This document shows, piece by piece, positions 1 to 60,429 of a stretch of 60,429 bases of DNA. This DNA comes from Bacillota bacterium. Its GTDB lineage: Bacteria > Bacillota > UBA4882 > UBA10575. Position numbers and translations under genes: made by a program. The stretch's first letter is position 1. Each line of letters begins with the position of its first letter. Location of the stretch: assembly GCA_012837715.1 (NCBI GenBank), contig DUQR01000001.1, positions 1 to 60,429 on the forward strand, given 5' to 3'. Under the pieces are notes generated by a model. It searched no databases. It saw only the letters and a list, made by a program, of their open reading frames with translations, and had not been told where the DNA came from.

Positions 1-93
1 CCAACCGGTTCCCCGGTTGAAAAGCTGCTTACCTGTCTGTGCTGTTCAGTTTTCAGGGTTCAGTTATTTTTTGTCTCTCTAGGACACCCGTTT
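1..93 (-). other. Probable rRNA operon leader (partial)
   Basis: This is the minus-strand transcript leader downstream of the promoter at 94-122. It contains the TGAAAACTGAACAG phrase (about 43-57) and ends in a GC-rich inverted repeat, CCAACCGG..CCGGTTG (1-20), which could be part of the processing stem that encloses 16S rRNA. The assignment depends on sequence beyond the left edge. Confidence 0.5.
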
Positions 94-122
94 ATTATAT
101 CATGTTTAGTATCGCTTGTCTA
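94..122 (-). promoter_or_regulatory. Strong promoter, probably of an rRNA operon running off the left edge
   Basis: On the minus strand TAGACA (117-122) and TATAAT (94-99) are separated by 17 bp, with A/T tracts upstream that resemble an UP element. About 45 bases downstream the transcript reads CCCTGAAAACTGAACAG, a phrase commonly found in the leader just before 16S rRNA in Bacillota. No 16S sequence lies inside the window, so the rRNA identity is inferred from the leader. Confidence 0.7.
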
Positions 123-230
123 GTCCTTTTTTTATAAGGTTTTTTGCTTTGCGTTTCAAGGGGTCCATGAGTGACGCTTAAACAGGTTACCACAGTACTA
201 CTATTCCCGTCAAGGGTTTTTTTAATAATA

Positions 231-271
231 CCGGAAGGGTTCTTGTTCGCTCCACACAAGAACCCTCCCGG
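231..271 (-). terminator. Stem-loop after the alcohol dehydrogenase gene
   Basis: A 16-base arm (231-246) pairs almost perfectly with 256-271, with one mismatch and a 9-base loop. On the minus strand it follows the adh stop by about 20 bases. The tail is TATTATT rather than a T run, so termination may be inefficient. It also insulates adh from the rRNA-type promoter. Confidence 0.6.
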
Positions 272-291
272 CAAAGGCTAAGCAACCGGCT

Positions 292-1461
292 TTATAGTGC
301 TAATTTATAGATGGCCAAAACGTCTTCGGTCTTTAACTTAACAAACTGCCCGAGTATTTTCTTCCCGTAGTCGGTCGCTTTATTCGCCATTTCTTCGAGG
401 CGGTCAGCAGGGATCTTAAGTTCCGGCAAGGTGGTTGGTAACCCGTTTTCTTTAAAGAACCGGGACAGTCGGGCAATCCCTTCGCGGGCAGTCCGTTCGG
501 GATTGGCAAAATCCGGTTCCACATTCCAAACCCGGACGGCAAACTGGACAAAACGATCAAGATCATGGCGATAGACATATTTCATCCAAGCCGGGAAGAC
601 CACCGCCAATCCGGCCCCGTGCGGCACATCATAAAGGGCGCTCAATTCATGTTCAATCTTATGGGAAGCCCAGTCCCCAACCCTTCCCGTACTTAATAGA
701 TCATTATGGGCAAGGGTACCGGCCCACATCAGTTCGGCCCGGGCGTTGTAATCATCGGGCTGGGCAAGGGCCAGCGGCAGGTTATTGATGACCGTTTTCA
801 GGACCCCTTCACATAAACGGTCGGTTAACTCCACATTTTTCGTCGGAGTAAAGTAGCGTTCCATGACGTGGGCCATAATATCGGCCGCTCCTGAAGCAGT
901 TTGGTAGGGCGGAAGGGTGAACGTAAGCTCCGGGTTTAAAATCGCGAAGACCGGGCGGGTAAGGTTGGAATTAAGCCCCAGCTTAAACCAACCGTCTTCA
1001 TTGGTGATCACCGAACTGTTGCTGGCTTCGCTCCCAGTGGCGGCAAGCGTTAAGACTACGCCAACCGGCAAGGTTTCTTCGGGCAGCCTTTTCCCGGAAT
1101 AAAAGTCCCAAACGTCGCCTGCGTAGGGAACACCGATCCCAATGGCTTTCGCCGAATCAATGGTACTACCGCCGCCAACAGCCAAAATGCCGTCGACTTT
1201 GTTTTCCCGGCAAAGTTCGATCCCTTCCTGGACCAGGCTTAAGCGGGGATTGGGCTTGACCCCTCCAAGCTCAATATAATCGACACCCGCCGCCCGTAAG
1301 GATTTAACCACCTTATCGTAGAGACCGGTTCGGATAATACTGCCCCCACCGTAATGGAGCAAGATTTTTTGGCCCAGCTTTCTTGCTTCGTTCCCCACTT
1401 GTTCTTCGGCGTTCCGGCCAAAAATAATCTGGGTTGGACTTAAGAATCGAAAGTTTTCCAT
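292..1461 (-). CDS. Iron-containing alcohol dehydrogenase, butanol dehydrogenase type
   Basis: A 389-residue group III metal-dependent alcohol dehydrogenase, which reversibly reduces aldehydes to alcohols in the cytoplasm during fermentation. The dinucleotide-binding GGGSTIDSAK is at residues 96-105. The metal ligands expected from the YqhD/BdhA family are at D194, H198, H267 and H281, all present. Length is normal for the family. The ATG follows a GGAGGG ribosome site. It stands alone between the alr operon and the rRNA-type leader, and a stem-loop follows it. NADPH-dependent butanol or general aldehyde reductase activity is the likely role; the substrate cannot be read from sequence. Confidence 0.92.
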   Translation of the reverse strand: MENFRFLSPTQIIFGRNAEEQVGNEARKLGQKILLHYGGGSIIRTGLYDKVVKSLRAAGVDYIELGGVKPNPRLSLVQEGIELCRENKVDGILAVGGGSTIDSAKAIGIGVPYAGDVWDFYSGKRLPEETLPVGVVLTLAATGSEASNSSVITNEDGWFKLGLNSNLTRPVFAILNPELTFTLPPYQTASGAADIMAHVMERYFTPTKNVELTDRLCEGVLKTVINNLPLALAQPDDYNARAELMWAGTLAHNDLLSTGRVGDWASHKIEHELSALYDVPHGAGLAVVFPAWMKYVYRHDLDRFVQFAVRVWNVEPDFANPERTAREGIARLSRFFKENGLPTTLPELKIPADRLEEMANKATDYGKKILGQFVKLKTEDVLAIYKLAL

Positions 1462-1557
1462 GGGTTATCCCTCCTATAAGATCTTTTCTTACTTAATCTA
1501 TTACATTTCGTGGATCGTCCTCACCAGCTCCCCACAGAAAAGGGGCTCTCCTGATAG

Positions 1558-1578
1558 AAAGCTTTTTATGTTGTAAGG
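1558..1578. repeat. Single arm of the intergenic inverted-repeat family
   Basis: AAGCTTTTTATGTTGTAAGG here matches the left arm of the elements at 35257 and 46336. No right arm is visible before the alr stop codon at 1593, so this is a fragment or a decayed copy. It lies about 100 bp upstream of adh. Confidence 0.5.
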
Positions 1579-1592
1579 ATCAAGCAGGATGT

Positions 1593-2726
1593 TTATACGT
1601 AAATCCGGGGGACCCGGGCGCCGATTTGACAAACCACCTCGTAGTTGATGGTGTCAAGGTGGGCCGCCACCTCTTCCACGGTAATCTCCTTTCCCGCTTG
1701 CCGCCCGATAAGGACTACTTCATCCCCGACGCGGACCGGGGCATCACCCACTGCAACCATACACTGGTCCATACAGATGGTACCGACTACCGGGTAAAAC
1801 TCCCCGTTAATCAGTACCTTGGCCTTCCCCGAAAGTTTCCGGCGCCAGCCGTCGGCATAGCCGATGGGCAAGGTGACAATCGTCGTCGCTTTGGGTGTAT
1901 GATAAAGTTGGCCGTAACTGATTCCCGTCCCGGCGGGAACCCTTTTTACGAAATCGACTTTGGCTTTCAGACGAAAAGCCGGTTGCAACGTTAGTTTTTC
2001 CCGGTGACACCAGGGGGAGGGATACATTCCGTACAAGATCAGTCCGGCGCGCACCAGATCAAAATAACTCTCCGGCAGGTTAAGGAGACCACCACTGTTC
2101 GCCAGATGTTTCAAAGGGATCCGGATCCCCCGGTTTTCCAAGTCATCCACTAAACGTTGGAAGGCGGCCAACTGCTGACGGGCATAGGATAGATCGGCGG
2201 CGTCCGCCGTGGCAAAATGGGAATACAAACCTTCGGTCACCAGATATGGCAAAGTGGTAATCTTCGCAATCTCCGCTCCGGCTTGCTCCGGCAGGAAGCC
2301 AATCCGCCCCATACCGGTATCGACCTTGATATGGATCCGCATTGGCCGTTGACAACTGGTGGCCGCGTGGGAAAAGGCGACCGCGCTTTCCAGCGTGGTA
2401 ATGGTGGCTACTAAATTGTAACGGCAAAAAGCCGCCACTTGTTCGGGGAGCAAAGGGGCAAAGACCAAAATATTCGCCTTGATCCCGGCTTGACGGAGCG
2501 CGATCCCTTCTTCCGGAGTGGCGACGCCAAACCAGTCGATCCCCTCTTCCCGGGCCAGTTGGGCTACCTGCACGGCGCCATGGCCATAAGCTTCGGCTTT
2601 GACCACCGCCATCACTTTCCGGCGGGGGCCGACCAAAGTTTTAATCCCCCGGAGATTCTCCCGGATCGCTGCTTTATCCACCTCCACCCAAACCGGGCGG
2701 AGGAGGCTTTCTTTATCGGTCAACAC
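1593..2726 (-). CDS. alr: Alanine racemase
   Basis: A 377-residue PLP enzyme that interconverts L- and D-alanine for peptidoglycan. The cofactor lysine sits in VVKAEAYGHG (K43) and the second catalytic base in GISYGQ (Y271). The family motif CMDQCMV is also present. The usual Asn after the PLP lysine (KANAYGHG) is Glu here, a minor variation. The probable start is GTG at 2726, overlapping the end of nnrD by 14 bp. It is the last gene of cheR-acpS-nnrD-alr. The acpS, nnrD, alr neighbourhood is common in Bacillota and supports housekeeping alr rather than a catabolic dadX. Confidence 0.95.
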   Translation of the reverse strand: MLTDKESLLRPVWVEVDKAAIRENLRGIKTLVGPRRKVMAVVKAEAYGHGAVQVAQLAREEGIDWFGVATPEEGIALRQAGIKANILVFAPLLPEQVAAFCRYNLVATITTLESAVAFSHAATSCQRPMRIHIKVDTGMGRIGFLPEQAGAEIAKITTLPYLVTEGLYSHFATADAADLSYARQQLAAFQRLVDDLENRGIRIPLKHLANSGGLLNLPESYFDLVRAGLILYGMYPSPWCHREKLTLQPAFRLKAKVDFVKRVPAGTGISYGQLYHTPKATTIVTLPIGYADGWRRKLSGKAKVLINGEFYPVVGTICMDQCMVAVGDAPVRVGDEVVLIGRQAGKEITVEEVAAHLDTINYEVVCQIGARVPRIYV

Positions 2727-4206
2727 TTGGACGCCCCCATTTCATAACCCGCGGGATGCGGGGTAAAAGATCACCGGCCAAAATCCCGGCGGCGCCGATC
2801 TCCCCGGCGGCAAGGTCGCCGGCGGCGCCATGAAGATAAACTCCAGCCACCGCCGCAGCCGACAGCGGAAGGCCTTGAGCCATAAAGCCTCCGATCAGGC
2901 CCGCCAAGACATCACCGGTTCCACCGGTCGCCAGGGCCGGATTACCGGTGGTATTAATATAAATCGGTTCTTCCCCGTTCCCCACCAAGGTAGCAGCTCC
3001 TTTAAGCACGAGCGTAACCCGCCACTGTTTGCTTTTTGCCCGGACTAAACCTAAGCGGTCCGCCTGGACCTCAGGGGTGGAAAGGCCACATAAACGGGCC
3101 ATTTCCCCGGGATGGGGGGTCAGCACGATTGGCCTTCGCGCTTTTTCCCACCAATGGGGGGTCAAAGCCAACAGATTAAGGGCATCGGCATCGAAAAGAC
3201 GGGGAATCCCCTCTAACTTTAGGATCGTCTCTATCATTTCCGCCCCGTCGGGTTGGGTCGAAAGTCCCGGTCCGGCCACGATTGCGTCATAGGTATCCCA
3301 TTTCAGCTCCGACCAAGGTTTAACCAATAATTCCAAGGGTTTTTCGGAGAGGACCAAACCATCACGAAGACCGATCGTGACCAACCCCGCCCCACTTCTT
3401 AACCCGGCTAAACCGGCTAAGACCGGTGCTCCGGTCATCCCTGGCGCCCCGCCCACCACTAAAAGATGGCCTTGGGAGCCTTTATGGGCTTCCGGTGGAC
3501 GTTGAGGTAGTAAGGGTTGGAGTTCGGCCCGGTCGAAGGTATAATAAAGGCTTTTCGTTGCTTCCAGTAACGGTGGGGGAAAACCGATCCGATCGACAAC
3601 AACTTCCCCGGCATATTCCCGTCCCGGGTAGACCAGCAATCCCACTTTCGGCAGACCAAAGGTCACTGTTAAGCTGGCCCGAACGGCTGGCCCCTCTACC
3701 CGGCCGGTATCGGCTTCCACCCCGGAAGGCAAATCCACCGCGACCACCGGTAAAGCTACTTGATTAAGGGTATCAATCACCGCCGCCATTTCACCGGTGA
3801 CCGTCCCGTGAAAACCGGTCCCCAGTAAAGCATCGACCAGAACATTACAGGAAGCGAGGAGCTCCGGAGCGGCCAGCAGAGCAGACCAAGGTTGTTCCGC
3901 CAAACCCAAACGCCGGGCCATCCTCCGGTTGGTCTCGGCATCGGGCGGAAGTTCGACTCCAACCTCGGGGGAAAAGACCATCACCGCCACGCCGGAGAGT
4001 TTTAGCAAACGGGCTAAAGCCCACCCATCCCCGGCATTGTTTCCTTTCCCACAGATAATGGCGGCTTTTTCCGGTCTGAATCGTTCTTGGATCCGCTGGA
4101 ACACAGCCAAGGCCGCATGTTCCATTAAAAGTAGTCCTGGATAATGATATTCATCCATCGCCCGGCGATCAAGCTCCCGCATTTCCCGGGCTATTGCTAC
4201 TTTCAT
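2713..4206 (-). CDS. nnrD: Bifunctional NAD(P)H-hydrate epimerase / ADP-dependent dehydratase
   Basis: A 497-residue fusion that repairs hydrated NAD(P)H. The N-terminal YjeF_N epimerase half (about 1-215) contains GKGNNAGDGW at 53-62. The C-terminal carbohydrate-kinase-like dehydratase (about 225-490) carries PHPGEMARL and NPALATGGTGDVLAG, typical of the ADP-dependent dehydratase. Length fits the fused form (E. coli YjeF/Nnr). The ATG overlaps the acpS stop by 4 bp, showing translational coupling. It is a cytoplasmic metabolite-repair enzyme and sits in its usual acpS-nnr-alr neighbourhood. Confidence 0.93.
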   Translation of the reverse strand: MKVAIAREMRELDRRAMDEYHYPGLLLMEHAALAVFQRIQERFRPEKAAIICGKGNNAGDGWALARLLKLSGVAVMVFSPEVGVELPPDAETNRRMARRLGLAEQPWSALLAAPELLASCNVLVDALLGTGFHGTVTGEMAAVIDTLNQVALPVVAVDLPSGVEADTGRVEGPAVRASLTVTFGLPKVGLLVYPGREYAGEVVVDRIGFPPPLLEATKSLYYTFDRAELQPLLPQRPPEAHKGSQGHLLVVGGAPGMTGAPVLAGLAGLRSGAGLVTIGLRDGLVLSEKPLELLVKPWSELKWDTYDAIVAGPGLSTQPDGAEMIETILKLEGIPRLFDADALNLLALTPHWWEKARRPIVLTPHPGEMARLCGLSTPEVQADRLGLVRAKSKQWRVTLVLKGAATLVGNGEEPIYINTTGNPALATGGTGDVLAGLIGGFMAQGLPLSAAAVAGVYLHGAAGDLAAGEIGAAGILAGDLLPRIPRVMKWGRPSVDR

Positions 4207-4580
4207 TCTTCCTCATCACCCTCCAGTATAACCTGGGCGACCGCATATTCTTTACTATGGGCGATCGTCAAATGGGTCTTGGTTACACCCTTCTCCGCCA
4301 GATAAGCCTGTACCCGGGGGGAGAATTGAAAATGGGGGGCACCTAAAGGATCGTTATGTACCTCAATTTCCTGCCAGTTATACCGGCGTAACCCGGTGCC
4401 CAAAGCCTTAAAAAAGGCTTCTTTCGCCGCAAAGCGACCGGCCAAGCGGTGCACGGCCCGCCCGCAACAGGCCAATTCATGCGGGGTAAAAAGTCGTTTC
4501 CGCGCTGCTTCCCCCCGGGTTTTTAATAAAGATTCGATTCTGCCAATCTCGATAATATCGATCCCTAAACCTTTAATCAT
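4203..4580 (-). CDS. acpS: Holo-[acyl-carrier-protein] synthase
   Basis: A 125-residue phosphopantetheinyl transferase that activates acyl carrier protein for fatty acid synthesis, using CoA and Mg2+. The N-terminal GLGIDIIEIGRIE holds the metal-binding Asp, and AGRFAAKEAFFKALGTG holds the conserved Glu and Lys. Length is typical (118-130). It overlaps cheR upstream and nnrD downstream by 4 bp each, so the genes are translationally coupled. Confidence 0.95.
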   Translation of the reverse strand: MIKGLGIDIIEIGRIESLLKTRGEAARKRLFTPHELACCGRAVHRLAGRFAAKEAFFKALGTGLRRYNWQEIEVHNDPLGAPHFQFSPRVQAYLAEKGVTKTHLTIAHSKEYAVAQVILEGDEEE

Positions 4581-5395
4581 GGGAGACTCCTCTGGAGTTC
4601 ATCCTCTTCGCTTTGGGGCGTCCCCGTTTTTTGGTAAAAAGAAAGGGCCACATTCTCAAAGCCAAACTGCCGGTAGTATAATATCGGTTCGGTTCCTCCC
4701 GTCAGAAGATATCCGCCCATCCGTAAAGCCTGGTTGAAATCCCGATACAACTTGTTCTTCGCTTCTTCGGTAAAATAGATCACCACATTCCGGCAGATGA
4801 TCAAATCCAGCTCTTGGGGAAAAGGTTCGAGCAAGAGATTGTGGCGTTTAAATTCCACCCGTTTTTTCAGATCGGCGCTGAAAGAGAAGAGCTCTTCATC
4901 TTTGCAAAAATATTTCTCCAGTAACTCCGAAGGAAGACTCTTTACCTCATTAGGGTGGTAAACGCCGCGCCGTGCCTTTTCTAAGATCTCATGGTCGATA
5001 TCAGTGGCCAGAATGGTCGCCCGATCCAGCGCCTTGAGTTCATTTAAAATGATGGCCACCGAATAGGGTTCCGCTCCGTTGGAACAACCAGCCGACCAGA
5101 TTTTAATCCTCCCCGGCTTTAGGAGAAGTTCCGGTAAAATCTTCTTCCATAACTCGATGAAGCGGTCGGGGTTACGGAAAAACTCCGACACATTAATCGT
5201 CAGCCGCTTCACAAATTCCTGGTAGCGACGGGGATTAGTCTTTAAGACGTTAAGGTATTCATCGTAATCGTTAATCTCCCAAAAAGACATCAAGCCATGG
5301 ATCCGCCGGTCCATTTGCTGGCTTTTGTACAAAAAGAGGTCGGTTCCGCATAATTTGGAAGCTTCTTTTTTAAATTCTTCATAGGTCATCTTCAT
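4577..5395 (-). CDS. cheR: CheR-type chemoreceptor glutamate methyltransferase
   Basis: A 272-residue SAM-dependent methyltransferase that methylates glutamates on chemoreceptors for adaptation. An N-terminal helical CheR_N part (about 1-55) precedes the catalytic domain. SAGCSNGAEPYSVA (about 105-118) is the SAM-binding motif, and LIICRNVVIYF is the second conserved motif. Length is the usual 255-290. No other chemotaxis gene is nearby; instead it heads the acpS-nnrD-alr operon with a 4-bp overlap to acpS. The motility role is inferred from the family and from the flagellar genes at the right edge. Confidence 0.9.
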   Translation of the reverse strand: MKMTYEEFKKEASKLCGTDLFLYKSQQMDRRIHGLMSFWEINDYDEYLNVLKTNPRRYQEFVKRLTINVSEFFRNPDRFIELWKKILPELLLKPGRIKIWSAGCSNGAEPYSVAIILNELKALDRATILATDIDHEILEKARRGVYHPNEVKSLPSELLEKYFCKDEELFSFSADLKKRVEFKRHNLLLEPFPQELDLIICRNVVIYFTEEAKNKLYRDFNQALRMGGYLLTGGTEPILYYRQFGFENVALSFYQKTGTPQSEEDELQRSLP

Positions 5396-5456
5396 ACACG
5401 ATCAATCCTCCACCTGACCTTGAACCTTTTATTCGACGGGGAACAGGCTTTCCCTC

Positions 5457-6026
5457 TCAATTGATAATCAGATCGGTTAGACGCCGTTTCGGAACATGGT
5501 GGACATCCTTCTCATCCCGCCAGTACCGGATATCCCCCTCCTTATCCACCTCTTCGACGACCACTTCTTCCTTGGGCCGACCCAGGGCCAAGACCAAAAG
5601 GATTTCATAATAAGCGGGAAGGCGCAAGGCGTCCCGCAGACCATCCCGGTCGACCGCGGCGATTATACAGCCGCCGTACCCGGCTTCCACCGCTCCTAAC
5701 ATGATGGTTTGGGCGGCAATGCCGTGGTCACAGCCGAAGTTCTTACTGATCCGGGTATCGCCTAAGATCCCAATATACCCGGCAGGCCGCTCGCCGGCCA
5801 CCGGTCCATCCCAGTCGGGCAAATAGCCAGCCCAGCGCAGATGAGGAAAGATTACGCCATTTTGCTCCGGAGTCCAGGATAAGAAATACTTAAGGGGTTG
5901 GCGATTAGCCGCGGACGGTGTCAAACGGGCTAAGTCGACCAGGCCTTCCAAAGTGGACCGGGTAATTGGTTCCTCCTCAACAAACCGGCGGTAACTCCGG
6001 TTCCTTCGGGTTAATTCCTTTAACAT
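5457..6026 (-). CDS. Nitroreductase-family flavoprotein
   Basis: A 189-residue protein of the FMN-dependent nitroreductase family. The N-terminal RRNRSYRRF and PSAANRQPLKYF contact FMN in this family, and GAVEAGYGGCIIAA and LALGRPKEE are further conserved parts. The physiological substrate is unknown; family members reduce quinones, nitroaromatics or flavins. The ATG follows an AAGGGGGAG ribosome site. It lies 22 bp downstream of the EamA transporter gene on the same strand, so the two may be co-transcribed. Confidence 0.85.
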   Translation of the reverse strand: MLKELTRRNRSYRRFVEEEPITRSTLEGLVDLARLTPSAANRQPLKYFLSWTPEQNGVIFPHLRWAGYLPDWDGPVAGERPAGYIGILGDTRISKNFGCDHGIAAQTIMLGAVEAGYGGCIIAAVDRDGLRDALRLPAYYEILLVLALGRPKEEVVVEEVDKEGDIRYWRDEKDVHHVPKRRLTDLIIN

Positions 6027-6048
6027 TCGAGCTTCTCCCCCTTTGCTT

Positions 6049-6948
6049 TCATTTCCCTTTACCGTCTTGGTGATTGTTTTTTTTATATTTCAATCCCCGC
6101 ACGGTCAATAACAAGCTCCGAGTGGTCACAGCAGCTAAAACAATGACCCCACCAAGGAGGGCCCAGACCCCTGGTTTTTCCCCGGTGAAGATTAGCACCC
6201 AAACCGGGTTCAAAATTGGCTCAATTAACGGAACCAGCACCCCTTCGATGGCAGAGACGTGTTGTAAAGCAATACTATAGAGAATATAAGAAAGCCCGAT
6301 TTGGAACAGGCCCATAAAAATCAGCACCAACCAGCCTTTGGCGTCGGGTAAGGAACCCTGGAACAACCAAGGGATCGCAAATACCGCGGTGATCATGTTG
6401 CCGAGTAAAACCGACTCCACCGGTTGAGCCCCTTTCTGTTTGCGCAAGAGGACGGCAGTGAGGGCAAAAGCAATCCCGCTCAATACCGCCACAACATTTC
6501 CCCAAAAGGCGCCGGGCGCCAGTTCCTCCTTGAAGAAGAGGCCCATTCCAAGGAAGACCACTATAATCGTCACCCAATCGATCCGGTTCGTCCGCTCCCC
6601 CAGGAAAACCCGGGCAAAAAGCACCACGTAAATCGGGGCGGTATATTGGAGAAGAATGGCATTGGCCGAAGTGGTCATTTTATTGGCGAGAACAAATAAG
6701 ATCACAGTAGCGGCATAGGCGGCCGCTGCCCCCCACTGCCATCCCGACCGGTTCAGTTTGGGCTTTTTGACATATCCCCACATCAAAATGGCGGCAAAAA
6801 AACTCCGTATCCCGGCCAACGCAATGGGATTACAGTTCACCATTTTAATCAATAGTCCGCTGGTACTCCAAAGGACTGCCGTTAACACCAGGTAGAGGAG
6901 GGCCTGCATCCGGTTGAGATTCTTCTGTGCTGTTTTCTGTTCCGACAT
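6049..6948 (-). CDS. EamA/DMT-family transporter
   Basis: A 299-residue inner membrane protein with about ten hydrophobic segments arranged as two EamA repeats. The C-terminal repeat holds the usual EGVLVPLIEPILNPVWV stretch. Members export amino acids or other small metabolites; the substrate here cannot be assigned. A short basic tail ends the protein. The start is ATG at 6948 with AAAGGATG upstream. It precedes the nitroreductase gene. More than 460 bp of non-coding sequence lie upstream. Confidence 0.88.
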   Translation of the reverse strand: MSEQKTAQKNLNRMQALLYLVLTAVLWSTSGLLIKMVNCNPIALAGIRSFFAAILMWGYVKKPKLNRSGWQWGAAAAYAATVILFVLANKMTTSANAILLQYTAPIYVVLFARVFLGERTNRIDWVTIIVVFLGMGLFFKEELAPGAFWGNVVAVLSGIAFALTAVLLRKQKGAQPVESVLLGNMITAVFAIPWLFQGSLPDAKGWLVLIFMGLFQIGLSYILYSIALQHVSAIEGVLVPLIEPILNPVWVLIFTGEKPGVWALLGGVIVLAAVTTRSLLLTVRGLKYKKNNHQDGKGK

Positions 6949-7339
6949 CTTTGTTGCATCCTTTCTTCTTTCATAAACTACTTTTCGACCCTTGTTTCGA
7001 TCCTCATTTCCCTAGAAACACCGCCCGTCCCTTGATACCCATTCCTTCCTCAGCTGTAAGCATATCTTGACCCGCTTTTTATCCAGCCGGGGCAGAATCG
7101 TGTTCTCCGTCGAACTTGAATTGCTTGTTGCCCACTGGCGGCCAGCAAAGCTGAGCATTAATCTTCGCCAAGATAGGCGCCGGAAGAAGGAAAGACCATC
7201 CGGCGGCGGTGCTGTAGGTAACCTAGCTATAGTATACCATTGGCCTCTTTTGATTGCTATCCTCTTTCTACGCTCTTTTCCGGTGATTGAAAGTGGTCAC
7301 GATTCGCCCCGGTCCTCTTGTTCCTTGCCGAACCGTAAC
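6949..7339. other. Non-coding region between two divergent genes
   Basis: Apart from the candidate rrf2 promoter just to its right, I see no gene here. The 101-codon plus-strand frame at 7067-7372 has no ribosome site and unlikely composition. On the minus strand a GC-rich hairpin (CGCCGGA..TTCCGGCG, about 7180-7212) lies in what would be a long transporter leader, and TATACT near 7230 could serve as a -10. I recognise no riboswitch class. Confidence 0.4.
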
Positions 7340-7368
7340 TTGATTCTCCGCCCTTTTTGTGTTAGATT
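7340..7368 (+). promoter_or_regulatory. Candidate promoter of the rrf2-cysK pair
   Basis: TTGATT (7340-7345) and TAGATT (7363-7368) are spaced by 17 bp and sit about 45 bp upstream of the rrf2 start. The AT-rich stretch between the -10 and the start may hold the binding site of the regulator itself, but no clear palindrome is seen. Confidence 0.4.
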
Positions 7369-7414
7369 TTAATTAATCCTACCATCTTACTAGGTTTAGA
7401 AAGGAGCGTATACC

Positions 7415-7867
7415 TTGCTTATCTCAACAAAAGGAAGATACGGCCTACGTTCCATGGCCGATTTGGTGCTAAACGCGCAAGAAAACCCCGTCCCCTTACG
7501 TGAGATTGCGGAACGGCAGGGTATCTCCGAATCCTATTTGGAGCAAGTCTTTGCCCTGTTACGTAAAGCCGGATTAGTTAATGCGATCCGCGGTTCTTAC
7601 GGCGGTTACACCCTAGCGCGGCCGGCCGATCAGATTACCGTCGGTGAGGTGCTCCAGGCGTTAGAAGGCCCCTTAACACTGGCGAATTGCGCTAAAATCG
7701 GAACCCCTCTTGAATGTGACAAGATGGATTCTTGTCTAACGATGCCTTTTTGGAAGGAGCTCTCGGCCAAAATGGAGGAGGTCATGTCCTCTTTTACCCT
7801 CCAGGATTTAGTAGCCAAAGAGACCTTGCCCGGTCTAACCCCGGAGGTTAAAGAGAAGGAGGAATAA
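7415..7867 (+). CDS. Rrf2-family transcriptional regulator (CymR/IscR-like)
   Basis: A 150-residue dimeric winged-helix repressor. The N-terminal ISTKGRYGLRSMADL and the helix-turn-helix VPLREIAERQGISESYLEQV (about 27-46) are family hallmarks. Three cysteines occur in the effector loop: NC, then EC after 8 residues, then SC after 5. IscR uses a similarly placed Cys trio for a [2Fe-2S] cluster, with different spacing. The start is TTG after AAAGGAG with 8 bp spacing. cysK follows after 3 bp, as with Rrf2 regulators of cysteine and sulfur metabolism, so control of cysK is the best guess. Confidence 0.9.
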   Translation: MLISTKGRYGLRSMADLVLNAQENPVPLREIAERQGISESYLEQVFALLRKAGLVNAIRGSYGGYTLARPADQITVGEVLQALEGPLTLANCAKIGTPLECDKMDSCLTMPFWKELSAKMEEVMSSFTLQDLVAKETLPGLTPEVKEKEE

Positions 7868-7870
7868 ATC

Positions 7871-8806
7871 ATGGCGAAGATCGCCCGGCAAATCACGGAG
7901 TTAATCGGTAAAACCCCTCTTTTGGAATTTACCAAGTATAACCGAATTTTAGGGTTAAAAGCCCGCGTCATCGGTAAACTGGAATATTTTAATCCGGCTG
8001 GCAGTGTGAAAGATCGGGTCGGTTACGCGATGATCGTTGCCGCCGAAGAGGCCGGATTACTAAAGAAAGACAGCGTCATCATTGAGCCGACCAGCGGAAA
8101 CACTGGTATCGGCTTGGCTTTCGCGGCGACCGCCCGCGGTTACCGCGTCATCCTAACCATGCCGGAAACGATGAGCCAGGAACGAAGGGCCCTGTTAGCC
8201 GCTTATGGCGCCGAACTGGTGCTTACGCCCGGTGCGGAAGGAATGGCCGGCGCTATTCGGAAAGCCGAAGCATTGGCCGCCCAAATCCCTAACGCCTTCA
8301 TTCCCCAACAATTTAAGAACTTAGCCAACCCGGCCATCCACCGGCAAACGACTGCCGAAGAGATCTGGCAGGACACCGACGGGAAAATCGACCTTTTTGT
8401 GGCCGGAGTCGGTACCGGCGGGACGATCACCGGTGTGGGTGAATTTTTAAAAGCGAGAAAACCAGACGTCGGCATTATCGCCGTCGAACCGGCCGGTTCG
8501 CCCGTCCTTTCCGGCGGCCAGCCGGGTCCCCACCAAATTCAAGGGATCGGCGCCGGTTTTGTCCCGGCCATTCTCAACCGGGCCGTGATCGATGAAGTGC
8601 TTCCCGTTCGAAACGAAGATGCCTTTCGAGCCAGCCGCCGTTTGGCTCAGACCGAAGGTGTCCTCGCCGGCATCTCCTCCGGCGCCGCCCTTCATGCTGC
8701 TACCGAACTAGCCCGAAGGCCGGAACACAACGGCCGTATGATTGTGGTTCTCCTCCCCGATGGTGGCGAACGCTATCTCTCCACGCCCCTTTTCCATGAA
8801 GGTTAA
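7871..8806 (+). CDS. cysK: Cysteine synthase (O-acetylserine sulfhydrylase)
   Basis: A 311-residue PLP enzyme that forms L-cysteine from O-acetylserine and sulfide. The cofactor lysine is K47 in [20 protein letters not shown] (about 74-84) binds the substrate carboxylate, and [12 protein letters not shown] binds the PLP phosphate. Length is typical. It is co-transcribed with the upstream Rrf2 regulator (3-bp gap), and a strong terminator follows. Confidence 0.95.
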
Positions 8807-8831
8807 TAGCCAGATCTGCGCCGCCAAGACA

Positions 8832-8862
8832 ACGCCACCCGTCTTCTGCGGGTGGCGTTTTT
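8832..8862 (+). terminator. Rho-independent terminator after cysK
   Basis: ACGCCACCC (8832-8840) pairs perfectly with GGGTGGCGT (8850-8858) across a 9-base loop, followed by a short T run. It lies 25 bp after the cysK stop and between convergent genes. Confidence 0.85.
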
Positions 8863-8894
8863 AATAATCAGCCCAGGGCCGGGGAAGAATTGCT

Positions 8895-9932
8895 TTATGA
8901 CAAACGTTCTTCAATCTTAATCGCTGAATCGGGCTCCAAATCCAAAAGGGCATTAATCCGCGGTCCGCTGGAAAACTGGATGGTAATTTTTTTGGCGTTC
9001 ACATCGACGACAACGGCCTCTTCATTCGTGTTTAAAACAACCACACTACCCACCGGGTAGAGCGCAACCGAGGCCGCCATCGCTGCCACAACTTCCGGAT
9101 CATATTTTTCCGGGGCTGATTCCTGCAGTTGCCGGATGGCTTCATGGCTCCATAATGCTTTCTGGTAAACCCGGCCGGTGGTCATCGTTTCATAGGAATC
9201 GGCCACCGCCACAATCTTCCCGTACAGATGAATATCCTTATCGGTGATTCCTTTCGGGTAACCACTACCGTCCATCCGTTCATGATGCTGATAAGCGGTA
9301 TGGGCGACCAAAACAGTTAAATCTCGCGCCGAACGTAAAAGGTGAAAGCCAAAGTTAGTATGTTCCTGGACGGCGGCCATCTCCGCATCGGAAAGGCGTC
9401 GGGGCTGACCGATTATGTTCGGATCAATACAAACCATGCCTATATCATGCAGAAGCGCCCCAGTAGTTAATTCTTTCACTTTATCCCTGGCTAAACCGAG
9501 CTTTTTGCCGATCAGCGCCGAAATAATGCTCACATTAACTGAATGAAGGTAATAATAATTATCATGGTTTTTCAGATCCATCAAGTTATAAAGGACGGTG
9601 GGGTTGGTGAGAATCTCATCCAGGATATAATTGACCACATCACTTACCTGTTTTAAGTTCAATTTTTGGTGCTGGGCGGCTTTGAAAAAAGACTCCTTCA
9701 CTCCATGCAAAGCATCCCGCATGGTTTGGTCACTGATTGGAGCGGTAAAGGTCGTTGCTTTTTCCCCCTCCTCATAAACATAGAGGTGTTGATAACCCAT
9801 CCCTTTTAAACGTGCCAAATATGCTTGGGTCAGTTTAACGCCGTTTGATAACAAAACTTTTCCGTCCCCACTAAAAATTGGTCTGGCAAGATACATATCG
9901 TCCGTGATTTGATCCAATGGCAAATAGCGCAT
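8895..9932 (-). CDS. HD-GYP domain protein, probable cyclic-di-GMP phosphodiesterase
   Basis: A 345-residue cytoplasmic protein. The N-terminal part (about 1-65) resembles the small domain often placed before HD-GYP. The HD-GYP domain covers about 115-300: LLHDIG holds the HD pair at 162-163, and HHERMDGSGYP at 216-226 is the extended GYP motif. Metal ligands look complete, so hydrolysis of cyclic-di-GMP is likely, possibly linked to motility. It is a single gene with a 400-bp leader and no membrane segment. Confidence 0.9.
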   Translation of the reverse strand: MRYLPLDQITDDMYLARPIFSGDGKVLLSNGVKLTQAYLARLKGMGYQHLYVYEEGEKATTFTAPISDQTMRDALHGVKESFFKAAQHQKLNLKQVSDVVNYILDEILTNPTVLYNLMDLKNHDNYYYLHSVNVSIISALIGKKLGLARDKVKELTTGALLHDIGMVCIDPNIIGQPRRLSDAEMAAVQEHTNFGFHLLRSARDLTVLVAHTAYQHHERMDGSGYPKGITDKDIHLYGKIVAVADSYETMTTGRVYQKALWSHEAIRQLQESAPEKYDPEVVAAMAASVALYPVGSVVVLNTNEEAVVVDVNAKKITIQFSSGPRINALLDLEPDSAIKIEERLS

Positions 9933-10332
9933 TCCGTCACCACTTTCCTTCGTTGTAAAACCGGAGCCCTTTTAAAATTCTTCATATAACATCACGTCAG
10001 TTCGGTAAGGAAAAACAGCTGCTTTGATCATCTCGGCTACGTTTGGGGGCGGGAAAACAACCCTTCCCCATCGTTTTTCCGGTCCTTTGTGGTCAAAGGT
10101 CATGCCGCTTCATCGCTTGGCTCCGAAGCATACTCAGCAATCGAATATATTCCGCCCTGCCGCGGTTCCGGCCGGGTCATTTTTTTACAGAGTCCGTTCC
10201 CTCCTTCATGTTTGGGATCAGCATTACCCGTTCTCGACTAAGTATAAATTCGCCAACCTTAACTTTAAATCCTGCTGACTGGTGTTGTTTAGACAGACGC
10301 CATCCCAGGCGGGTCTCGCCAAGGGTTAAAGT
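9933..10332. other. Non-coding region, 400 bp
   Basis: This gap lies between lipA and the HD-GYP gene, both on the minus strand. The two short plus-strand frames (10024-10336) have no ribosome site and no recognisable product. I looked for a cyclic-di-GMP riboswitch upstream of the HD-GYP gene and did not find its conserved elements. No clear terminator for lipA is seen. Confidence 0.4.
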
Positions 10333-11184
10333 TTAATCCCTTACCATCTCGGCAGCCCGATACGAACTACGAACAAAAGGACCGGCGGCCACATGGCGAA
10401 AGCCCAGTTCGAGCCCGATGTCCTGGTAACGCCGAAACTGAGCTGGTGCAACGTATTCTATGACCGGATGATGGTGACGGGACGGCGCCAAATACTGCCC
10501 GATGGTCAATGCCTCACAACCAGCCGCCCTTAGATCTTTAAAGACCTGGACCAGCTCGTCTTCGTTTTCACCCAATCCCACCATGACTCCGGATTTAGTG
10601 TGGATCCGGGGATTAACCGTTTTGGCCTGCCTGAGTAAGGCTAAAGACCGGTGGTAGTCAGCGTCGGGACGGACGGCTGGATAAAGCCGAGGGATGGTCT
10701 CCAGGTTATGATTGAGGACGGTAGGCCTTGCTGTTACCACCGTGGTCAAAGCTGAAACATCACCCTGAAAATCCGGGACCAGAACTTCCACCGTTGTCTC
10801 CGGGTTAATCGCTTTGATCGCGGTGATTACCTTCGCGAAGTGATCAGCTCCGCCGTCCGGTAGATCATCTCTGGTCACGGAAGTAATTACCGCATGTTTT
10901 AACCCCAAGGCGGCCACCGCTTGCGCCACCCGCGCCGGTTCATCCGCAGCCACCCTCTCCGGTCGGCCCTTTCGAATATTGCAAAAAGTGCACCGACGGG
11001 TACAAACCTGCCCTAAAATCAAAAAAGTAGCCGTCTTCCGGCTATAACACTCCATCAGGTTAGGGCAGCCGGCCGCTTGACAGACGGTCGGTAAGGCTAA
11101 CTTGGCCAACAAACGCTCCACCTTAATTTTTCCCTGATTAGCTTGAACCCTTACCTTTAACCACTGGGGTTTCCGTTCTTCCAA
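10333..11184 (-). CDS. lipA: Lipoyl synthase
   Basis: A 283-residue radical SAM enzyme that inserts two sulfurs into protein-bound octanoyl groups to make lipoate. The auxiliary [4Fe-4S] cluster ligands are C35, C40 and C46 (C-x4-C-x5-C), and the radical SAM cluster ligands are C61, C65 and C68 in CTRRCTFC. The C-terminal [10 protein letters not shown] is the family end motif. The start is TTG with GAGGAGGGG five bases upstream. No lipB or lipoate-dependent enzyme is adjacent. An inverted-repeat element (11210-11327) begins 26 bp upstream. Confidence 0.95.
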
Positions 11185-11209
11185 CCATGCCCCTCCTCTA
11201 CTATTGTTC

Positions 11210-11327
11210 TTGCGCGCGGGAAAAACATAAGGATTGGATCTGCACTCTCTATATATTTCGGTCGATCCCGGATAATTTTTTATGAATTTAGCCGCTTTAT
11301 TTCTTAAATTCTTGATCCCGCGCGCAA
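11210..11327. repeat. Divergent member of the intergenic inverted-repeat family (118 bp)
   Basis: TTGCGCGCGGGA (11210-11221) and TCCCGCGCGCAA (11316-11327) are perfect 12-bp inverted arms around an AT-rich interior. Total size equals that of the 45120 and 46336 elements, and the interior holds TATATATTTCGGTC, similar to their centre. Both arms have changed relative to those copies yet remain complementary. The element lies directly upstream of lipA on its strand. Confidence 0.6.
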
Positions 11328-11439
11328 ACGCAAAGGTAATCCCCGTAGATCAGGGAATTGGTTGATTAATTAGCCTATTGGGTCATTTTCGGCAATAAAT
11401 GCTATTCTAAAATAATCAGGCACAGCAACTGTTTCCTTG

Positions 11440-11871
11440 TTAGATCTGGTAGACTTTACTCTCCGGCAATAACTGCACCTGTGAGTCGGCCAGCAGGGCA
11501 ACCGCCCGGTCAATCTCTTCCACCCGGAAGATGACGATCGCCTTCTCCTCCGCTTTACCAACAAAAGCATACATATACTCAATATTAATCGCTTTATCCT
11601 CTAATTCCTGGAGCACGCTGGCCAGGCCGCCGGGTTGATCCGTAACCTCCACCGCGATCACCTCGGTGGCGCGCACGGTAAGCCCTGCTTCCCGCAGCAC
11701 CGTCAAAGCCTTGGACGGCTCATTAACGATCAGACGTAAAATGCCAAAATCGGTGGTATCCGCTAAGGAAAGGGCCCGGATATTGATGGAATTAGCGCCC
11801 AAAATCTTCGTCACCTGGGCCAACCGGCCGCTTGTATTCTCCAAGAAAACCGATATTTGTCTGACTTTCAT
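11440..11871 (-). CDS. Tandem ACT-domain protein partnered with paaK
   Basis: A 143-residue cytoplasmic protein made of two ACT domains (about 3-68 and 70-140). The first contains [20 protein letters not shown] and the second [20 protein letters not shown], both with the usual Gly-containing ligand turn. ACT domains bind amino acids, so this is likely an aromatic amino acid sensor or a regulatory partner of the ligase gene 65 bp upstream, with which it shares strand and T-box leader. Similar ACT proteins often sit beside paaK in anaerobic Bacillota. It has no catalytic domain. Confidence 0.85.
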
Positions 11872-11936
11872 ACTCTCCCCCCTTAATCCAATTTTAACAA
11901 TTTAATTTTACTATAGAAGATCGGGAGAAACAATCA

Positions 11937-13238
11937 TCAACCGTAAAGATTCCGCTTATCAATTACGCGCTGGGCTTTCCCCTCGCTCCGGGGAATGGTC
12001 TTCGGCTCCACCAGTTTCACCCGGACACTGATTCCTAAAGTGCTTTCAATCCGTTGCCTAATCTTGGCGCCCAATTCTTCCAGTTTCCGGACCTCACTGG
12101 CAAACAACGCTTCCGAGACTTCAATCCGGACCTCCAGGTCATCCAGGTTTCCGATCCGGTCAACTACCAATTGATAGTGGGGGGCGGTGTCGCCATTCTC
12201 CAGTAAGACCGTTTCGATCTGTGACGGGAAAACATTAACGCCCCTGATAATTAACATGTCATCAGTCCGCCCCAGAATACGGTGCATCCGTTTCACGGTA
12301 CGCCCACAGACACAGGGTTCCGCATACAAAAGGCTGAGGTCTTTGGTCCGGTAGCGGATTAACGGAAAGGCTTCTTTAGTTAAGGTGGTAAAGACCAACT
12401 CCCCTTTTTCCCCATCGGGAAGAGGGCGTTCGGTCTGGGGGTCGATCACTTCGGCCAGGAAATGGTCTTCGGCGATATGGAGTCCGTTCTGTTCCTGGCA
12501 TTCAATGGCCACCCCCGGACCAATAATCTCGGAAAGACCGTAAATATCATAGGCTTTGATCCCGTATTGGTCTTCGATCCGTTTCCGGATCGGCTCCGAC
12601 CAAGGTTCAGCCCCAAAAATCCCGGCTTTGATCGGTAACGAGTGCAGGTCGATCCCTTCTTCGGCGGCAACTTCCGCCATGTATAAAGCGTAAGACGGTG
12701 TACAAGCCACCATGGTCACTCCGAAATCTTGCATCACCTGTAACTGCCGTTTCGTATTTCCGCCGGAAGTCGGAATCACCATGGCCCCGATCAACTCGGC
12801 CCCGTAGTGGACACCCAGTCCACCGGTGAATAAACCATAACCATAGGCCACCTGGATCCGGTCATGTCGGCCCCCGCCGGCGCTGGCAATACTCCGGGCC
12901 ATTACTTCCGCCCATACGCCCAGGTCATTTTTGGTGTAACCCACCACCGTCATCTTCCCCGTGGTTCCCGAAGAAGCATGAATCCGCACCACCTCGTCGG
13001 AGTCAGTGGCAAATAAGCCAAAGGGGTAATTTTCACGGAGATCATCCTTCGTCGTAAAGGGAAAGTATTGCAAATCATCTAGACTCTGCAGATCGTCAGG
13101 GATGATTCCTGCCGCCTCCATCTTCCCCCGGTAAAAGGAAACATGCTTATAAACCCGTTCAATCGTAGCTCTTAACCTTTTTAATTGTAGTTCCTGGCGC
13201 CGATTATGGGCCATACTTTCGTATTCTGGACTCCACAT
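11937..13238 (-). CDS. paaK: Phenylacetate-CoA ligase (AMP-forming)
   Basis: A 433-residue adenylate-forming enzyme that makes phenylacetyl-CoA, or a related arylacetyl-CoA, from the acid, ATP and Co[16 protein letters not shown] (about 89-103) is the P-loop-like motif, DIYGLSEI is the A5-type motif, and [21 protein letters not shown] (about 323-343) carries the hinge. Length is typical of the short PaaK form. The chosen ATG at 13238 follows AAGGAG; a TTG just upstream is less likely. A T-box leader with a Phe-type specifier precedes it, which argues for a role in phenylalanine supply. The ACT-domain gene follows. Confidence 0.92.
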
Positions 13239-13261
13239 CAAACGATCACTCCTTCTCTTGC

Positions 13262-13560
13262 TTATTAAAAAAAGCCTTCCGTCTCTTGCGAGACGAAAGG
13301 CTTAGCTTCCGCGGTACCACTACGCTTACTAAAAAGTCACTTTCCACCACGGGGACGAAGAGCTTCCTCCCGATGGCTGTTCGCTGGTAACGGTGGAACA
13401 AACCCGGCCACAACCTACCACCTGTCTTAACCCAGGCTTCAGTCGGCAACTCCAAGGAGAACTTCACCCTGGCCATCGGGGCCTCTCTTCCACCGGCAGA
13501 GGCTCGCTCGACCCTACCTCCGGGGCTACTCTTCCTCTTCCTTGTTCTTAGAAAATAATT
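13262..13560 (-). promoter_or_regulatory. T-box leader, Phe-type specifier, controlling paaK and the ACT gene
   Basis: On the minus strand the T-box sequence GTGGTACCGCGG is at 13309-13320, just before a terminator at 13266-13303. Stem I carries AGTA (13527-13530) in the 5' side of the specifier loop and GTGAAG-TTC-TCCTTGGAG on the 3' side. GCCC (13524-13527 region) pairs with GGGT above the loop, and GAGGA pairs with TCCTT below it, placing TTC (13459-13461) as the specifier codon, Phe. The T-box variable base is T (TGGT), matching a tRNA with discriminator A, as tRNA-Phe has. Uncharged tRNA-Phe would therefore allow readthrough into paaK. Confidence 0.85.
13266..13303 (-). terminator. T-box leader terminator
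   Basis: On the minus strand AAGCCTTTCGTCTC pairs with GAGACGGAAGGCTT across a GCAA tetraloop, followed by seven or more T. It competes with the antiterminator formed by the T-box sequence directly 5' of it. Confidence 0.9.
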
Positions 13561-13566
13561 AATCGC

Positions 13567-13595
13567 ATTATACCATAACATAAGTCGGTCGGCAA
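13567..13595 (-). promoter_or_regulatory. Promoter of the T-box-paaK-ACT transcript
   Basis: TTGCCG (13590-13595) and TATAAT (13567-13572) are spaced by exactly 17 bp on the minus strand, between the thrC stop and Stem I of the T-box leader. This shows that paaK has its own transcript apart from thrC. Confidence 0.75.
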
Positions 13596-13600
13596 GAGAT

Positions 13601-15100
13601 TTATTGGTCTAAAATTTTCCGGACCGTCTCCGCCATCGCCTCCGGTTCAATCACCCGGCGGTGACGGATGGGTTTTTCCTTGAGGGAAGACAACCCCGGC
13701 GGAACCGGAACGCCGCTTGCCGCTGACAACTTCTCCATCAGGACAAATTCATCGGTCTGCTCCGCCACCTCCGGGCTGAAGAGCGCAGCGGCTACCCCCC
13801 GGTTAAACTTGAAGGGACTGGCCGTCGCTGCAATGACCACCGGTCGCCGGTCCCCGGTGGCTTCCTGGTAATCTTCATACACCTTGTACCCCACCGCCGT
13901 GTGGGGATCAATTAAATAGTGATAACGGTCATAAACCGCTTTGATTGCCGCGGTGGTCTCCCTTTCCGAAGCAAAGCCGGCCCAAAAGTTCTCTTCCAGA
14001 CTGGCCTTTTCTTCGGCGGTCAACCGGTAACTCCCGTCCCGGCGCAATTGGTCCATATAGGCTGCGACCAGACGGGGATCTTCCCCCACCAGCTCGTAAA
14101 GGAGGCGTTCCAGATTGCTGGAGACCAGAATATCCATGGACGGTGAGATCGTCTGGTAAAAATGGCGGTTCCGGTTATACACGCCGGTCCGGATAAAATC
14201 GGTCAGGACATTATTCTGGTTGGAGGCGCAGATTAATTTATGGATGGGCAAACCCAACTTTTTTCCGTAGTAGGCGGCAAGGATATTGCCAAAGTTGCCG
14301 GTGGGAACCACCACATTAAAGGTCTCCCCCGGGGCGAGCGCCTGCTGACGGAGGAGCTCCGCCCAAGCTTTAAAGTAGTAGACCAGCTGCGGAACCAAGC
14401 GTCCCCAGTTAATGGAGTTGGCGGAGGAAAAACTTTTCCCGGCCGCCGCCATTTCCTCCCGGAAGCGCCCATCCGCTAACAGGGCTTTGACACCGGCTTG
14501 AGCCTGGTCGAAATTGCCACGCACACCCACTACAAAGGTGTTGCGTCCTTCCTGGGTGATCATCTGCCGTTTCTGGACGGTGCTGACTCCGTCTTCTGGA
14601 AAGAAAACGATCACTTTGGTCCCGGGCACATCCCGAAACCCCTCCAGCGCCGCTTTTCCCGTATCGCCGGAGGTCGCCACTAAAAGAACCAGCTCCTGTC
14701 GGCGTTGGCTTTTTTCGGCCGCCACCCCTAAAAGATGGGGCAGAAGCTGCAAGGCTAGATCTTTAAACGCGCAGGTTGGTCCATGCCATAACTCCAAAAA
14801 GCCCAGGTTTTCCCCGACCATCGCCACCGGGGTGACGGCGGGGGTATCAAATTGTTCCCCATAGGCTTTCTTGATACAAGCCGCCAACTCTTGCCGGGTG
14901 TAATCGGTAAGGAACAAACCTAGGATAACGCTGGCCAGTTCTTGATAATTCCAGTCGGTAATCGTCTTAACCAGGGTTTCCGGCGCCACCGGGAAAGATT
15001 CCGGTAAGAAAAGACCACCGTCGGGCGCCAGCCCGTTTAAGAAGGCTTCCCCTACGGTCACCGGTCCGCTCCGCCCCCGCGTGCTAATGTATCTCATCAT
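13601..15100 (-). CDS. thrC: Threonine synthase
   Basis: A protein of about 499 residues that converts O-phosphohomoserine to L-threonine with PLP. The cofactor lysine is in WHGPTCAFKD (about K113), and the N-terminal YISTRG and APDGGLFLP are family motifs. The length and this motif match the longer (E. coli-like) threonine synthase class rather than the short ThrC of Bacillus. The start is taken at MMRYIST because GGGGAG precedes it by four bases; a frame upstream adds eight residues. No other threonine genes are adjacent. Confidence 0.93.
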   Translation of the reverse strand: MMRYISTRGRSGPVTVGEAFLNGLAPDGGLFLPESFPVAPETLVKTITDWNYQELASVILGLFLTDYTRQELAACIKKAYGEQFDTPAVTPVAMVGENLGFLELWHGPTCAFKDLALQLLPHLLGVAAEKSQRRQELVLLVATSGDTGKAALEGFRDVPGTKVIVFFPEDGVSTVQKRQMITQEGRNTFVVGVRGNFDQAQAGVKALLADGRFREEMAAAGKSFSSANSINWGRLVPQLVYYFKAWAELLRQQALAPGETFNVVVPTGNFGNILAAYYGKKLGLPIHKLICASNQNNVLTDFIRTGVYNRNRHFYQTISPSMDILVSSNLERLLYELVGEDPRLVAAYMDQLRRDGSYRLTAEEKASLEENFWAGFASERETTAAIKAVYDRYHYLIDPHTAVGYKVYEDYQEATGDRRPVVIAATASPFKFNRGVAAALFSPEVAEQTDEFVLMEKLSAASGVPVPPGLSSLKEKPIRHRRVIEPEAMAETVRKILDQ

Positions 15101-15176
15101 ATCTCCCCGTTTTCTCTCAATCATTTCATCAACAGGTAAAAACCCTTCCTTCTTTGTTGAGCAGGGCTAAATAGCG

Positions 15177-15211
15177 AAAAAGCCCAGAAGAACAGGTTCT
15201 GCTTGGGCTTT
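15177..15211 (-). terminator. Terminator after yajC
   Basis: AAAGCCCA pairs with TGGGCTTT with an inner AGAAC/GTTCT helix. On the minus strand it ends in TTTTT about 30 bp after the yajC stop, separating the queA-tgt-yajC group from thrC. Confidence 0.8.
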
Positions 15212-15240
15212 CCTCACTTTTGAAGGTAGTAAGCTTTGGG

Positions 15241-15549
15241 TTATTCTCCCTTCACCCGGGAGACCGAACCCTTCGTGAGCTTAATCTCAACTTTATCGGC
15301 GATCCGTAGACGGATATCTTCCTCGCCCAGTTCCGTAATTTCACCGTGGATGCCACCGATCGTGACTATCTTATCCCCTTTTTTCAAGGCATTCAGCATT
15401 TCCATCCGTTTTTTCTGTTGTTTCCGCTGGGGAAGAATCATAATCACCCAGAAAATACCAAGCAACAAAAACATCCAGATCAGCGATGTAACCGAACCGC
15501 CTTGGGGAGCTGCCGGCGCCTGTAACGCGAAGGCCGCGAGACAAGTCAT
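15241..15549 (-). CDS. yajC: Preprotein translocase subunit YajC
   Basis: A 102-residue membrane protein with one N-terminal transmembrane helix (about 18-38) followed by the conserved cytoplasmic part, PQRKQQKKRMEMLNALKKGD and VTIGGIHGEI. It associates with SecDF and the Sec translocon. It follows tgt as in many bacteria, but secD and secF, its common downstream partners, lie 27 kb away at 42.3-44.8 kb. The ATG follows AGGAGG. Confidence 0.93.
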   Translation of the reverse strand: MTCLAAFALQAPAAPQGGSVTSLIWMFLLLGIFWVIMILPQRKQQKKRMEMLNALKKGDKIVTIGGIHGEITELGEEDIRLRIADKVEIKLTKGSVSRVKGE

Positions 15550-15623
15550 TAAACATAACCTCCTTCGTAGTAAAAGATCGTAGTATAGTATACCACAAGA
15601 AGGAAAAAAATCCTACACTAGAT

Positions 15624-16766
<1,143 letters not shown>

Positions 16767-17798
16767 CTAAATAATGAGCATGGCATCGCCAAAACTAAAA
16801 AAGCGGTACCGTTCTTTGATTGCTTCCCGGTAGGCGGCCAGAATCAATTCCCGCCCGGCAAAAGCGGAGACCAACATTAGCAGGGTAGAACGGGGCAGAT
16901 GAAAATTGGTGACTAAACCATCCACCACCTTAAACTGGTAACCCGGATAGATAAAAATATCCGTCCTTCCTTCCCCCGCCCGCACCGTCCCGTCAGGTTG
17001 GGCCATGGTCTCTAAAGCCCGGACCGAAGTGGTGCCGATGGCAATCACCCGGTGGCCGTCGGCTTTCGTTTGGGCGATGGCCTGGGCCAAATCGGAACTG
17101 ATTTGGAAAGCTTCTTCATGCATCTGATGGTCTTCGACCGTTTCCGCTTGCACCGGACGGAAGGTGCCCAAACCCACATGGAGGGTGAGGTAACCGGTCT
17201 TCACCCCGGCTGCTTTGATCTTCGCCAGTAAATCCGGGGTAAAATGCAGGCCGGCGGTGGGCGCCGCCACCGAGCCTTCCTGTCGCGCGTAAACCGTTTG
17301 GTAGCGGTCCAGGTTATGTAAGGGCGTTTTAATGTAAGGTGGAAGCGGGACTTCGCCCAGTTTAAAAAGGGCTGCCCGCAGATCGGCCCCTTGCCGGTTA
17401 AACCTTAGGATCCGGCCGCCAAAAGGAGTCCGTTCGGTAGCCACCGCGGTTAACTCTCCCGCAGCGCCAAAAACCAGGGTCTGCCCAGGCGGAACTTTCC
17501 GTCCCGGCCGCACCAGAACTTCCCATTGGTCGGCATGCTGTTGGGTGAGTAAAAGGACTTCAACTTTACCCCCGCCGGGAGTACGCCGCCCCCATAAGCG
17601 GGCGGGAATGACCCGGGTATCGTTGAAAACCATCAGATCACCCGGTTGCAACCAATTAAGAATTTGGGGAAACATCCGGTGCTGGTAGGTTCCGGTGGTT
17701 TTCTCCACCACCAGCAAACGGGAGTGATCCCTCTTGGGGAGGGGTTCCTGGGCAATTAACTCCTCCGGTAATTCGTAATCAAAGTCGGATACTTGCAA
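16767..17798 (-). CDS. queA: S-adenosylmethionine:tRNA ribosyltransferase-isomerase
   Basis: A 343-residue enzyme that transfers and isomerises the ribosyl group of SAM onto preQ1-tRNA, giving epoxyqueuosine. FDYELPEELIAQEPLPKRD at the N-terminus, VFNDTRVIPARL, and APTAGLHFT are family signatures. Length is normal. It acts after Tgt, whose gene is immediately downstream, and the two are very likely co-transcribed. Confidence 0.96.
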   Translation of the reverse strand: MQVSDFDYELPEELIAQEPLPKRDHSRLLVVEKTTGTYQHRMFPQILNWLQPGDLMVFNDTRVIPARLWGRRTPGGGKVEVLLLTQQHADQWEVLVRPGRKVPPGQTLVFGAAGELTAVATERTPFGGRILRFNRQGADLRAALFKLGEVPLPPYIKTPLHNLDRYQTVYARQEGSVAAPTAGLHFTPDLLAKIKAAGVKTGYLTLHVGLGTFRPVQAETVEDHQMHEEAFQISSDLAQAIAQTKADGHRVIAIGTTSVRALETMAQPDGTVRAGEGRTDIFIYPGYQFKVVDGLVTNFHLPRSTLLMLVSAFAGRELILAAYREAIKERYRFFSFGDAMLII

Positions 17799-17854
17799 GT
17801 TTGACGCCCCTTCAGTGTCGATAACTTTTTACGCTAATAATAAAGCACTGATGC

Positions 17855-18754
17855 TTAATCGGCTGACCCTTGGTCCCAGTAGCCAAACTCCCGCAGCGCC
17901 GGGAGGGAGTTGCGCCAATCTTTCCTGGTCTTCACCCACAGGTCAAGATAGACCGGTTGCCCGAGGAAAGCCTCAGTTTGGGCCCGGGCTTGTTGACCGA
18001 TCTGCTTGAGCAGGCGGCCATTACGGCCAATCACAATTTTTTTCTGGGAATCCTTTTCCACCAGAATCGTGCTGCGGATATAGATTTTCCCGGTGGGTCG
18101 TTCCTTCATCTCTTCCATCACGACGGCGGTGGAATGGGGGATCTCTTCTTCGGCAAAACTTAAGACCGCCTCCCGGATAAACTCGGAAATCAGAAAAGAC
18201 TCCGGGCGGTCGGTAATCATCTCTTCCGGGTAATACTGGGGTCCCGCCGGAACCATGGCTTCCAGTCGGGCCAAGAGTTCAGGAAGGCCTGCGCCCGTCA
18301 AAGCCGAAATCTTCAACCATGGCCAAGCCGGGGCGTCCACCCGGGCAAGAAACTCTTCCGGCGTGTAAGCCGGCGCCAGATCAATTTTGTTGAAGGCAAT
18401 GACCACCGGTTGTCCACTTTTTTTCAAGGCCTCCCCCACCCAGGCATCACCTTTCCCCGCCGGTTGGGTAAGGTCCACCAACCAAAGGATGACATCCACC
18501 AGTTTCAGGGTGTTTAAAGCGGTCTTGTTCATTTGCTCCCCTAATTTATGTAAGGGTTTATGGATCCCCGGCGTATCATAGAAGATTAGCTGCATCCGGT
18601 CGGTCGTGTAGATTACCCGGATCCGATCACGGGTTGTTTGCGGCTTAGGGGAGACAATCAGCAGTTTCTCGCCAGCCAAAGCATTGATCAAGGTGGATTT
18701 GCCCACATTCGGACGGCCGATAATCCCGACAAAACCGGAACGGTACTCGTTCAT
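17855..18754 (-). CDS. era: GTPase Era
   Basis: A 299-residue GTPase that binds 16S rRNA and assists 30S assembly. GRPNVGKSTLIN (G1, about 13-24), DTPGIHKPLHKLG (G3) and NKID (G4) form the GTPase domain. The C-terminal KH domain begins near residue 210 and holds VIGRNGRLLKQIGQQAR. Length is typical. It closes the conserved yqfC...cdd-era cluster. The ATG follows AGGAGAG. Confidence 0.96.
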   Translation of the reverse strand: MNEYRSGFVGIIGRPNVGKSTLINALAGEKLLIVSPKPQTTRDRIRVIYTTDRMQLIFYDTPGIHKPLHKLGEQMNKTALNTLKLVDVILWLVDLTQPAGKGDAWVGEALKKSGQPVVIAFNKIDLAPAYTPEEFLARVDAPAWPWLKISALTGAGLPELLARLEAMVPAGPQYYPEEMITDRPESFLISEFIREAVLSFAEEEIPHSTAVVMEEMKERPTGKIYIRSTILVEKDSQKKIVIGRNGRLLKQIGQQARAQTEAFLGQPVYLDLWVKTRKDWRNSLPALREFGYWDQGSAD

Positions 18755-18784
18755 CCCATCTCTCCTTCAAACCAACGGTCCATG

Positions 18785-19234
18785 TTAGTCTGCTTCTTCC
18801 CCGTCTAAATAATCTTTATTAAAGGCATAAGGCAAGTATTGATCCAAGCTACCGTAGCGTTCCTTTCCGGTAAGGTTCGCCATGATTAAGGTGAGCCGAG
18901 GCGCAAACTCCGCTAAAAACTGCCGGCAGATGCCACAGGGTGAGCCGGGTTCAGGGCCATCGGCAACCACCGCCAGCGCCACAAATTCTTGTTCCCCTTC
19001 AGCCACCGCCCGGGCCACCGCGACCCGTTCCGCACAGATGGTTGCCCCGTAGGAAGCATTTTCAATGTTACAACCCCCGTAGATCCGGCCGCTTTTGGTT
19101 AAAAGGGCGGCGCCCACTTTATACTGGGAATAGGGTGTATAGGCCCGCGCGCGGGCTTTTTTGGCTTCCGCCAGCAACCTCCGGGTCTCTTCCGCGCTAA
19201 TTGGTGAAAAGGTAGGTTCGGTCAATAGGTTCAC
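18785..19234 (-). CDS. cdd: Cytidine deaminase
   Basis: A protein of up to 149 residues that deaminates cytidine and deoxycytidine to uridines for pyrimidine salvage. TICAERVAVARA supplies one zinc Cys with the catalytic Glu, and PCGICRQFLAEF supplies two more, the arrangement of small tetrameric bacterial Cdd. The GTG at 19234 overlaps the stop of the upstream gene as GTGA. A TTG at 19225 has better spacing from GGGGG and is an alternative start. Confidence 0.94.
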   Translation of the reverse strand: MNLLTEPTFSPISAEETRRLLAEAKKARARAYTPYSQYKVGAALLTKSGRIYGGCNIENASYGATICAERVAVARAVAEGEQEFVALAVVADGPEPGSPCGICRQFLAEFAPRLTLIMANLTGKERYGSLDQYLPYAFNKDYLDGEEAD

Positions 19235-19938
19235 CCCCAGTTTTGATAGAGTTGAAAGATAAGAAAGGTCACTAGGATACCTAAGAAACTCCCGATAATG
19301 ACTTCCGTTACATTGTGGATGCCGCCCTCCACCCGGCTTTGCACCACCATCAAACTAAGGAGCAAGGCCATACTAGCCACCAAACCATCTTTACTGATCA
19401 TAATAATCGCCGTCGAGAGGGCAAAAGCAACCGCTGCGTGTCCGCTGGGCATCCCCCCGGACAAGGGGCGACCGGTCCCTGTGGATACTTTAAAAAGCAC
19501 CACAAAAAAGACGACCAGACCTAAAGCGATCAAGGTCAAGTGGGCCGGCGAATTGATAATACTCTCGATTACTTTCGGTAAGACCGGATTTAATTTAGGG
19601 AAAAAAACAAAATAAGCCGTTACCAAAGCATTTATCGCGGCCACCAGGACGGCGCCGGCGGCCACATCTTTGGCGATGGCAGCCAAAGCATGATACCGGT
19701 CGGTAAAAAGATCGATTGCCGCCTCAATCGCCGTGTTGATGATCTCCGTCACGAGCACAAAAACAATGGCGAGCAAAACAAAGAGAAATTCGGTTTTGGA
19801 TAAATGCAAGCCCAAACTAAGGCCTAAAACCAAAAGCGCCGCCAAAAAGTGGATGCGGATATTCCGTTGGGTCCGAAAACAAAAGACCAACCCGTCGATG
19901 GCCCGGTTAAAACTCTCCACTAGGTTCTTATTTTTCAT
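19231..19938 (-). CDS. Fused diacylglycerol/undecaprenol kinase and PAP2 phosphatase
   Basis: A 235-residue membrane protein. Residues about 1-110 are a DgkA-type lipid kinase with EIINTAIEAAIDL as the active-site helix. Residues about 125-235 form a PAP2 phosphatase with TGRPLSGGMPSGHAA and SRVEGGIHN. In Bacillus the same position holds dgkA (undecaprenol kinase) alone. The fusion would place lipid phosphorylation and dephosphorylation in one chain, probably in undecaprenyl or phosphatidate recycling. ATG at 19938 (after GGAG) overlaps the ybeY end by 11 bp. Confidence 0.85.
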   Translation of the reverse strand: MKNKNLVESFNRAIDGLVFCFRTQRNIRIHFLAALLVLGLSLGLHLSKTEFLFVLLAIVFVLVTEIINTAIEAAIDLFTDRYHALAAIAKDVAAGAVLVAAINALVTAYFVFFPKLNPVLPKVIESIINSPAHLTLIALGLVVFFVVLFKVSTGTGRPLSGGMPSGHAAVAFALSTAIIMISKDGLVASMALLLSLMVVQSRVEGGIHNVTEVIIGSFLGILVTFLIFQLYQNWG

Positions 19939-20431
19939 CGTTCCGGCTCCAGCCTTCTTCCGCAAGGAACTTCTCCTCCTCCGCCCGCATTTGCCGACGG
20001 TCGCTTTCTGTCTGGTGGTCATAGCCCAAAAGATGGAGTAATCCGTGAACCGTTAAATAAAGCAACTCCCGGGTGAAAGAATGGCCATACTCGGCGGCTT
20101 GACGTCGCGCATAGGGAAGACAGATCACGATATCGCCCAGTAATTCCGGGGGTGAATCCGCGTAAAGTAATTCCGGGGGTAAATCCGCGGCGCCGTCCGG
20201 TTTGGTTTCCCCTTCGTCCAGGGCGAAGGAGAGGACATCAGTGGGCGCGTCAATCCCCCGGTACTCCCGGTTCAACTGGTGAATAGTCTCCTCATCGGTG
20301 AGGGTGACACCCACCTCCGCGCCGGGTCGCCCGTAGGCCAAGAGCACCTTTTCGACCAAAGCCACCAGGGCTTGGCTGGTTTCCTCCGGCAACCCCCGCT
20401 CCGTGCCGGTTTGATTAATGATTACCCCCAT
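19928..20431 (-). CDS. ybeY: Endoribonuclease YbeY
   Basis: A protein of about 167 residues, a metal-dependent RNase in 16S rRNA 3' maturation and ribosome quality control. HGLLHLLGYDH carries the three zinc histidines (HxxxHxxxxxH). Between DVLSFA and LGDIVICLP lies a duplicated PPELLYA/DSPPELLG stretch from a 27-bp tandem repeat at about 20139-20192. The start is ATG at 20431 after AGGAAG. It overlaps pgpH by 17 bp and the next gene by 11 bp, so translation is coupled. Confidence 0.94.
   Translation of the reverse strand: MGVIINQTGTERGLPEETSQALVALVEKVLLAYGRPGAEVGVTLTDEETIHQLNREYRGIDAPTDVLSFALDEGETKPDGAADLPPELLYADSPPELLGDIVICLPYARRQAAEYGHSFTRELLYLTVHGLLHLLGYDHQTESDRRQMRAEEEKFLAEEGWSRNDEK
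20139..20192. repeat. 27-bp tandem duplication inside ybeY
   Basis: TAATTCCGGGGGT at 20141 recurs at 20168, and the two 27-bp units differ at only a few bases. The reading frame is kept, adding nine residues to a surface loop of YbeY. Confidence 0.8.
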
Positions 20432-22721
20432 CCAACTTCTTCCTTTCCGTTGAGATTGTGTCCGGATATTTGATCCGGTGGTGGAAAATACCACCGAGCA
20501 CCTTTAAGAAGGCGTCTTTGATCTTATCCAGATCCCGAAGCGTAAGATTAGTCTCATCCAGTTGGCCGTTTTCTAGCCGTTCTTTCAGAATCTTATTCAC
20601 CAGGGCCTCCAGACGGGCGGAAGAAGGTTGTCCAATCGCCCGGGCGGCGGCTTCGACCGCGTCGGCCAACATCACCAGGGCGGCTTCTTTCGTTTGGGGT
20701 TTGGGGCCGGAATAGGAGAAATCGGTCTTCTCCACCGATTCTTTTTCTTCCTGCACTTTTTCCGAAGCCTGTTGGTAAAAATAGCGGATTAAATCGGTGC
20801 CATGGTGTTGTTCGATAATATCCGTTACAGAACTGGGAACCCCATAGGAACGGGCCAGTTCAACCCCATCCCGCACGTGCGAAGTGATAATTAACGTGCT
20901 TAAACTGGGCTCCAGTTTTTCATGGGGATTATCATTGGTGATTTGGTTCTCCACAAAAAAGTAGGGGCGTCGTAGTTTACCCACATCATGATAGTAAGCG
21001 CCAACCCGCACCAACAGGCTATCCGCGCCGATCGCATCAGCCGCCGCCTCGGCCAGATTCCCCACGAGAATGCTGTGGTGATAGGTGCCGGGGGCTTCGA
21101 TCAACAGCCGTTTGAGTAAGGGCAGATTGGGGTTGGCCAATTCCAACAGACTCATCGGCGAAGTCAAACTGAAAAGGTGTTCAAAAAAGGGCAGAAAGCC
21201 GTTGGCCAGCGCCGTGGCGAGGATCCCGTTAAACCCGGCAATGAGCGCATAAAGAAAGAGCGTACTCAGGCGTTTAATCCCGAACAAGAAACCCAAAGAA
21301 GCGACGGTAAAGAAGTTAATCCCTGACAAGTAGAGACCCCGCCGGATCATTTCTTTCCGTTGGGTGAGATTAAACATCAGATAGATCGCGGCGGTTCCGT
21401 TAATAAAATAAAACACCGTCAGCGTCAGGCTGAAATCAAAGATTAGCCCCACCATCAAACTTAATAGCGAAGTAACGACCCAAGCCAGTTGCGGCTCGCT
21501 TAAGAAAGAAAGGACAATGCCGGCAAAGGAAAGGGGAACCAGGTAGGCCAACCAGTCCAGATTCAAAAGGCTAATTGCTTTCGCCACCGCCAAAACGACC
21601 ACCGAGACCAAAGCCATCAGATAGAGGTGGCGTTCCTTTTTGATCATTTCTTTCTTGAAGAAATAAATATAAATCAAACAAATCGCCATTAACAGCAAAG
21701 AAAAGACGGCCAAACTGAAGAAGATGATCACCCGGTTCCCCCGGTTATCAATCAAAGCTAAATCCCGCAGGAGTTGAATATGCTCATTGGTGACGATATC
21801 TCCTTCGCTTAAGATCAGATTGCCCTTTTCGACCTTGACCGGAGTGACCTTCCGCCGTGCTTCTTCCTGTAACTGCCGGATTTTCGTTTCATCCCGGGTC
21901 AAGTTGGGAAAGAGCATCGCCGCCATTAACGGTTGAATCACCGTTTGGTCCTGGGGCAAAACCAAAAACCGCTCCAAGCCGACAAACTGCACGAGCTCAT
22001 CCCGGACCATACCCATCGTTTGCGGCCCAATTTTCCGTTCGGTTTCAAAAGCCACATAGACTTGGCGGAAACTTCTGATCATCCGGTCATAATCGGCCAA
22101 GTCCATCGTCAAGACCGTATTCAGAGTCAGATCAGGCACTTCCGCAAACTTCCCATCCACCAGCTCTAATTCTTTGCGCAGGGCTGGACGGATCTGATCA
22201 AGGTCCGGCGTCGGTCCCAAATTATCCGCACCCCTTTTGGGCACGGTTTCTAGATCCGTTTCCGGTTTGGTTTCTCCTGCCTTTTCTTCCGCCTCCGGTT
22301 GATGGAGCATCCGCCGGTAATCAGCGAAGATCTCCACCACCCGGTTATAACGGTTCCCGGCTTGGATCCCCGCTTCAATGCTGATCGTTTGGTATTCCAA
22401 CTTATCCTTGTTCTCTTCAAACGCCCGCTCCGCCGCTTGTTCCATTAACTCTTCCGTCTTCTCCGTATTCACAACGGTCCGCGGTGCTCTAATGTCTTCG
22501 CCCACGTAGGGTTCGCCCAATTGAATCTGGATCGCTTTGGGCACCAGTTCAATCTGTAAGATCGCAACAATCGCCAAAAAACTGGTAAAAATCAGGATTC
22601 GTTGTCTGACCACTTTTTGGGCAAAAAAGCGCTGCACCCATAACCATCTAGCCATCAGGTTGCGCCACCGTCGCCGGTTAGTAAGGCTTCTTTCGCCCAC
22701 GTTGGTCTCCTTGTTCTCCAT
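20415..22721 (-). CDS. pgpH: PgpH-type membrane HD phosphodiesterase (YqfF)
   Basis: A 768-residue membrane protein. One N-terminal helix (about 36-56) is followed by a large extracytoplasmic domain (about 60-340), seven helices (about 345-545), and a cytoplasmic HD domain (about 565-745) with HDVGKLRRP and ITSHVRDGVELA. It matches the 7TMR-HD family; in Listeria and Bacillus PgpH hydrolyses cyclic-di-AMP. Length is slightly above the usual 700-720, and a Glu/Lys-rich insert lies near residues 140-170. ATG follows AAGGAGG. It overlaps ybeY. Confidence 0.92.
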   Translation of the reverse strand: MENKETNVGERSLTNRRRWRNLMARWLWVQRFFAQKVVRQRILIFTSFLAIVAILQIELVPKAIQIQLGEPYVGEDIRAPRTVVNTEKTEELMEQAAERAFEENKDKLEYQTISIEAGIQAGNRYNRVVEIFADYRRMLHQPEAEEKAGETKPETDLETVPKRGADNLGPTPDLDQIRPALRKELELVDGKFAEVPDLTLNTVLTMDLADYDRMIRSFRQVYVAFETERKIGPQTMGMVRDELVQFVGLERFLVLPQDQTVIQPLMAAMLFPNLTRDETKIRQLQEEARRKVTPVKVEKGNLILSEGDIVTNEHIQLLRDLALIDNRGNRVIIFFSLAVFSLLLMAICLIYIYFFKKEMIKKERHLYLMALVSVVVLAVAKAISLLNLDWLAYLVPLSFAGIVLSFLSEPQLAWVVTSLLSLMVGLIFDFSLTLTVFYFINGTAAIYLMFNLTQRKEMIRRGLYLSGINFFTVASLGFLFGIKRLSTLFLYALIAGFNGILATALANGFLPFFEHLFSLTSPMSLLELANPNLPLLKRLLIEAPGTYHHSILVGNLAEAAADAIGADSLLVRVGAYYHDVGKLRRPYFFVENQITNDNPHEKLEPSLSTLIITSHVRDGVELARSYGVPSSVTDIIEQHHGTDLIRYFYQQASEKVQEEKESVEKTDFSYSGPKPQTKEAALVMLADAVEAAARAIGQPSSARLEALVNKILKERLENGQLDETNLTLRDLDKIKDAFLKVLGGIFHHRIKYPDTISTERKKLDGGNH

Positions 22722-22736
22722 TTTTTTAGGCCTCCT

Positions 22737-23717
22737 TTACAAACCGGAAGTGCCTTCCTTTTCACTCCTTCTCTCGTAAGCTTTGATAATCCTCTGTACC
22801 ATTTCATGGCGGACCACATCCCGGTCGCCTAAATAGACGAAGGCGATCCCCGGTACCTCCCGGAGGATCTCCGCGGCTTCCACCAGACCGGATGCTTGTC
22901 CTTTTGCCAAGTCAATCTGGGTAATATCGCCGGTGACCACGACCCGTGACCCCCAGCCCATCCGGGTCAGGAACATCTTCATCTGTTCGGTCGTGGTATT
23001 CTGCGCTTCATCTAGAATAATAAAGGAATCATCCAGGGTGCGTCCCCGCATGTAGGCGAGGGGGGCAATCTCAATCACCCGGCGTTCCATATATTTCTGG
23101 TATAATTCAGCCCCTAAAAGATCAAAGAGGGCGTCGGTCAAGGGGCGCAAGTAAGGATCGACCTTCTCCTGAAGATCGCCGGGCAGGAAACCCAGTTTCT
23201 CACCGGCTTCCACCGCCGGCCTCGTTAACACCAACCGGTTGACCTGTTTGCTCTGGAGGGCGGCGACCGCCATCGTCACCGCCAGATAGGTCTTGCCCGT
23301 CCCGGCCGGTCCAATCCCAAAGGTAAGTACATGGTCACGGATGGCTTCCACGTACTTTTTCTGCCCTAAAGTGCGGGGAGTAATCCGTTTACCCCGGTTG
23401 GTTACTTGGATTGGGGTGGCGCTAAACTCGGTTGGCGCCTCTTCTCCCTGCTCATCGCGGAGGAAGACATCGACGGTATAGCGGATCTCATGGGGTCCTA
23501 AGACAACACCCTTTTCCGCTTGGTTTCTCAACTCTTCCAAGACGGCCAATGCTTTATCCACTTTTTGTTCGTCACCGGCCAGATAGAGCATGTTTCCCCG
23601 GGCGGAAAGATTCACCTCTAAAGCGGCGGCCAAATCTTTCAAGTTCTGATCATACTCCCCAAAGAGCACCGGAGCGATCTGGGGGTTAATCTCCAATGTG
23701 ATTTCGGAATGATGCAA
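22737..23717 (-). CDS. PhoH-family ATPase (PhoH/YbeZ)
   Basis: A 326-residue ATPase thought to act with YbeY in RNA metabolism. An N-terminal KH-like part (about 1-70) precedes the PhoH domain. GPAGTGKTYLAV (about 135-146) is Walker A, and DSFIILDEAQNTT is Walker B. The probable start is TTG at 23717, preceded by AGGAGG with long spacing. It sits 15 bp upstream of pgpH in the conserved order. Confidence 0.93.
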   Translation of the reverse strand: MHHSEITLEINPQIAPVLFGEYDQNLKDLAAALEVNLSARGNMLYLAGDEQKVDKALAVLEELRNQAEKGVVLGPHEIRYTVDVFLRDEQGEEAPTEFSATPIQVTNRGKRITPRTLGQKKYVEAIRDHVLTFGIGPAGTGKTYLAVTMAVAALQSKQVNRLVLTRPAVEAGEKLGFLPGDLQEKVDPYLRPLTDALFDLLGAELYQKYMERRVIEIAPLAYMRGRTLDDSFIILDEAQNTTTEQMKMFLTRMGWGSRVVVTGDITQIDLAKGQASGLVEAAEILREVPGIAFVYLGDRDVVRHEMVQRIIKAYERRSEKEGTSGL

Positions 23718-23737
23718 CCTTTTTTCTACTCCTCCTT

Positions 23738-24922
23738 TTAATCGGATACACCAATATTCTCTTCAGTCTCGATAATTAAACGGTACTTCAGCACTCCCCC
23801 TTCAACGGTCCAACCTTGATCAACTCTTTCTGGTTGTACACCGGGAGGCAGCGCCAACCCGATTTTTTCCTCTCCTTTTTGTTCTGCCCGCGCCAGGGCG
23901 GTTTCGGGCGGAACCGGCATTGCTATCCACTCCACCGTTTGATAGGTATCCTTAATCAATTCGACCAAACCGGGCCCATTCCTTCCGGGCAAAATTGTCT
24001 TGACCGCCCGGGTTTGGCGGACTAGTCCCTCGGTTTGCCCACGCCTAAAAAGGGGCATTAACCGCCGGCCCAGGCGTAAACGGTACACCACCTTTTCTTT
24101 CCCGGTCGGTTTCGGCTCCCAAATGGTCAGCGGTTCCTCGATCTCCAGCTCATACCAGACCCGCGCACGCACTTCACCCGCAGCCTTCACCCTTTTCATC
24201 TCGAGGGAGCCATCCAAATGGCGCAGGCTGGTTTCACCCAAGATTAAAAGATCCCCGCGGGAGACCATATCCCCGACCCGGACCAGTGGGGTCCCGTCAA
24301 TCACCAAGATCCTGGTGATCAGCCCGTCCTTTCCTGCCACCAGATGACCACTTTTCTCCTCTGTCGCTGGCGGCCTTGTTTTCTCGACAATGGTCACCTG
24401 GGCAACTACCCCTTTTATCCCAATGGTAATCCAGACCGCTTCCGGCAGACGGATCCGCAGTTCCCGAATGAGCCAATCCCGTTTACCTTCGATTTTACGG
24501 CGGGATACACCGGGAGCAAGGCCTAAGGCCGCCAGTTCCCTTTGCAGGCGCGTAGGGTCGATCTGCTCAAGCCCACTAAGCTGGATAAACCAGATGAAAG
24601 AAGAAAGATTCAGTAACAAAAGGAAGAATAAGGCCATCCCCAGGAGCCAGCCTTTTTTCCGCCGTACCCTTTGCCATAAAAAAGGCCATCCTCTTCTCCA
24701 TAAAATCTTCCCCTTGGTCCGGGTCCGGAAAAAAAAGGGACGCAACAGCGGATACTGGCGGGCGTAAAGCTTAAAAAGAATGGTTCCTGGCGCTTTCCTT
24801 TGGATATCCCAGAAGACGACACCGGCGGCCAGGCCCCGGTTAATCAGTTCTTCACTGCGGTCCCCTTTTACCATGGCGACCAAATAACCTTGGGCGAAGG
24901 CGCCGAGGCGTTGGGAGATCAT
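23738..24922 (-). CDS. yqfD: Sporulation protein YqfD
   Basis: A 394-residue membrane protein of the YqfD family, needed for sporulation in Bacillus; its biochemical role is unknown. One transmembrane helix (about 93-113) follows an N-terminal cytoplasmic part, and the remaining extracytoplasmic region begins with IDPTRLQRELAALGL, a POTRA-like fold. The ATG overlaps the yqfC stop by 4 bp. Length matches the family. Confidence 0.92.
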   Translation of the reverse strand: MISQRLGAFAQGYLVAMVKGDRSEELINRGLAAGVVFWDIQRKAPGTILFKLYARQYPLLRPFFFRTRTKGKILWRRGWPFLWQRVRRKKGWLLGMALFFLLLLNLSSFIWFIQLSGLEQIDPTRLQRELAALGLAPGVSRRKIEGKRDWLIRELRIRLPEAVWITIGIKGVVAQVTIVEKTRPPATEEKSGHLVAGKDGLITRILVIDGTPLVRVGDMVSRGDLLILGETSLRHLDGSLEMKRVKAAGEVRARVWYELEIEEPLTIWEPKPTGKEKVVYRLRLGRRLMPLFRRGQTEGLVRQTRAVKTILPGRNGPGLVELIKDTYQTVEWIAMPVPPETALARAEQKGEEKIGLALPPGVQPERVDQGWTVEGGVLKYRLIIETEENIGVSD

Positions 24923-25227
24923 GGGTTCTCCTCCCGCTCACCCCATTCTACTTTCCGGATCCGGCCGTCGATGTTGACTTGATCTTGGGTGATTAGTTTT
25001 ATATTCAACTCTTCCCCCATCACCCTCAGCGCCCCCACCGAAGTATTAAGGCTAATCTCCGTGCAGGTATAAACCTGCAATCCTTGATGGTTTTCCACCA
25101 AAAGCTGTTGGTCTCCGGTAAGGATCAGACGAGGAAGGTTGAGGACAACTTCGGAAGGTAATTCAAGAAATTCGGCTACTTTCGCCCCAAACCCCTCTTT
25201 TTTCTTTTCCTTTCCCACTTTACCCAT
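24919..25227 (-). CDS. yqfC: Sporulation protein YqfC (YabP/YqfC family)
   Basis: A 102-residue protein of the YabP/YqfC family. LPSEVVLNLPRLILTGDQQLL and the later NTSVGALRVMGEEL are family signatures. It is usually expressed in the mother cell under sigma-E. A GTG three codons after the ATG has better distance from AGGAAGG and may be the real start. It heads the yqfCD-phoH-pgpH operon, and a sigma-E-like promoter lies about 40 bp upstream. Confidence 0.92.
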   Translation of the reverse strand: MGKVGKEKKKEGFGAKVAEFLELPSEVVLNLPRLILTGDQQLLVENHQGLQVYTCTEISLNTSVGALRVMGEELNIKLITQDQVNIDGRIRKVEWGEREENP

Positions 25228-25265
25228 CCTTCCTGCCGCGAACCGTTTTCGCTCCTGCTTTTACC

Positions 25266-25294
25266 AAAATATGCTTTTAGCCGCAAGAAAATGA
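25266..25294 (-). promoter_or_regulatory. Candidate sigma-E promoter of yqfC-yqfD
   Basis: On the minus strand TCATTTTC (25287-25294) and CATATTTT (25266-25273) are spaced by 13 bp. They match six of eight and five of six defined positions of the Bacillus sigma-E consensus (KMATATTT, CATANANT). Transcription would start about 30 bases before yqfC. The match fits the known sigma-E control of yqfCD. Confidence 0.45.
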
Positions 25295-25328
25295 GTAGAA
25301 TCGGAGATGAAAAATTGAAGCGCTGAAG

Positions 25329-26690
25329 TTAAAGCTGCAAGAATCGAGACCTGTTCTTTTCTAGGTAGGAAAGGATCCGGTCTTTCCGGTTCCGGGAAGG
25401 ATCTTCCGTCACCCACTGGAAGATTTCGTCAAGCACCGCCCCGACCTCCGGCCCAGGGGGTAACGGAAGGAAAGCCATGACTTCATGGCCGTTAATCGCC
25501 AAATCTTTCCGGGTCAGCACGGTCTCGCCCGCCAACAGGGCCTGGATCCGTCGGGCGAAAAGCGTCAGACTTTCTCGGGCCCGGTCCGTCGGGCCTCCAC
25601 TCGCCACAAGATCAGCCCGCCTCAATTCCAACAGGTCAAAAATATGTTCCCGCCCGACTTTACCCACCAAGCGCCGGAGGGCCGCATCGGTCAACATCGG
25701 GTCGGCGGCAAACATATGCCAGCGGACTAAGGTCATAATCTTCTGTCGGGCCGCATTGGAAAAGCGAAAGCGTTCCAGCAGGGAAGCCGCCAGTTCCAGG
25801 CTAACCTCTTCATGTCCATAATACCGGACCCGCCCCCTGGCATCCACCCGGCGGGTGGTGGTTTTGCCCAGATCATGGAGGAACGCCGCCCAACGCAGTT
25901 CCGCACCGGGTTTGACCGCCTCTACGGTGGCGACCAAATGCCGGAACAAAGCCGGATCTTCTGCTAGAACCGGTTTAAACGCCGGTATCATTACCGTCAA
26001 CAAACCGGAACGGGCCAATCCTTCCAGACCGCGGGCAGGCGCCGGGGCCAGCAGGATTTTGGTTAGCTCGTCACGGAGGCGTTCCCCGCTGACTTTTCGG
26101 ATCGCTTCCGCTTCAATCCCCTGTTCGGTCCCGGCGGCGCCCCGAAAACCCAGGATCGCCTGGAACCGGTAAAAGCGGAGCATGCGCAAGGGATCTTCGC
26201 GAAAACGCCGACGGGGTTCGCCGACCGCTTGGACGAGGCGGCGTCTTAAGGCCCCTACCCCGTTATAAGGATCAATCAACTTCTCACCCAGGGGATCAAG
26301 GGCAATGGCATTGATGGTAAAATCCCGCCGGGCCAGATCATCCTGGACCGAGGGGGTGAAAGCGACCCAATCGGGACGGCGTCCATCGCTATACTCCCCT
26401 TCCCGCCGAAAAGTGGTCACTTCCAGCTGGGTATCGTCGAGGAGTACGACCACAGTCCCGAACTTCTCCCCTAAAGCAACCGTCCGGGGAAAAACCGCTT
26501 TGACCTGTTCCGGCCGGGCGTCGGTGGCGAGATCCCAATCCTGAGGCGTGCGCCCCAGCAAGAGATCCCGCGGGGCGCCGCCAACCAGATAAGCTTGGTA
26601 GCCGTTGCTCTGCAACCGATGCAGGGCCGCCCACACGACCGCCGGGATCCGCCGTCGGATCCGGGGCCATCTTCTCCACCTGATCAGCAA
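25329..26690 (-). CDS. cca: CCA tRNA nucleotidyltransferase / poly(A) polymerase family protein with HD domain
   Basis: A protein of about 453 residues in the class II nucleotidyltransferase family, which adds CCA to tRNA 3' ends. YLVGGAPRDLLLGR and QDWDLATDA hold the GG...RD and DxD catalytic motifs, RRDFTINAIA follows, and an HD domain (LHDLGKTT) lies in the C-terminal half. A CCA-adding or A-adding enzyme cannot be told apart by eye. TTG at 26690 is preferred because AGGAGGGGAG lies just upstream; the open frame extends 17 codons further to an ATG at 26741. Confidence 0.88.
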   Translation of the reverse strand: MLIRWRRWPRIRRRIPAVVWAALHRLQSNGYQAYLVGGAPRDLLLGRTPQDWDLATDARPEQVKAVFPRTVALGEKFGTVVVLLDDTQLEVTTFRREGEYSDGRRPDWVAFTPSVQDDLARRDFTINAIALDPLGEKLIDPYNGVGALRRRLVQAVGEPRRRFREDPLRMLRFYRFQAILGFRGAAGTEQGIEAEAIRKVSGERLRDELTKILLAPAPARGLEGLARSGLLTVMIPAFKPVLAEDPALFRHLVATVEAVKPGAELRWAAFLHDLGKTTTRRVDARGRVRYYGHEEVSLELAASLLERFRFSNAARQKIMTLVRWHMFAADPMLTDAALRRLVGKVGREHIFDLLELRRADLVASGGPTDRARESLTLFARRIQALLAGETVLTRKDLAINGHEVMAFLPLPPGPEVGAVLDEIFQWVTEDPSRNRKDRILSYLEKNRSRFLQL

Positions 26691-26800
26691 ACCACTCCCC
26701 TCCTGCCACCGTAAAAGAACATTCCCGGAGGCATAAATCATTCAGACTGGCATAAAAATCAGTGATCAGCTTGATTAAAAAGATACGGTGGTGAGCCTTG

Positions 26801-27535
26801 GTGCGTATAATCATCCTGCCCAAAAAGAAAATTTTATGCTGTCTTTATCTCTTGGGTATCCTGCTCACCGTTCCTCTGTTCTTCTCTTTTTTCCTCCGGA
26901 TTACCTCGGTCGGCGGCACCCTCAAGAAGACTACCATCCTGATTGATCCCGGCCACGGCGGGATCGATGGTGGCACCCAAGATCACCACGGCTATTTAGA
27001 AAAAGATATTAACCTGTCCATCGGGCTGAAACTCCGGGATCATCTCCGGCAAAGCGGTGTCAATGTCGTGATGACCCGCGAAGACGACCGGGAACTGGCT
27101 ACCTATCAACCGGGAGTCGGGGGAAGACACCGCCGGGATTTAAACACCCGAATCGAACAGGCGAAAAAGGCAAAAGCCCTCTTTCTGGTGAGTATCCATT
27201 GTGACTGGTCAACCGATCCGAAACGCCGCGGGATGGTTGCCTTTTATTATTACCGGAACCAAGCCGGAAAAGATCTGGCCTTTGCCATCCAAGAAGAGCT
27301 AAATAAGATTCAGCCGAACCCCCAGAAAGCCGCGCCGGGCAAATATTTCATTCTCGAGCAACCGGGGGTGACCGGCGTCATCGTCGAAGCCGGTTTCCTC
27401 TCCCATCCGGAAGAAGCTGCCCTCCTCCGGCAGGAGGAATACCAGAATAAGATTGCCTTCCACATCGCCCGCGGTGTGCTCCGGGTTTTGCCGAACCGCC
27501 TGGCCGACCAGGCTCCCGAGGTGTCCTCAGACTGA
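26801..27535 (+). CDS. cwlD: N-acetylmuramoyl-L-alanine amidase CwlD
   Basis: A protein of about 244 residues with an N-terminal membrane anchor (about 11-34) and an Amidase_3 domain. LIDPGHGGIDGG gives the first zinc His, EKDINL the catalytic or ligand Glu, VSIHCDW the second His, and VEAGFLSHPEE the C-terminal Glu. In spore formers CwlD starts muramic-delta-lactam synthesis in spore cortex. GTG at 26801 follows GGTGGTGAG; TTG one codon earlier is possible. It is divergent from cca and its end overlaps the convergent radical SAM gene by 9 bp. Confidence 0.93.
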   Translation: MRIIILPKKKILCCLYLLGILLTVPLFFSFFLRITSVGGTLKKTTILIDPGHGGIDGGTQDHHGYLEKDINLSIGLKLRDHLRQSGVNVVMTREDDRELATYQPGVGGRHRRDLNTRIEQAKKAKALFLVSIHCDWSTDPKRRGMVAFYYYRNQAGKDLAFAIQEELNKIQPNPQKAAPGKYFILEQPGVTGVIVEAGFLSHPEEAALLRQEEYQNKIAFHIARGVLRVLPNRLADQAPEVSSD

Positions 27536-28798
27536 CGGTTCTTCCCGGAACCGGCTGTAATTCCCCACAATTAGTTCGGGGAATTCTTTCCGCAACTCGG
27601 TCAGAAAACCGTCAATCCCCATGATCGCCCCGGGGGGCGTCTTTAGTTCCCGGCGCATTTTTGCCCAGAGATAATCGGGATCAATATTCAGATTCCGGAT
27701 CTGGATCATCCCTACCGGATACTGGTGGAGAAAGGCAAAAAGCCGCTCCATTTGGGACTGGCGATCGGTAAATCCGGGTAAAGTTAATAAATTCAAAGAA
27801 ACAAAGACCCCATGCCGGTGTAGTCTGCGGAGGGCTTCGCCGACTTGGTTGAGGCCGTAACCCCGGGGTTGATGGTAAAAACGGTAATACTTGGGGTCGG
27901 CGGAGAAGAGACTGACCCGGGCCGTATTTAAACCGGCAAGGGCCAACTCCTCCAGAACGTCGGGTAGTCCGGCATTGGTATTGATATTGATCGTCCCCGC
28001 CTTGGTTTTTTGGCGCAGAAGGGTAATGGCTTCTTTAATCACCGCCCCGGCCAGCAGCGGTTCACCTTCACAGCCCTGTCCAAAGCTGATGATCGCCTCT
28101 TCCGTCGTCAGATGGGGGAGGGCAATCTCCACCACTTCGGCGACGGTCGGCTGAAAGCCGATCCGTTCTTGGGGCGAGGGGCAACATTCGGAAACCTGTT
28201 TGGAGATGCACCCCAGGCACTGGGCATTACACGCAGGGGAAACCGGAATCCCCCCCTCCCAACGGCCATAAAAAATATTCTGCGCCGTGAAGCAATGATA
28301 GGCTTGGGCACAGTGGCCTAATTGTTTAAGGATGCGGTTCTCCGGATAACGGGCCAGTTTCTCCTGGACCAGGCGGGGAAGATCCGGACTATTATAAAAC
28401 TGGGGATTCCATTTTTTCAGCTCATCGGTACACCGGGCAGCCACCCACAACCGGTCATCTTTATAAGCAACCGCCGTATAACCGAACAAAGGCAGACGGG
28501 GCGCCGTCGCCGCCCGTTGGTAGGCGGGTAAAAAGAGTCGGGTATAACCCTGGGGGAGAATCGCCGCCACTGCTGTAACCCCCTGCTCCGCAATGGTCTC
28601 CACTTCCCCTTGGGCCGACAAACCCAGCGGCGCCCGGCCGGGAAGGTAAAAGAGAGTGGACCCGGCAGGGAGGGGAATCAGATCGGCTGCCGTTAGCTCC
28701 CAGAATTCTTCCCCAGTCGCCCCCACTGCTTCTAAATCAGGGTCAAAGGCCAGTTCTCCTTGGGCCGTCGCATATACTACTTTATTCTTTGTTCCCAT
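27527..28798 (-). CDS. Radical SAM protein of unknown function
   Basis: A 423-residue protein. Residues about 1-180 form a region I do not recognise. The radical SAM core follows, with SPACNAQCLGCISK (about 188-201) giving the CxxxCxxC cluster ligands, then ISFGQGCEGEPLL and INTNAGLPDVLEELALAGL. Two further cysteines (SECCPS) follow the cluster loop closely. I cannot assign a substrate. It has no partner genes; an ATG follows GGAG. The gene end overlaps convergent cwlD by 9 bp. Confidence 0.85.
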   Translation of the reverse strand: MGTKNKVVYATAQGELAFDPDLEAVGATGEEFWELTAADLIPLPAGSTLFYLPGRAPLGLSAQGEVETIAEQGVTAVAAILPQGYTRLFLPAYQRAATAPRLPLFGYTAVAYKDDRLWVAARCTDELKKWNPQFYNSPDLPRLVQEKLARYPENRILKQLGHCAQAYHCFTAQNIFYGRWEGGIPVSPACNAQCLGCISKQVSECCPSPQERIGFQPTVAEVVEIALPHLTTEEAIISFGQGCEGEPLLAGAVIKEAITLLRQKTKAGTININTNAGLPDVLEELALAGLNTARVSLFSADPKYYRFYHQPRGYGLNQVGEALRRLHRHGVFVSLNLLTLPGFTDRQSQMERLFAFLHQYPVGMIQIRNLNIDPDYLWAKMRRELKTPPGAIMGIDGFLTELRKEFPELIVGNYSRFREEPSV

Positions 28799-28918
28799 TG
28801 CCGCTTCTCCTTAGAGATGGAAAAAGGAAGAACAACGCTTTCCTCCTTCCTCCTCTGTTTTGCCGATCAATTTTTCGGGTAACCATTATAGGGGATACCC
28901 ATACCATTTATTGTTTGA

Positions 28919-28950
28919 CCTGGTTAAAACCAGGGACAACGCAAAAAGCC
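28919..28950. repeat. Right-arm fragment of the inverted-repeat family, next to a small palindrome
   Basis: GGGACAACGCAAAAAGCC (28933-28950) matches the right arms at 46439 and 60204. Directly before it CCTGGTT-AA-AACCAGG (28919-28934) is a perfect palindrome. It abuts the glyA stop codon. A matching left arm is not clear. Confidence 0.5.
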
Positions 28951-30473
28951 TAACCGAAATATTTCAATAAGAACTCTAAATCAAGCTCGGGGTAAACCGG
29001 AAAACGGGCCAGTAAGGCTTGGACCCGGTCCCGAACTTCGGTTTTGATCTGTTCATCAAGGCGGTAACGGGCTTTGCTCTCCTGACCGGCTTTGGGTCCT
29101 TGGGCAATCCGTTCCGGCGTGGTGTTGCTTAAAACCCGGTGTAAACAGGCAGCAATCTCTTTCATCTCGGCCTCATCCATCCCCAGGGTGGTCACGGCCG
29201 GGGTCCCTAACCGCAATCCACTGGTGTACCAGGCCCCATTGGAATCATAGGGTAAGGAGTTCCGGTTTAAGGTAATCCCGCATTCCCGGACCACACTTTC
29301 GGCCTGTCGACCAGTGAGGCCAAAGGGACGGACATCGATGAGCAAGAGATGATTGTCGGTACCGTCGGTCAGGACCTTCATCCCCTCGGCGAGACAAGCT
29401 TCGGCCAGACTTTTCGCATTCGCCACAATCCGTTGGGCGTAATCTTTAAACCCGGGGCCATTGGCTTCGGTTAAGGCCACGGCCTTCGCCGCCAACACAT
29501 GAGGGAGGGGTCCCCCCATCACCAAAGGACAACCTTTATCCACATGTTCGGCAAACTCTTGGGTGCAGAGGATTAAGCCGCCACGAGGCCCCCGCAGAGT
29601 TTTATGGGTCGTCGTCGTTACCACATGGGCATGGCGGACCGGATCATAATCTCCGGTGAAAACTCCACCGGCCACCAAGCCGGCAAAATGGGCCATGTCC
29701 ACCATCAAGACCGCACCCACCTGGTCGGCAATGGTCCGCAAACGTTTAAAATTAACCGCCCGCGGGTAGGCGCTATAACCGGCTAATAAGATCAACGGTT
29801 TAACCTCAGCGGCTTGTTGGGCAAGGGCGTCGTAATCCAGGAGACCGGTCTCCCGATCAACCCCGTAACTAAAAGCCTCAAACATTTGGGCGGAGACATT
29901 ATGCCGGTACCCGTGGGTTAAGTGTCCGCCGGAATAATAATCCATCCCTAAAAGCCGCTGGTTGCCCAAGAGGGCACGGAGGCGATTCCAGTCTTCCGTG
30001 GTTAAGTGGGTCGGGTCCTTTACCCCCCATTCCTCTAAAGTCGGTGTTTTAACCCGCGCGTTGAGAATCGCCCAGTAGGCAATCAGGTTGGCGTCGGCGC
30101 CACTGTGGGGCTGCACATAGGCATGTTCCGCCCCGAACAAACGGCGGGCTTGCTCCACTGCTAAACTTTCGACCTGGTCCACATTGTCGCATCCGGCGTA
30201 AAAACGGTGGAAGGGAAAGCCCTCCGCATACTTGTCCGTTAAGAGATTACCCATGGCCAGCTGGCAAGGGAGGGAACAGTAGTTTTCACTGGCAATTAAC
30301 TTTAAATTATTCCTTTGGTCTCTTAATTCATAAACAATATTCCGCGCCACCGCCGGAGCAATTTTCGCAACTTCCGATAGACTAGCAAGATAAGCGATGA
30401 ATCCTGTCTTTAGATCGGCTGGATTCGTAGCTGCTAAATAGTCTTTGAGGGCAGAAATCGTCATTGTCGGCAT
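28950..30473 (-). CDS. glyA: Serine hydroxymethyltransferase, long form
   Basis: A 507-residue PLP enzyme that converts serine and tetrahydrofolate to glycine and methylene-tetrahydrofolate. The PLP lysine is in [23 protein letters not shown] and [12 protein letters not shown] are also diagnostic. It is about 90 residues longer than typical bacterial GlyA (about 415). The extra length comes from an N-terminal extension of about 40 residues and an insert near residues 145-180 (between YWAILN and [10 protein letters not shown]). Long forms occur in Chlamydiae and some spirochaetes. It has a strong promoter and stands alone. Confidence 0.92.
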
Positions 30474-30513
30474 AACTCCTCACTTTCTTCTTTAACCGAT
30501 TCTTATTTTTAAA

Positions 30514-30541
30514 ATTATACCACCTTCCGGTTATTTGTCAA
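30514..30541 (-). promoter_or_regulatory. Promoter of glyA
   Basis: TTGACA (30536-30541) and TATAAT (30514-30519), both perfect consensus hexamers, are spaced by 16 bp, about 40 bp before the glyA start. No riboswitch structure is visible in the short leader. Confidence 0.8.
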
Positions 30542-30664
30542 TTTTCCAGTAAAACCGGGTTATTGACCATATTTACCAAGTCTTCGGTTATAACTGGCGC
30601 CCTTCGTTAATACTTTTGACAAAAGGTTTATGTCGGTTGATCGCGAATATATTTTAAATCCCGA

Positions 30665-30678
30665 AAAGGGTACCCTTT
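30665..30678 (+). promoter_or_regulatory. Perfect 14-bp palindrome before the murG-like gene
   Basis: AAAGGGTACCCTTT lies 30 bp before the start codon of the murG-like gene. It could be an operator or a small hairpin; nothing shows which. Confidence 0.3.
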
Positions 30679-30707
30679 CCCCGGGAGTATGTGAAGGAGG
30701 TTCTTCC

Positions 30708-31832
30708 ATGAAAAGAATTGTCTTAACCGGTGGCGGAACAGCAGGTCATGTCATGCCCAACCTGGCGCTGCTCCCTAAATTACGGAACAAAGGTTGGGAA
30801 GTTATATATATCGGCAGCTACGACGGGATCGAACGGGAGTTAATCGAGGAGCAGCAGGTCACCTTTTATCCGGTGGCCACGGGAAAATTCCGGCGCTACC
30901 TTTCCGTTCAAAACTTCACCGATCCTTTCCGGGTGGTGAAAGGTTTAATCCAATCCTACCGCTTACTAAAAAAGCTCCGTCCCCAGGTGGTTTTCTCCAA
31001 GGGCGGTTTTGTCGCGGTACCAGTCACCATCGGCGCCTGGCTCAATCAGATCCCCGTCGTTCTTCATGAGTCGGACTTAACCCCCGGACTGGCCAACCGG
31101 CTTGCCCTCCCTTTCGCCTCCGCGGTCTGCGCTACTTTTCCCGAAACCATAAAGTTTCTTCCCAAGGGCAAACGGGTCCTCACCGGTAACCCCATCCGCC
31201 CGGAACTGCTCGCCGGTTCCAAGGAACAAGGGCTTAAGCTCTGTGACTTTACCCCGGAGAAGCCGGTCCTGCTGGTCATGGGTGGGAGTTTAGGTTCGGT
31301 CACGATCAACCGGTTAATCCGCGCCATCCTTCCCGATCTGCTCCTTCAGTTTCAAGTGGCCCATATCTGTGGCCAAGGCAATGTCGACGAGAAGCTGACC
31401 GGTTTTAAGGGCTATAAACAATTTGCCTTTCTCGGGCTGGAACTTCCCCATATTATGGCAGCGGCCGACATCTGTATTTCCCGGGCTGGGGCCAATTTCC
31501 TCTTTGAGCTCCTGGCCTTGAAAAAACCCCATCTCCTGATCCCGCTACCGAAGAGTTCTAGCCGGGGCGATCAAATTCTCAACGCCCAATCCTTTAAAGG
31601 CCAAAATTTTAGTATGGTCCTTTACGAAGAGGAAATTACCGAAACCATCCTTAAAAACCAGATTCTCGCGCTCTACCAAAACCGGCAAGACTACATCAAA
31701 GCCATGAGTGAAAGTAATCTGGCCGATGCCGCCACCGAAATTCTCCGGGTGATCGAAACCACGGCGGCGCCTGTTCTGCCGTCCCCCACCGCCGGCGGGA
31801 CAGCTCCCCGGTCGGTCCGCGGTAGGAAATAA
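30708..31832 (+). CDS. MurG-like UDP-GlcNAc glycosyltransferase, outside the dcw cluster
   Basis: A 374-residue GT28 glycosyltransferase. GGGTAGHVMPNLAL (about 8-21), FSKGGFVAVP, HESDLTPGLANR and GGSLGSVTINRL follow the MurG pattern; in canonical MurG the fourth reads HEQN. MurG adds GlcNAc to lipid I on the cytoplasmic face. No division or mur gene is nearby, so this may be a second copy or a relocated only copy. The C-terminus is a low-complexity Pro/Arg tail. ATG at 30708 follows AAGGAGG; the frame extends 26 codons upstream without a better site. Confidence 0.85.
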   Translation: MKRIVLTGGGTAGHVMPNLALLPKLRNKGWEVIYIGSYDGIERELIEEQQVTFYPVATGKFRRYLSVQNFTDPFRVVKGLIQSYRLLKKLRPQVVFSKGGFVAVPVTIGAWLNQIPVVLHESDLTPGLANRLALPFASAVCATFPETIKFLPKGKRVLTGNPIRPELLAGSKEQGLKLCDFTPEKPVLLVMGGSLGSVTINRLIRAILPDLLLQFQVAHICGQGNVDEKLTGFKGYKQFAFLGLELPHIMAAADICISRAGANFLFELLALKKPHLLIPLPKSSSRGDQILNAQSFKGQNFSMVLYEEEITETILKNQILALYQNRQDYIKAMSESNLADAATEILRVIETTAAPVLPSPTAGGTAPRSVRGRK

Positions 31833-31922
31833 TAAGAACTCCCTATTATATTAGCTTGATTTGAGCCTGATCTACGTTCCTCCCGTTGGTTTGATCATAG
31901 AATAAAACCGGGAGGTGATAAA

Positions 31923-32300
31923 ATGAGCAGTGCTTGTAGTGTTTTACGCCGAATTGAGGAGGTCTCCCAGGCGGTCGCCGAATTCCTGGGGAATCCGGGG
32001 GCCCTTACCCCGGCGGTCGCCGCCGATTTAATCACCCGTATTGAATTAATCCGTGGCGCCGTCCGTAACTTACCCTTGGCTGCGGGTCCGAAGAATGATC
32101 TTTTGCGCCGCCTGAACCAGGCCCAATTTATTCTCCAGAACGGAACCTTGGGTCTTTCCGATATTCAACGGGTTTTAGCAATCTTACAAATCTTGCAATT
32201 ATCCGCTTTTAAACTTCAAAACCGTAAGCTCCCATGTCCACAGGGTTTCGTGATTGTTCATCCTTCGAACCGTTTTAATACCCTCTGTCATTGCTGCTAA
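31923..32300 (+). CDS. Small uncharacterised protein with a Cys-rich tail
   Basis: A 125-residue protein I do not recognise. It is mostly predicted helix (about 5-100), with no signal peptide or membrane segment, and ends in NTLCHCC; another Cys is near the N-terminus (SACSV). A good GGGAGGTG site precedes the ATG by five bases, so it is very likely real. CATAGAATA at 31896-31904 resembles a sigma-E or sigma-K -10, but no matching -35 is seen and the leader would be short. A coat or other spore protein is only a guess. Confidence 0.7.
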   Translation: MSSACSVLRRIEEVSQAVAEFLGNPGALTPAVAADLITRIELIRGAVRNLPLAAGPKNDLLRRLNQAQFILQNGTLGLSDIQRVLAILQILQLSAFKLQNRKLPCPQGFVIVHPSNRFNTLCHCC

Positions 32301-32330
32301 AAGTATCCTCCATCCCATAGGCAAGCAGAA

Positions 32331-32358
32331 ACCACCCCCCGCTGGCGCGGGGGGTGGT
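32331..32358 (-). terminator. Stem-loop terminator between convergent genes
   Basis: ACCACCCCCCGC (32331-32342) pairs perfectly with GCGGGGGGTGGT (32347-32358) around TGGC. The minus-strand side continues TTTCT, favouring the thioredoxin reductase-like gene; on the plus strand there is no T run. Confidence 0.75.
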
Positions 32359-32361
32359 CGC

Positions 32362-33306
32362 TTAAATAGCCGCGGACGCCTGCAAAGCCCCCACCTTCGT
32401 TACATATTCCCAGGCTGTAATGGCGGCTTTCGCCCCTTCGCCGGCGGCAATAATAATCTGTTTCTCCGGTAGGTTGGTCACATCACCGGCGGCAAAGACC
32501 CCTGAGCTACTAGTCCGGCAATGACAGTCGACGACGATCTCTCCCCGCTGGTTTTTCCAGAGTTCGGGGAAGATCTCACTATTCGGTTCCAACCCAATCT
32601 CGATAAAGAGCCCCTCCACGGCCAGCTCTTCTTCGGTTTCGTTCTGTTCCAAGCGGACGGTTATACCGGTCACTAATTTTTCCCCGTGGACCGCCACGAC
32701 CCGGGAATAAGGGTAGATCCGTACCTGGGGATGGTTCTGGATCTGTTCGGCCAAAACCGGATCGGCCGTGATCTCCATGTCAGTGACTAAATATACGGTC
32801 CGCGCCCCCACGGCCAGCAGGTCCAGGACCGCCTGCACCCCGGAGTTACCCCCACCGACCACCGCAACCTCCGCTGCGCGAAATAAGGGCGCATCACAGG
32901 TCGAGCAATAACTGACCCCTTTTCCCCGTAAACTGTCCTCACCGGGAACATTAAGCTTTTTCGGTCTTTTTCCCGTGGCCACAATCACCGCCTTCCCCCG
33001 GTGGGCGCCACTTTCCTTGCCTTCCACGAGAAAATGGCCGTCTTCCGCCCGGAAGGCAATGGCCTCATCTTCCAACATGGTCAAATTCTCCCCGGGCAGT
33101 TGTTCCTTGAAGCGGCGCATCAACTCCGGTCCATCGATCTCCATAAATCCCATGTAGTTTTCGACCACCGTTGTCCAGTTGGCCTGACCGCCAAAATCCT
33201 TACTCAAGATTAAAGTATGTAAACCCTTCCGCCGACAATAGAGGGCCGCCGTCATCCCGGCCGGACCAGCCCCAATAATCATCACCTCATATTCGGCACC
33301 ACTCAT
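32362..33306 (-). CDS. Thioredoxin reductase-like NAD(P)H flavoprotein
   Basis: A protein of about 314 residues with the two-domain layout of thioredoxin reductase. IIGAGPAGMTAALY binds FAD, GKGVSYCSTCDAPLF holds the redox CxxC, GGGNSGVQAVLDL binds NAD(P)H, and GVFAAGDVTN is the FAD end motif. It would pass electrons to a thioredoxin or to the glutaredoxin-like protein encoded just upstream. ATG at 33306 follows GGGGGGAAG. The true partner and cofactor (NADPH, NADH or ferredoxin) cannot be read from sequence. Confidence 0.88.
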   Translation of the reverse strand: MSGAEYEVMIIGAGPAGMTAALYCRRKGLHTLILSKDFGGQANWTTVVENYMGFMEIDGPELMRRFKEQLPGENLTMLEDEAIAFRAEDGHFLVEGKESGAHRGKAVIVATGKRPKKLNVPGEDSLRGKGVSYCSTCDAPLFRAAEVAVVGGGNSGVQAVLDLLAVGARTVYLVTDMEITADPVLAEQIQNHPQVRIYPYSRVVAVHGEKLVTGITVRLEQNETEEELAVEGLFIEIGLEPNSEIFPELWKNQRGEIVVDCHCRTSSSGVFAAGDVTNLPEKQIIIAAGEGAKAAITAWEYVTKVGALQASAAI

Positions 33307-33414
33307 CAGTCTTCCCCCCATCCTTACTTCGCGTGTAGGCGTTTCTCCCGTCACTCAAGATCAGCCTGGGAACCACTTAGGCACTGATCTGACCGCCTTA
33401 CTTCGCGCGCGCAT

Positions 33415-33645
33415 TTATTCAAGAGCCGCCCGGATGCGCTCGGGATCATAACCGATGATCACTTGATCGGCGACCGTGGTCACCGGCACACTGCGCTGTC
33501 CCGTAAGCTTCATCATCCGCCGCGCCGCTTCCGGGTCTGCGCCCACATTCACTTCGATAAAGGAAATTCCCTCTTCATTTAAATAATTCTTTAGTTTAGT
33601 ACACCAGGGACAAGTCGAGGTGGTATAGACGGTTACTTCCGGCAT
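33415..33645 (-). CDS. Glutaredoxin-like (NrdH/YruB-type) thiol protein
   Basis: A protein of about 76 residues with a thioredoxin fold. TTSTCPWCTKLKNYL holds the CPWC active site, and RSVPVTTVADQVIIGYDPERI carries the cis-Pro loop and C-terminal end typical of small NrdH/YruB glutaredoxins. ATG at 33645 (or one codon earlier) follows AAGGGGG. It lies about 110 bp upstream of the thioredoxin reductase-like gene on the same strand, so the pair probably forms a reducing system. Confidence 0.88.
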   Translation of the reverse strand: MPEVTVYTTSTCPWCTKLKNYLNEEGISFIEVNVGADPEAARRMMKLTGQRSVPVTTVADQVIIGYDPERIRAALE

Positions 33646-33690
33646 CATTAACCCCCTTTCTTTTTTCGCTTTTATCATATCTTTCCCCCG

Positions 33691-33759
33691 CTGGTTTCAT
33701 GCGTGCCTCAGAAAAGGAGTTCCTCGCCTCGCTCTCCTTGATTACACCGGAGAAACCAG
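33691..33759 (-). other. Nested inverted repeat between fumB and the glutaredoxin gene
   Basis: CTGGTTTC (33691-33698) pairs with GAAACCAG (33752-33759), and inside it AAGGAG (33714-33719) pairs with CTCCTT (33734-33739). There is no T run, so it is not an ordinary terminator. It could be a structured leader of the glutaredoxin gene. Confidence 0.35.
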
Positions 33760-33822
33760 GTTGATACGTACCTAAAGAAAAGGAATGACCTGCGCCGGCT
33801 ACTGCGGTATCATCCGGACCAA

Positions 33823-34383
33823 CTACCCTTCTTCAGCATATTCTTCCGGTCCAAGCTCAAAAAGGTTGCGGCCTTGGGCGTCAATGGCAACGATTAAGGG
33901 CATCTTTTCCACTTCTAAACGGTAAACCGCCTCCGGCCCCAATTCGGGATAGGCCAAAAGCTGGGCCTTTTTTACACATTGCGCCATTAAGGCGGCCGCG
34001 CCCCCAATCGCCACTAAATAGGCAGCCTGGTACCGCCTGAAGGCGGCGACTACTTCCGGAGAACGGGGACCTTTCCCGATGATCATCTTTAACCCATTCG
34101 CCAGTAAGCTTGGGGTATAAACATCCATCCGGCGCCCGGTGGTCGGTCCGCAAGCGCCGATGATCTTCCCCGGCGGCGTCGGACTGGGCCCGACATAAAA
34201 GAGGGTTTGGTTTAGTAAAGGAAAGGGTAACGGTTGCTCGGCCTCCAGCTGCTCCATTAAGCGTAAATGGGCTGCATCCCTGGCGGTATAGACCACCCCC
34301 GATAAATGAATCAGATCGCCGCTGACCAAAGCGGCCACCTCTTCGGGGCAAGCGGGAGTACGAAACGCTTTAAGCTTAGGCAT
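33823..34383 (-). CDS. Class I fumarate hydratase, beta subunit
   Basis: A protein of about 186 residues that matches the C-terminal part of class I fumarase or L-tartrate dehydratase. GDLIHLSGVVYTARDAAH and GACGPTTGRRMD (cluster-region motif) are characteristic. It works with the alpha subunit encoded 11 bp upstream to hydrate fumarate to malate using a [4Fe-4S] cluster. ATG at 34383 follows GAGGTG. Tartrate dehydratase is the alternative, but fumarase is commoner in this gene arrangement. Confidence 0.88.
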   Translation of the reverse strand: MPKLKAFRTPACPEEVAALVSGDLIHLSGVVYTARDAAHLRLMEQLEAEQPLPFPLLNQTLFYVGPSPTPPGKIIGACGPTTGRRMDVYTPSLLANGLKMIIGKGPRSPEVVAAFRRYQAAYLVAIGGAAALMAQCVKKAQLLAYPELGPEAVYRLEVEKMPLIVAIDAQGRNLFELGPEEYAEEG

Positions 34384-34393
34384 GTAATTCACC

Positions 34394-35233
34394 TCACAAA
34401 AGAAGACTCCGGTGACGGGCAACGTGACATTGGAGGTTAACGGCGACCGGCAGGGCGGCGATATGGGTAGGATAGGTCTGGATATGCACCGCTAAAGCCG
34501 TCACTTTTCCGCCCAATCCTTGCGGCCCGAGGCCGGTTTTATTGATTAAAACCCGCAGTTCCTTTTCCAAGTTGGCCACCGCCGGATCGGAATGGGATGA
34601 TCCGGCCGGGCGCAGCAAGGCTTCTTTCGCCAACAAAGCTGCTTTTTCCATGGTCCCGCCGATCCCAACGCCAACAATCAACGGCGGGCAAGCGCATCCC
34701 CCCGCCGCCGTCACCGTTTCCAGGACAAACTGTTTAACCCCGGCAATCCCGTCCGCCGGTTGTAACATCTTAACCCGACTCATGTTTTCACTGCCGGCCC
34801 CTTTTGGGGCAACGGTGATCTTGAGCCGGTCGCCCGGCACAATTTTTGTATGAATCACCGCCGGCGTATTATCGTTGGTGTTAATCCGGGATAAGGGCGT
34901 GAGCACCGATTTGCGGAGGTAGCCTTCCTGATAGCCCCGGCGGACACCCTCATTCACCGCCATGGTTAAATCGCCGCCGGTCAGATGGAGGTCCTGGCCA
35001 ACCTCTAAAAACACCACCGTCATCCCCGTATCTTGGCAGATGGGGAGTTGTTCCTTGGCTGCTACCTCCAGGTTCTTTAGGATCTGTTCCAAAATAAAGC
35101 AGCCGAACGCGGATTTTTCTTCGGCTCGGGCCTGCTCCAACAGGGCTCGCACATCCTCCCCTAGATAACGGCAGGCTTCAATCGATAACTGGGCAACCGC
35201 CGCGGTGACCTGGTCCACATTTAGTTCCCGCAT
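34394..35233 (-). CDS. Class I fumarate hydratase, alpha subunit
   Basis: A 279-residue protein matching the N-terminal part of class I fumarase. LPICQDTGMTVVF and GGCACPPLIVGVGIGGTMEKA contain the cysteines expected to bind the oxygen-sensitive [4Fe-4S] cluster. The two-subunit form is typical of anaerobes. ATG follows AAAGGAG. The beta gene follows with an 11-bp gap. An inverted-repeat element begins 24 bp upstream. Confidence 0.9.
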   Translation of the reverse strand: MRELNVDQVTAAVAQLSIEACRYLGEDVRALLEQARAEEKSAFGCFILEQILKNLEVAAKEQLPICQDTGMTVVFLEVGQDLHLTGGDLTMAVNEGVRRGYQEGYLRKSVLTPLSRINTNDNTPAVIHTKIVPGDRLKITVAPKGAGSENMSRVKMLQPADGIAGVKQFVLETVTAAGGCACPPLIVGVGIGGTMEKAALLAKEALLRPAGSSHSDPAVANLEKELRVLINKTGLGPQGLGGKVTALAVHIQTYPTHIAALPVAVNLQCHVARHRSLLL

Positions 35234-35256
35234 GCCCCACTCTCCTTTCCCAGATC

Positions 35257-35330
35257 AAGCTTTTTACGTTGTCCTTGACTTATCCAATATCTGATTGGGA
35301 TCCCTGTTCGCGGCGACAACGCAAAATGTT
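35257..35330. repeat. Intergenic inverted-repeat element (about 74 bp)
   Basis: Left arm AAGCTTTTTACGTTGTCC (35257-35274) and right arm GACAACGCAAAAT (35315-35327) are inverted, with CCAATATCTGATTGG between them. It lies directly upstream of the fumarase genes and is a short member of the family best seen at 46336-46452. Confidence 0.65.
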
Positions 35331-35374
35331 TTCATCATCGTTTCCGCTCTTTCCTAAGCTCATTATATTATAAA

Positions 35375-35400
35375 AAAGGCCCGGTTTAATAACCGGGTGG
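35375..35400 (-). terminator. Terminator of the tRNA-Leu transcript
   Basis: On the minus strand CCCGGTT pairs with AACCGGG across a short loop, followed by CCTTTTTT. It lies about 105 bp beyond the tRNA 3' end. Confidence 0.8.
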
Positions 35401-35505
35401 TTAAAAAAAACTGCTTCGGTACTTTATTCGGAAGATTGAACTTCCCCCGGAGAAGGATCAACTTGCTTGCCGATCCCGTAAGTACAAAAGCAGTGTGTTT
35501 TTCTA

Positions 35506-35588
35506 TGGTGCCCAGGACCGGACTTGAACCGGTACGGTTGCCCATACGCCCCTCAAACGTACGCGTCTGCCAGTTCCGCCACCTGGGC
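35506..35588 (-). tRNA. tRNA-Leu(GAG)
   Basis: An 83-nt tRNA including an encoded CCA. The acceptor GCCCAGG pairs with CCTGGGC, and the anticodon stem TACGT/GCGTA encloses TTGAGGG, giving anticodon GAG. A variable arm of leucine type follows, and GGTTCAAGTCC forms the T loop. It has its own consensus promoter and terminator. Confidence 0.95.
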
Positions 35589-35604
35589 ACGTTCAGCGAA
35601 ATAT

Positions 35605-35633
35605 ATTATACAACCTTTCATTTCTCTTGTCAA
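35605..35633 (-). promoter_or_regulatory. Promoter of tRNA-Leu
   Basis: TTGACA (35628-35633) and TATAAT (35605-35610) are both consensus and spaced by 17 bp, about 17 bp before the tRNA 5' end. Confidence 0.85.
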
Positions 35634-35656
35634 GCCTTGCTTTAGCTTTCCGTTCC

Positions 35657-37183
35657 TTACCGGCCAAATTCTTTCCCCGCAATTGGCACATAAGTTTGAT
35701 AGGTATAGGTCAACTGCGCTTGGCTTTGGGGCCAAACCGTAAGCTCCCAACTTAGTTCGGAGGTGGGGTTGGGACCAATTTGGAAGAGGGCTTTTTTCAC
35801 CGCGGAGCCTCCTTCGCCGACGGAAAGCACTTCCCCGGGGACCTGGTGGGTAACTTTCATTTTAACTTGGCTATTCTTTGTATTTTCCACCGTAATCTCC
35901 CCACGCACACGGACAAAGGTGTATTCTTGCTCCTGGAAAACCATAGAGCCTTGGACCCGTTCAAATTCAACCTCGGAGGCCTGCACCCGGATCTCCGGTT
36001 CGGTCATCACCCGGATTTCCCCGCTCTGATTCATCGCGATATAGGGAAATTCCCCCATCCCCAAAGGCCGACCCCTCATCATCAACATCACACGCCCCTC
36101 GATCCAGGGGATCGAGGAATTATTATAAACCCGGTATACTTTCCAAACCGGCGCCACTGACACCTCCTGGCTGAAGAGGGAGCGGGAAAGTTGCACTTGA
36201 TAAAGGGGTTCCACCCGAACGGCGCCGCGGAAGAGGGGTAACTGAACGCGTTCCCCTTTTTTCAAGGTGACCTCATTATTATGCTTATACATGATCAACG
36301 AAGAGGCTTCCACTGTTAAGAGGTTTGGGGTGTAGGCCATACTCTTCTCGGGTTGAATCCCCATCACTGTAAGCTCGGCCCGTTTGGCCAGATAACCCTG
36401 ATCCGTAGGGAAGAAAACCAACGGCGACAATTCGGAGGAAAACTGCGCGCCCTTTTCGACCAGATAAACAGTGGCGTTAATCAGGTCGGCCCCTTCATTA
36501 CAGACCACACCGGAGTAGGAAAGGACCCCGCTTTGTTCGGATTCCAGGTTTATTATGTATTCGGGGCTCCAGGAAAGTCCGGTCTGTAAATAACTGATCC
36601 CTACCAGATAGACACCCTTCGGAACACCTAGTTCCCGGAATTTAATCCTCAGCTTGCCCTCATATCCGGTCTCTTCCTTACTTAAAGCAACTGAACCAAG
36701 AAAGTGGTAAGAATCAATCATCTCCAGGGGATAAATCTCATCGGCGCTGACCCCGTTAGGATAGCTCACCGTCAAGACCAAAAAAGAGGGCTGCAGGAAG
36801 CTTTTTAGCACTCCACTGACCAATTCACCGTTGACCATCAATTGTAGAGGTTTACCCGTATTTTCCTGGAACAGCTCCTCCAGACTCCCCAGGCTTTTTT
36901 CCTTAACCACCTGGTCCCGATAGGCTACGACTTGTTCCAATTCCAAATCCGGGTCGTCGGAATATACTTTCAGACTTCCGTTCAGGGCCGGGGGGAGAAG
37001 ATCAAGCACACACTCGCCATTTTCCAAGGAAGTCTCCCCTTCCCGCACCAAAAAGGCAAAACCATCGGGATAAATTACCGCTTCCTTCACCGGGGGGGAA
37101 AACCCGGCCTCAACTCCACCGCCGATCATCAGCAGCATAACCAGTAATAAGACCGTTAAGATCCTTCGCTGTATTTTCTTCAT
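35657..37183 (-). CDS. Secreted DUF4139-like protein
   Basis: A protein of about 508 residues with an N-terminal signal peptide (MKKIQRR, then a hydrophobic stretch to about residue 26). It is rich in beta strands. GVYLVGISYLQTGLSWSPEY (about 217-236) resembles the conserved core of DUF4139/MuiA-like proteins, and the C-terminal half carries repeated beta segments ending in ELTVWPQSQAQLTYTY. No enzyme motif or membrane anchor is seen. Function is unknown; an exported or envelope protein is likely. ATG follows GGGGTGG. It stands alone between dtd and tRNA-Leu. Confidence 0.6.
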   Translation of the reverse strand: MKKIQRRILTVLLLVMLLMIGGGVEAGFSPPVKEAVIYPDGFAFLVREGETSLENGECVLDLLPPALNGSLKVYSDDPDLELEQVVAYRDQVVKEKSLGSLEELFQENTGKPLQLMVNGELVSGVLKSFLQPSFLVLTVSYPNGVSADEIYPLEMIDSYHFLGSVALSKEETGYEGKLRIKFRELGVPKGVYLVGISYLQTGLSWSPEYIINLESEQSGVLSYSGVVCNEGADLINATVYLVEKGAQFSSELSPLVFFPTDQGYLAKRAELTVMGIQPEKSMAYTPNLLTVEASSLIMYKHNNEVTLKKGERVQLPLFRGAVRVEPLYQVQLSRSLFSQEVSVAPVWKVYRVYNNSSIPWIEGRVMLMMRGRPLGMGEFPYIAMNQSGEIRVMTEPEIRVQASEVEFERVQGSMVFQEQEYTFVRVRGEITVENTKNSQVKMKVTHQVPGEVLSVGEGGSAVKKALFQIGPNPTSELSWELTVWPQSQAQLTYTYQTYVPIAGKEFGR

Positions 37184-37291
37184 CATACCACCCCATTTTC
37201 CTTTGGTCTTCAGTTCTCTTTTTGCTTTAAATATACCCTCCATTGATGAAGTAACCTCCCTAAAACCAAACCTTGATCGGGCTTTTTCCCT

Positions 37292-37750
37292 TTACCGTGT
37301 CTTCGTCCACTCGGCCGTATCAAGCATTATGGTGACCGGCCCGTCATTGGTCAGTTCCACGGCCATGTTGGCGCCGAAACGACCGGTGGCCACCGGCACC
37401 CCCTGATCCCGCAGGGCGGCCACAAACCGTTCATACAATTCATTACCGACCACCGACGGTGCCGCTTCTAAAAAATTCGGGCGTCTTCCCTTCCGACAGT
37501 CGGCAAAGAGGGTAAACTGGGAAACAACCAGGATTTCCCCGCCCACCTCTTGCACGGACCGGTTCATCTTCCCCTCTTCATCTTCGAAGATTCGTAAATG
37601 CACAATCTTCTCGGTTAAGAACCTGATCTCAGCCGCACTGTCGTTTCGGCCAACGCCAAGAAAGACTAAAAGTCCCGGGCCGACCTCTCCGGTCACCTCG
37701 TTCCCCACCCGGACCCGGGCGGAACTGATCCGTTGAATAAGCGCTCGCAT
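37292..37750 (-). CDS. dtd: D-aminoacyl-tRNA deacylase
   Basis: A 152-residue enzyme that frees tRNAs from D-amino acids (and glycine from tRNA-Ala). The family motifs SQFTLFADCRKGRRPNF and GRFGANMAVELTNDGPVT are intact, including the Gly-Pro-like NDGPVT end. Length is typical. It lies downstream of rel on the same strand, a common pairing in Bacillota, with an inverted-repeat element between them. Confidence 0.96.
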   Translation of the reverse strand: MRALIQRISSARVRVGNEVTGEVGPGLLVFLGVGRNDSAAEIRFLTEKIVHLRIFEDEEGKMNRSVQEVGGEILVVSQFTLFADCRKGRRPNFLEAAPSVVGNELYERFVAALRDQGVPVATGRFGANMAVELTNDGPVTIMLDTAEWTKTR

Positions 37751-37764
37751 GCTTCCTCCCTTGG

Positions 37765-37847
37765 GCTTGTTGCGTCGTGCTTTAGTTTACCGCTTCCAAT
37801 ACGATATCTTGTATCGGGAGCCTTTTCTTGGTCACGACGCAATAAGC
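37765..37847. repeat. Intergenic inverted-repeat element between rel and dtd (83 bp)
   Basis: GCTTGTTGCGTCGTG (37765-37779) pairs with CACGACGCAATAAGC (37833-37847) with one mismatch. The centre CCAATACGATATCTTGTATCGG closely resembles that of the 45120 element. The inner arm bases differ from other copies (GTCGTG instead of GTTGT) on both sides, keeping the pairing. Confidence 0.7.
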
Positions 37848-37852
37848 TTCCC

Positions 37853-39991
37853 TCATCTTTTTCTTGCTCTGGTGATCCGGAACACCTTTTGGACCCCATT
37901 AATGGTTCTGATCCGATTCACTAGTTCCTTTGCCTCGTTCAGATGCCGGACCTCTACCGTAAAATCTAGAGAAGCCAGGCCTTTGTTGGTCCGGACGTTG
38001 GCCGCGCTGACGTTAAACTTCAGTTGGGCGAAGATATTCATAATATCCATCAGTAAATTAGAGCGGTCAACCGCTTCCACCTCAATCGTCAACGGATAAA
38101 CACCCGTTTCTTCCTGATCCCATTCCACCCGGATAAACCGCTCGGTCTCCGTGGGAAGACTGGGACAATCCACCCGGTGGATGGCCACTCCCTTCCCTCT
38201 GGTAATGTAGCCGATAATCTGATCGCCGGGGATCGGGTTACAGCAACGGGAAAAGCGGACCATAAGGTTGGAAACCCCTTCCACCTTTACACCCCCCGGC
38301 CGCCCGATGGGCTTTTCCCCAGGCACAAAGGAGGGTTGTTTTTTCTCCGGTTCCACCGCCGCCACTAATTTGGCGGCCACCGCGCCAGAGGTTAATTTCC
38401 CGTCGCCCACCGCGAACAAGAGATCCTCTCCCTGAACAAAGCCAAGACGGGGGGCTACCTCCTGTAAGATCTCGGGTTTTAAATAGACCTGTGGTTCATA
38501 CCCGTTCTTTTTCAATTCCCGCTCCAACTGTTCCCGGGCTAAGAGGATATACTCCTCCCGGTTTTGTTCCCGTAACCACTGGCGGATCCGGCTCTTCGCC
38601 TTGGAAGTCACCACAAATTTCAGCCAATCCCGGCTTGGTCCCGTATCTTGTTTGGCGGTCAGAATCTGAACAATATCCCCGTTTTTCAACTGGTGATCCA
38701 GGGGGACCAGGCGCCCGTTGACTTTCGCGCCCACACAGCGGTGGCCGATGTGGGTATGGACCGTGTAAGCAAAATCAACCGGAGTCGCCCCCGCCGGTAA
38801 ACTTTTCACATCCCCTCGCGGGGTGAAAACAAAGACTTCATCCTCAAACAGGTTAACCCGGAGGTTTTCCAGAAACTCGTCCGCATCGTTGGCTTCCCCT
38901 TGCCACTCCAGCAGATGCCGAAGCCAGGCAATTTTTTGGAGAAAGTCCTCATCCCGCACGGCTTTTCCTTCTTTATATCGCCAGTGGGCGGCGATCCCGT
39001 ATTCCGCCACCTGATGCATCTGCCAGGTCCGGATCTGAATCTCCAACGGCGCCCCCTGGTTCCCCATGACGGTAGTGTGTAAAGATTGATAAAGATTAGA
39101 CTTGGGGACGGCGATATAATCCTTAAAACGGCCGGGAATCGGTTTCCAGAGCGTATGGACGACCCCAAGAACTTCGTAGCAGTCCTGGATGGTATCGACC
39201 AGGACCCGCAAGGCCATCAGATCATAGATCTCGGAAAACTCTTTATTTTGTTTGACCATCTTTTGGTATACACTGTAAAAATGCTTGGGCCGGCCTTGAA
39301 TATCAGCTTTAATCTTTAGCTCGGCCAGATGGTCGGCGAGGACTTTAATATTCTCCTCAATCTCCCGCTCCCGTTCGGATCTTTTTAGCGCCACCTTCTG
39401 GACAAGTTCATAGTATTTTTCCGGTTCCAAATTATGAAAGGCGATATCTTCCAGTTCCCATTTCATCCGGTACATCCCTAACCGGTGGGCAAGGGGGGCG
39501 TAAATCTCCAGGGTTTCCCGGGCAATCCGTTTTCGCCGTTCCACCGGCAAAAAACCCAACGTACGCATGTTATGCATCCGGTCGGCCAGCTTGATCAGGA
39601 TCACCCGTACATCTTTGGCCATGGCTAAGAACATTTTTCTTAGGTTTTCCACTTGCTGTTCCTGTTTGTTCTGAAAGATAATCTTACTCAATTTGGTCAG
39701 CCCGTCAACCAAGCCGGCGACTTCATCCCCAAACTTGTTGGCAATCTCCTCCAAACCAATCTCCGTGTCTTCCACCACATCATGGAGGAGCGCGGCGATG
39801 ACGGAAGTCGGGTCCAGACCCATCTCAACCAGAATGTTGGCGACCGCCAAGGGATGATTAATATAAGCTTCTCCCGAATCCCGTCTCTGCCCTTGGTGGG
39901 CAGAGGCCGCAAAGGTGTATGCGCGCCGAATCTCCTCCCGGGCTTCGGGAGTGTATTTTTCTGCTTTTTTTAATAAATCCTCAATCGTCAT
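37853..39991 (-). CDS. rel: RelA/SpoT-family (p)ppGpp synthetase/hydrolase
   Basis: A protein of about 712 residues that makes and degrades (p)ppGpp. The HD hydrolase domain (about 25-190) has HQGQRRDSGEAYINHPLAV and HDVVEDT, so hydrolase activity is likely. The synthetase domain (about 230-345) has PGRFKDYIAVPKSNLYQSLHTT. TGS (about 385-445), a Cys-containing CC domain (RFSRCCNPIPGD) and a C-terminal ACT domain follow. ATG at 39991 after AAAGGTGA is preferred over the GTG three codons earlier. It precedes dtd. Confidence 0.95.
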   Translation of the reverse strand: MTIEDLLKKAEKYTPEAREEIRRAYTFAASAHQGQRRDSGEAYINHPLAVANILVEMGLDPTSVIAALLHDVVEDTEIGLEEIANKFGDEVAGLVDGLTKLSKIIFQNKQEQQVENLRKMFLAMAKDVRVILIKLADRMHNMRTLGFLPVERRKRIARETLEIYAPLAHRLGMYRMKWELEDIAFHNLEPEKYYELVQKVALKRSEREREIEENIKVLADHLAELKIKADIQGRPKHFYSVYQKMVKQNKEFSEIYDLMALRVLVDTIQDCYEVLGVVHTLWKPIPGRFKDYIAVPKSNLYQSLHTTVMGNQGAPLEIQIRTWQMHQVAEYGIAAHWRYKEGKAVRDEDFLQKIAWLRHLLEWQGEANDADEFLENLRVNLFEDEVFVFTPRGDVKSLPAGATPVDFAYTVHTHIGHRCVGAKVNGRLVPLDHQLKNGDIVQILTAKQDTGPSRDWLKFVVTSKAKSRIRQWLREQNREEYILLAREQLERELKKNGYEPQVYLKPEILQEVAPRLGFVQGEDLLFAVGDGKLTSGAVAAKLVAAVEPEKKQPSFVPGEKPIGRPGGVKVEGVSNLMVRFSRCCNPIPGDQIIGYITRGKGVAIHRVDCPSLPTETERFIRVEWDQEETGVYPLTIEVEAVDRSNLLMDIMNIFAQLKFNVSAANVRTNKGLASLDFTVEVRHLNEAKELVNRIRTINGVQKVFRITRARKR

Positions 39992-40072
39992 CGGGCTCAC
40001 CTTTCAAACTACTTCCGGTATATTTAGCCTTACCGGATCCGCAACCGCGTAGAAAAGAGTCGCAGCCAATCT

Positions 40073-41779
40073 TTAGCTGACTTCTGCTAGTTTCAGATCT
40101 TTTAAGACTAATTGCAATTGATTATTCCAGTCATTAAGCTCAAGGTTAAAGGCTAAATCCACCCTTTTGGCCCCTTCCAGCTCCTCCGTGGGGGCGCCGA
40201 AATTAAACCCAATAGCTTCCCAGGAGGCGCCGTCCTTCCCTACTTTCAGCTTGAGGTGTTTGGCATCCTTACCTACGCCATAACAGGCCAAAAGATTGAC
40301 ATCCCGGCAGACCAAGACCGGTTCCGGATTCCCTTCGCCGAAGGGGGTGAGGCGGGCCAGATCCGCCAGGAGGTCTTTGGTGAGCGCTTCCACCGGAATA
40401 TCCTCCTCCACTTCCAGCGCCGGAGTAAGGAGTTCCGGACTCAAGCGGGCGTCGGCCACCGCAATAAAGGCGGCTTTGAATTCAGCCAGCCGGTTCTTCT
40501 CCAGTTCTAGTCCAGCGGCGCATTCATGACCACCATATTTGATCAAACAGTCAGCACATTCTTCTAAGGCCTTAAAAAGGTGGAACCCGGGAATACTCCG
40601 ACCCGAACCGCGGGCCCTTTCCCCTTCCAAACTCAACAAGACTGTCGGTCGATAGTACTTATCGGCCAACCGGTTCGCCACGATCCCGATCACCCCGGGA
40701 TGCCAAGCCCCGGCTAACACCAAAGCCTTGTCCACCGCAGGGGACTGGGCAATTAAAGCTTCCGCTTCTTGCTGTACCTTTTCCTCGACCCGTTGCCGTT
40801 TTTGGTTCATGGTCTCCAACAAGGTGGCCAGTTTCCGGGCACGGGCCGGATCCTCTTCCAGAAAAAGACGGAGGGCAACCGTGGGATCACCCAACCGTCC
40901 GACCGCATTCACCCGGGGGCCCAGAATGTAACCAACATGACTTGCCGCCAGCTGCTTCCCGGCCAAACCCGTCTGGGCCAGTAACGCCTTCAGCCCGGTG
41001 TTGGCCGTATTGTTCATTTGCCGTAGCCCCTCTTTCACTAAAATCCGGTTTTCGCCCAACAGCGGAACAACATCGGCAATCGTCCCCAGCGCAACTAAAT
41101 CTATATTTTCCCATAAAACATTTTCCAACTCCGGTCGTTTCGCCGCTAAACCCTGGAGCAGCTTAAAAACCACTCCAACCCCGGCCAGTTGGGGATAGGG
41201 GTAAACCGAGGAAACTTTCGGGTTTAGCAACGCCGCTGCCGGTGGTAGTTGGGGGCCCGGTTCATGATGATCGGTCAGAATCAGGCGGACGCCCTTTTCT
41301 TGCAGGTAAGTCGCCTCGGTGATGGCGGTGATCCCGCAATCCGCCGTAATCACCAGTCGACATCCATATTTTACGGCTTTGGCCAAGACTTGTTGATGTA
41401 AACCATAACCTTCTTCCAATCTTTTCGGGAGGTAATAAAGGATATTACCGGTATTAAAGGGGCGGAGGGTCCGCAAGAGCAGCGCGACTGCGGTAATCCC
41501 GTCCACATCATAATCTCCGTAAATTAAGATCCGTTCCTGCCGTTCAAGAGCGGAAAAAAGCAACTCGACTGCTTCCTCCATCCCCGGAAGCAGAAAGGGG
41601 GATGGAAGATCCGCCCTCCCCCCTTGGAAGAAAAGGCGGACTTCCTCCCGGGTAGTAATCTTCCGTTTAGCAAGAAGCTTTCCCATTAAAGGAGTAAGTC
41701 CGAATTCGGCAAGTAACTCGGGGGGAAAGTGGTGCTCAACAGAACTAATTTTCCATTTCTTGGAATGGATCTTCTCCAC
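40073..41779 (-). CDS. recJ: Single-stranded-DNA exonuclease RecJ
   Basis: A 568-residue DHH-family 5'-3' exonuclease of DNA repair. IYGDYDVDGITAVALLLRTL (about 90-109) and VITADCGI with LTDHHEPG hold the DHH catalytic metal motifs, and GGHECAAGLELE is the DHHA1 motif. Length resembles E. coli RecJ; many Bacillota RecJ have a long C-terminal extension that is absent here. The GTG start lies inside the end of the LapA-like gene (35-bp overlap), so translation is probably coupled. Confidence 0.93.
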   Translation of the reverse strand: MEKIHSKKWKISSVEHHFPPELLAEFGLTPLMGKLLAKRKITTREEVRLFFQGGRADLPSPFLLPGMEEAVELLFSALERQERILIYGDYDVDGITAVALLLRTLRPFNTGNILYYLPKRLEEGYGLHQQVLAKAVKYGCRLVITADCGITAITEATYLQEKGVRLILTDHHEPGPQLPPAAALLNPKVSSVYPYPQLAGVGVVFKLLQGLAAKRPELENVLWENIDLVALGTIADVVPLLGENRILVKEGLRQMNNTANTGLKALLAQTGLAGKQLAASHVGYILGPRVNAVGRLGDPTVALRLFLEEDPARARKLATLLETMNQKRQRVEEKVQQEAEALIAQSPAVDKALVLAGAWHPGVIGIVANRLADKYYRPTVLLSLEGERARGSGRSIPGFHLFKALEECADCLIKYGGHECAAGLELEKNRLAEFKAAFIAVADARLSPELLTPALEVEEDIPVEALTKDLLADLARLTPFGEGNPEPVLVCRDVNLLACYGVGKDAKHLKLKVGKDGASWEAIGFNFGAPTEELEGAKRVDLAFNLELNDWNNQLQLVLKDLKLAEVS

Positions 41780-42137
41780 CTCCAGCTGCGTTTATCTTGG
41801 TGTCTGTTTCACCGGTTGTCTCGGCTATCAGATTTTCCCCGGGCGCAGTGGTCTGCGGTTCCGCTGAAGGTTCCTCCGTCCACTCCCCTTCTTCTGCGAC
41901 GGTCTCCCCATCCATCTTACCTTGATTCCGCGCTTTGAGCCGATCCTTGGTTCTATGGAGCAAACCAAGACTGCCTAAGGAAACCGCGCCAATTAAAATA
42001 CAGATCAGGATGACCAAACCGAAAGAGGCTTCGAATTGCCATTTCAAAAAATAAATCGTCACCGGATAAGCATTTTGCAAAGCAAAAATCGCCACTAAGA
42101 TCGCAAAGATCAACATGAGGATAAACATAAACTGCAT
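41745..42137 (-). CDS. LapA-domain (DUF1049) membrane protein
   Basis: A protein of about 130 residues with two transmembrane helices (about 3-25 and 38-60) in the LapA/DUF1049 pattern, containing ALQNAYPVTIYFLKWQFEAS between them. The rest is an acidic, Thr/Glu-rich cytoplasmic tail that is probably disordered. Function in Bacillota is not known; LapA proteins act in envelope assembly in Proteobacteria. ATG at 42137 follows GGAGGTG. It overlaps recJ by 35 bp. Confidence 0.8.
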   Translation of the reverse strand: MQFMFILMLIFAILVAIFALQNAYPVTIYFLKWQFEASFGLVILICILIGAVSLGSLGLLHRTKDRLKARNQGKMDGETVAEEGEWTEEPSAEPQTTAPGENLIAETTGETDTKINAAGGGEDPFQEMEN

Positions 42138-42303
42138 GGGGACACCTCCACTCTGCCGTGGTTTAAATGGCAAAAATAAGTAACAATCGCGTTCGGCCCG
42201 CAAACAGCGGTCATCTCAAAGCAGTACGCAAGGGCCTGACAATTCCTTAAAGTAGATCAGTTCGGTACAAACCAGCCATTTCCTGCCGGATGAAAAGATA
42301 GAA

Positions 42304-42334
42304 AGAAACCCCTCCCGTAACGAGAAGGGTTTCT
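42304..42334 (-). terminator. Terminator after secF
   Basis: On the minus strand AGAAACCC pairs with GGGTTTCT over a 15-base loop and is followed by a T-rich tail, 14 bp after the secF stop. Confidence 0.7.
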
Positions 42335-42347
42335 CGACACCAATTGC

Positions 42348-43307
42348 TTATTTGCCGGTGGCGGTTGCCATTTTTCCCGGCCGGCCTTTTTTCTCTTCAC
42401 CGCTTTTCCAGAAAGTCCAAAGGGGAGTCGCCAAAAAGAGGCTGGAATAAGTGCCCACCGTTAAACCGATCAGCAACGCCAGCATAAAGTCTTTAATCGC
42501 CGGACTGCCCAATAAATAGAGGACTAAGACCGCCAACACCGTCGTAATGGAGGTGTTCAAAGAACGCCGCATACTTTGGAGCAGGGATAGGTTGGCGATT
42601 TCTTCATAGGTTTCCGTGCGTTTTTTAGTCTTAAGGTTCTCCCGAATCCGGTCAAAAATAACGATCGTATTATTAATCGAGTAACCGATGATGGTCAGAA
42701 CCGCAGCGACAAAGTTCAGATTGACTTCTTTCCCGAGTAGAGCAAAGATGCCGATAATCAACAGCACATCATGGATCAAGGCAACTAGGCCGACCACCCC
42801 GGACTTTAATTCAAAACGAATGGCAATATAGACCAGCATGAAAGCCCAGGCCAGGAGGACCGCATAGATCGCATTAAGCAGCAACTCTTTACCGATAATC
42901 GGCTCCACTTGGTTGATTTGGAGCGCCGCCTCATCAGCCAACGGACCAAAAGCCGCTTCCATCGCCTTCAAGATCTGCTCTTGCTCCTCCTGATTGATAA
43001 AGCGGGTTTGGATTAAAACCCCATGTTTTTGCGCGCCGGTCTCCGGATCCAAATAATTATAAGGTTGGGGGGGACTAAGCTCCAAATCCAGCGCCTTTAG
43101 CGCAGGCGTATCCAAGGCCGTTCGTACTTCCGTGGAGGTGACTCTTTGTGCTAAGGGATAACGGATGTTGGTGCCACCGGTAAACTCAATCCCATAATTC
43201 AGACCTTTTCCGATCCAGAGCGCAATACTTAAGACCATTGCCCCCACAGCGATGGCGACAAAGAGATTTTTGTATTTCATCAAGTTCATTAAATTCACCA
43301 CTTTCAC
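42348..43307 (-). CDS. secF: Protein translocase subunit SecF
   Basis: A 319-residue membrane protein with about six helices that, with SecD, uses the proton or sodium gradient to help protein export. YGIEFTGGTNIRY follows the first helix, and GYSINNTIVIFDRIRENL and RSLNTSITTVLAVL are family motifs. A large periplasmic loop lies between helices 1 and 2. GTG at 43307 overlaps the secD stop by 4 bp. Confidence 0.95.
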   Translation of the reverse strand: MKVVNLMNLMKYKNLFVAIAVGAMVLSIALWIGKGLNYGIEFTGGTNIRYPLAQRVTSTEVRTALDTPALKALDLELSPPQPYNYLDPETGAQKHGVLIQTRFINQEEQEQILKAMEAAFGPLADEAALQINQVEPIIGKELLLNAIYAVLLAWAFMLVYIAIRFELKSGVVGLVALIHDVLLIIGIFALLGKEVNLNFVAAVLTIIGYSINNTIVIFDRIRENLKTKKRTETYEEIANLSLLQSMRRSLNTSITTVLAVLVLYLLGSPAIKDFMLALLIGLTVGTYSSLFLATPLWTFWKSGEEKKGRPGKMATATGK

Positions 43308-44848
43308 CCCCTAACCCCGTATTTGCGCAGAAACCGATCGGGTGCCTTATCAATCCAGATTTCCAGGAAGGTTTTACTGACAAAAAGGGCGGTAAACATA
43401 CTGGTTAAGATACTGATCGCTAAAGTGACGGCAAACCCTTTGACGGCGCCGGTGCCGAAGACGGATAAAACCACCGCCACAATCAAAGTGGTAATATTCG
43501 AATCCAATATGGTCACATAAGCCCGGTCAAACCCGGCTTTCAATGCGGATTGGATCCCCTTTCCGGCACGGACCTCGTCTTTAATCCGTTCAAAGATAAT
43601 GACGTTGCCATCCACCGCCATCCCGATCCCCAAGATTAAACCGGCGATCCCCGGCAAAGTCAGCACCGCGCGGAAGATAGCAAGCACCCCAAGGACCAAG
43701 AGGGTATAGATGATTAAGGCAAAGTCAGCCACCACGCCCATCCGGCCGTAGAAACCAAGCATAAAGAGGAAAACCAGAACAATCCCGATAGCACCGGCGA
43801 TCAGGCTTAGTTTAACAGTTTCCGTGCCCAGGGTCGGCGCCACTTGGGACACCAACACCGAACGGAGAGAGATGGGGAGCGCCCCGGATTTCATTAAGAT
43901 GGCGTAATCTTTAGCTTCTTGCATCGTCGTGCCCGTACCCATGGTAATCTGGGCATCGCCATTGGGAATCGGTTCGGAGATCACCGGCGCCATCAACTGT
44001 TCCTCGTCTAAATAGATGGCGAGGATCTCATTGACGTGTTCGGTGGTGATCTCGCCAAACTTCTTGGCCCCGGTTTTTCCAAACTTGAGATTAATCACCG
44101 GCGTGCCGGTTTGGGGATGGAAAGCCGCCTGGGCTTCCTCCAGATCGTTTCCGTACATGACAATCTTACCGTCGAGACGGAAGTTTAAACGTCCGGTCGA
44201 TTTAAGCAGCCGTTCTGCTTCTTCCTGGGAACGGACGCCCGGGAGTTGGACTTCGATCCGGCCCTTACTCTGGTCGAGGCGGACAACGGTTTCCGAGAGT
44301 CCGGAGGAATTGATCCGGTTTTCAATAATCACTTTCGCTTGGTACAATGCATCCTCGGGGAAGTTGGCCGGGTCTTCCTGCACCCTAACTTCTAGCACCG
44401 ACGGATCGGCTGCTGAAACCGCGGTGTTAACCTTCAACTTCTTCTCTTCAATCCCCGAGCGCCACGTCAGTTTCTCCTTAATCGTCCCGGCCTTGAGCAC
44501 CCGGTTGGCTTCCTCCGCGGACGCAAACTTAAAGGCCAGTCCTTCGTAACGATTATTATCATTGGCTTTACCCAACAGACGAACGGTTGGTTCCGCCACA
44601 GCCAAATTAGCAAAGCCTTTCCGCACATAAGTTTCGACTTCAGACAAGACCCGCTCTTCTACCCAGTAATCGGGGGCCAGAATAACTTCCAGGCCGCCTT
44701 TCAGGTCCAATCCCCGCCGTAAGGGGTCTTGGCCCTTAAAAAAGAGCTGTTTCAAGATCGGGTTGAAGATGGGAAGAATGGCATAAACCCCCACCGCTAC
44801 CACCAGGATGAGGATGAACCATCCTTTCCGGCGTAAATCCCGTCGCAC
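43304..44848 (-). CDS. secD: Protein translocase subunit SecD
   Basis: A 514-residue membrane protein. GLDLKGGLEVIL follows the first helix; a long extracytoplasmic P1-type domain (about 60-290) precedes five more helices with GMAVDGNVIIFERIKDE. It forms a complex with SecF, encoded with a 4-bp overlap. GTG follows AAGGAGGAG. The pair is split from yajC (15.2 kb), with which it is often linked. Confidence 0.95.
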   Translation of the reverse strand: MRRDLRRKGWFILILVVAVGVYAILPIFNPILKQLFFKGQDPLRRGLDLKGGLEVILAPDYWVEERVLSEVETYVRKGFANLAVAEPTVRLLGKANDNNRYEGLAFKFASAEEANRVLKAGTIKEKLTWRSGIEEKKLKVNTAVSAADPSVLEVRVQEDPANFPEDALYQAKVIIENRINSSGLSETVVRLDQSKGRIEVQLPGVRSQEEAERLLKSTGRLNFRLDGKIVMYGNDLEEAQAAFHPQTGTPVINLKFGKTGAKKFGEITTEHVNEILAIYLDEEQLMAPVISEPIPNGDAQITMGTGTTMQEAKDYAILMKSGALPISLRSVLVSQVAPTLGTETVKLSLIAGAIGIVLVFLFMLGFYGRMGVVADFALIIYTLLVLGVLAIFRAVLTLPGIAGLILGIGMAVDGNVIIFERIKDEVRAGKGIQSALKAGFDRAYVTILDSNITTLIVAVVLSVFGTGAVKGFAVTLAISILTSMFTALFVSKTFLEIWIDKAPDRFLRKYGVRG

Positions 44849-44899
44849 TGGAACTCCTCCTTTATTTCTTGGTTAATTTTTTAATCTAAACCACCAGAA

Positions 44900-45034
44900 C
44901 TAACGGGATGTTTTCCCGGTTTGAAATTTCTCTTCGTAATAGCGTTCTACTTCCCGTTCCGCTTTACGGCTTAAAAGACCGAAAAAGCCGAAGAAAAGTA
45001 AGATCAAGATTGTAACAACCAATGATTCCCCCAC
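44900..45034 (-). CDS. Small single-pass membrane protein upstream of secD
   Basis: A protein of about 44 residues. A hydrophobic helix (about 5-20, VVTILILLFFGFFGLL) is followed by a charged segment (RKAEREVERYYEEKF). The GTG at 45034 follows AAGGAGGAG with good spacing; the longer frame (64 codons) has no ribosome site. A consensus promoter lies 40 bp upstream, and secD starts about 50 bp after its stop. I recognise no family; a SecDF-linked accessory peptide is possible by position only. Confidence 0.65.
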   Translation of the reverse strand: MGESLVVTILILLFFGFFGLLSRKAEREVERYYEEKFQTGKTSR

Positions 45035-45071
45035 TAAAGCTCCTCCTTCCTTTTTCGGACAACCTTTTATC

Positions 45072-45101
45072 ATTATAAGCTTTTTTGTTACCACTTGTCA
45101 A
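45072..45101 (-). promoter_or_regulatory. Promoter of the small membrane protein-secD-secF unit
   Basis: TTGACA (45096-45101) and TATAAT (45072-45077) are consensus hexamers spaced by 18 bp, about 40 bp before the GTG start at 45034. Confidence 0.8.
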
Positions 45102-45119
45102 TTTATAGGGGACAACAAA

Positions 45120-45237
45120 GGTTTTGCGTTGTAACCGAAAAAAAATGAATTTCGATACTATATGTAGTGGTTAATTTGAATCAGGCAACCAATATATTGT
45201 ATCGGTACGGGTGGATCCACCAACAACGAAAAAAGCC
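45120..45237. repeat. Intergenic inverted-repeat element (118 bp)
   Basis: Left arm GGTTTTGCGTTGT (45120-45132) and right arm ACAACGAAAAAAGCC (45223-45237) are inverted. The interior shares AATCAGGCAACCAATATATT and GTATCGG (45179-45204) with the element at 46336-46452. The gap from here to the tRNA terminator at 45330 holds nothing else I can identify. Confidence 0.75.
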
Positions 45238-45329
45238 CTACAACTAGCAGATCTGGTAAGTGCTGTGATGGGTTATTTTTAAGGCAAAAGGCTTCTTCTC
45301 CGCAAGACAACGATGATGGCGGCCACAAT

Positions 45330-45359
45330 AAAAAAAGACTTTACCGAAGAAGTAAAGTC
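45330..45359 (-). terminator. Terminator of the tRNA-Pro/tRNA-Gly transcript
   Basis: GACTTTAC (45337-45344) pairs with GTAAAGTC (45352-45359); on the minus strand it is followed by seven T. It lies 15 bp past the tRNA-Gly 3' end. Confidence 0.9.
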
Positions 45360-45373
45360 GCTTTTCCTTTTTC

Positions 45374-45449
<76 letters not shown>

Positions 45450-45522
45450 CTTTTAGTGTACTTATAAAGTATAAATGATCGCTAGCTTCCTTGTCAAGAA
45501 AGATCTTTTAATTGACAAAGCA

Positions 45523-45599
45523 TGGTCGGGGTGCAGGGATTTGAACCCTGGGCCTTCTGCTCCCAAAGCAGACGCGCTGCCAAACTGCGCCACACCCCG
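45523..45599 (-). tRNA. tRNA-Pro(TGG)
   Basis: A 77-nt tRNA with encoded CCA. The acceptor CGGGGTG pairs with CACCCCG, and the anticodon loop TTTGGGA within TCTGC/GCAGA gives TGG. It is the first gene of the Pro-Gly tRNA pair. Confidence 0.97.
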
Positions 45600-45613
45600 C
45601 TGCAGCATATAAT

Positions 45614-45642
45614 AGTATACGCCAAGATTACCCCCTCGTCAA
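45614..45642 (-). promoter_or_regulatory. Promoter of the tRNA-Pro/tRNA-Gly pair
   Basis: TTGACG (45637-45642) and TATACT (45614-45619) are spaced by 17 bp, about 15 bp before tRNA-Pro. The -35 lies only 10 bp from the stop of the methyltransferase gene. Confidence 0.85.
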
Positions 45643-45651
45643 GAGCAGAGA

Positions 45652-46272
45652 TTAATCTTGTTCTTTTCGGGCCAGCAGCACACGGTAACCACTTTGGATC
45701 GCCGCCGTCTGCGCACTCCCGAAGATCTCCTCCAATGAGCGCAGGTAGGTTTTGGCCCCCTGATTGGTCCGGATCACAGCCCATAACTTTCCCCCGGGCC
45801 GCAGGTGATCCCGGGCTTCCGTAAACAGGCGGAGCACCGTTTCCTTCCCCGCCCGCAGCGGTGGGTTGATGGCCACGCAATCAAAGCGGAAACCGTCGGT
45901 GTAAAGATCCTGCCAAGGCCGAAACCCATCCCCTTGCCGGAGCACCACATTACCAATCTTATTCAGCGCCGCATTTTCCGCCGCCAGCTCCGTCGCTCGC
46001 CGGTTGAGATCACTCATGTATACCGTAACCGCCGGTCGTTCCCGCGCAATGGCAAGTCCAATCGGTCCGTAACCACAACCAAGATCCAACGGCGCCTCCA
46101 CCCCGGAAAGCTCAATACTTTCTACCAATAGTTTGGTGCCCAGGTCCAATCGGTCCCGGGAGAAAACACCGGCATCGGTTTTGAAGCGCAATTCATTTCC
46201 ACAGAGAGTAACCCTAAACTCCTTCGTCTGATGGGGAGAGCGGGGCTCCGCCGTATAATAATGTTCCGTCAT
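45652..46272 (-). CDS. RsmC-like class I SAM methyltransferase
   Basis: A 206-residue methyltransferase of the MTS (methyltransferase small) family. LDLGCGYGPIGLAIA (about 61-75) binds SAM, and CVAINPPLRAGKE carries the catalytic NPP motif used for exocyclic amines of guanine. Homologues methylate 16S rRNA G1207 (RsmC) but the exact target is unproven. The length matches the short single-domain form of Bacillota (YbxB type). An inverted-repeat element begins 64 bp upstream. Confidence 0.88.
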   Translation of the reverse strand: MTEHYYTAEPRSPHQTKEFRVTLCGNELRFKTDAGVFSRDRLDLGTKLLVESIELSGVEAPLDLGCGYGPIGLAIARERPAVTVYMSDLNRRATELAAENAALNKIGNVVLRQGDGFRPWQDLYTDGFRFDCVAINPPLRAGKETVLRLFTEARDHLRPGGKLWAVIRTNQGAKTYLRSLEEIFGSAQTAAIQSGYRVLLARKEQD

Positions 46273-46335
46273 GGTAAGGGCTCCTTTGCTCGCTGGATAC
46301 CTTTAGCTTCTCCAAAGCGTCATTCCTCTAAATAA

Positions 46336-46452
46336 GCTTTTTGCGTTGTAACCAATAAACAGGACTGGGAAACAAGCCATCGGGTTTAACTTAAATCAGG
46401 CGATCAATGTATTGTATTCGGAATTGTTAAATCAGAGAACAACGCAAAAAGC
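46336..46452. repeat. Intergenic inverted-repeat element, best-preserved copy (117 bp)
   Basis: GCTTTTTGCGTTGT (46336-46349) and ACAACGCAAAAAGC (46439-46452) are perfect 14-bp inverted arms. The interior holds AATCAGGCGATCAATGTATT and GTATTCGG, shared with the 45120 element. No open reading frame lies within, and no target duplication is obvious. Confidence 0.8.
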
Positions 46453-46464
46453 CCCCAAATGCGG

Positions 46465-46490
46465 AAAAAAGCCCGGAAACTCCGGGCTTT
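46465..46490 (-). terminator. Terminator after the unknown membrane protein gene
   Basis: AGCCCGGA (46470-46477) pairs with TCCGGGCT (46481-46488); on the minus strand six T follow. It lies 14 bp past the stop. Confidence 0.9.
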
Positions 46491-46503
46491 CGTAAAAAGC
46501 TAC

Positions 46504-47268
46504 TTACAGGAAGTGCTGTCCGTAATAGACCACCAACCGGGCTTCGGCAAAGCTGGAAACCAAGAGAAACAGCAGACCGAAGATGAACACTTCCTTATCA
46601 TCCCCATACAACCGGGGCCAGCACCAGAACTTCCCTGCTTTCTCCCAAGAACTGTCCAGCAGTGAACTGGACTGGAGCCAAGTCCAATTGGCGGTGGACG
46701 CTAAAAGCAACGTATAGGAGAACCAAACCCAAAGCCCGAAACGGAGAAAGGTAACGAGCGCTCCCAGTCGGGTAAAGCCCTGGGCCGGATAGGCGTAGGA
46801 ATTGGTGCCGACAACAAAACCGGTTAAAATCGAATATAACAAGAAGTAAAACAGAGCTAACGGAAAACGACCAATCTTAAACCGGTTTAAGAAAAAGATA
46901 AAGAAAAGCACAATCAATAAATGGTGGACAAAGATCTTCCCGGTAACCAACAGCGTATTTCCCCAGGTGTCGACGAGCTCCGCGGTCTCGAATTCCCACT
47001 TGAAAAACGTGAAAGTACGGTTCGCTAAACCACTACCAAGATCAGTGACGCCTTTTACCCCAAAGATCTTATCCACCAGCAACGTGTTCTTAAAGGCGCC
47101 TTCTCCCAGGATGAAATAGCCGAGGACCCAAGCCAGGGCGAAGAAGAGAAGACCACAAAGGAGATAACCACCAACCCGGCGATAAACATCCTCACTAAAG
47201 ATCTGCTCTCCCAACCAGCGCAAAGGATATTTATGCTCTTTCGTTACATCTCTTTTTGTCTGTGCCAA
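46504..47268 (-). CDS. Polytopic membrane protein of unknown function
   Basis: A 254-residue protein with about six hydrophobic helices (near 35-55, 110-128, 133-152, 165-190, 230-248 and a weaker one). A non-hydrophobic loop lies between the first two. I do not recognise a family; the overall shape is loosely like SpoIIM-type proteins, but without a firm motif. The start is TTG after AAGGAGG. A promoter lies about 180 bp upstream and a terminator follows, so it is a single-gene unit. Confidence 0.7.
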   Translation of the reverse strand: MAQTKRDVTKEHKYPLRWLGEQIFSEDVYRRVGGYLLCGLLFFALAWVLGYFILGEGAFKNTLLVDKIFGVKGVTDLGSGLANRTFTFFKWEFETAELVDTWGNTLLVTGKIFVHHLLIVLFFIFFLNRFKIGRFPLALFYFLLYSILTGFVVGTNSYAYPAQGFTRLGALVTFLRFGLWVWFSYTLLLASTANWTWLQSSSLLDSSWEKAGKFWCWPRLYGDDKEVFIFGLLFLLVSSFAEARLVVYYGQHFL

Positions 47269-47447
47269 GTTAATCCTCCTTATCTTACAGGAATCCTTCT
47301 TTAGCCTCTATAAACCCTTTAAACGTCAATGTTAAGGGTTAGGTTCCCTCAATTTTGGACTCTTTGCTTGTCCCCATCTATAGCCATCAAACAATTCAGC
47401 GCAACAAAGAAAAAGATTAGCCCAACCTTCACATAACTGCACAGAAT

Positions 47448-47476
47448 ATTATACACTAACCAAATGGTAATAACAA
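47448..47476 (-). promoter_or_regulatory. Promoter of the unknown membrane protein gene
   Basis: TTGTTA (47471-47476) and TATAAT (47448-47453) are spaced by 17 bp on the minus strand. The leader to the TTG start would be about 170 bases, in which I see no known riboswitch. Confidence 0.6.
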
Positions 47477-47547
47477 GGAAATCTTCATGAACCAAACGGG
47501 CGCGGTTCCGTTTTCAAAATAGTAACGGAAAAGCGGCCCAACTTGTA

Positions 47548-47587
47548 TTGACAGACCTTGTCAAATTTGATACCCTAACAGTGTATT
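47548..47587 (+). promoter_or_regulatory. Promoter region of the purine operon
   Basis: TTGTCA (47558-47563) and TGTATT (47582-47587) are spaced by 18 bp, about 40 bp before the riboswitch; TTGACA at 47548 with TACCCT is a weaker alternative. TTGACA-GACCT-TGTCAA (47548-47564) is a perfect 6-bp inverted repeat overlapping the -35 and may be an operator. Confidence 0.45.
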
Positions 47588-47625
47588 AAAGAGTTTGTAA
47601 TAAATTGAATAGCCACATAATTGAA

Positions 47626-47692
47626 CTCGTATAATCTCAGGGATATGGCCTGAAAGTCTCTACCAGATAACCGTAAATTATCTGACTACGGG
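47626..47692 (+). promoter_or_regulatory. Guanine riboswitch aptamer
   Basis: The sequence follows the purine riboswitch fold: P1 CTCGTA/TACGGG, the conserved TATAATCTCAGG, P2 with the loop GATATGG, GTCTCTACC, P3 CAGATAA/TTATCTG with CCGTAAA, and GACTA. The specificity base in GACTA is C (47686), which pairs with guanine or hypoxanthine; adenine aptamers have T. It lies 235 bp upstream of purE. Confidence 0.96.
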
Positions 47693-47770
47693 GGAAAGTG
47701 CGCCTAGGGTTCCGCCGCTTTTGCGGGCAGGTCCAAGTGGCGCAGGCACTTTGTGCTACACCGAAGGGAC

Positions 47771-47822
47771 AAAAGCCCAGCCGGGTAGGTTTCACTCCAC
47801 TAACCTACTTGGCTGGGCTTTT
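47771..47822 (+). terminator. Riboswitch-controlled terminator
   Basis: A long hairpin, AAAAGCCCAGCC...GGCTGGGCTTTT with inner GGTAGGTT/AACCTAC pairing, is followed by CATTTTT. It is the expression platform: guanine binding upstream should favour it and stop the pur operon. Confidence 0.9.
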
Positions 47823-47926
47823 CATTTTTCACCTGTCCGAACCACGGGCTTCCTGTATTGACCTTTGCTTTTTGGTGAAGACTCTGAACGGTCCAACAAT
47901 AAATCGCAAAAGGAGGAAATAAAAAA

Positions 47927-48457
47927 ATGGAAACCACTCCACTGGTGGGTATTGTCATGGGTAGTGATTCCGACTTACCCGTCATGAAAACTGCCGCGGA
48001 GATTCTGGAAGAACTGGATGTCCCTTACGAACTATCGATCCTTTCCGCTCACCGTACCCCAGCCCGGGTCGAAGCCTATGCCAAAGGAGCAGCCGGTCGT
48101 GGCCTCCGGGTGATTATCGCCGGGGCCGGTGGCGCCGCCCACTTAGCCGGGGTGATTGCCGCCTATACCGAATTACCGGTGATCGGCGTTCCGGTGCTGG
48201 GTAAGGCTTTCGGCGGGGCCGATGCTCTTTATTCCATCGTCCAGATGCCACCGGGCATCCCCGTGGCGACTGTTGGGGTGAACGGGGCGAAAAACGCCGG
48301 TCTCCTTGCCGTTGGGATTTTAGGGGTGGCCGAAGAAGCCTACCGCCGGAAAATACGGGATTACAAAAGCAAGCTAGCGCAGGAAGTCGAAGCCAAAGCC
48401 GCCCGGTTGGAAGCGGACGGTTGGCGGGCCTACCTAGCCACCATGGATCAATCTTAG
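47927..48457 (+). CDS. purE: N5-CAIR mutase / AIR carboxylase PurE
   Basis: A 176-residue enzyme at the carboxylation step of purine synthesis. GIVMGSDSDLP and SAHRTPARVEAYA hold the substrate-binding and catalytic residues, and AGAGGAAHLAGV and SIVQMPPGIPVATV follow. No purK lies next to it, so either it uses CO2 directly (class II) or purK is elsewhere. ATG follows AAGGAGG. It is the first gene under the guanine riboswitch. Confidence 0.95.
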   Translation: METTPLVGIVMGSDSDLPVMKTAAEILEELDVPYELSILSAHRTPARVEAYAKGAAGRGLRVIIAGAGGAAHLAGVIAAYTELPVIGVPVLGKAFGGADALYSIVQMPPGIPVATVGVNGAKNAGLLAVGILGVAEEAYRRKIRDYKSKLAQEVEAKAARLEADGWRAYLATMDQS

Positions 48458-48521
48458 AGAACCGGGCTTATAACCGCAAAGGGGAATTGCTCCCCACAAC
48501 AAAAGCACCGAGGTGAACAGA

Positions 48522-49814
48522 ATGATTGAGCGTTACTGTCGTCCGGAGATGGCGTCAATCTGGACTTTAGAAAACAAATTTCAGAAATGGCTGGAGATCG
48601 AGATCTACGCTTCTGAGGCTTGGTCGAAACTGGGTGTGGTTCCCCAAACCGCCGTCGAACGTCTCCGGGAAAAAGCGACTTTTTCCGTCCAACGGATTCA
48701 GGAGCTAGAAGCCGAAACCCGCCATGATGTGGTGGCTTTTACCCGCTGTGTCGCGGAGAATCTGGGGGATGAATCCAAATATCTCCACTACGGGCTCACT
48801 TCTTCCGATGTGGTGGATACGGCGCTAGCCGCCTTAATGACCGAAGCTGCCGCTCTCCTGGCCACCGGTATGGAACAACTGCTTACCGCTTTAAAGGCTA
48901 AAGCGCAGGAGCATAAATTTACCTTAATGATGGGGCGGACCCACGGCGTGCATGCCGAGCCAACGACCTTCGGACTGAAAATGGCTTTATATGTGGCCGA
49001 GATGCAACGGAACCGCACCCGGCTGGAACACGCCCGCGCCACCATCGCCCACGGTAAACTTTCCGGGGCGGTGGGCACTTTTGCCAATATCCCTCCCTTT
49101 GTCGAAGAGTATGTCTGTAAAAAGTTGGGCCTAAAGCCAGCCCCCATTTCCACCCAGATCCTGCAGCGGGACCGGCATGCCGAATTTATGATGACTTTAG
49201 CCATTACCGCCGGGACCTTGGAAAAACTGGCTACCGAAATTCGTGGCCTCCAGAAAACAGAAACCCGGGAAGTAGAAGAACCCTTTTATGCCGGGCAGAA
49301 AGGCTCTTCGGCCATGCCTCATAAAAGGAACCCGGTCAACTGTGAACAGATTTGTGGTCTGGCCCGGGTGGTGCGGGCTAATGCCATGGCCGCCCTGGAA
49401 AACATGGCCTTATGGCATGAACGGGATATCTCCCATTCCTCGGTGGAGCGGGTTATTATCCCCGACAGTACCATCCTTTTGGATTACATGTTGCACAGCA
49501 TGACACGGATTATTACCGATCTCCATGTCTATCCGGAGAGGATGAAACAAAATCTCGAACGCACCCTGGGGCTGACTTTCTCCCAGCGGGTCCTCCTTAG
49601 CTTAATTGATCAAGGAATGAAACGGGAAGCCGCTTACGATCTGGTGCAGAAAAACGCAATGCGGGCCTGGGCGGAACAGATCCCGTTCCAATCTTTACTG
49701 GCCGCCGACGCGGAAGTAACCGCGGTGCTCAGTGCGGAAGAGCTGTCGGCTTGTTTCGACCCAACTTACCATTTACAAAAGGTTGACGCGATCTTCGCCC
49801 GGGTTGGCATTTAG
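48522..49814 (+). CDS. purB: Adenylosuccinate lyase
   Basis: A 430-residue enzyme that releases fumarate from SAICAR and from adenylosuccinate. GSSAMPHKRNP (about 262-272) is the superfamily signature loop, and TSSDVVDTALA is another conserved part. ATG at 48522 follows GAGGTG; the frame has three extra codons upstream. It lies 64 bp after purE, at the place where purK and purB sit in Bacillus. Confidence 0.96.
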   Translation: MIERYCRPEMASIWTLENKFQKWLEIEIYASEAWSKLGVVPQTAVERLREKATFSVQRIQELEAETRHDVVAFTRCVAENLGDESKYLHYGLTSSDVVDTALAALMTEAAALLATGMEQLLTALKAKAQEHKFTLMMGRTHGVHAEPTTFGLKMALYVAEMQRNRTRLEHARATIAHGKLSGAVGTFANIPPFVEEYVCKKLGLKPAPISTQILQRDRHAEFMMTLAITAGTLEKLATEIRGLQKTETREVEEPFYAGQKGSSAMPHKRNPVNCEQICGLARVVRANAMAALENMALWHERDISHSSVERVIIPDSTILLDYMLHSMTRIITDLHVYPERMKQNLERTLGLTFSQRVLLSLIDQGMKREAAYDLVQKNAMRAWAEQIPFQSLLAADAEVTAVLSAEELSACFDPTYHLQKVDAIFARVGI

Positions 49815-49900
49815 GCCGAAGCCGACGTAAGCGACCACTTTTCGAAAGTATAACCCTGGCGGATTCCAATCTTTAAAGATATCGAAAGGAGCTGGTCCCC

Positions 49901-50614
49901 ATGGAAAAAAAAGCTTTACTCTACGAAGGAAAAGCAAAACGGATTTACACCACCGAAGACCCGGGTCTTCTCATTGCCGCCTACAAAGATGACGCCACCG
50001 CCTTTAATGGTCTGAAAAAAGGACAGATCGCCAATAAAGGCATTTTAAACAACAAGATTTCGGCCTTCTTCTTTACCTTGCTGGCCCAGGCCGGGGTCGA
50101 TAGCCACTTTGTCAAACTCCTTTCCGACCGGGAAATGTTGGTGAAAAAGGTGGAGATTATCCGGGTGGAAGTGGTGGTCCGTAATTATGCCGCCGGCAGT
50201 CTGGTTGAACGACTGGGCCTGGAAGAAGGACCCCCCCTCTCCCGGCCGGTCCTGGAATTCTACTATAAGAATGATGCCTTAGGCGATCCGCTGATCAACG
50301 AAGACCATATTGCCGTTCTGAACCTGGCCACCCCGGCCCAAGTCGGAATCATGGCCGACCAAGCCCTGACCATTAACGAAATTCTCACCCGGCATTTGCA
50401 AACCCGCAACCTTCTTTTGGTCGACTACAAACTGGAATTCGGTCTGCATCAAGGAAATGTGCTACTGGCGGATGAAATTTCCCCCGATACTTGCCGTTTC
50501 TGGGAGGCAACCACTGGCGAAAAACTGGATAAAGACCGTTTCCGCCGGGATCTCGGCGGAGTGGAAGAAGCTTATCAAGAAATATACCGGCGATTAACAG
50601 GAGGCGAAAATTAA
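49901..50614 (+). CDS. purC: SAICAR synthetase
   Basis: A 237-residue ATP-dependent enzyme joining CAIR and aspartate. [13 protein letters not shown] at the N-terminus and [13 protein letters not shown] and LVDYKLEFG are family signatures. ATG follows AAGGAG. The stop overlaps the purS start (TAATG). Confidence 0.96.
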
Positions 50615-50868
50615 TGTGGCGAGCAGAAATTAAAGTCTTATTGAAACCGAGTATCCTTGACCCTCAAGGGCAGGCGGCCGAGAAGGTTCTGGCGGCAATG
50701 GGCTACACTGAGGTGAACCAGGTGCGGGTCGGTAAATACCTGGAAGTAACCTTTAGCGCCCCCGACCGAACCAGCGCCGAAGCCAAGATACGAGAGCTGT
50801 GCTCCCGTTTGCTGGTCAACACGGTAATCGAAGGTTACACCTTTGAACTGGTGGAGGTTGCGCCATGA
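50614..50868 (+). CDS. purS: FGAM synthase subunit PurS
   Basis: An 84-residue small subunit that bridges PurL and PurQ in formylglycinamidine ribonucleotide synthase. ILDPQGQAAEKVLAAMGY and VRVGKYLEVTF are typical. AGGAGG precedes the ATG. It overlaps purQ by 4 bp. Confidence 0.95.
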   Translation: MWRAEIKVLLKPSILDPQGQAAEKVLAAMGYTEVNQVRVGKYLEVTFSAPDRTSAEAKIRELCSRLLVNTVIEGYTFELVEVAP

Positions 50869-51563
50869 AGTTTGGAATTATTGTCTTTCCCGGGTCCAGC
50901 GGGGACCTAGATGCCTATCATCTGATCAAAGATGTCCTGGACGCACCGGTCGAATATATCTGGCACGAAGCCAGTTCGGTCCAGGGCTTTGATTGCCTGA
51001 TTTTACCCGGCGGTTTCTCCTATGGCAATTACCTCCGCGGCGGCGCCCTGGCCAGCTGCTCCCCGATCATTCCGGCGGTGGTCGACTTTGCCCGCCGGGG
51101 CGGACTGGTCTTGGGGATTGCCAACGGCTTTCAGGTGCTCACCGAAGCCGGTCTCCTGCCGGGCGCCCTTTACACCAACGCCGACGGACGGTTCCATTGC
51201 CACTTTACCACCCTGCGGGTGGAGAATACAGATACTCCCTTCACCCGCAACCTCGGCCGGAACCAGCTGCTTTCCATCCCCATCGCGCATGGGGAAGGCA
51301 ACTATTATGTGGATCCGGCCACCTTGCAACAGCTGGAAGAAAGCGGTCAGATCGTCTTTCGTTATACAGATGAAAAAGGCCAGGTCACGGCAGAAGCCAA
51401 CCCCAATGGTTCGGTGGGCAACATTGCCGGGGTTTGTAATGAGACCCGGAATGTCCTGGGGATGATGGCCCATCCGGAAAGGGCGGGCGAGGCTGTTTTC
51501 GGCTCCATCGACGGTCTGGCTCTTTTCAATTCAATCTTAAAATACTGGGAGGGTAGCAAATGA
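50865..51563 (+). CDS. purQ: FGAM synthase glutaminase subunit PurQ
   Basis: A 232-residue class I glutamine amidotransferase. In typical PurQ the nucleophile motif is GICNGFQ; here [15 protein letters not shown] has Ala in place of the catalytic Cys. [11 protein letters not shown] holds the His and Glu of the triad. The missing Cys would block glutamine hydrolysis unless another nitrogen source is used; a base error is a second explanation. ATGA overlaps join it to purS and purL. Confidence 0.93.
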
Positions 51564-53755
51564 GACCAGAAGACTGGCGCAAAATGGGACTACGGGACGA
51601 TGAATATAAACGGATCAAAGAAGCCTTAGGACGGGAACCCAACCATTTGGAGCTGGGCATGTTCAGTGTCATGTGGTCGGAACATTGTTCCTATAAAAAT
51701 TCCAAAGCGGTGTTAAAAACCTTCCCCACCACCGGTCCGCGGGTTCTACAGGGTCCCGGAGAGAACGCCGGCGTGGTTGCGATCGGCGACGGGCTCGCCG
51801 TCTGCTTTAAAATCGAATCCCACAACCATCCGTCGGCGGTCGAACCTTACCAGGGGGCCGCAACCGGGGTTGGTGGGATTATCCGCGATATCTTCACCAT
51901 GGGGGCCCAGCCGATCGCGCTCCTTAATTCCCTGCGCTTTGGCCCCCTTCATGACGAACGGGTCCGTTATCTGTTTGAACAGGTGGTCGCCGGGATTGGC
52001 GGTTACGGCAACCGGATCGGAATTCCGACCGTCGGCGGTGAAATCTACTTTGACCCCTGCTATCAAGGAAATCCTTTGGTCAATGCTATGTGTGTCGGTC
52101 TCCTGGAAACGAACAAACTGCGGCTGGGGAAAGCGACCGGCATCGGTAACCCGGTGATTCTTGCCGGCGCCCGCACCGGCCAGGATGGGATGGGCGGCGC
52201 CACCTTTGCCTCGGTCGAACTAAGTGAAGAAACCGAAGCCCCCGACATCCAAGTGGGTGATCCCTTTACCGAAAAACTCCTCCTCGAAGCCTGCCTGGAG
52301 CTAATTGGCAACGGCGATGTGGACGGAATTCAAGACCTGGGCGCCGCCGGACTGACGTGTGCCGTCTCGGAGATGGCCAGCCGCGGCGGGACCGGGATGG
52401 ATGTTGAACTGTCCAAGGTTCCCTGCCGGGAAGAAGGCATGACGCCCTATGAAATTATGTTGGCCGAATCCCAAGAACGGATGCTGATGGTGGTGTCGCC
52501 GGAAAAAGAGGCGAAAGTCCATGCCGTCTTTAAGCGCTGGGGACTGACTTCCACCACCATTGGCCGGGTCACGGAAGGCGGAATGCTCACCATCCGGATG
52601 CACGGAGAGATCGTGGCCGAAATCCCCGCCCACAGTCTGGCCGAAGACGCCCCCGTCTACTATCCGGAAGCCCAAGAACCAGCCTACCTCAAGACCACGG
52701 CCGACTTGCCGCTGGCCACCATTGCCCTCCCTGAAGATTATAATACCGTACTGCTCAAACTGGTTGCTTCTCCCAATATTGCCAGCAAAGAATGGGTTTG
52801 GCAACAGTTCGATTATCAGGCCCGCACTGCAACCCTGGTCGGTCCAGGATCGGATGCGGCGCTGATCCGCATTCGCGGCACCAAAAAAGCCTTGGCCTTA
52901 ACGGCGGACTGTAATTCCCGCTATGTATACCTGGATCCCTATGCCGGGGGCAAAATTGCCGTCACGGAAGCCGCGCGCAATATCGTTTGCAGCGGCGGTG
53001 AACCCCTGGCGATCACCGACGGTCTCAACTTCGGCAGTCCGGAGAAACCAGAGATCTACTGGCAGTTCCAACAAGCGGTTGCCGGGATCAGCGAAGCCTG
53101 TCGCGTCCTTGAAACTCCCGTCACCGGTGGAAATGTCTCCTTCTACAATGAAGCCAACGGGGAAGGCATCTACCCCACTCCGGTCATTGGGATGGTCGGT
53201 TTATTGGAAGACGCCACCAAATACTGTACGCTATCCTTTAAAGCCGCAGGCGACCGCATTGTCCTCTTGGGTGAGAGCTTTGACGAACTCGGCGCCAGTG
53301 AATACCTGGCTCTGATTCACGGCCGGGTCCAGGGCAAACCACCGGCCCTTGATCTCAGCAAAGAAAAAGCCCTCCACCGCGTCGTCTTATCGGCGATCCG
53401 GGAAGGACTGGTCCGTTCCGCCCATGACCTCGCCGAAGGCGGGCTGGCGGTGGCTTTAGCCGAATGCCTCTTTGAAAAGGGGATTGGCGCCCGGATCCAA
53501 CTATCCAGCAACGGGCTGCGCCCGGACAGCCTACTCTTTGGGGAATCCCAGTCCCGGGTGGTGCTCTCCCTGTCCCCGGAGAAGCTTCCGGCCCTCGAAG
53601 CGCTGGCTGCTCAGGAAGGGGTCCCCTTCCAGGTAATCGGTGAGACCGGAGGAGATGAACTCCAAATCACCGTCGACGGTAACCAACGGCTTAACCTCTC
53701 AGTGGCGGAACTACAGGCCGCTTGGCAAGGAGGAATCCCATGCCATCTTTCCTAG
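51560..53755 (+). CDS. purL: FGAM synthase large subunit PurL
   Basis: A 731-residue small-form PurL, the ATP-dependent subunit that makes FGAM from FGAR with ammonia supplied by Pur[33 protein letters not shown] and [15 protein letters not shown] are family motifs. Length fits the PurLQS arrangement. The ATG overlaps purQ by 4 bp, and purF starts within its last 16 bp. Confidence 0.96.
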
Positions 53756-55179
53756 ACGAACTGCTCAATGACAAAATGACTGAAGAATGCGGTGTTTTCG
53801 GTCTTTATGCTCCTGGCGCCGATGTGGCCCGCCTCACCTATTACGGTCTTTATGCCTTGCAACACCGGGGACAGGAAAGCGCGGGGATTGCCGTGGCCGA
53901 CGGCCAAAAGATGGTGGGGTATAAAGGGCTCGGTCTGGTGGCGGAGGTCTTTGCCGATAGGAGTAAGCTGGAACAGATGAAAGGCCATCTGGCGGTAGGG
54001 CATGTCCGGTATGCCCCACGCGGTTATAATCTGCCCCTCAATGCCCAGCCCTTACTGGTTCGCTACCGGAACGGGTCGTTAGCCATTGCCCATAACGGTA
54101 ATCTTGTCAATGGCCAGCTCCTCCGGGAACAACTGGAAACGGAAGGTTCCATCTTTCAAACGACCACCGACAGTGAGATCATTGCCCATTTGGTCGCCCG
54201 CTCCGGGGAGAAAGATCTGACAACAGCATTAAAAAAATCTTTACCGCAGTTGCAGGGGGCCTATGCCTTTATCTTGATGACTCCGGAGCAGTTGATCGGG
54301 ATTCGCGACCCCCACGGTATTCGCCCCCTCTCCCTGGGCGAAACCGACTCCGGCTATGTGCTGGCCTCCGAGACCTGCGCCTTTGATACGATCGGGGCCA
54401 AATATCTCCGGGATCTCAAACCGGGAGAAATGGTGACCATTGATCAAAAGGGAGTGCGTTTTGAAACCTTTGCCCCACCGGCAAAGCACGCCATGTGCAT
54501 CTTTGAATACATCTATTTAGCCCGTCCCGACAGTAACTTGCTGGGCAAAAACGTGCACATGGTCCGTAAACGGTTAGGCCGCCGTTTAGCCCAAGAACAC
54601 CCGGTCGCCGCCGATATGGTTACCGGAGTGCCCGATTCTTCGCTTTCCGTTGCTTCCGGGGTGGCGGAACAGCTTGGTCTCCCCTATGAGATGGGGTTTG
54701 TGAAAAACCGTTACATCGGCCGGACTTTTATCCAACCATCACCCGAACTGCGCACCCTGGGCGTGCAACTAAAGTTGAATCCGGTCCGGCAAATCGTGGA
54801 AGGAAAACGGGTGGTCATGGTGGATGATTCCATTGTCCGGGGCACCACTTCCATTCATATTGTCGATATGTTGCGCAAAGCCGGTGCCAAAGAAGTCCAT
54901 GTCCTGATCAGTTCCCCGCCGGTGATTGCCCCCTGTTGCTACGGGCTGGACATCTCCTCTTCCGCGGAGTTAATCGCCGCCCGGATGAGCGTTCCGGAGA
55001 TCGCCAAAAGCATCGGCGCCGATTCGCTCGGGTTTTTAAGTAGGGAAGGCCTCTTGGCCTGTGTAGATCTGCCGGAGGAAGGGTTTTGCCAAGCCTGCTT
55101 CGACGGTTGTTACCCGCTAAAACCCTTCCCCAAAACGGACAAGGATGGGAGGTATGAGCACTATGGGTTACACCTATAA
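53740..55179 (+). CDS. purF: Glutamine PRPP amidotransferase
   Basis: A 479-residue enzyme of the first committed purine step. A propeptide of about 15 residues precedes EECGVFG, whose Cys is the N-terminal nucleophile after processing. [13 protein letters not shown] is the PRPP loop. Cysteines in [15 protein letters not shown] and GFCQACFDG match the [4Fe-4S] ligands of the Bacillus-type enzyme. ATG at 53740 follows AAGGAGG and overlaps purL by 16 bp. Confidence 0.96.
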
Positions 55180-56185
55180 AGCGGCGGGCGTGGATATCGA
55201 TGCCGGTAACCAAGCGGTCCGTCTATTGAAGAAACATACCCAGCGGACCCACCGCCCGGGCGTGTTAACAGAGATCGGCAACTTTGGCGGGCTTTTTGCC
55301 TTAAGCGGGCAATACCGGGAGCCGGTGTTGGTCTCCGGCACCGATGGTGTGGGCACCAAACTGAAAATTGCCTTTCTCATGGATAAACATGACACCATCG
55401 GTCAGGATGCGGTGGCGATGTGTGTCAATGATCTACTGGTCCACGGGGCCGAGCCCCTCTTCTTCCTGGATTACCTGGCCGTCGGCAAACTGGTTCCGGA
55501 GCGGGTGGCAGCGATTGTCGGCGGAATCGCCGATGGCTGTCAACTCGCCGGTTGCGCCCTCATTGGCGGAGAAACCGCGGAGATGCCCGGTTTTTATCCA
55601 GACAACGAATATGACCTGGCCGGTTTTGCCGTTGGGGTGGTTGAACGGAGCAAAATCATCGATGGCCGGGAAGTAAAACCGGAAGATGTAGTAATCGGCC
55701 TCCCTTCCACCGGCCTGCATAGCAACGGTTTTTCCCTCGCCCGGAAAATCCTCTTGGAGATAGCCGGCTTCCGCCCTGACACCTTCCTGCCGGAACTAGG
55801 CAAAACCTTGGGGGAAGAGCTGCTGACGCCGACTCGAATCTACGTGAAATCCCTGCTTAATCTCGTAACCCGGGTCCCGGTCAAAGCAATGGCCCACATC
55901 ACCGGCGGCGGTCTGCCGGAAAACCTTCCCCGCAGCCTACCGGAAGGTTTGGGCGTTATGCTGAACAAAAAAGCGTGGACGCCCCAGCCGGTCTTCACTC
56001 TGCTTCAACAGTTGGGTGATCTGACCGAAGCTGAACTTTATCGCACCTTTAACATGGGCATTGGTTTCGTCTGCCTCGTCGCCAAAGAGCATGCGGATCA
56101 GGCCTGTGCGGTGCTCCGGGAGAATGGGGAAAAACCGCTCATCATTGGTGAAGTAGTGACCAGTGACGGCGTACGCCTGGTCTAG
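55163..56185 (+). CDS. purM: AIR synthetase
   Basis: A protein of about 340 residues that cyclises FGAM to AIR with [31 protein letters not shown] and [12 protein letters not shown] are family signatures, and [13 protein letters not shown] is in the C-terminal half. ATG at 55163 is chosen because GGGAGG lies ten bases before it; ATG at 55154 is possible. It overlaps purF by 17 bp. Confidence 0.95.
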
Positions 56186-56205
56186 CCGGGAGAAGGAGGA
56201 TGAAG

Positions 56206-56832
56206 ATGTATAAGATCGCTGTCCTCGCCTCCGGGAACGGCAGTAATTTAGAGGCGATTTTAGAAGCGATCGAAAGCGGCCGGATCCAAAACGCCCGGGT
56301 AACGATAGTAATCAGTGACCAAGAAAAGGCCTATGCCTTAACCCGGGCCCAAAAGCACCGGATTCCCTCGGCTGTCTTTCGCAAAGCAGAGTATCCTTCA
56401 CGGGAAAGTTATGACCGCGCCCTGATCAATTACTTACAAGCCAAGCAGATCGATCTGGTGGTGTTGGCTGGCTTTATGCGCCTGGTCACCCCCGACTTTG
56501 TGGCGGCTTTCCCCAACCGGATCATGAATATCCACCCCTCACTGCTGCCGGCTTTCCCCGGTCGCCGTGGCGTGGCGGACGCCTTAGCCTATGGGGTTAA
56601 AGTTACCGGTTGCACCGTCCATTTTGTCGACGAAGGGATGGACACCGGTCCGATTATCCTCCAGAAAGCCCTCGCGGTCCGGGAGGATGATACCGTCGCC
56701 AGCCTACAGGAAAGGATTCATCGGCTTGAACATGTTCTTTACCCAAAAGCAATTGACTTGTGGGTGCGCGGTAAAATAAAGATTGAAGGAAGAAGGTGTT
56801 ACCTTGAACCAGAAGAAACTGGCCTTGCTTAG
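56206..56832 (+). CDS. purN: GAR transformylase
   Basis: A protein of about 208 residues that formylates GAR with 10-formyl-tetrahydrofolate. VLASGNGSNLEAIL at the N-terminus, GFMRLVTPDF and NIHPSLLPAFPG contain the catalytic Asn-His-Asp set with DEGMDTGPII. ATG at 56206 has better spacing from AAGGAGG than the one at 56200. It overlaps purH. Confidence 0.95.
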   Translation: MYKIAVLASGNGSNLEAILEAIESGRIQNARVTIVISDQEKAYALTRAQKHRIPSAVFRKAEYPSRESYDRALINYLQAKQIDLVVLAGFMRLVTPDFVAAFPNRIMNIHPSLLPAFPGRRGVADALAYGVKVTGCTVHFVDEGMDTGPIILQKALAVREDDTVASLQERIHRLEHVLYPKAIDLWVRGKIKIEGRRCYLEPEETGLA

Positions 56833-58348
56833 TGTCTGGGATAAAACCGGAATTGTTGATTTTGCCCGCGGTCTGGTCGAACAGGGGTTTACCTTGATCT
56901 CCACCGGCGGTACGGAACAGACTTTACAAGCAGCGGGTCTGCCCGTCCAAAGCGTAGCCCAAGTGACGGGGTTCCCCGAAATCCTCGACGGCCGGGTTAA
57001 AACCCTCCATCCTAAGATTCACGGGGGCATTCTCGCCCGTCGGGAACTGGAAACCCACCGTCAGCAAATGGAGAAGTATGATATTCCTTCCATCGAAGTG
57101 GTCGCCGTCAATCTTTACCCCTTTGCCGCGACCGTAGCCAAAGCTGGAGTGACCATGGAAGAAGCAATTGAAAATATTGATATCGGCGGACCGACCATGG
57201 TCCGGGCTGCCGCTAAAAATTACCGCCAGGTGACGGTCGTCGTTAATCCGGACCGCTATCCGGAGATCCTGCAGGAACTGGCGGAAAAAGGAAACACCAC
57301 CGAAGCGACCCGCTTTGCTTTGGCGGTGGAAGCTTTTAACCATACCGCCTACTATGATTCGTTAATTACCCGCTGGTTGGCGGCGCAGACCAAGGAAAGT
57401 CCGTTGTTTCCGGAGACTTTGGTGCTGCCCTACACCAAGGTGGAAACCTTACGTTACGGTGAAAACCCCCACCAACAGGCCGCCTTTTACCGGGAACCCC
57501 AAGCGGCCCCGGGGACCGTTGCTGCCGGTAAACAATTGCACGGGAAAGCTCTCTCCTTTAATAACCTCAATGATCTGAACGCCGCCTGGGAAATGGTCCT
57601 GGAGTTTGAAGAACCGGCCGCCGTCGCCGTCAAGCACACCAATCCCTGTGGGATCGCAGTCGGCGAGGACCTTTATACGGCTTTTACCCGGGCTTATGAA
57701 GCGGACCCGGTTTCGATCTTCGGCGGGATTGTGGCGGTCAACCGACCCTTGGATGCCCGCACCGCCGAAAAACTGAGTGCGATTTTCCTGGAAGTGATCA
57801 TTGCCCCCGCCTTCAGCGACGAAGCCCTGGCGATCCTGACCCGGAAAAAGAACCTGCGGCTCCTGGAGATCCCGCTTCCGGAACAACGGGAGACGCTTGA
57901 GCTGAAAAAGGTCTCCGGCGGGTTACTCCTGCAGACTTTAGAACCGACCGCGATTAGTTCTGAAGGATGGCAAACGGTCACCGAAAAAGAGCCTACCCCC
58001 AGCCAACTGGCAGATATGGTTTTTGGCATGAAAGTGGTAAAGCATGTTAAATCTAACGCCATTGTCCTCGTGAAAGACGGCCAAACCATCGGGATTGGCG
58101 CCGGACAGATGAACCGGGTCGGAGCCGCCCGGATCGCCGTTGAACAGGCGGGCGCGAAAGCTGCCGGCAGTATCTTGGCGTCCGATGCTTTCTTCCCCTT
58201 CCGGGATACGGTCGATGTGGCCGCCGCCGCCGGGGTAACCGCCATTGTCCAGCCGGGTGGTTCGGTCCGGGACGAAGAATCGGTCGCCGCCTGTAATGAA
58301 CTGGGTCTTGCCATGGTCTTCACCGGAATCCGTTACTTCAAACATTGA
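56804..58348 (+). CDS. purH: Bifunctional AICAR transformylase / IMP cyclohydrolase
   Basis: A protein of about 514 residues for the last two steps to IMP. The N-terminal MGS-like IMP cyclohydrolase (about 1-195) has LLSVWDKTGIVDFA, STGGTEQTL and GRVKTLHPKIHGGIL. The C-terminal transformylase has VKHTNPCGIAVG and DAFFPFRDTVD. The start is taken as TTG at 56804 after AGAAGGTG; the frame extends to 56783. It overlaps purN by 29 bp. Confidence 0.94.
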   Translation: MNQKKLALLSVWDKTGIVDFARGLVEQGFTLISTGGTEQTLQAAGLPVQSVAQVTGFPEILDGRVKTLHPKIHGGILARRELETHRQQMEKYDIPSIEVVAVNLYPFAATVAKAGVTMEEAIENIDIGGPTMVRAAAKNYRQVTVVVNPDRYPEILQELAEKGNTTEATRFALAVEAFNHTAYYDSLITRWLAAQTKESPLFPETLVLPYTKVETLRYGENPHQQAAFYREPQAAPGTVAAGKQLHGKALSFNNLNDLNAAWEMVLEFEEPAAVAVKHTNPCGIAVGEDLYTAFTRAYEADPVSIFGGIVAVNRPLDARTAEKLSAIFLEVIIAPAFSDEALAILTRKKNLRLLEIPLPEQRETLELKKVSGGLLLQTLEPTAISSEGWQTVTEKEPTPSQLADMVFGMKVVKHVKSNAIVLVKDGQTIGIGAGQMNRVGAARIAVEQAGAKAAGSILASDAFFPFRDTVDVAAAAGVTAIVQPGGSVRDEESVAACNELGLAMVFTGIRYFKH

Positions 58349-58438
58349 TTCACTAAAAGGAGCCCTCAAAGAGGAAACGAAGCCATCTGATCCGTAAAAA
58401 ATTTGTTCCGATGAAGAGCAGCCAAGGAGGGAAAGAAG

Positions 58439-59734
58439 ATGCGGATTTTAATCGTCGGCAGCGGTGGACGGGAGCATGCCCTCGCCTGGAAGCTGAAACA
58501 GAGCCCCCGGGTGAGCCAAATCTACTGTGCTCCCGGCAACGCCGGGATTGCTGAAATTGCCCAGTGTATTAATATTAATGTTGAAGAGATTGAGCGCTTG
58601 GTCGGCTTTGCCCGGGAACACCAGATCGAGCTGACGGTCGTCGGCCCGGAAGCGCCGCTTGCCGCCGGGATTGTCGATGCCTTTAACGGCGCGGGACTGC
58701 CCATCTTTGGTCCGGTAAAAGCCGCCGCCCGTCTCGAAGCCAGTAAAATCTTTGCCAAAGAGTTGATGAGAAAATACCAAATTCCCACGGCGGAAAGCCG
58801 GACCTTTACCGAAGCGGAACAGGCTATGGCCTACATTAGAAGCAAAGGCGCGCCCCTTGTCGTCAAAGCGGACGGACTTGCCAGTGGGAAAGGGGTCGTG
58901 GTGGCCAAGACCGTCGCCGAAGCGGAAGAAGCCGTCCGGCGGATGCTGGTTGCGGCGGAATTCGGTCCGGCTGGCGCCCGGATCATCGTCGAGGAGTTCC
59001 TCACCGGTGAAGAAGTTTCCGTGCTCGCCTTTACCGACGGGACCACCGTCATCCCGATGGTCTCGGCCCAAGACCATAAAGCCGTCTATGATCAGGATCA
59101 GGGTCCAAATACCGGCGGGATGGGCGCCTATTCACCTGCGCCCGTCCTGACCCCGGAACTTCTGCAACAGGTGGAAAGGGAAGTTTTGCAGCCGACCATC
59201 GCCGGTCTCCGGCAGGAAGGAATTATCTACCAGGGTATCCTCTATGCCGGGCTCATGATTACCGCAGAAGGACCGAAAGTCCTGGAATACAATGTCCGTT
59301 TCGGCGATCCGGAGTGCCAAGTTATTCTCCCCCGGCTCGAAAGTGACCTGGTGGAGATCATGTTGGCGGTGATCAACCGGAAACTGGCCGGCCAAACCAT
59401 CACCTGGCACGAGCACCACGCCGCCTGTGTGGTCATGACCTCCGCCGGTTATCCCGGCCCTTATCAACAAGGGAAAATCATCACCGGTCTGGCGGAAGCA
59501 GCGGCTTTACCGGAAGTCTATGTCTTCCATGGAGGCACCTCCGCCCACGGTTCCCACCTGGTGACTGCCGGCGGCCGGGTTTTGGCCGTCACCGCGTGGG
59601 GTAAGACCCTCGAAGCCGCCCTGAACAAAGCCTATCAGGGAGTGTCCACCATCAAGTTCGACGGCGCCCATTACCGGACCGACATCGGCCACCGGGCCAT
59701 AAAAGCTGGCGCTATTTCCTTAGCAAGCAGATAA
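58439..59734 (+). CDS. purD: GAR synthetase
   Basis: A 431-residue ATP-grasp ligase joining phosphoribosylamine and glycine. MRILIVGSGGREHALAWKL at the N-terminus, VVKADGLASGKGVVVA, and EYNVRFGDPECQ are signatures. ATG follows AGGAGGG. It ends the operon; purH lies 90 bp upstream. Confidence 0.96.
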   Translation: MRILIVGSGGREHALAWKLKQSPRVSQIYCAPGNAGIAEIAQCININVEEIERLVGFAREHQIELTVVGPEAPLAAGIVDAFNGAGLPIFGPVKAAARLEASKIFAKELMRKYQIPTAESRTFTEAEQAMAYIRSKGAPLVVKADGLASGKGVVVAKTVAEAEEAVRRMLVAAEFGPAGARIIVEEFLTGEEVSVLAFTDGTTVIPMVSAQDHKAVYDQDQGPNTGGMGAYSPAPVLTPELLQQVEREVLQPTIAGLRQEGIIYQGILYAGLMITAEGPKVLEYNVRFGDPECQVILPRLESDLVEIMLAVINRKLAGQTITWHEHHAACVVMTSAGYPGPYQQGKIITGLAEAAALPEVYVFHGGTSAHGSHLVTAGGRVLAVTAWGKTLEAALNKAYQGVSTIKFDGAHYRTDIGHRAIKAGAISLASR

Positions 59735-59751
59735 GGGTTTTTACGTTGTCC
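59735..59751. repeat. Left-arm fragment of the inverted-repeat family
   Basis: GGGTTTTTACGTTGTCC directly follows the purD stop and matches the arm at 35257. No right arm follows before the terminator at 59783. Confidence 0.45.
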
Positions 59752-59782
59752 TTTGCGCGAATAACCAGGCCCCCCTAAGATA

Positions 59783-59813
59783 AAAAGTGTGCCGTTCGAC
59801 GGCACACTTTTTT
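59783..59813 (+). terminator. Bidirectional terminator between purD and flgJ
   Basis: AAAAGTGTGCCG (59783-59794) pairs perfectly with CGGCACACTTTT (59800-59811) around TTCGA, flanked by A and T runs, so it can stop both convergent units. Confidence 0.92.
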
Positions 59814-59852
59814 AATAGAGTAATATTTGTCGCGGCCAGCTCTATTGATCTG

Positions 59853-60149
59853 CTAATCCGGCATTTTTTGATAGGACCGGATCATATTATCCACCAGTCC
59901 CAAACCGGGATCTTTCGCTAATTCCTTAGCCAGGGCTTCGGCAAAGAGACCACGGAAATAATCACCCTGGAGGCCTTGGCCAAAAAGGTTGGTCTCGCCT
60001 TGTAACATGGTCTCGACCATCTTTTGCAGGAGGATCGCCTCAAATTCCTGGCACTTCTCTCTTAACTGCCGTTCCTCCTCAGTTAAGGCCTTGTTTTCCT
60101 TCGACGCCGGGGTATAGGGTCTTCCCGGCAGATGAGGATCGATTTTCAT
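59853..60149 (-). CDS. flgJ: FlgJ-type rod-binding protein (N-terminal domain only)
   Basis: A 98-residue protein matching the rod-binding half of FlgJ: CQEFEAILLQKMVETML followed by GDYFRGLFAEALAKELA and GLGLVDNMI. The peptidoglycan hydrolase domain of gammaproteobacterial FlgJ is absent, as in most other bacteria. It helps flagellar rod assembly in the cell wall. It follows the flgI end by about 90 bp on the same strand. ATG follows AAAGGGAG. Confidence 0.88.
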   Translation of the reverse strand: MKIDPHLPGRPYTPASKENKALTEEERQLREKCQEFEAILLQKMVETMLQGETNLFGQGLQGDYFRGLFAEALAKELAKDPGLGLVDNMIRSYQKMPD

Positions 60150-60166
60150 CGGAACCGCTCCCTTTT

Positions 60167-60217
60167 AAACTTTTTACCTTGACCATTTAAATTGGCTTCC
60201 CAAGGGACAACGCAAAG
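60167..60217. repeat. Short inverted-repeat family member between flgI and flgJ
   Basis: AAACTTTTTACCTTGACC (60167-60184) and GGGACAACGCAAAG (60204-60217) are imperfect inverted arms around ATTTAAATTGG. It is the shortest copy, about 51 bp. Confidence 0.5.
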
Positions 60218-60239
60218 CCAAATTCCCCAAATTTTGTTT

Positions 60240-60429
60240 TTATCGAATCTCCAAAACCCCATATAAGGCCCCTGCCTGGTCAATAGCAATAATCAAATTG
60301 ATAATATCCTGGGGCGTAGCGCCAACCGCATTTAAAGCCCGGACAATTTCCGCCAGGGACGTCCCGGCCGGTAAAGCCACCAAAGAACCGCCCTCTGCCG
60401 TCACCTCCAGGTTTTCTTCGGTTCCGACC
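60240..60429 (-). CDS. flgI: Flagellar P-ring protein FlgI, C-terminal end (partial)
   Basis: The frame runs off the right edge; 63 residues to the stop at 60240 are visible. TSLAEIVRALNAVGATPQDI followed by a segment ending in AGALYGVLEIR closely follows the C-terminus of FlgI. FlgI forms the P-ring around the flagellar rod in the periplasm of bacteria with an outer membrane. The adjacent flgJ-type gene supports the flagellar assignment. Confidence 0.85.
   Translation of the reverse strand, partial: VGTEENLEVTAEGGSLVALPAGTSLAEIVRALNAVGATPQDIINLIIAIDQAGALYGVLEIR

Follow-up and report, generated by a model that had tools for sequence, protein, structure and literature searches.

The window, which is the whole stretch of 60,429 bases analysed here, ends in the 3' part of a flagellar P-ring gene. 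With a probability of about 0.93, we read this gene as part of a vertically inherited flgA-flgH-flgI set that sits between flgG and flgJ in a spore-forming member of the Bacillota with an LPS-type outer membrane. The P-ring is built of FlgI, which is secreted and, with FlgA as its chaperone, assembled into a ring around the rod, with FlgH above it. In this organism, secreted FlgI would close as the P-ring around the periplasmic rod with the help of FlgA, and FlgH would be stacked on it as the L-ring, letting the rod pass the outer membrane. We infer ring assembly, motility and the outer membrane itself from the genes, their order, their co-occurrence across genomes and the FlgI tree. Some caution about a working flagellum is advisable, because a Limnochordia strain carrying flagellar genes is reported to be immotile in culture (PMC11456536). 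The genome thus represents a further two-membraned, spore-forming lineage, and bears on the long-standing question of whether the Bacillota descend from a two-membraned ancestor and by what route the outer membrane disappeared.

The reading frame at the edge of the window (Table 1) is open up to the end of the contig, and its 189 bases encode the final 62 residues of FlgI together with the stop codon; since the window is the entire contig C8, the gene is truncated there. The match of the fragment to Pfam PF02119 (E 1.4e-12; 47.6 bits, cut-off 25.3) covers positions 286-343 of the 343-position profile, and its identity to the C-termini of five FlgI proteins of the same genus or family is 81-89% (85-89% within the genus). 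A full-length copy from the same genus scores 366.6 bits against the cut-off of 300 for NF003676, and the identification of the visible C-terminus as FlgI in the preliminary description is thereby borne out. Compared with four same-genus copies, the fragment differs at 24-29 synonymous and 6-7 non-synonymous codons (63 compared), with 26-33 third-position differences; judged against these copies, it is under purifying selection. The next gene downstream is the flgJ-type gene, whose product matches the N-terminal part of TIGR02541 (residues 13-89 of 294), below the cut-off.

Table 1. Features of the window discussed in the text, with the basis of each assignment.
Feature	Position	Strand	Basis
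YqfD-like sporulation protein	23738..24922	-	TIGR02876, E 2.2e-68, 231 bits, below cut-off 256.7
CwlD-like spore amidase	26798..27535	+	TIGR02883, E 2.1e-53, 181 bits, below cut-off 221.6
Polytopic membrane protein, 254 aa, conserved	46504..47268	-	About five hydrophobic helices
Purine operon purE ... purD	47927..59734	+	Open reading frames; gene names assigned by sequence recognition
flgJ-type rod-binding protein, 98 aa, without muramidase domain	59853..60149	-	PF10135, E 1.2e-7
flgI 3' end, P-ring protein	60240..60428	-	PF02119; alignment with full-length relatives; mostly synonymous differences

The remainder of the operon was located by searching the contigs of the window's genome (2.435 Mb in 53 contigs, 98.7% complete) at the DNA level with the homologous locus of G004, a genome of the same genus. 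Two contigs matched: C14 covers the locus from spoIID as far as the beginning of flgH, and C8 covers it from flgI on. The end of C14 reads spoIID-M23-spoIIID-mreB-flgF-flgG-flgA, followed by the first 14 codons of flgH, and flgJ stands beside flgI on C8. The preliminary description had pointed beyond the contig edge to flgA and flgH; flgA complete and the start of flgH are both present on C14 of the same genome. If the two contigs are colinear with G004, a gap of about 1.5 kb falls inside flgH-flgI. A FlgH profile search of the window's genome gave no match, only the 14 codons at the end of C14 being present. As C14 stops within flgH and C8 resumes in flgI, the lack of flgH and of most of flgI most likely reflects an assembly gap, rather than a loss. 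Each of the other 15 family members sampled has FlgI, at full length save for a contig-split copy in G002.

A partial gene at the end of a contig, in a binned assembly of 53 contigs, could also signal contamination, with flgI and its contig coming from a Gram-negative organism. We consider this very improbable and reject it, as the conserved neighbourhood speaks against it: flgJ and purD are arranged as in same-genus genomes, the fragment is close in identity to the FlgI of its own genus, and the matching half of the operon lies on C14 beside spoIIID. Besides, the stated contamination figure is 0.03%, and every sampled genome of the family contains both Omp85 and LpxC.

Two stretches of the window's genome carry outer-membrane genes. 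One, on C16, encodes TamB, BamA (with POTRA and Omp85 domains), OmpH, LpxD and one LptF/G protein; the other, on C3, encodes a distant LpxB relative, LpxC, FabZ, LpxA, LpxI, an LptA-like protein, LptB and a second LptF/G protein. BamA has 605 aa (Omp85 E 5.9e-33; POTRA E 9.9e-21) and scores below the TIGR03303 cut-off. Among the lipid A genes, LpxC, LpxD and LpxI are clear, LpxA is recognized through its C-terminal domain and hexapeptide repeats, and the LpxB candidate matches weakly, and to a related protein only. As for LPS export, LptB lies above its cut-off, the LptA-like matches lie below the NCBIfam cut-off, and the profile searches identified no LptD in this genome. Sporulation is represented by SpoIVA (E 1.9e-112), by SpoIIID and SpoIID, both above NCBIfam cut-offs, and, in the window, by the CwlD-like and YqfD-like proteins, whose matches are near full-length though below NCBIfam cut-offs. 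The spore genes noticed earlier in the window are thus joined by others in the genome, and the suggestion of a diderm Bacillota lineage, to be sought through bamA, lpx and other outer-membrane genes, is supported by this combined set, for a kind of lineage that had already been described. The gene content supports a spore-forming member of the Bacillota with a predicted LPS-type outer membrane. The genome also encodes two BamA-like proteins of 605 aa each, in different neighbourhoods on C16 and C17 (10232-12049 in L049 and 12323-14140 in L048), with shorter Omp85 matches elsewhere. In the window, a protein with a LapA (lipopolysaccharide assembly protein A) domain is encoded at 41745-42203 (-).

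The association between FlgI and outer-membrane markers was followed in 61 genomes (that of the window and 60 relatives), in which a FlgG-like rod protein was called at E <= 1e-20; these and the following counts are over related genomes, and do not represent independent events. FlgI was found in 34 genomes, FlgH in 31, Omp85 in 36, LpxC in 35, SpoIVA in 54, LolA in one and FlgG in 54. All 34 FlgI-containing genomes have Omp85, LpxC and FlgG, none has LolA, and 32 have SpoIVA (the exceptions are G023 and G056); neither Omp85 nor LpxC was found in any of the 20 genomes with FlgG and without FlgI. Across 398 genomes of the phylum, 87 have FlgI and 103 have Omp85 (one of these, G261, by a match of only E 6e-4); 86 have the two together and one has FlgI alone. 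A Fisher value was computed as well, but as it treats related genomes as independent it is not taken as a probability here. LolA matches occurred in nine of the 398, none of them with FlgI or Omp85. The single genome with FlgI and no Omp85 match, G369, is what one would expect of a monoderm keeping the P-ring for another use, such as fitting a thick wall. We reject such a use, which retains almost no credibility given the outer-membrane genes in the same genome (BamA, Lpx and Lpt) and the near-total co-occurrence of FlgI and Omp85; the G369 assembly, of 320 contigs, reaches 91% completeness, and Omp85 was found in five further members of its genus, g138, in the sample.

Two genomes of the sample, G017 and G018, have Omp85 but no match to either FlgI or FlgG, and are probably without flagella, since the rod protein is unmatched. 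In G017, from the same class as the window, LpxC is also unmatched, and this organism may possibly have an outer membrane lacking both LPS and flagella. FlgI is present without a FlgH match in G024 and G028, of one genus (loci L029 and L030, 464-2511). In G024 flgA and flgI are separated by a run of N, and its missing FlgH match is therefore uninformative; in G028, at 72% completeness, 17 bases separate the end of flgA from the flgI frame, and no remnant of FlgH gave a score. This genus might have a P-ring without an L-ring, or the assemblies may be incomplete.

The order of genes is equally constant. Among 22 FlgI-containing loci, that of the window's genome included, all 21 uncut by a contig end read flgF-flgG-flgA-flgH-flgI-flgJ, and spoIIID lies upstream on the same strand in 14 of the 22, mostly with mreB in between. 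In loci from named diderms, flgG was found in 12 of 13, and those 12 all read flgG-flgA-flgH-flgI-flgJ; spoIIID-mreB precedes the block in UBA5324, Pelosinus and Limnochordaceae, and mreB alone in six Selenomonadaceae loci. For comparison, 20 loci around the best FlgG match were taken from genomes without FlgI. Eight of them read spoIIID-mreB-flgF-flgG, seven have flgJ directly after flgG (10-280 bp), ten have neither feature, and five have both (G048, G054, G033, G039 and G032, from five families). In these five, which belong to families without outer-membrane markers, the order is spoIIID-mreB-flgF-flgG-flgJ, with flgG and flgJ 13-41 bp apart; the locus is therefore that of the diderms minus exactly flgA-flgH-flgI. 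The block of the ring genes thus recurs minus precisely three genes in relatives without outer-membrane genes, so the proposed loss can be read as a local deletion, and the neighbourhood becomes added evidence on ring loss in one-membraned relatives. In Bacillus subtilis, the corresponding order is presumably spoIIID-mbl-flhO-flhP.

The flgFGAHIJ cluster of diderm Bacillota had been described, and excision of flgAHI proposed, by Antunes et al. (2016; PMC5007114), who also noted remnants of flgJ in two species. The fixed spoIIID-mreB anchors, with no occurrence in the available main text of that paper, and the short flgG-flgJ junctions are what is added to it here. Our literature search, which mostly covered papers outside subscription, found no statement for Bacillota on spoIIID together with mreB, flgF and flgG, and one may be in print.

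The origin of FlgI was addressed with a tree of 94 proteins, built by a quick method without bootstrap and with SH-aLRT support, from which frames below 330 aa and Pseudomonas rows beyond two were left out. A branch with SH-aLRT 96 divides it: all 43 Bacillota rows fall on one side, joined by a single row each from Armatimonadota and Atribacterota and by an unassigned row; the opposite side holds Pseudomonadota, Thermodesulfobacteriota, Myxococcota, Nitrospirota, Acidobacteriota and others. The class of the window forms a single clade with support 100, and is represented by its relatives because the fragment of the window is too short. The deeper order within the Bacillota side is without resolution. 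Gain of the ring genes by horizontal transfer from a proteobacterium could draw on this deep branching and on the three rows of other or unassigned affiliation that fall among the Bacillota; it is set against the supported branch parting Bacillota FlgI from the phyla named, the single clade of the class, the flgF-G-A-H-I-J order common to distant Bacillota families, and FlgH proteins lacking the lipobox and linker seen in the proteobacterial type. Transfer is accordingly rejected as improbable, and the tree favours vertical inheritance.

FlgH itself deserves separate attention. None of 40 Bacillota FlgH proteins (28 from relatives and 12 from named organisms), relatives of the window's genome included, has a lipobox; they consist of a short secretion signal followed directly by the ring domain. 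A lipobox and a longer linker are present in all 46 from Pseudomonadota, Thermodesulfobacteriota, Myxococcota and Nitrospirota. Elsewhere, the lipobox was found in none of three Acidobacteriota, none of the single Armatimonadota, Atribacterota and Methylomirabilota rows, and in two of five unassigned rows; as lipobox-free FlgH also occurs in other phyla, the split is not simply one of Bacillota versus all others. These counts, in which signal-peptide type was assigned by a simple script and not by a trained predictor, use a lipobox rule set after the results of a stricter pattern were known; the latter missed several proteobacterial lipoboxes that are counted here, and picked out cysteines in three Bacillota rows (L021, L054 and L126), which were left uncounted since their position is within the hydrophobic stretch or ahead of it. 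Eight duplicate loci were dropped, from the FlgI tree as well, and rows L067, L068, L074, L107 and L127 were set aside.

Here FlgH is likely cut by an ordinary signal peptidase and not lipidated. Lipobox-free FlgH and the absence of LolA from FlgI-containing genomes together suggest that the L-ring of diderm Bacillota is probably without a lipid anchor. Such a pattern fits the view of a review in which diderm Terrabacteria have no outer-membrane lipoproteins and also lack Lol, save a Halanaerobiales-type lineage (PMC11784454); Halanaerobiales are said to have Lol (PMC11784454; PMC5007114). FlgH does not occur in the available text of that review, and a FlgH without lipobox offers a direct test of the published claim that these diderms are devoid of outer-membrane lipoproteins. 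Our literature search, with subscription papers mostly beyond its reach, found no statement of Bacillota FlgH as a non-lipoprotein, which may be in print. Tentatively, and at somewhat less than even odds, these observations may be joined into one account: the L-ring would be free of an anchor for want of Lol, the short FlgH would be the older form, to which lipobox and linker were added in the other branch together with Lol, and the monoderm order spoIIID-mreB-flgF-flgG-flgJ would be the scar of an excision of flgAHI. On this account, the flagellum of these spore-formers would cross the outer membrane, or stop beneath it, by a lipoprotein-independent arrangement.

Several known systems come close to that described here. 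The Negativicutes and Halanaerobiales cluster has the same six genes, flgF-G-A-H-I-J, in genomes with LPS and BAM genes, and the history given for it, with ring genes lost upon loss of the outer membrane, is the same as proposed here (PMC5007114); in contrast, the window's genome belongs to another class of Bacillota, and its family keeps spoIIID-mreB upstream. Limnochordia are likewise described as deep diderm, spore-forming Bacillota with outer-membrane clusters and flagellar genes (PMC11456536; PMC11448272), although the FlgI of the window's class is not specifically sister to the single Limnochordaceae row in the tree (L126). In sequence searches against solved L- and P-rings (PDB 7bgl, 8z5n, 9ydo and others), FlgI aligns over nearly its whole length, while Bacillota FlgH aligns over the ring-forming domain and is shorter in front: position 22 of the FlgH profile, which falls close to where its signal peptide ends, pairs with residue 48 or 79 of the matched chain, and in 7bgl residue 63 pairs with position 34. 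Salmonella FlgH is reported as a lipoprotein, its acyl chains packed around the L-ring, and that of Helicobacter pylori as a non-lipoprotein; in H. pylori the L-ring lies below the outer membrane and the flagellum is sheathed (PMC11756786), neither feature being known from Bacillota.

Farther into the window, at 46504..47268 (-), lies the gene of a 254-aa membrane protein that has no family in Pfam or NCBIfam and a poor AlphaFold model (mean pLDDT 44.8). In 18 genomes of the class a relative is encoded downstream of flgJ, directly so where no other gene intervenes, and none was found in the examined loci outside the class; the protein may be a partner, specific to this class, of the flagellar or the spore locus. 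In the window it is separated from flgJ by the purine operon, which is convergent with flgJ; a purine riboswitch lies upstream of purE-purD, and riboswitch and operon together span 47607-59734 (+). The gene purD also adjoins flgJ in G003, G004, G005 and G007, while G001, another genome of the genus, retains the membrane protein gene beside flgJ.
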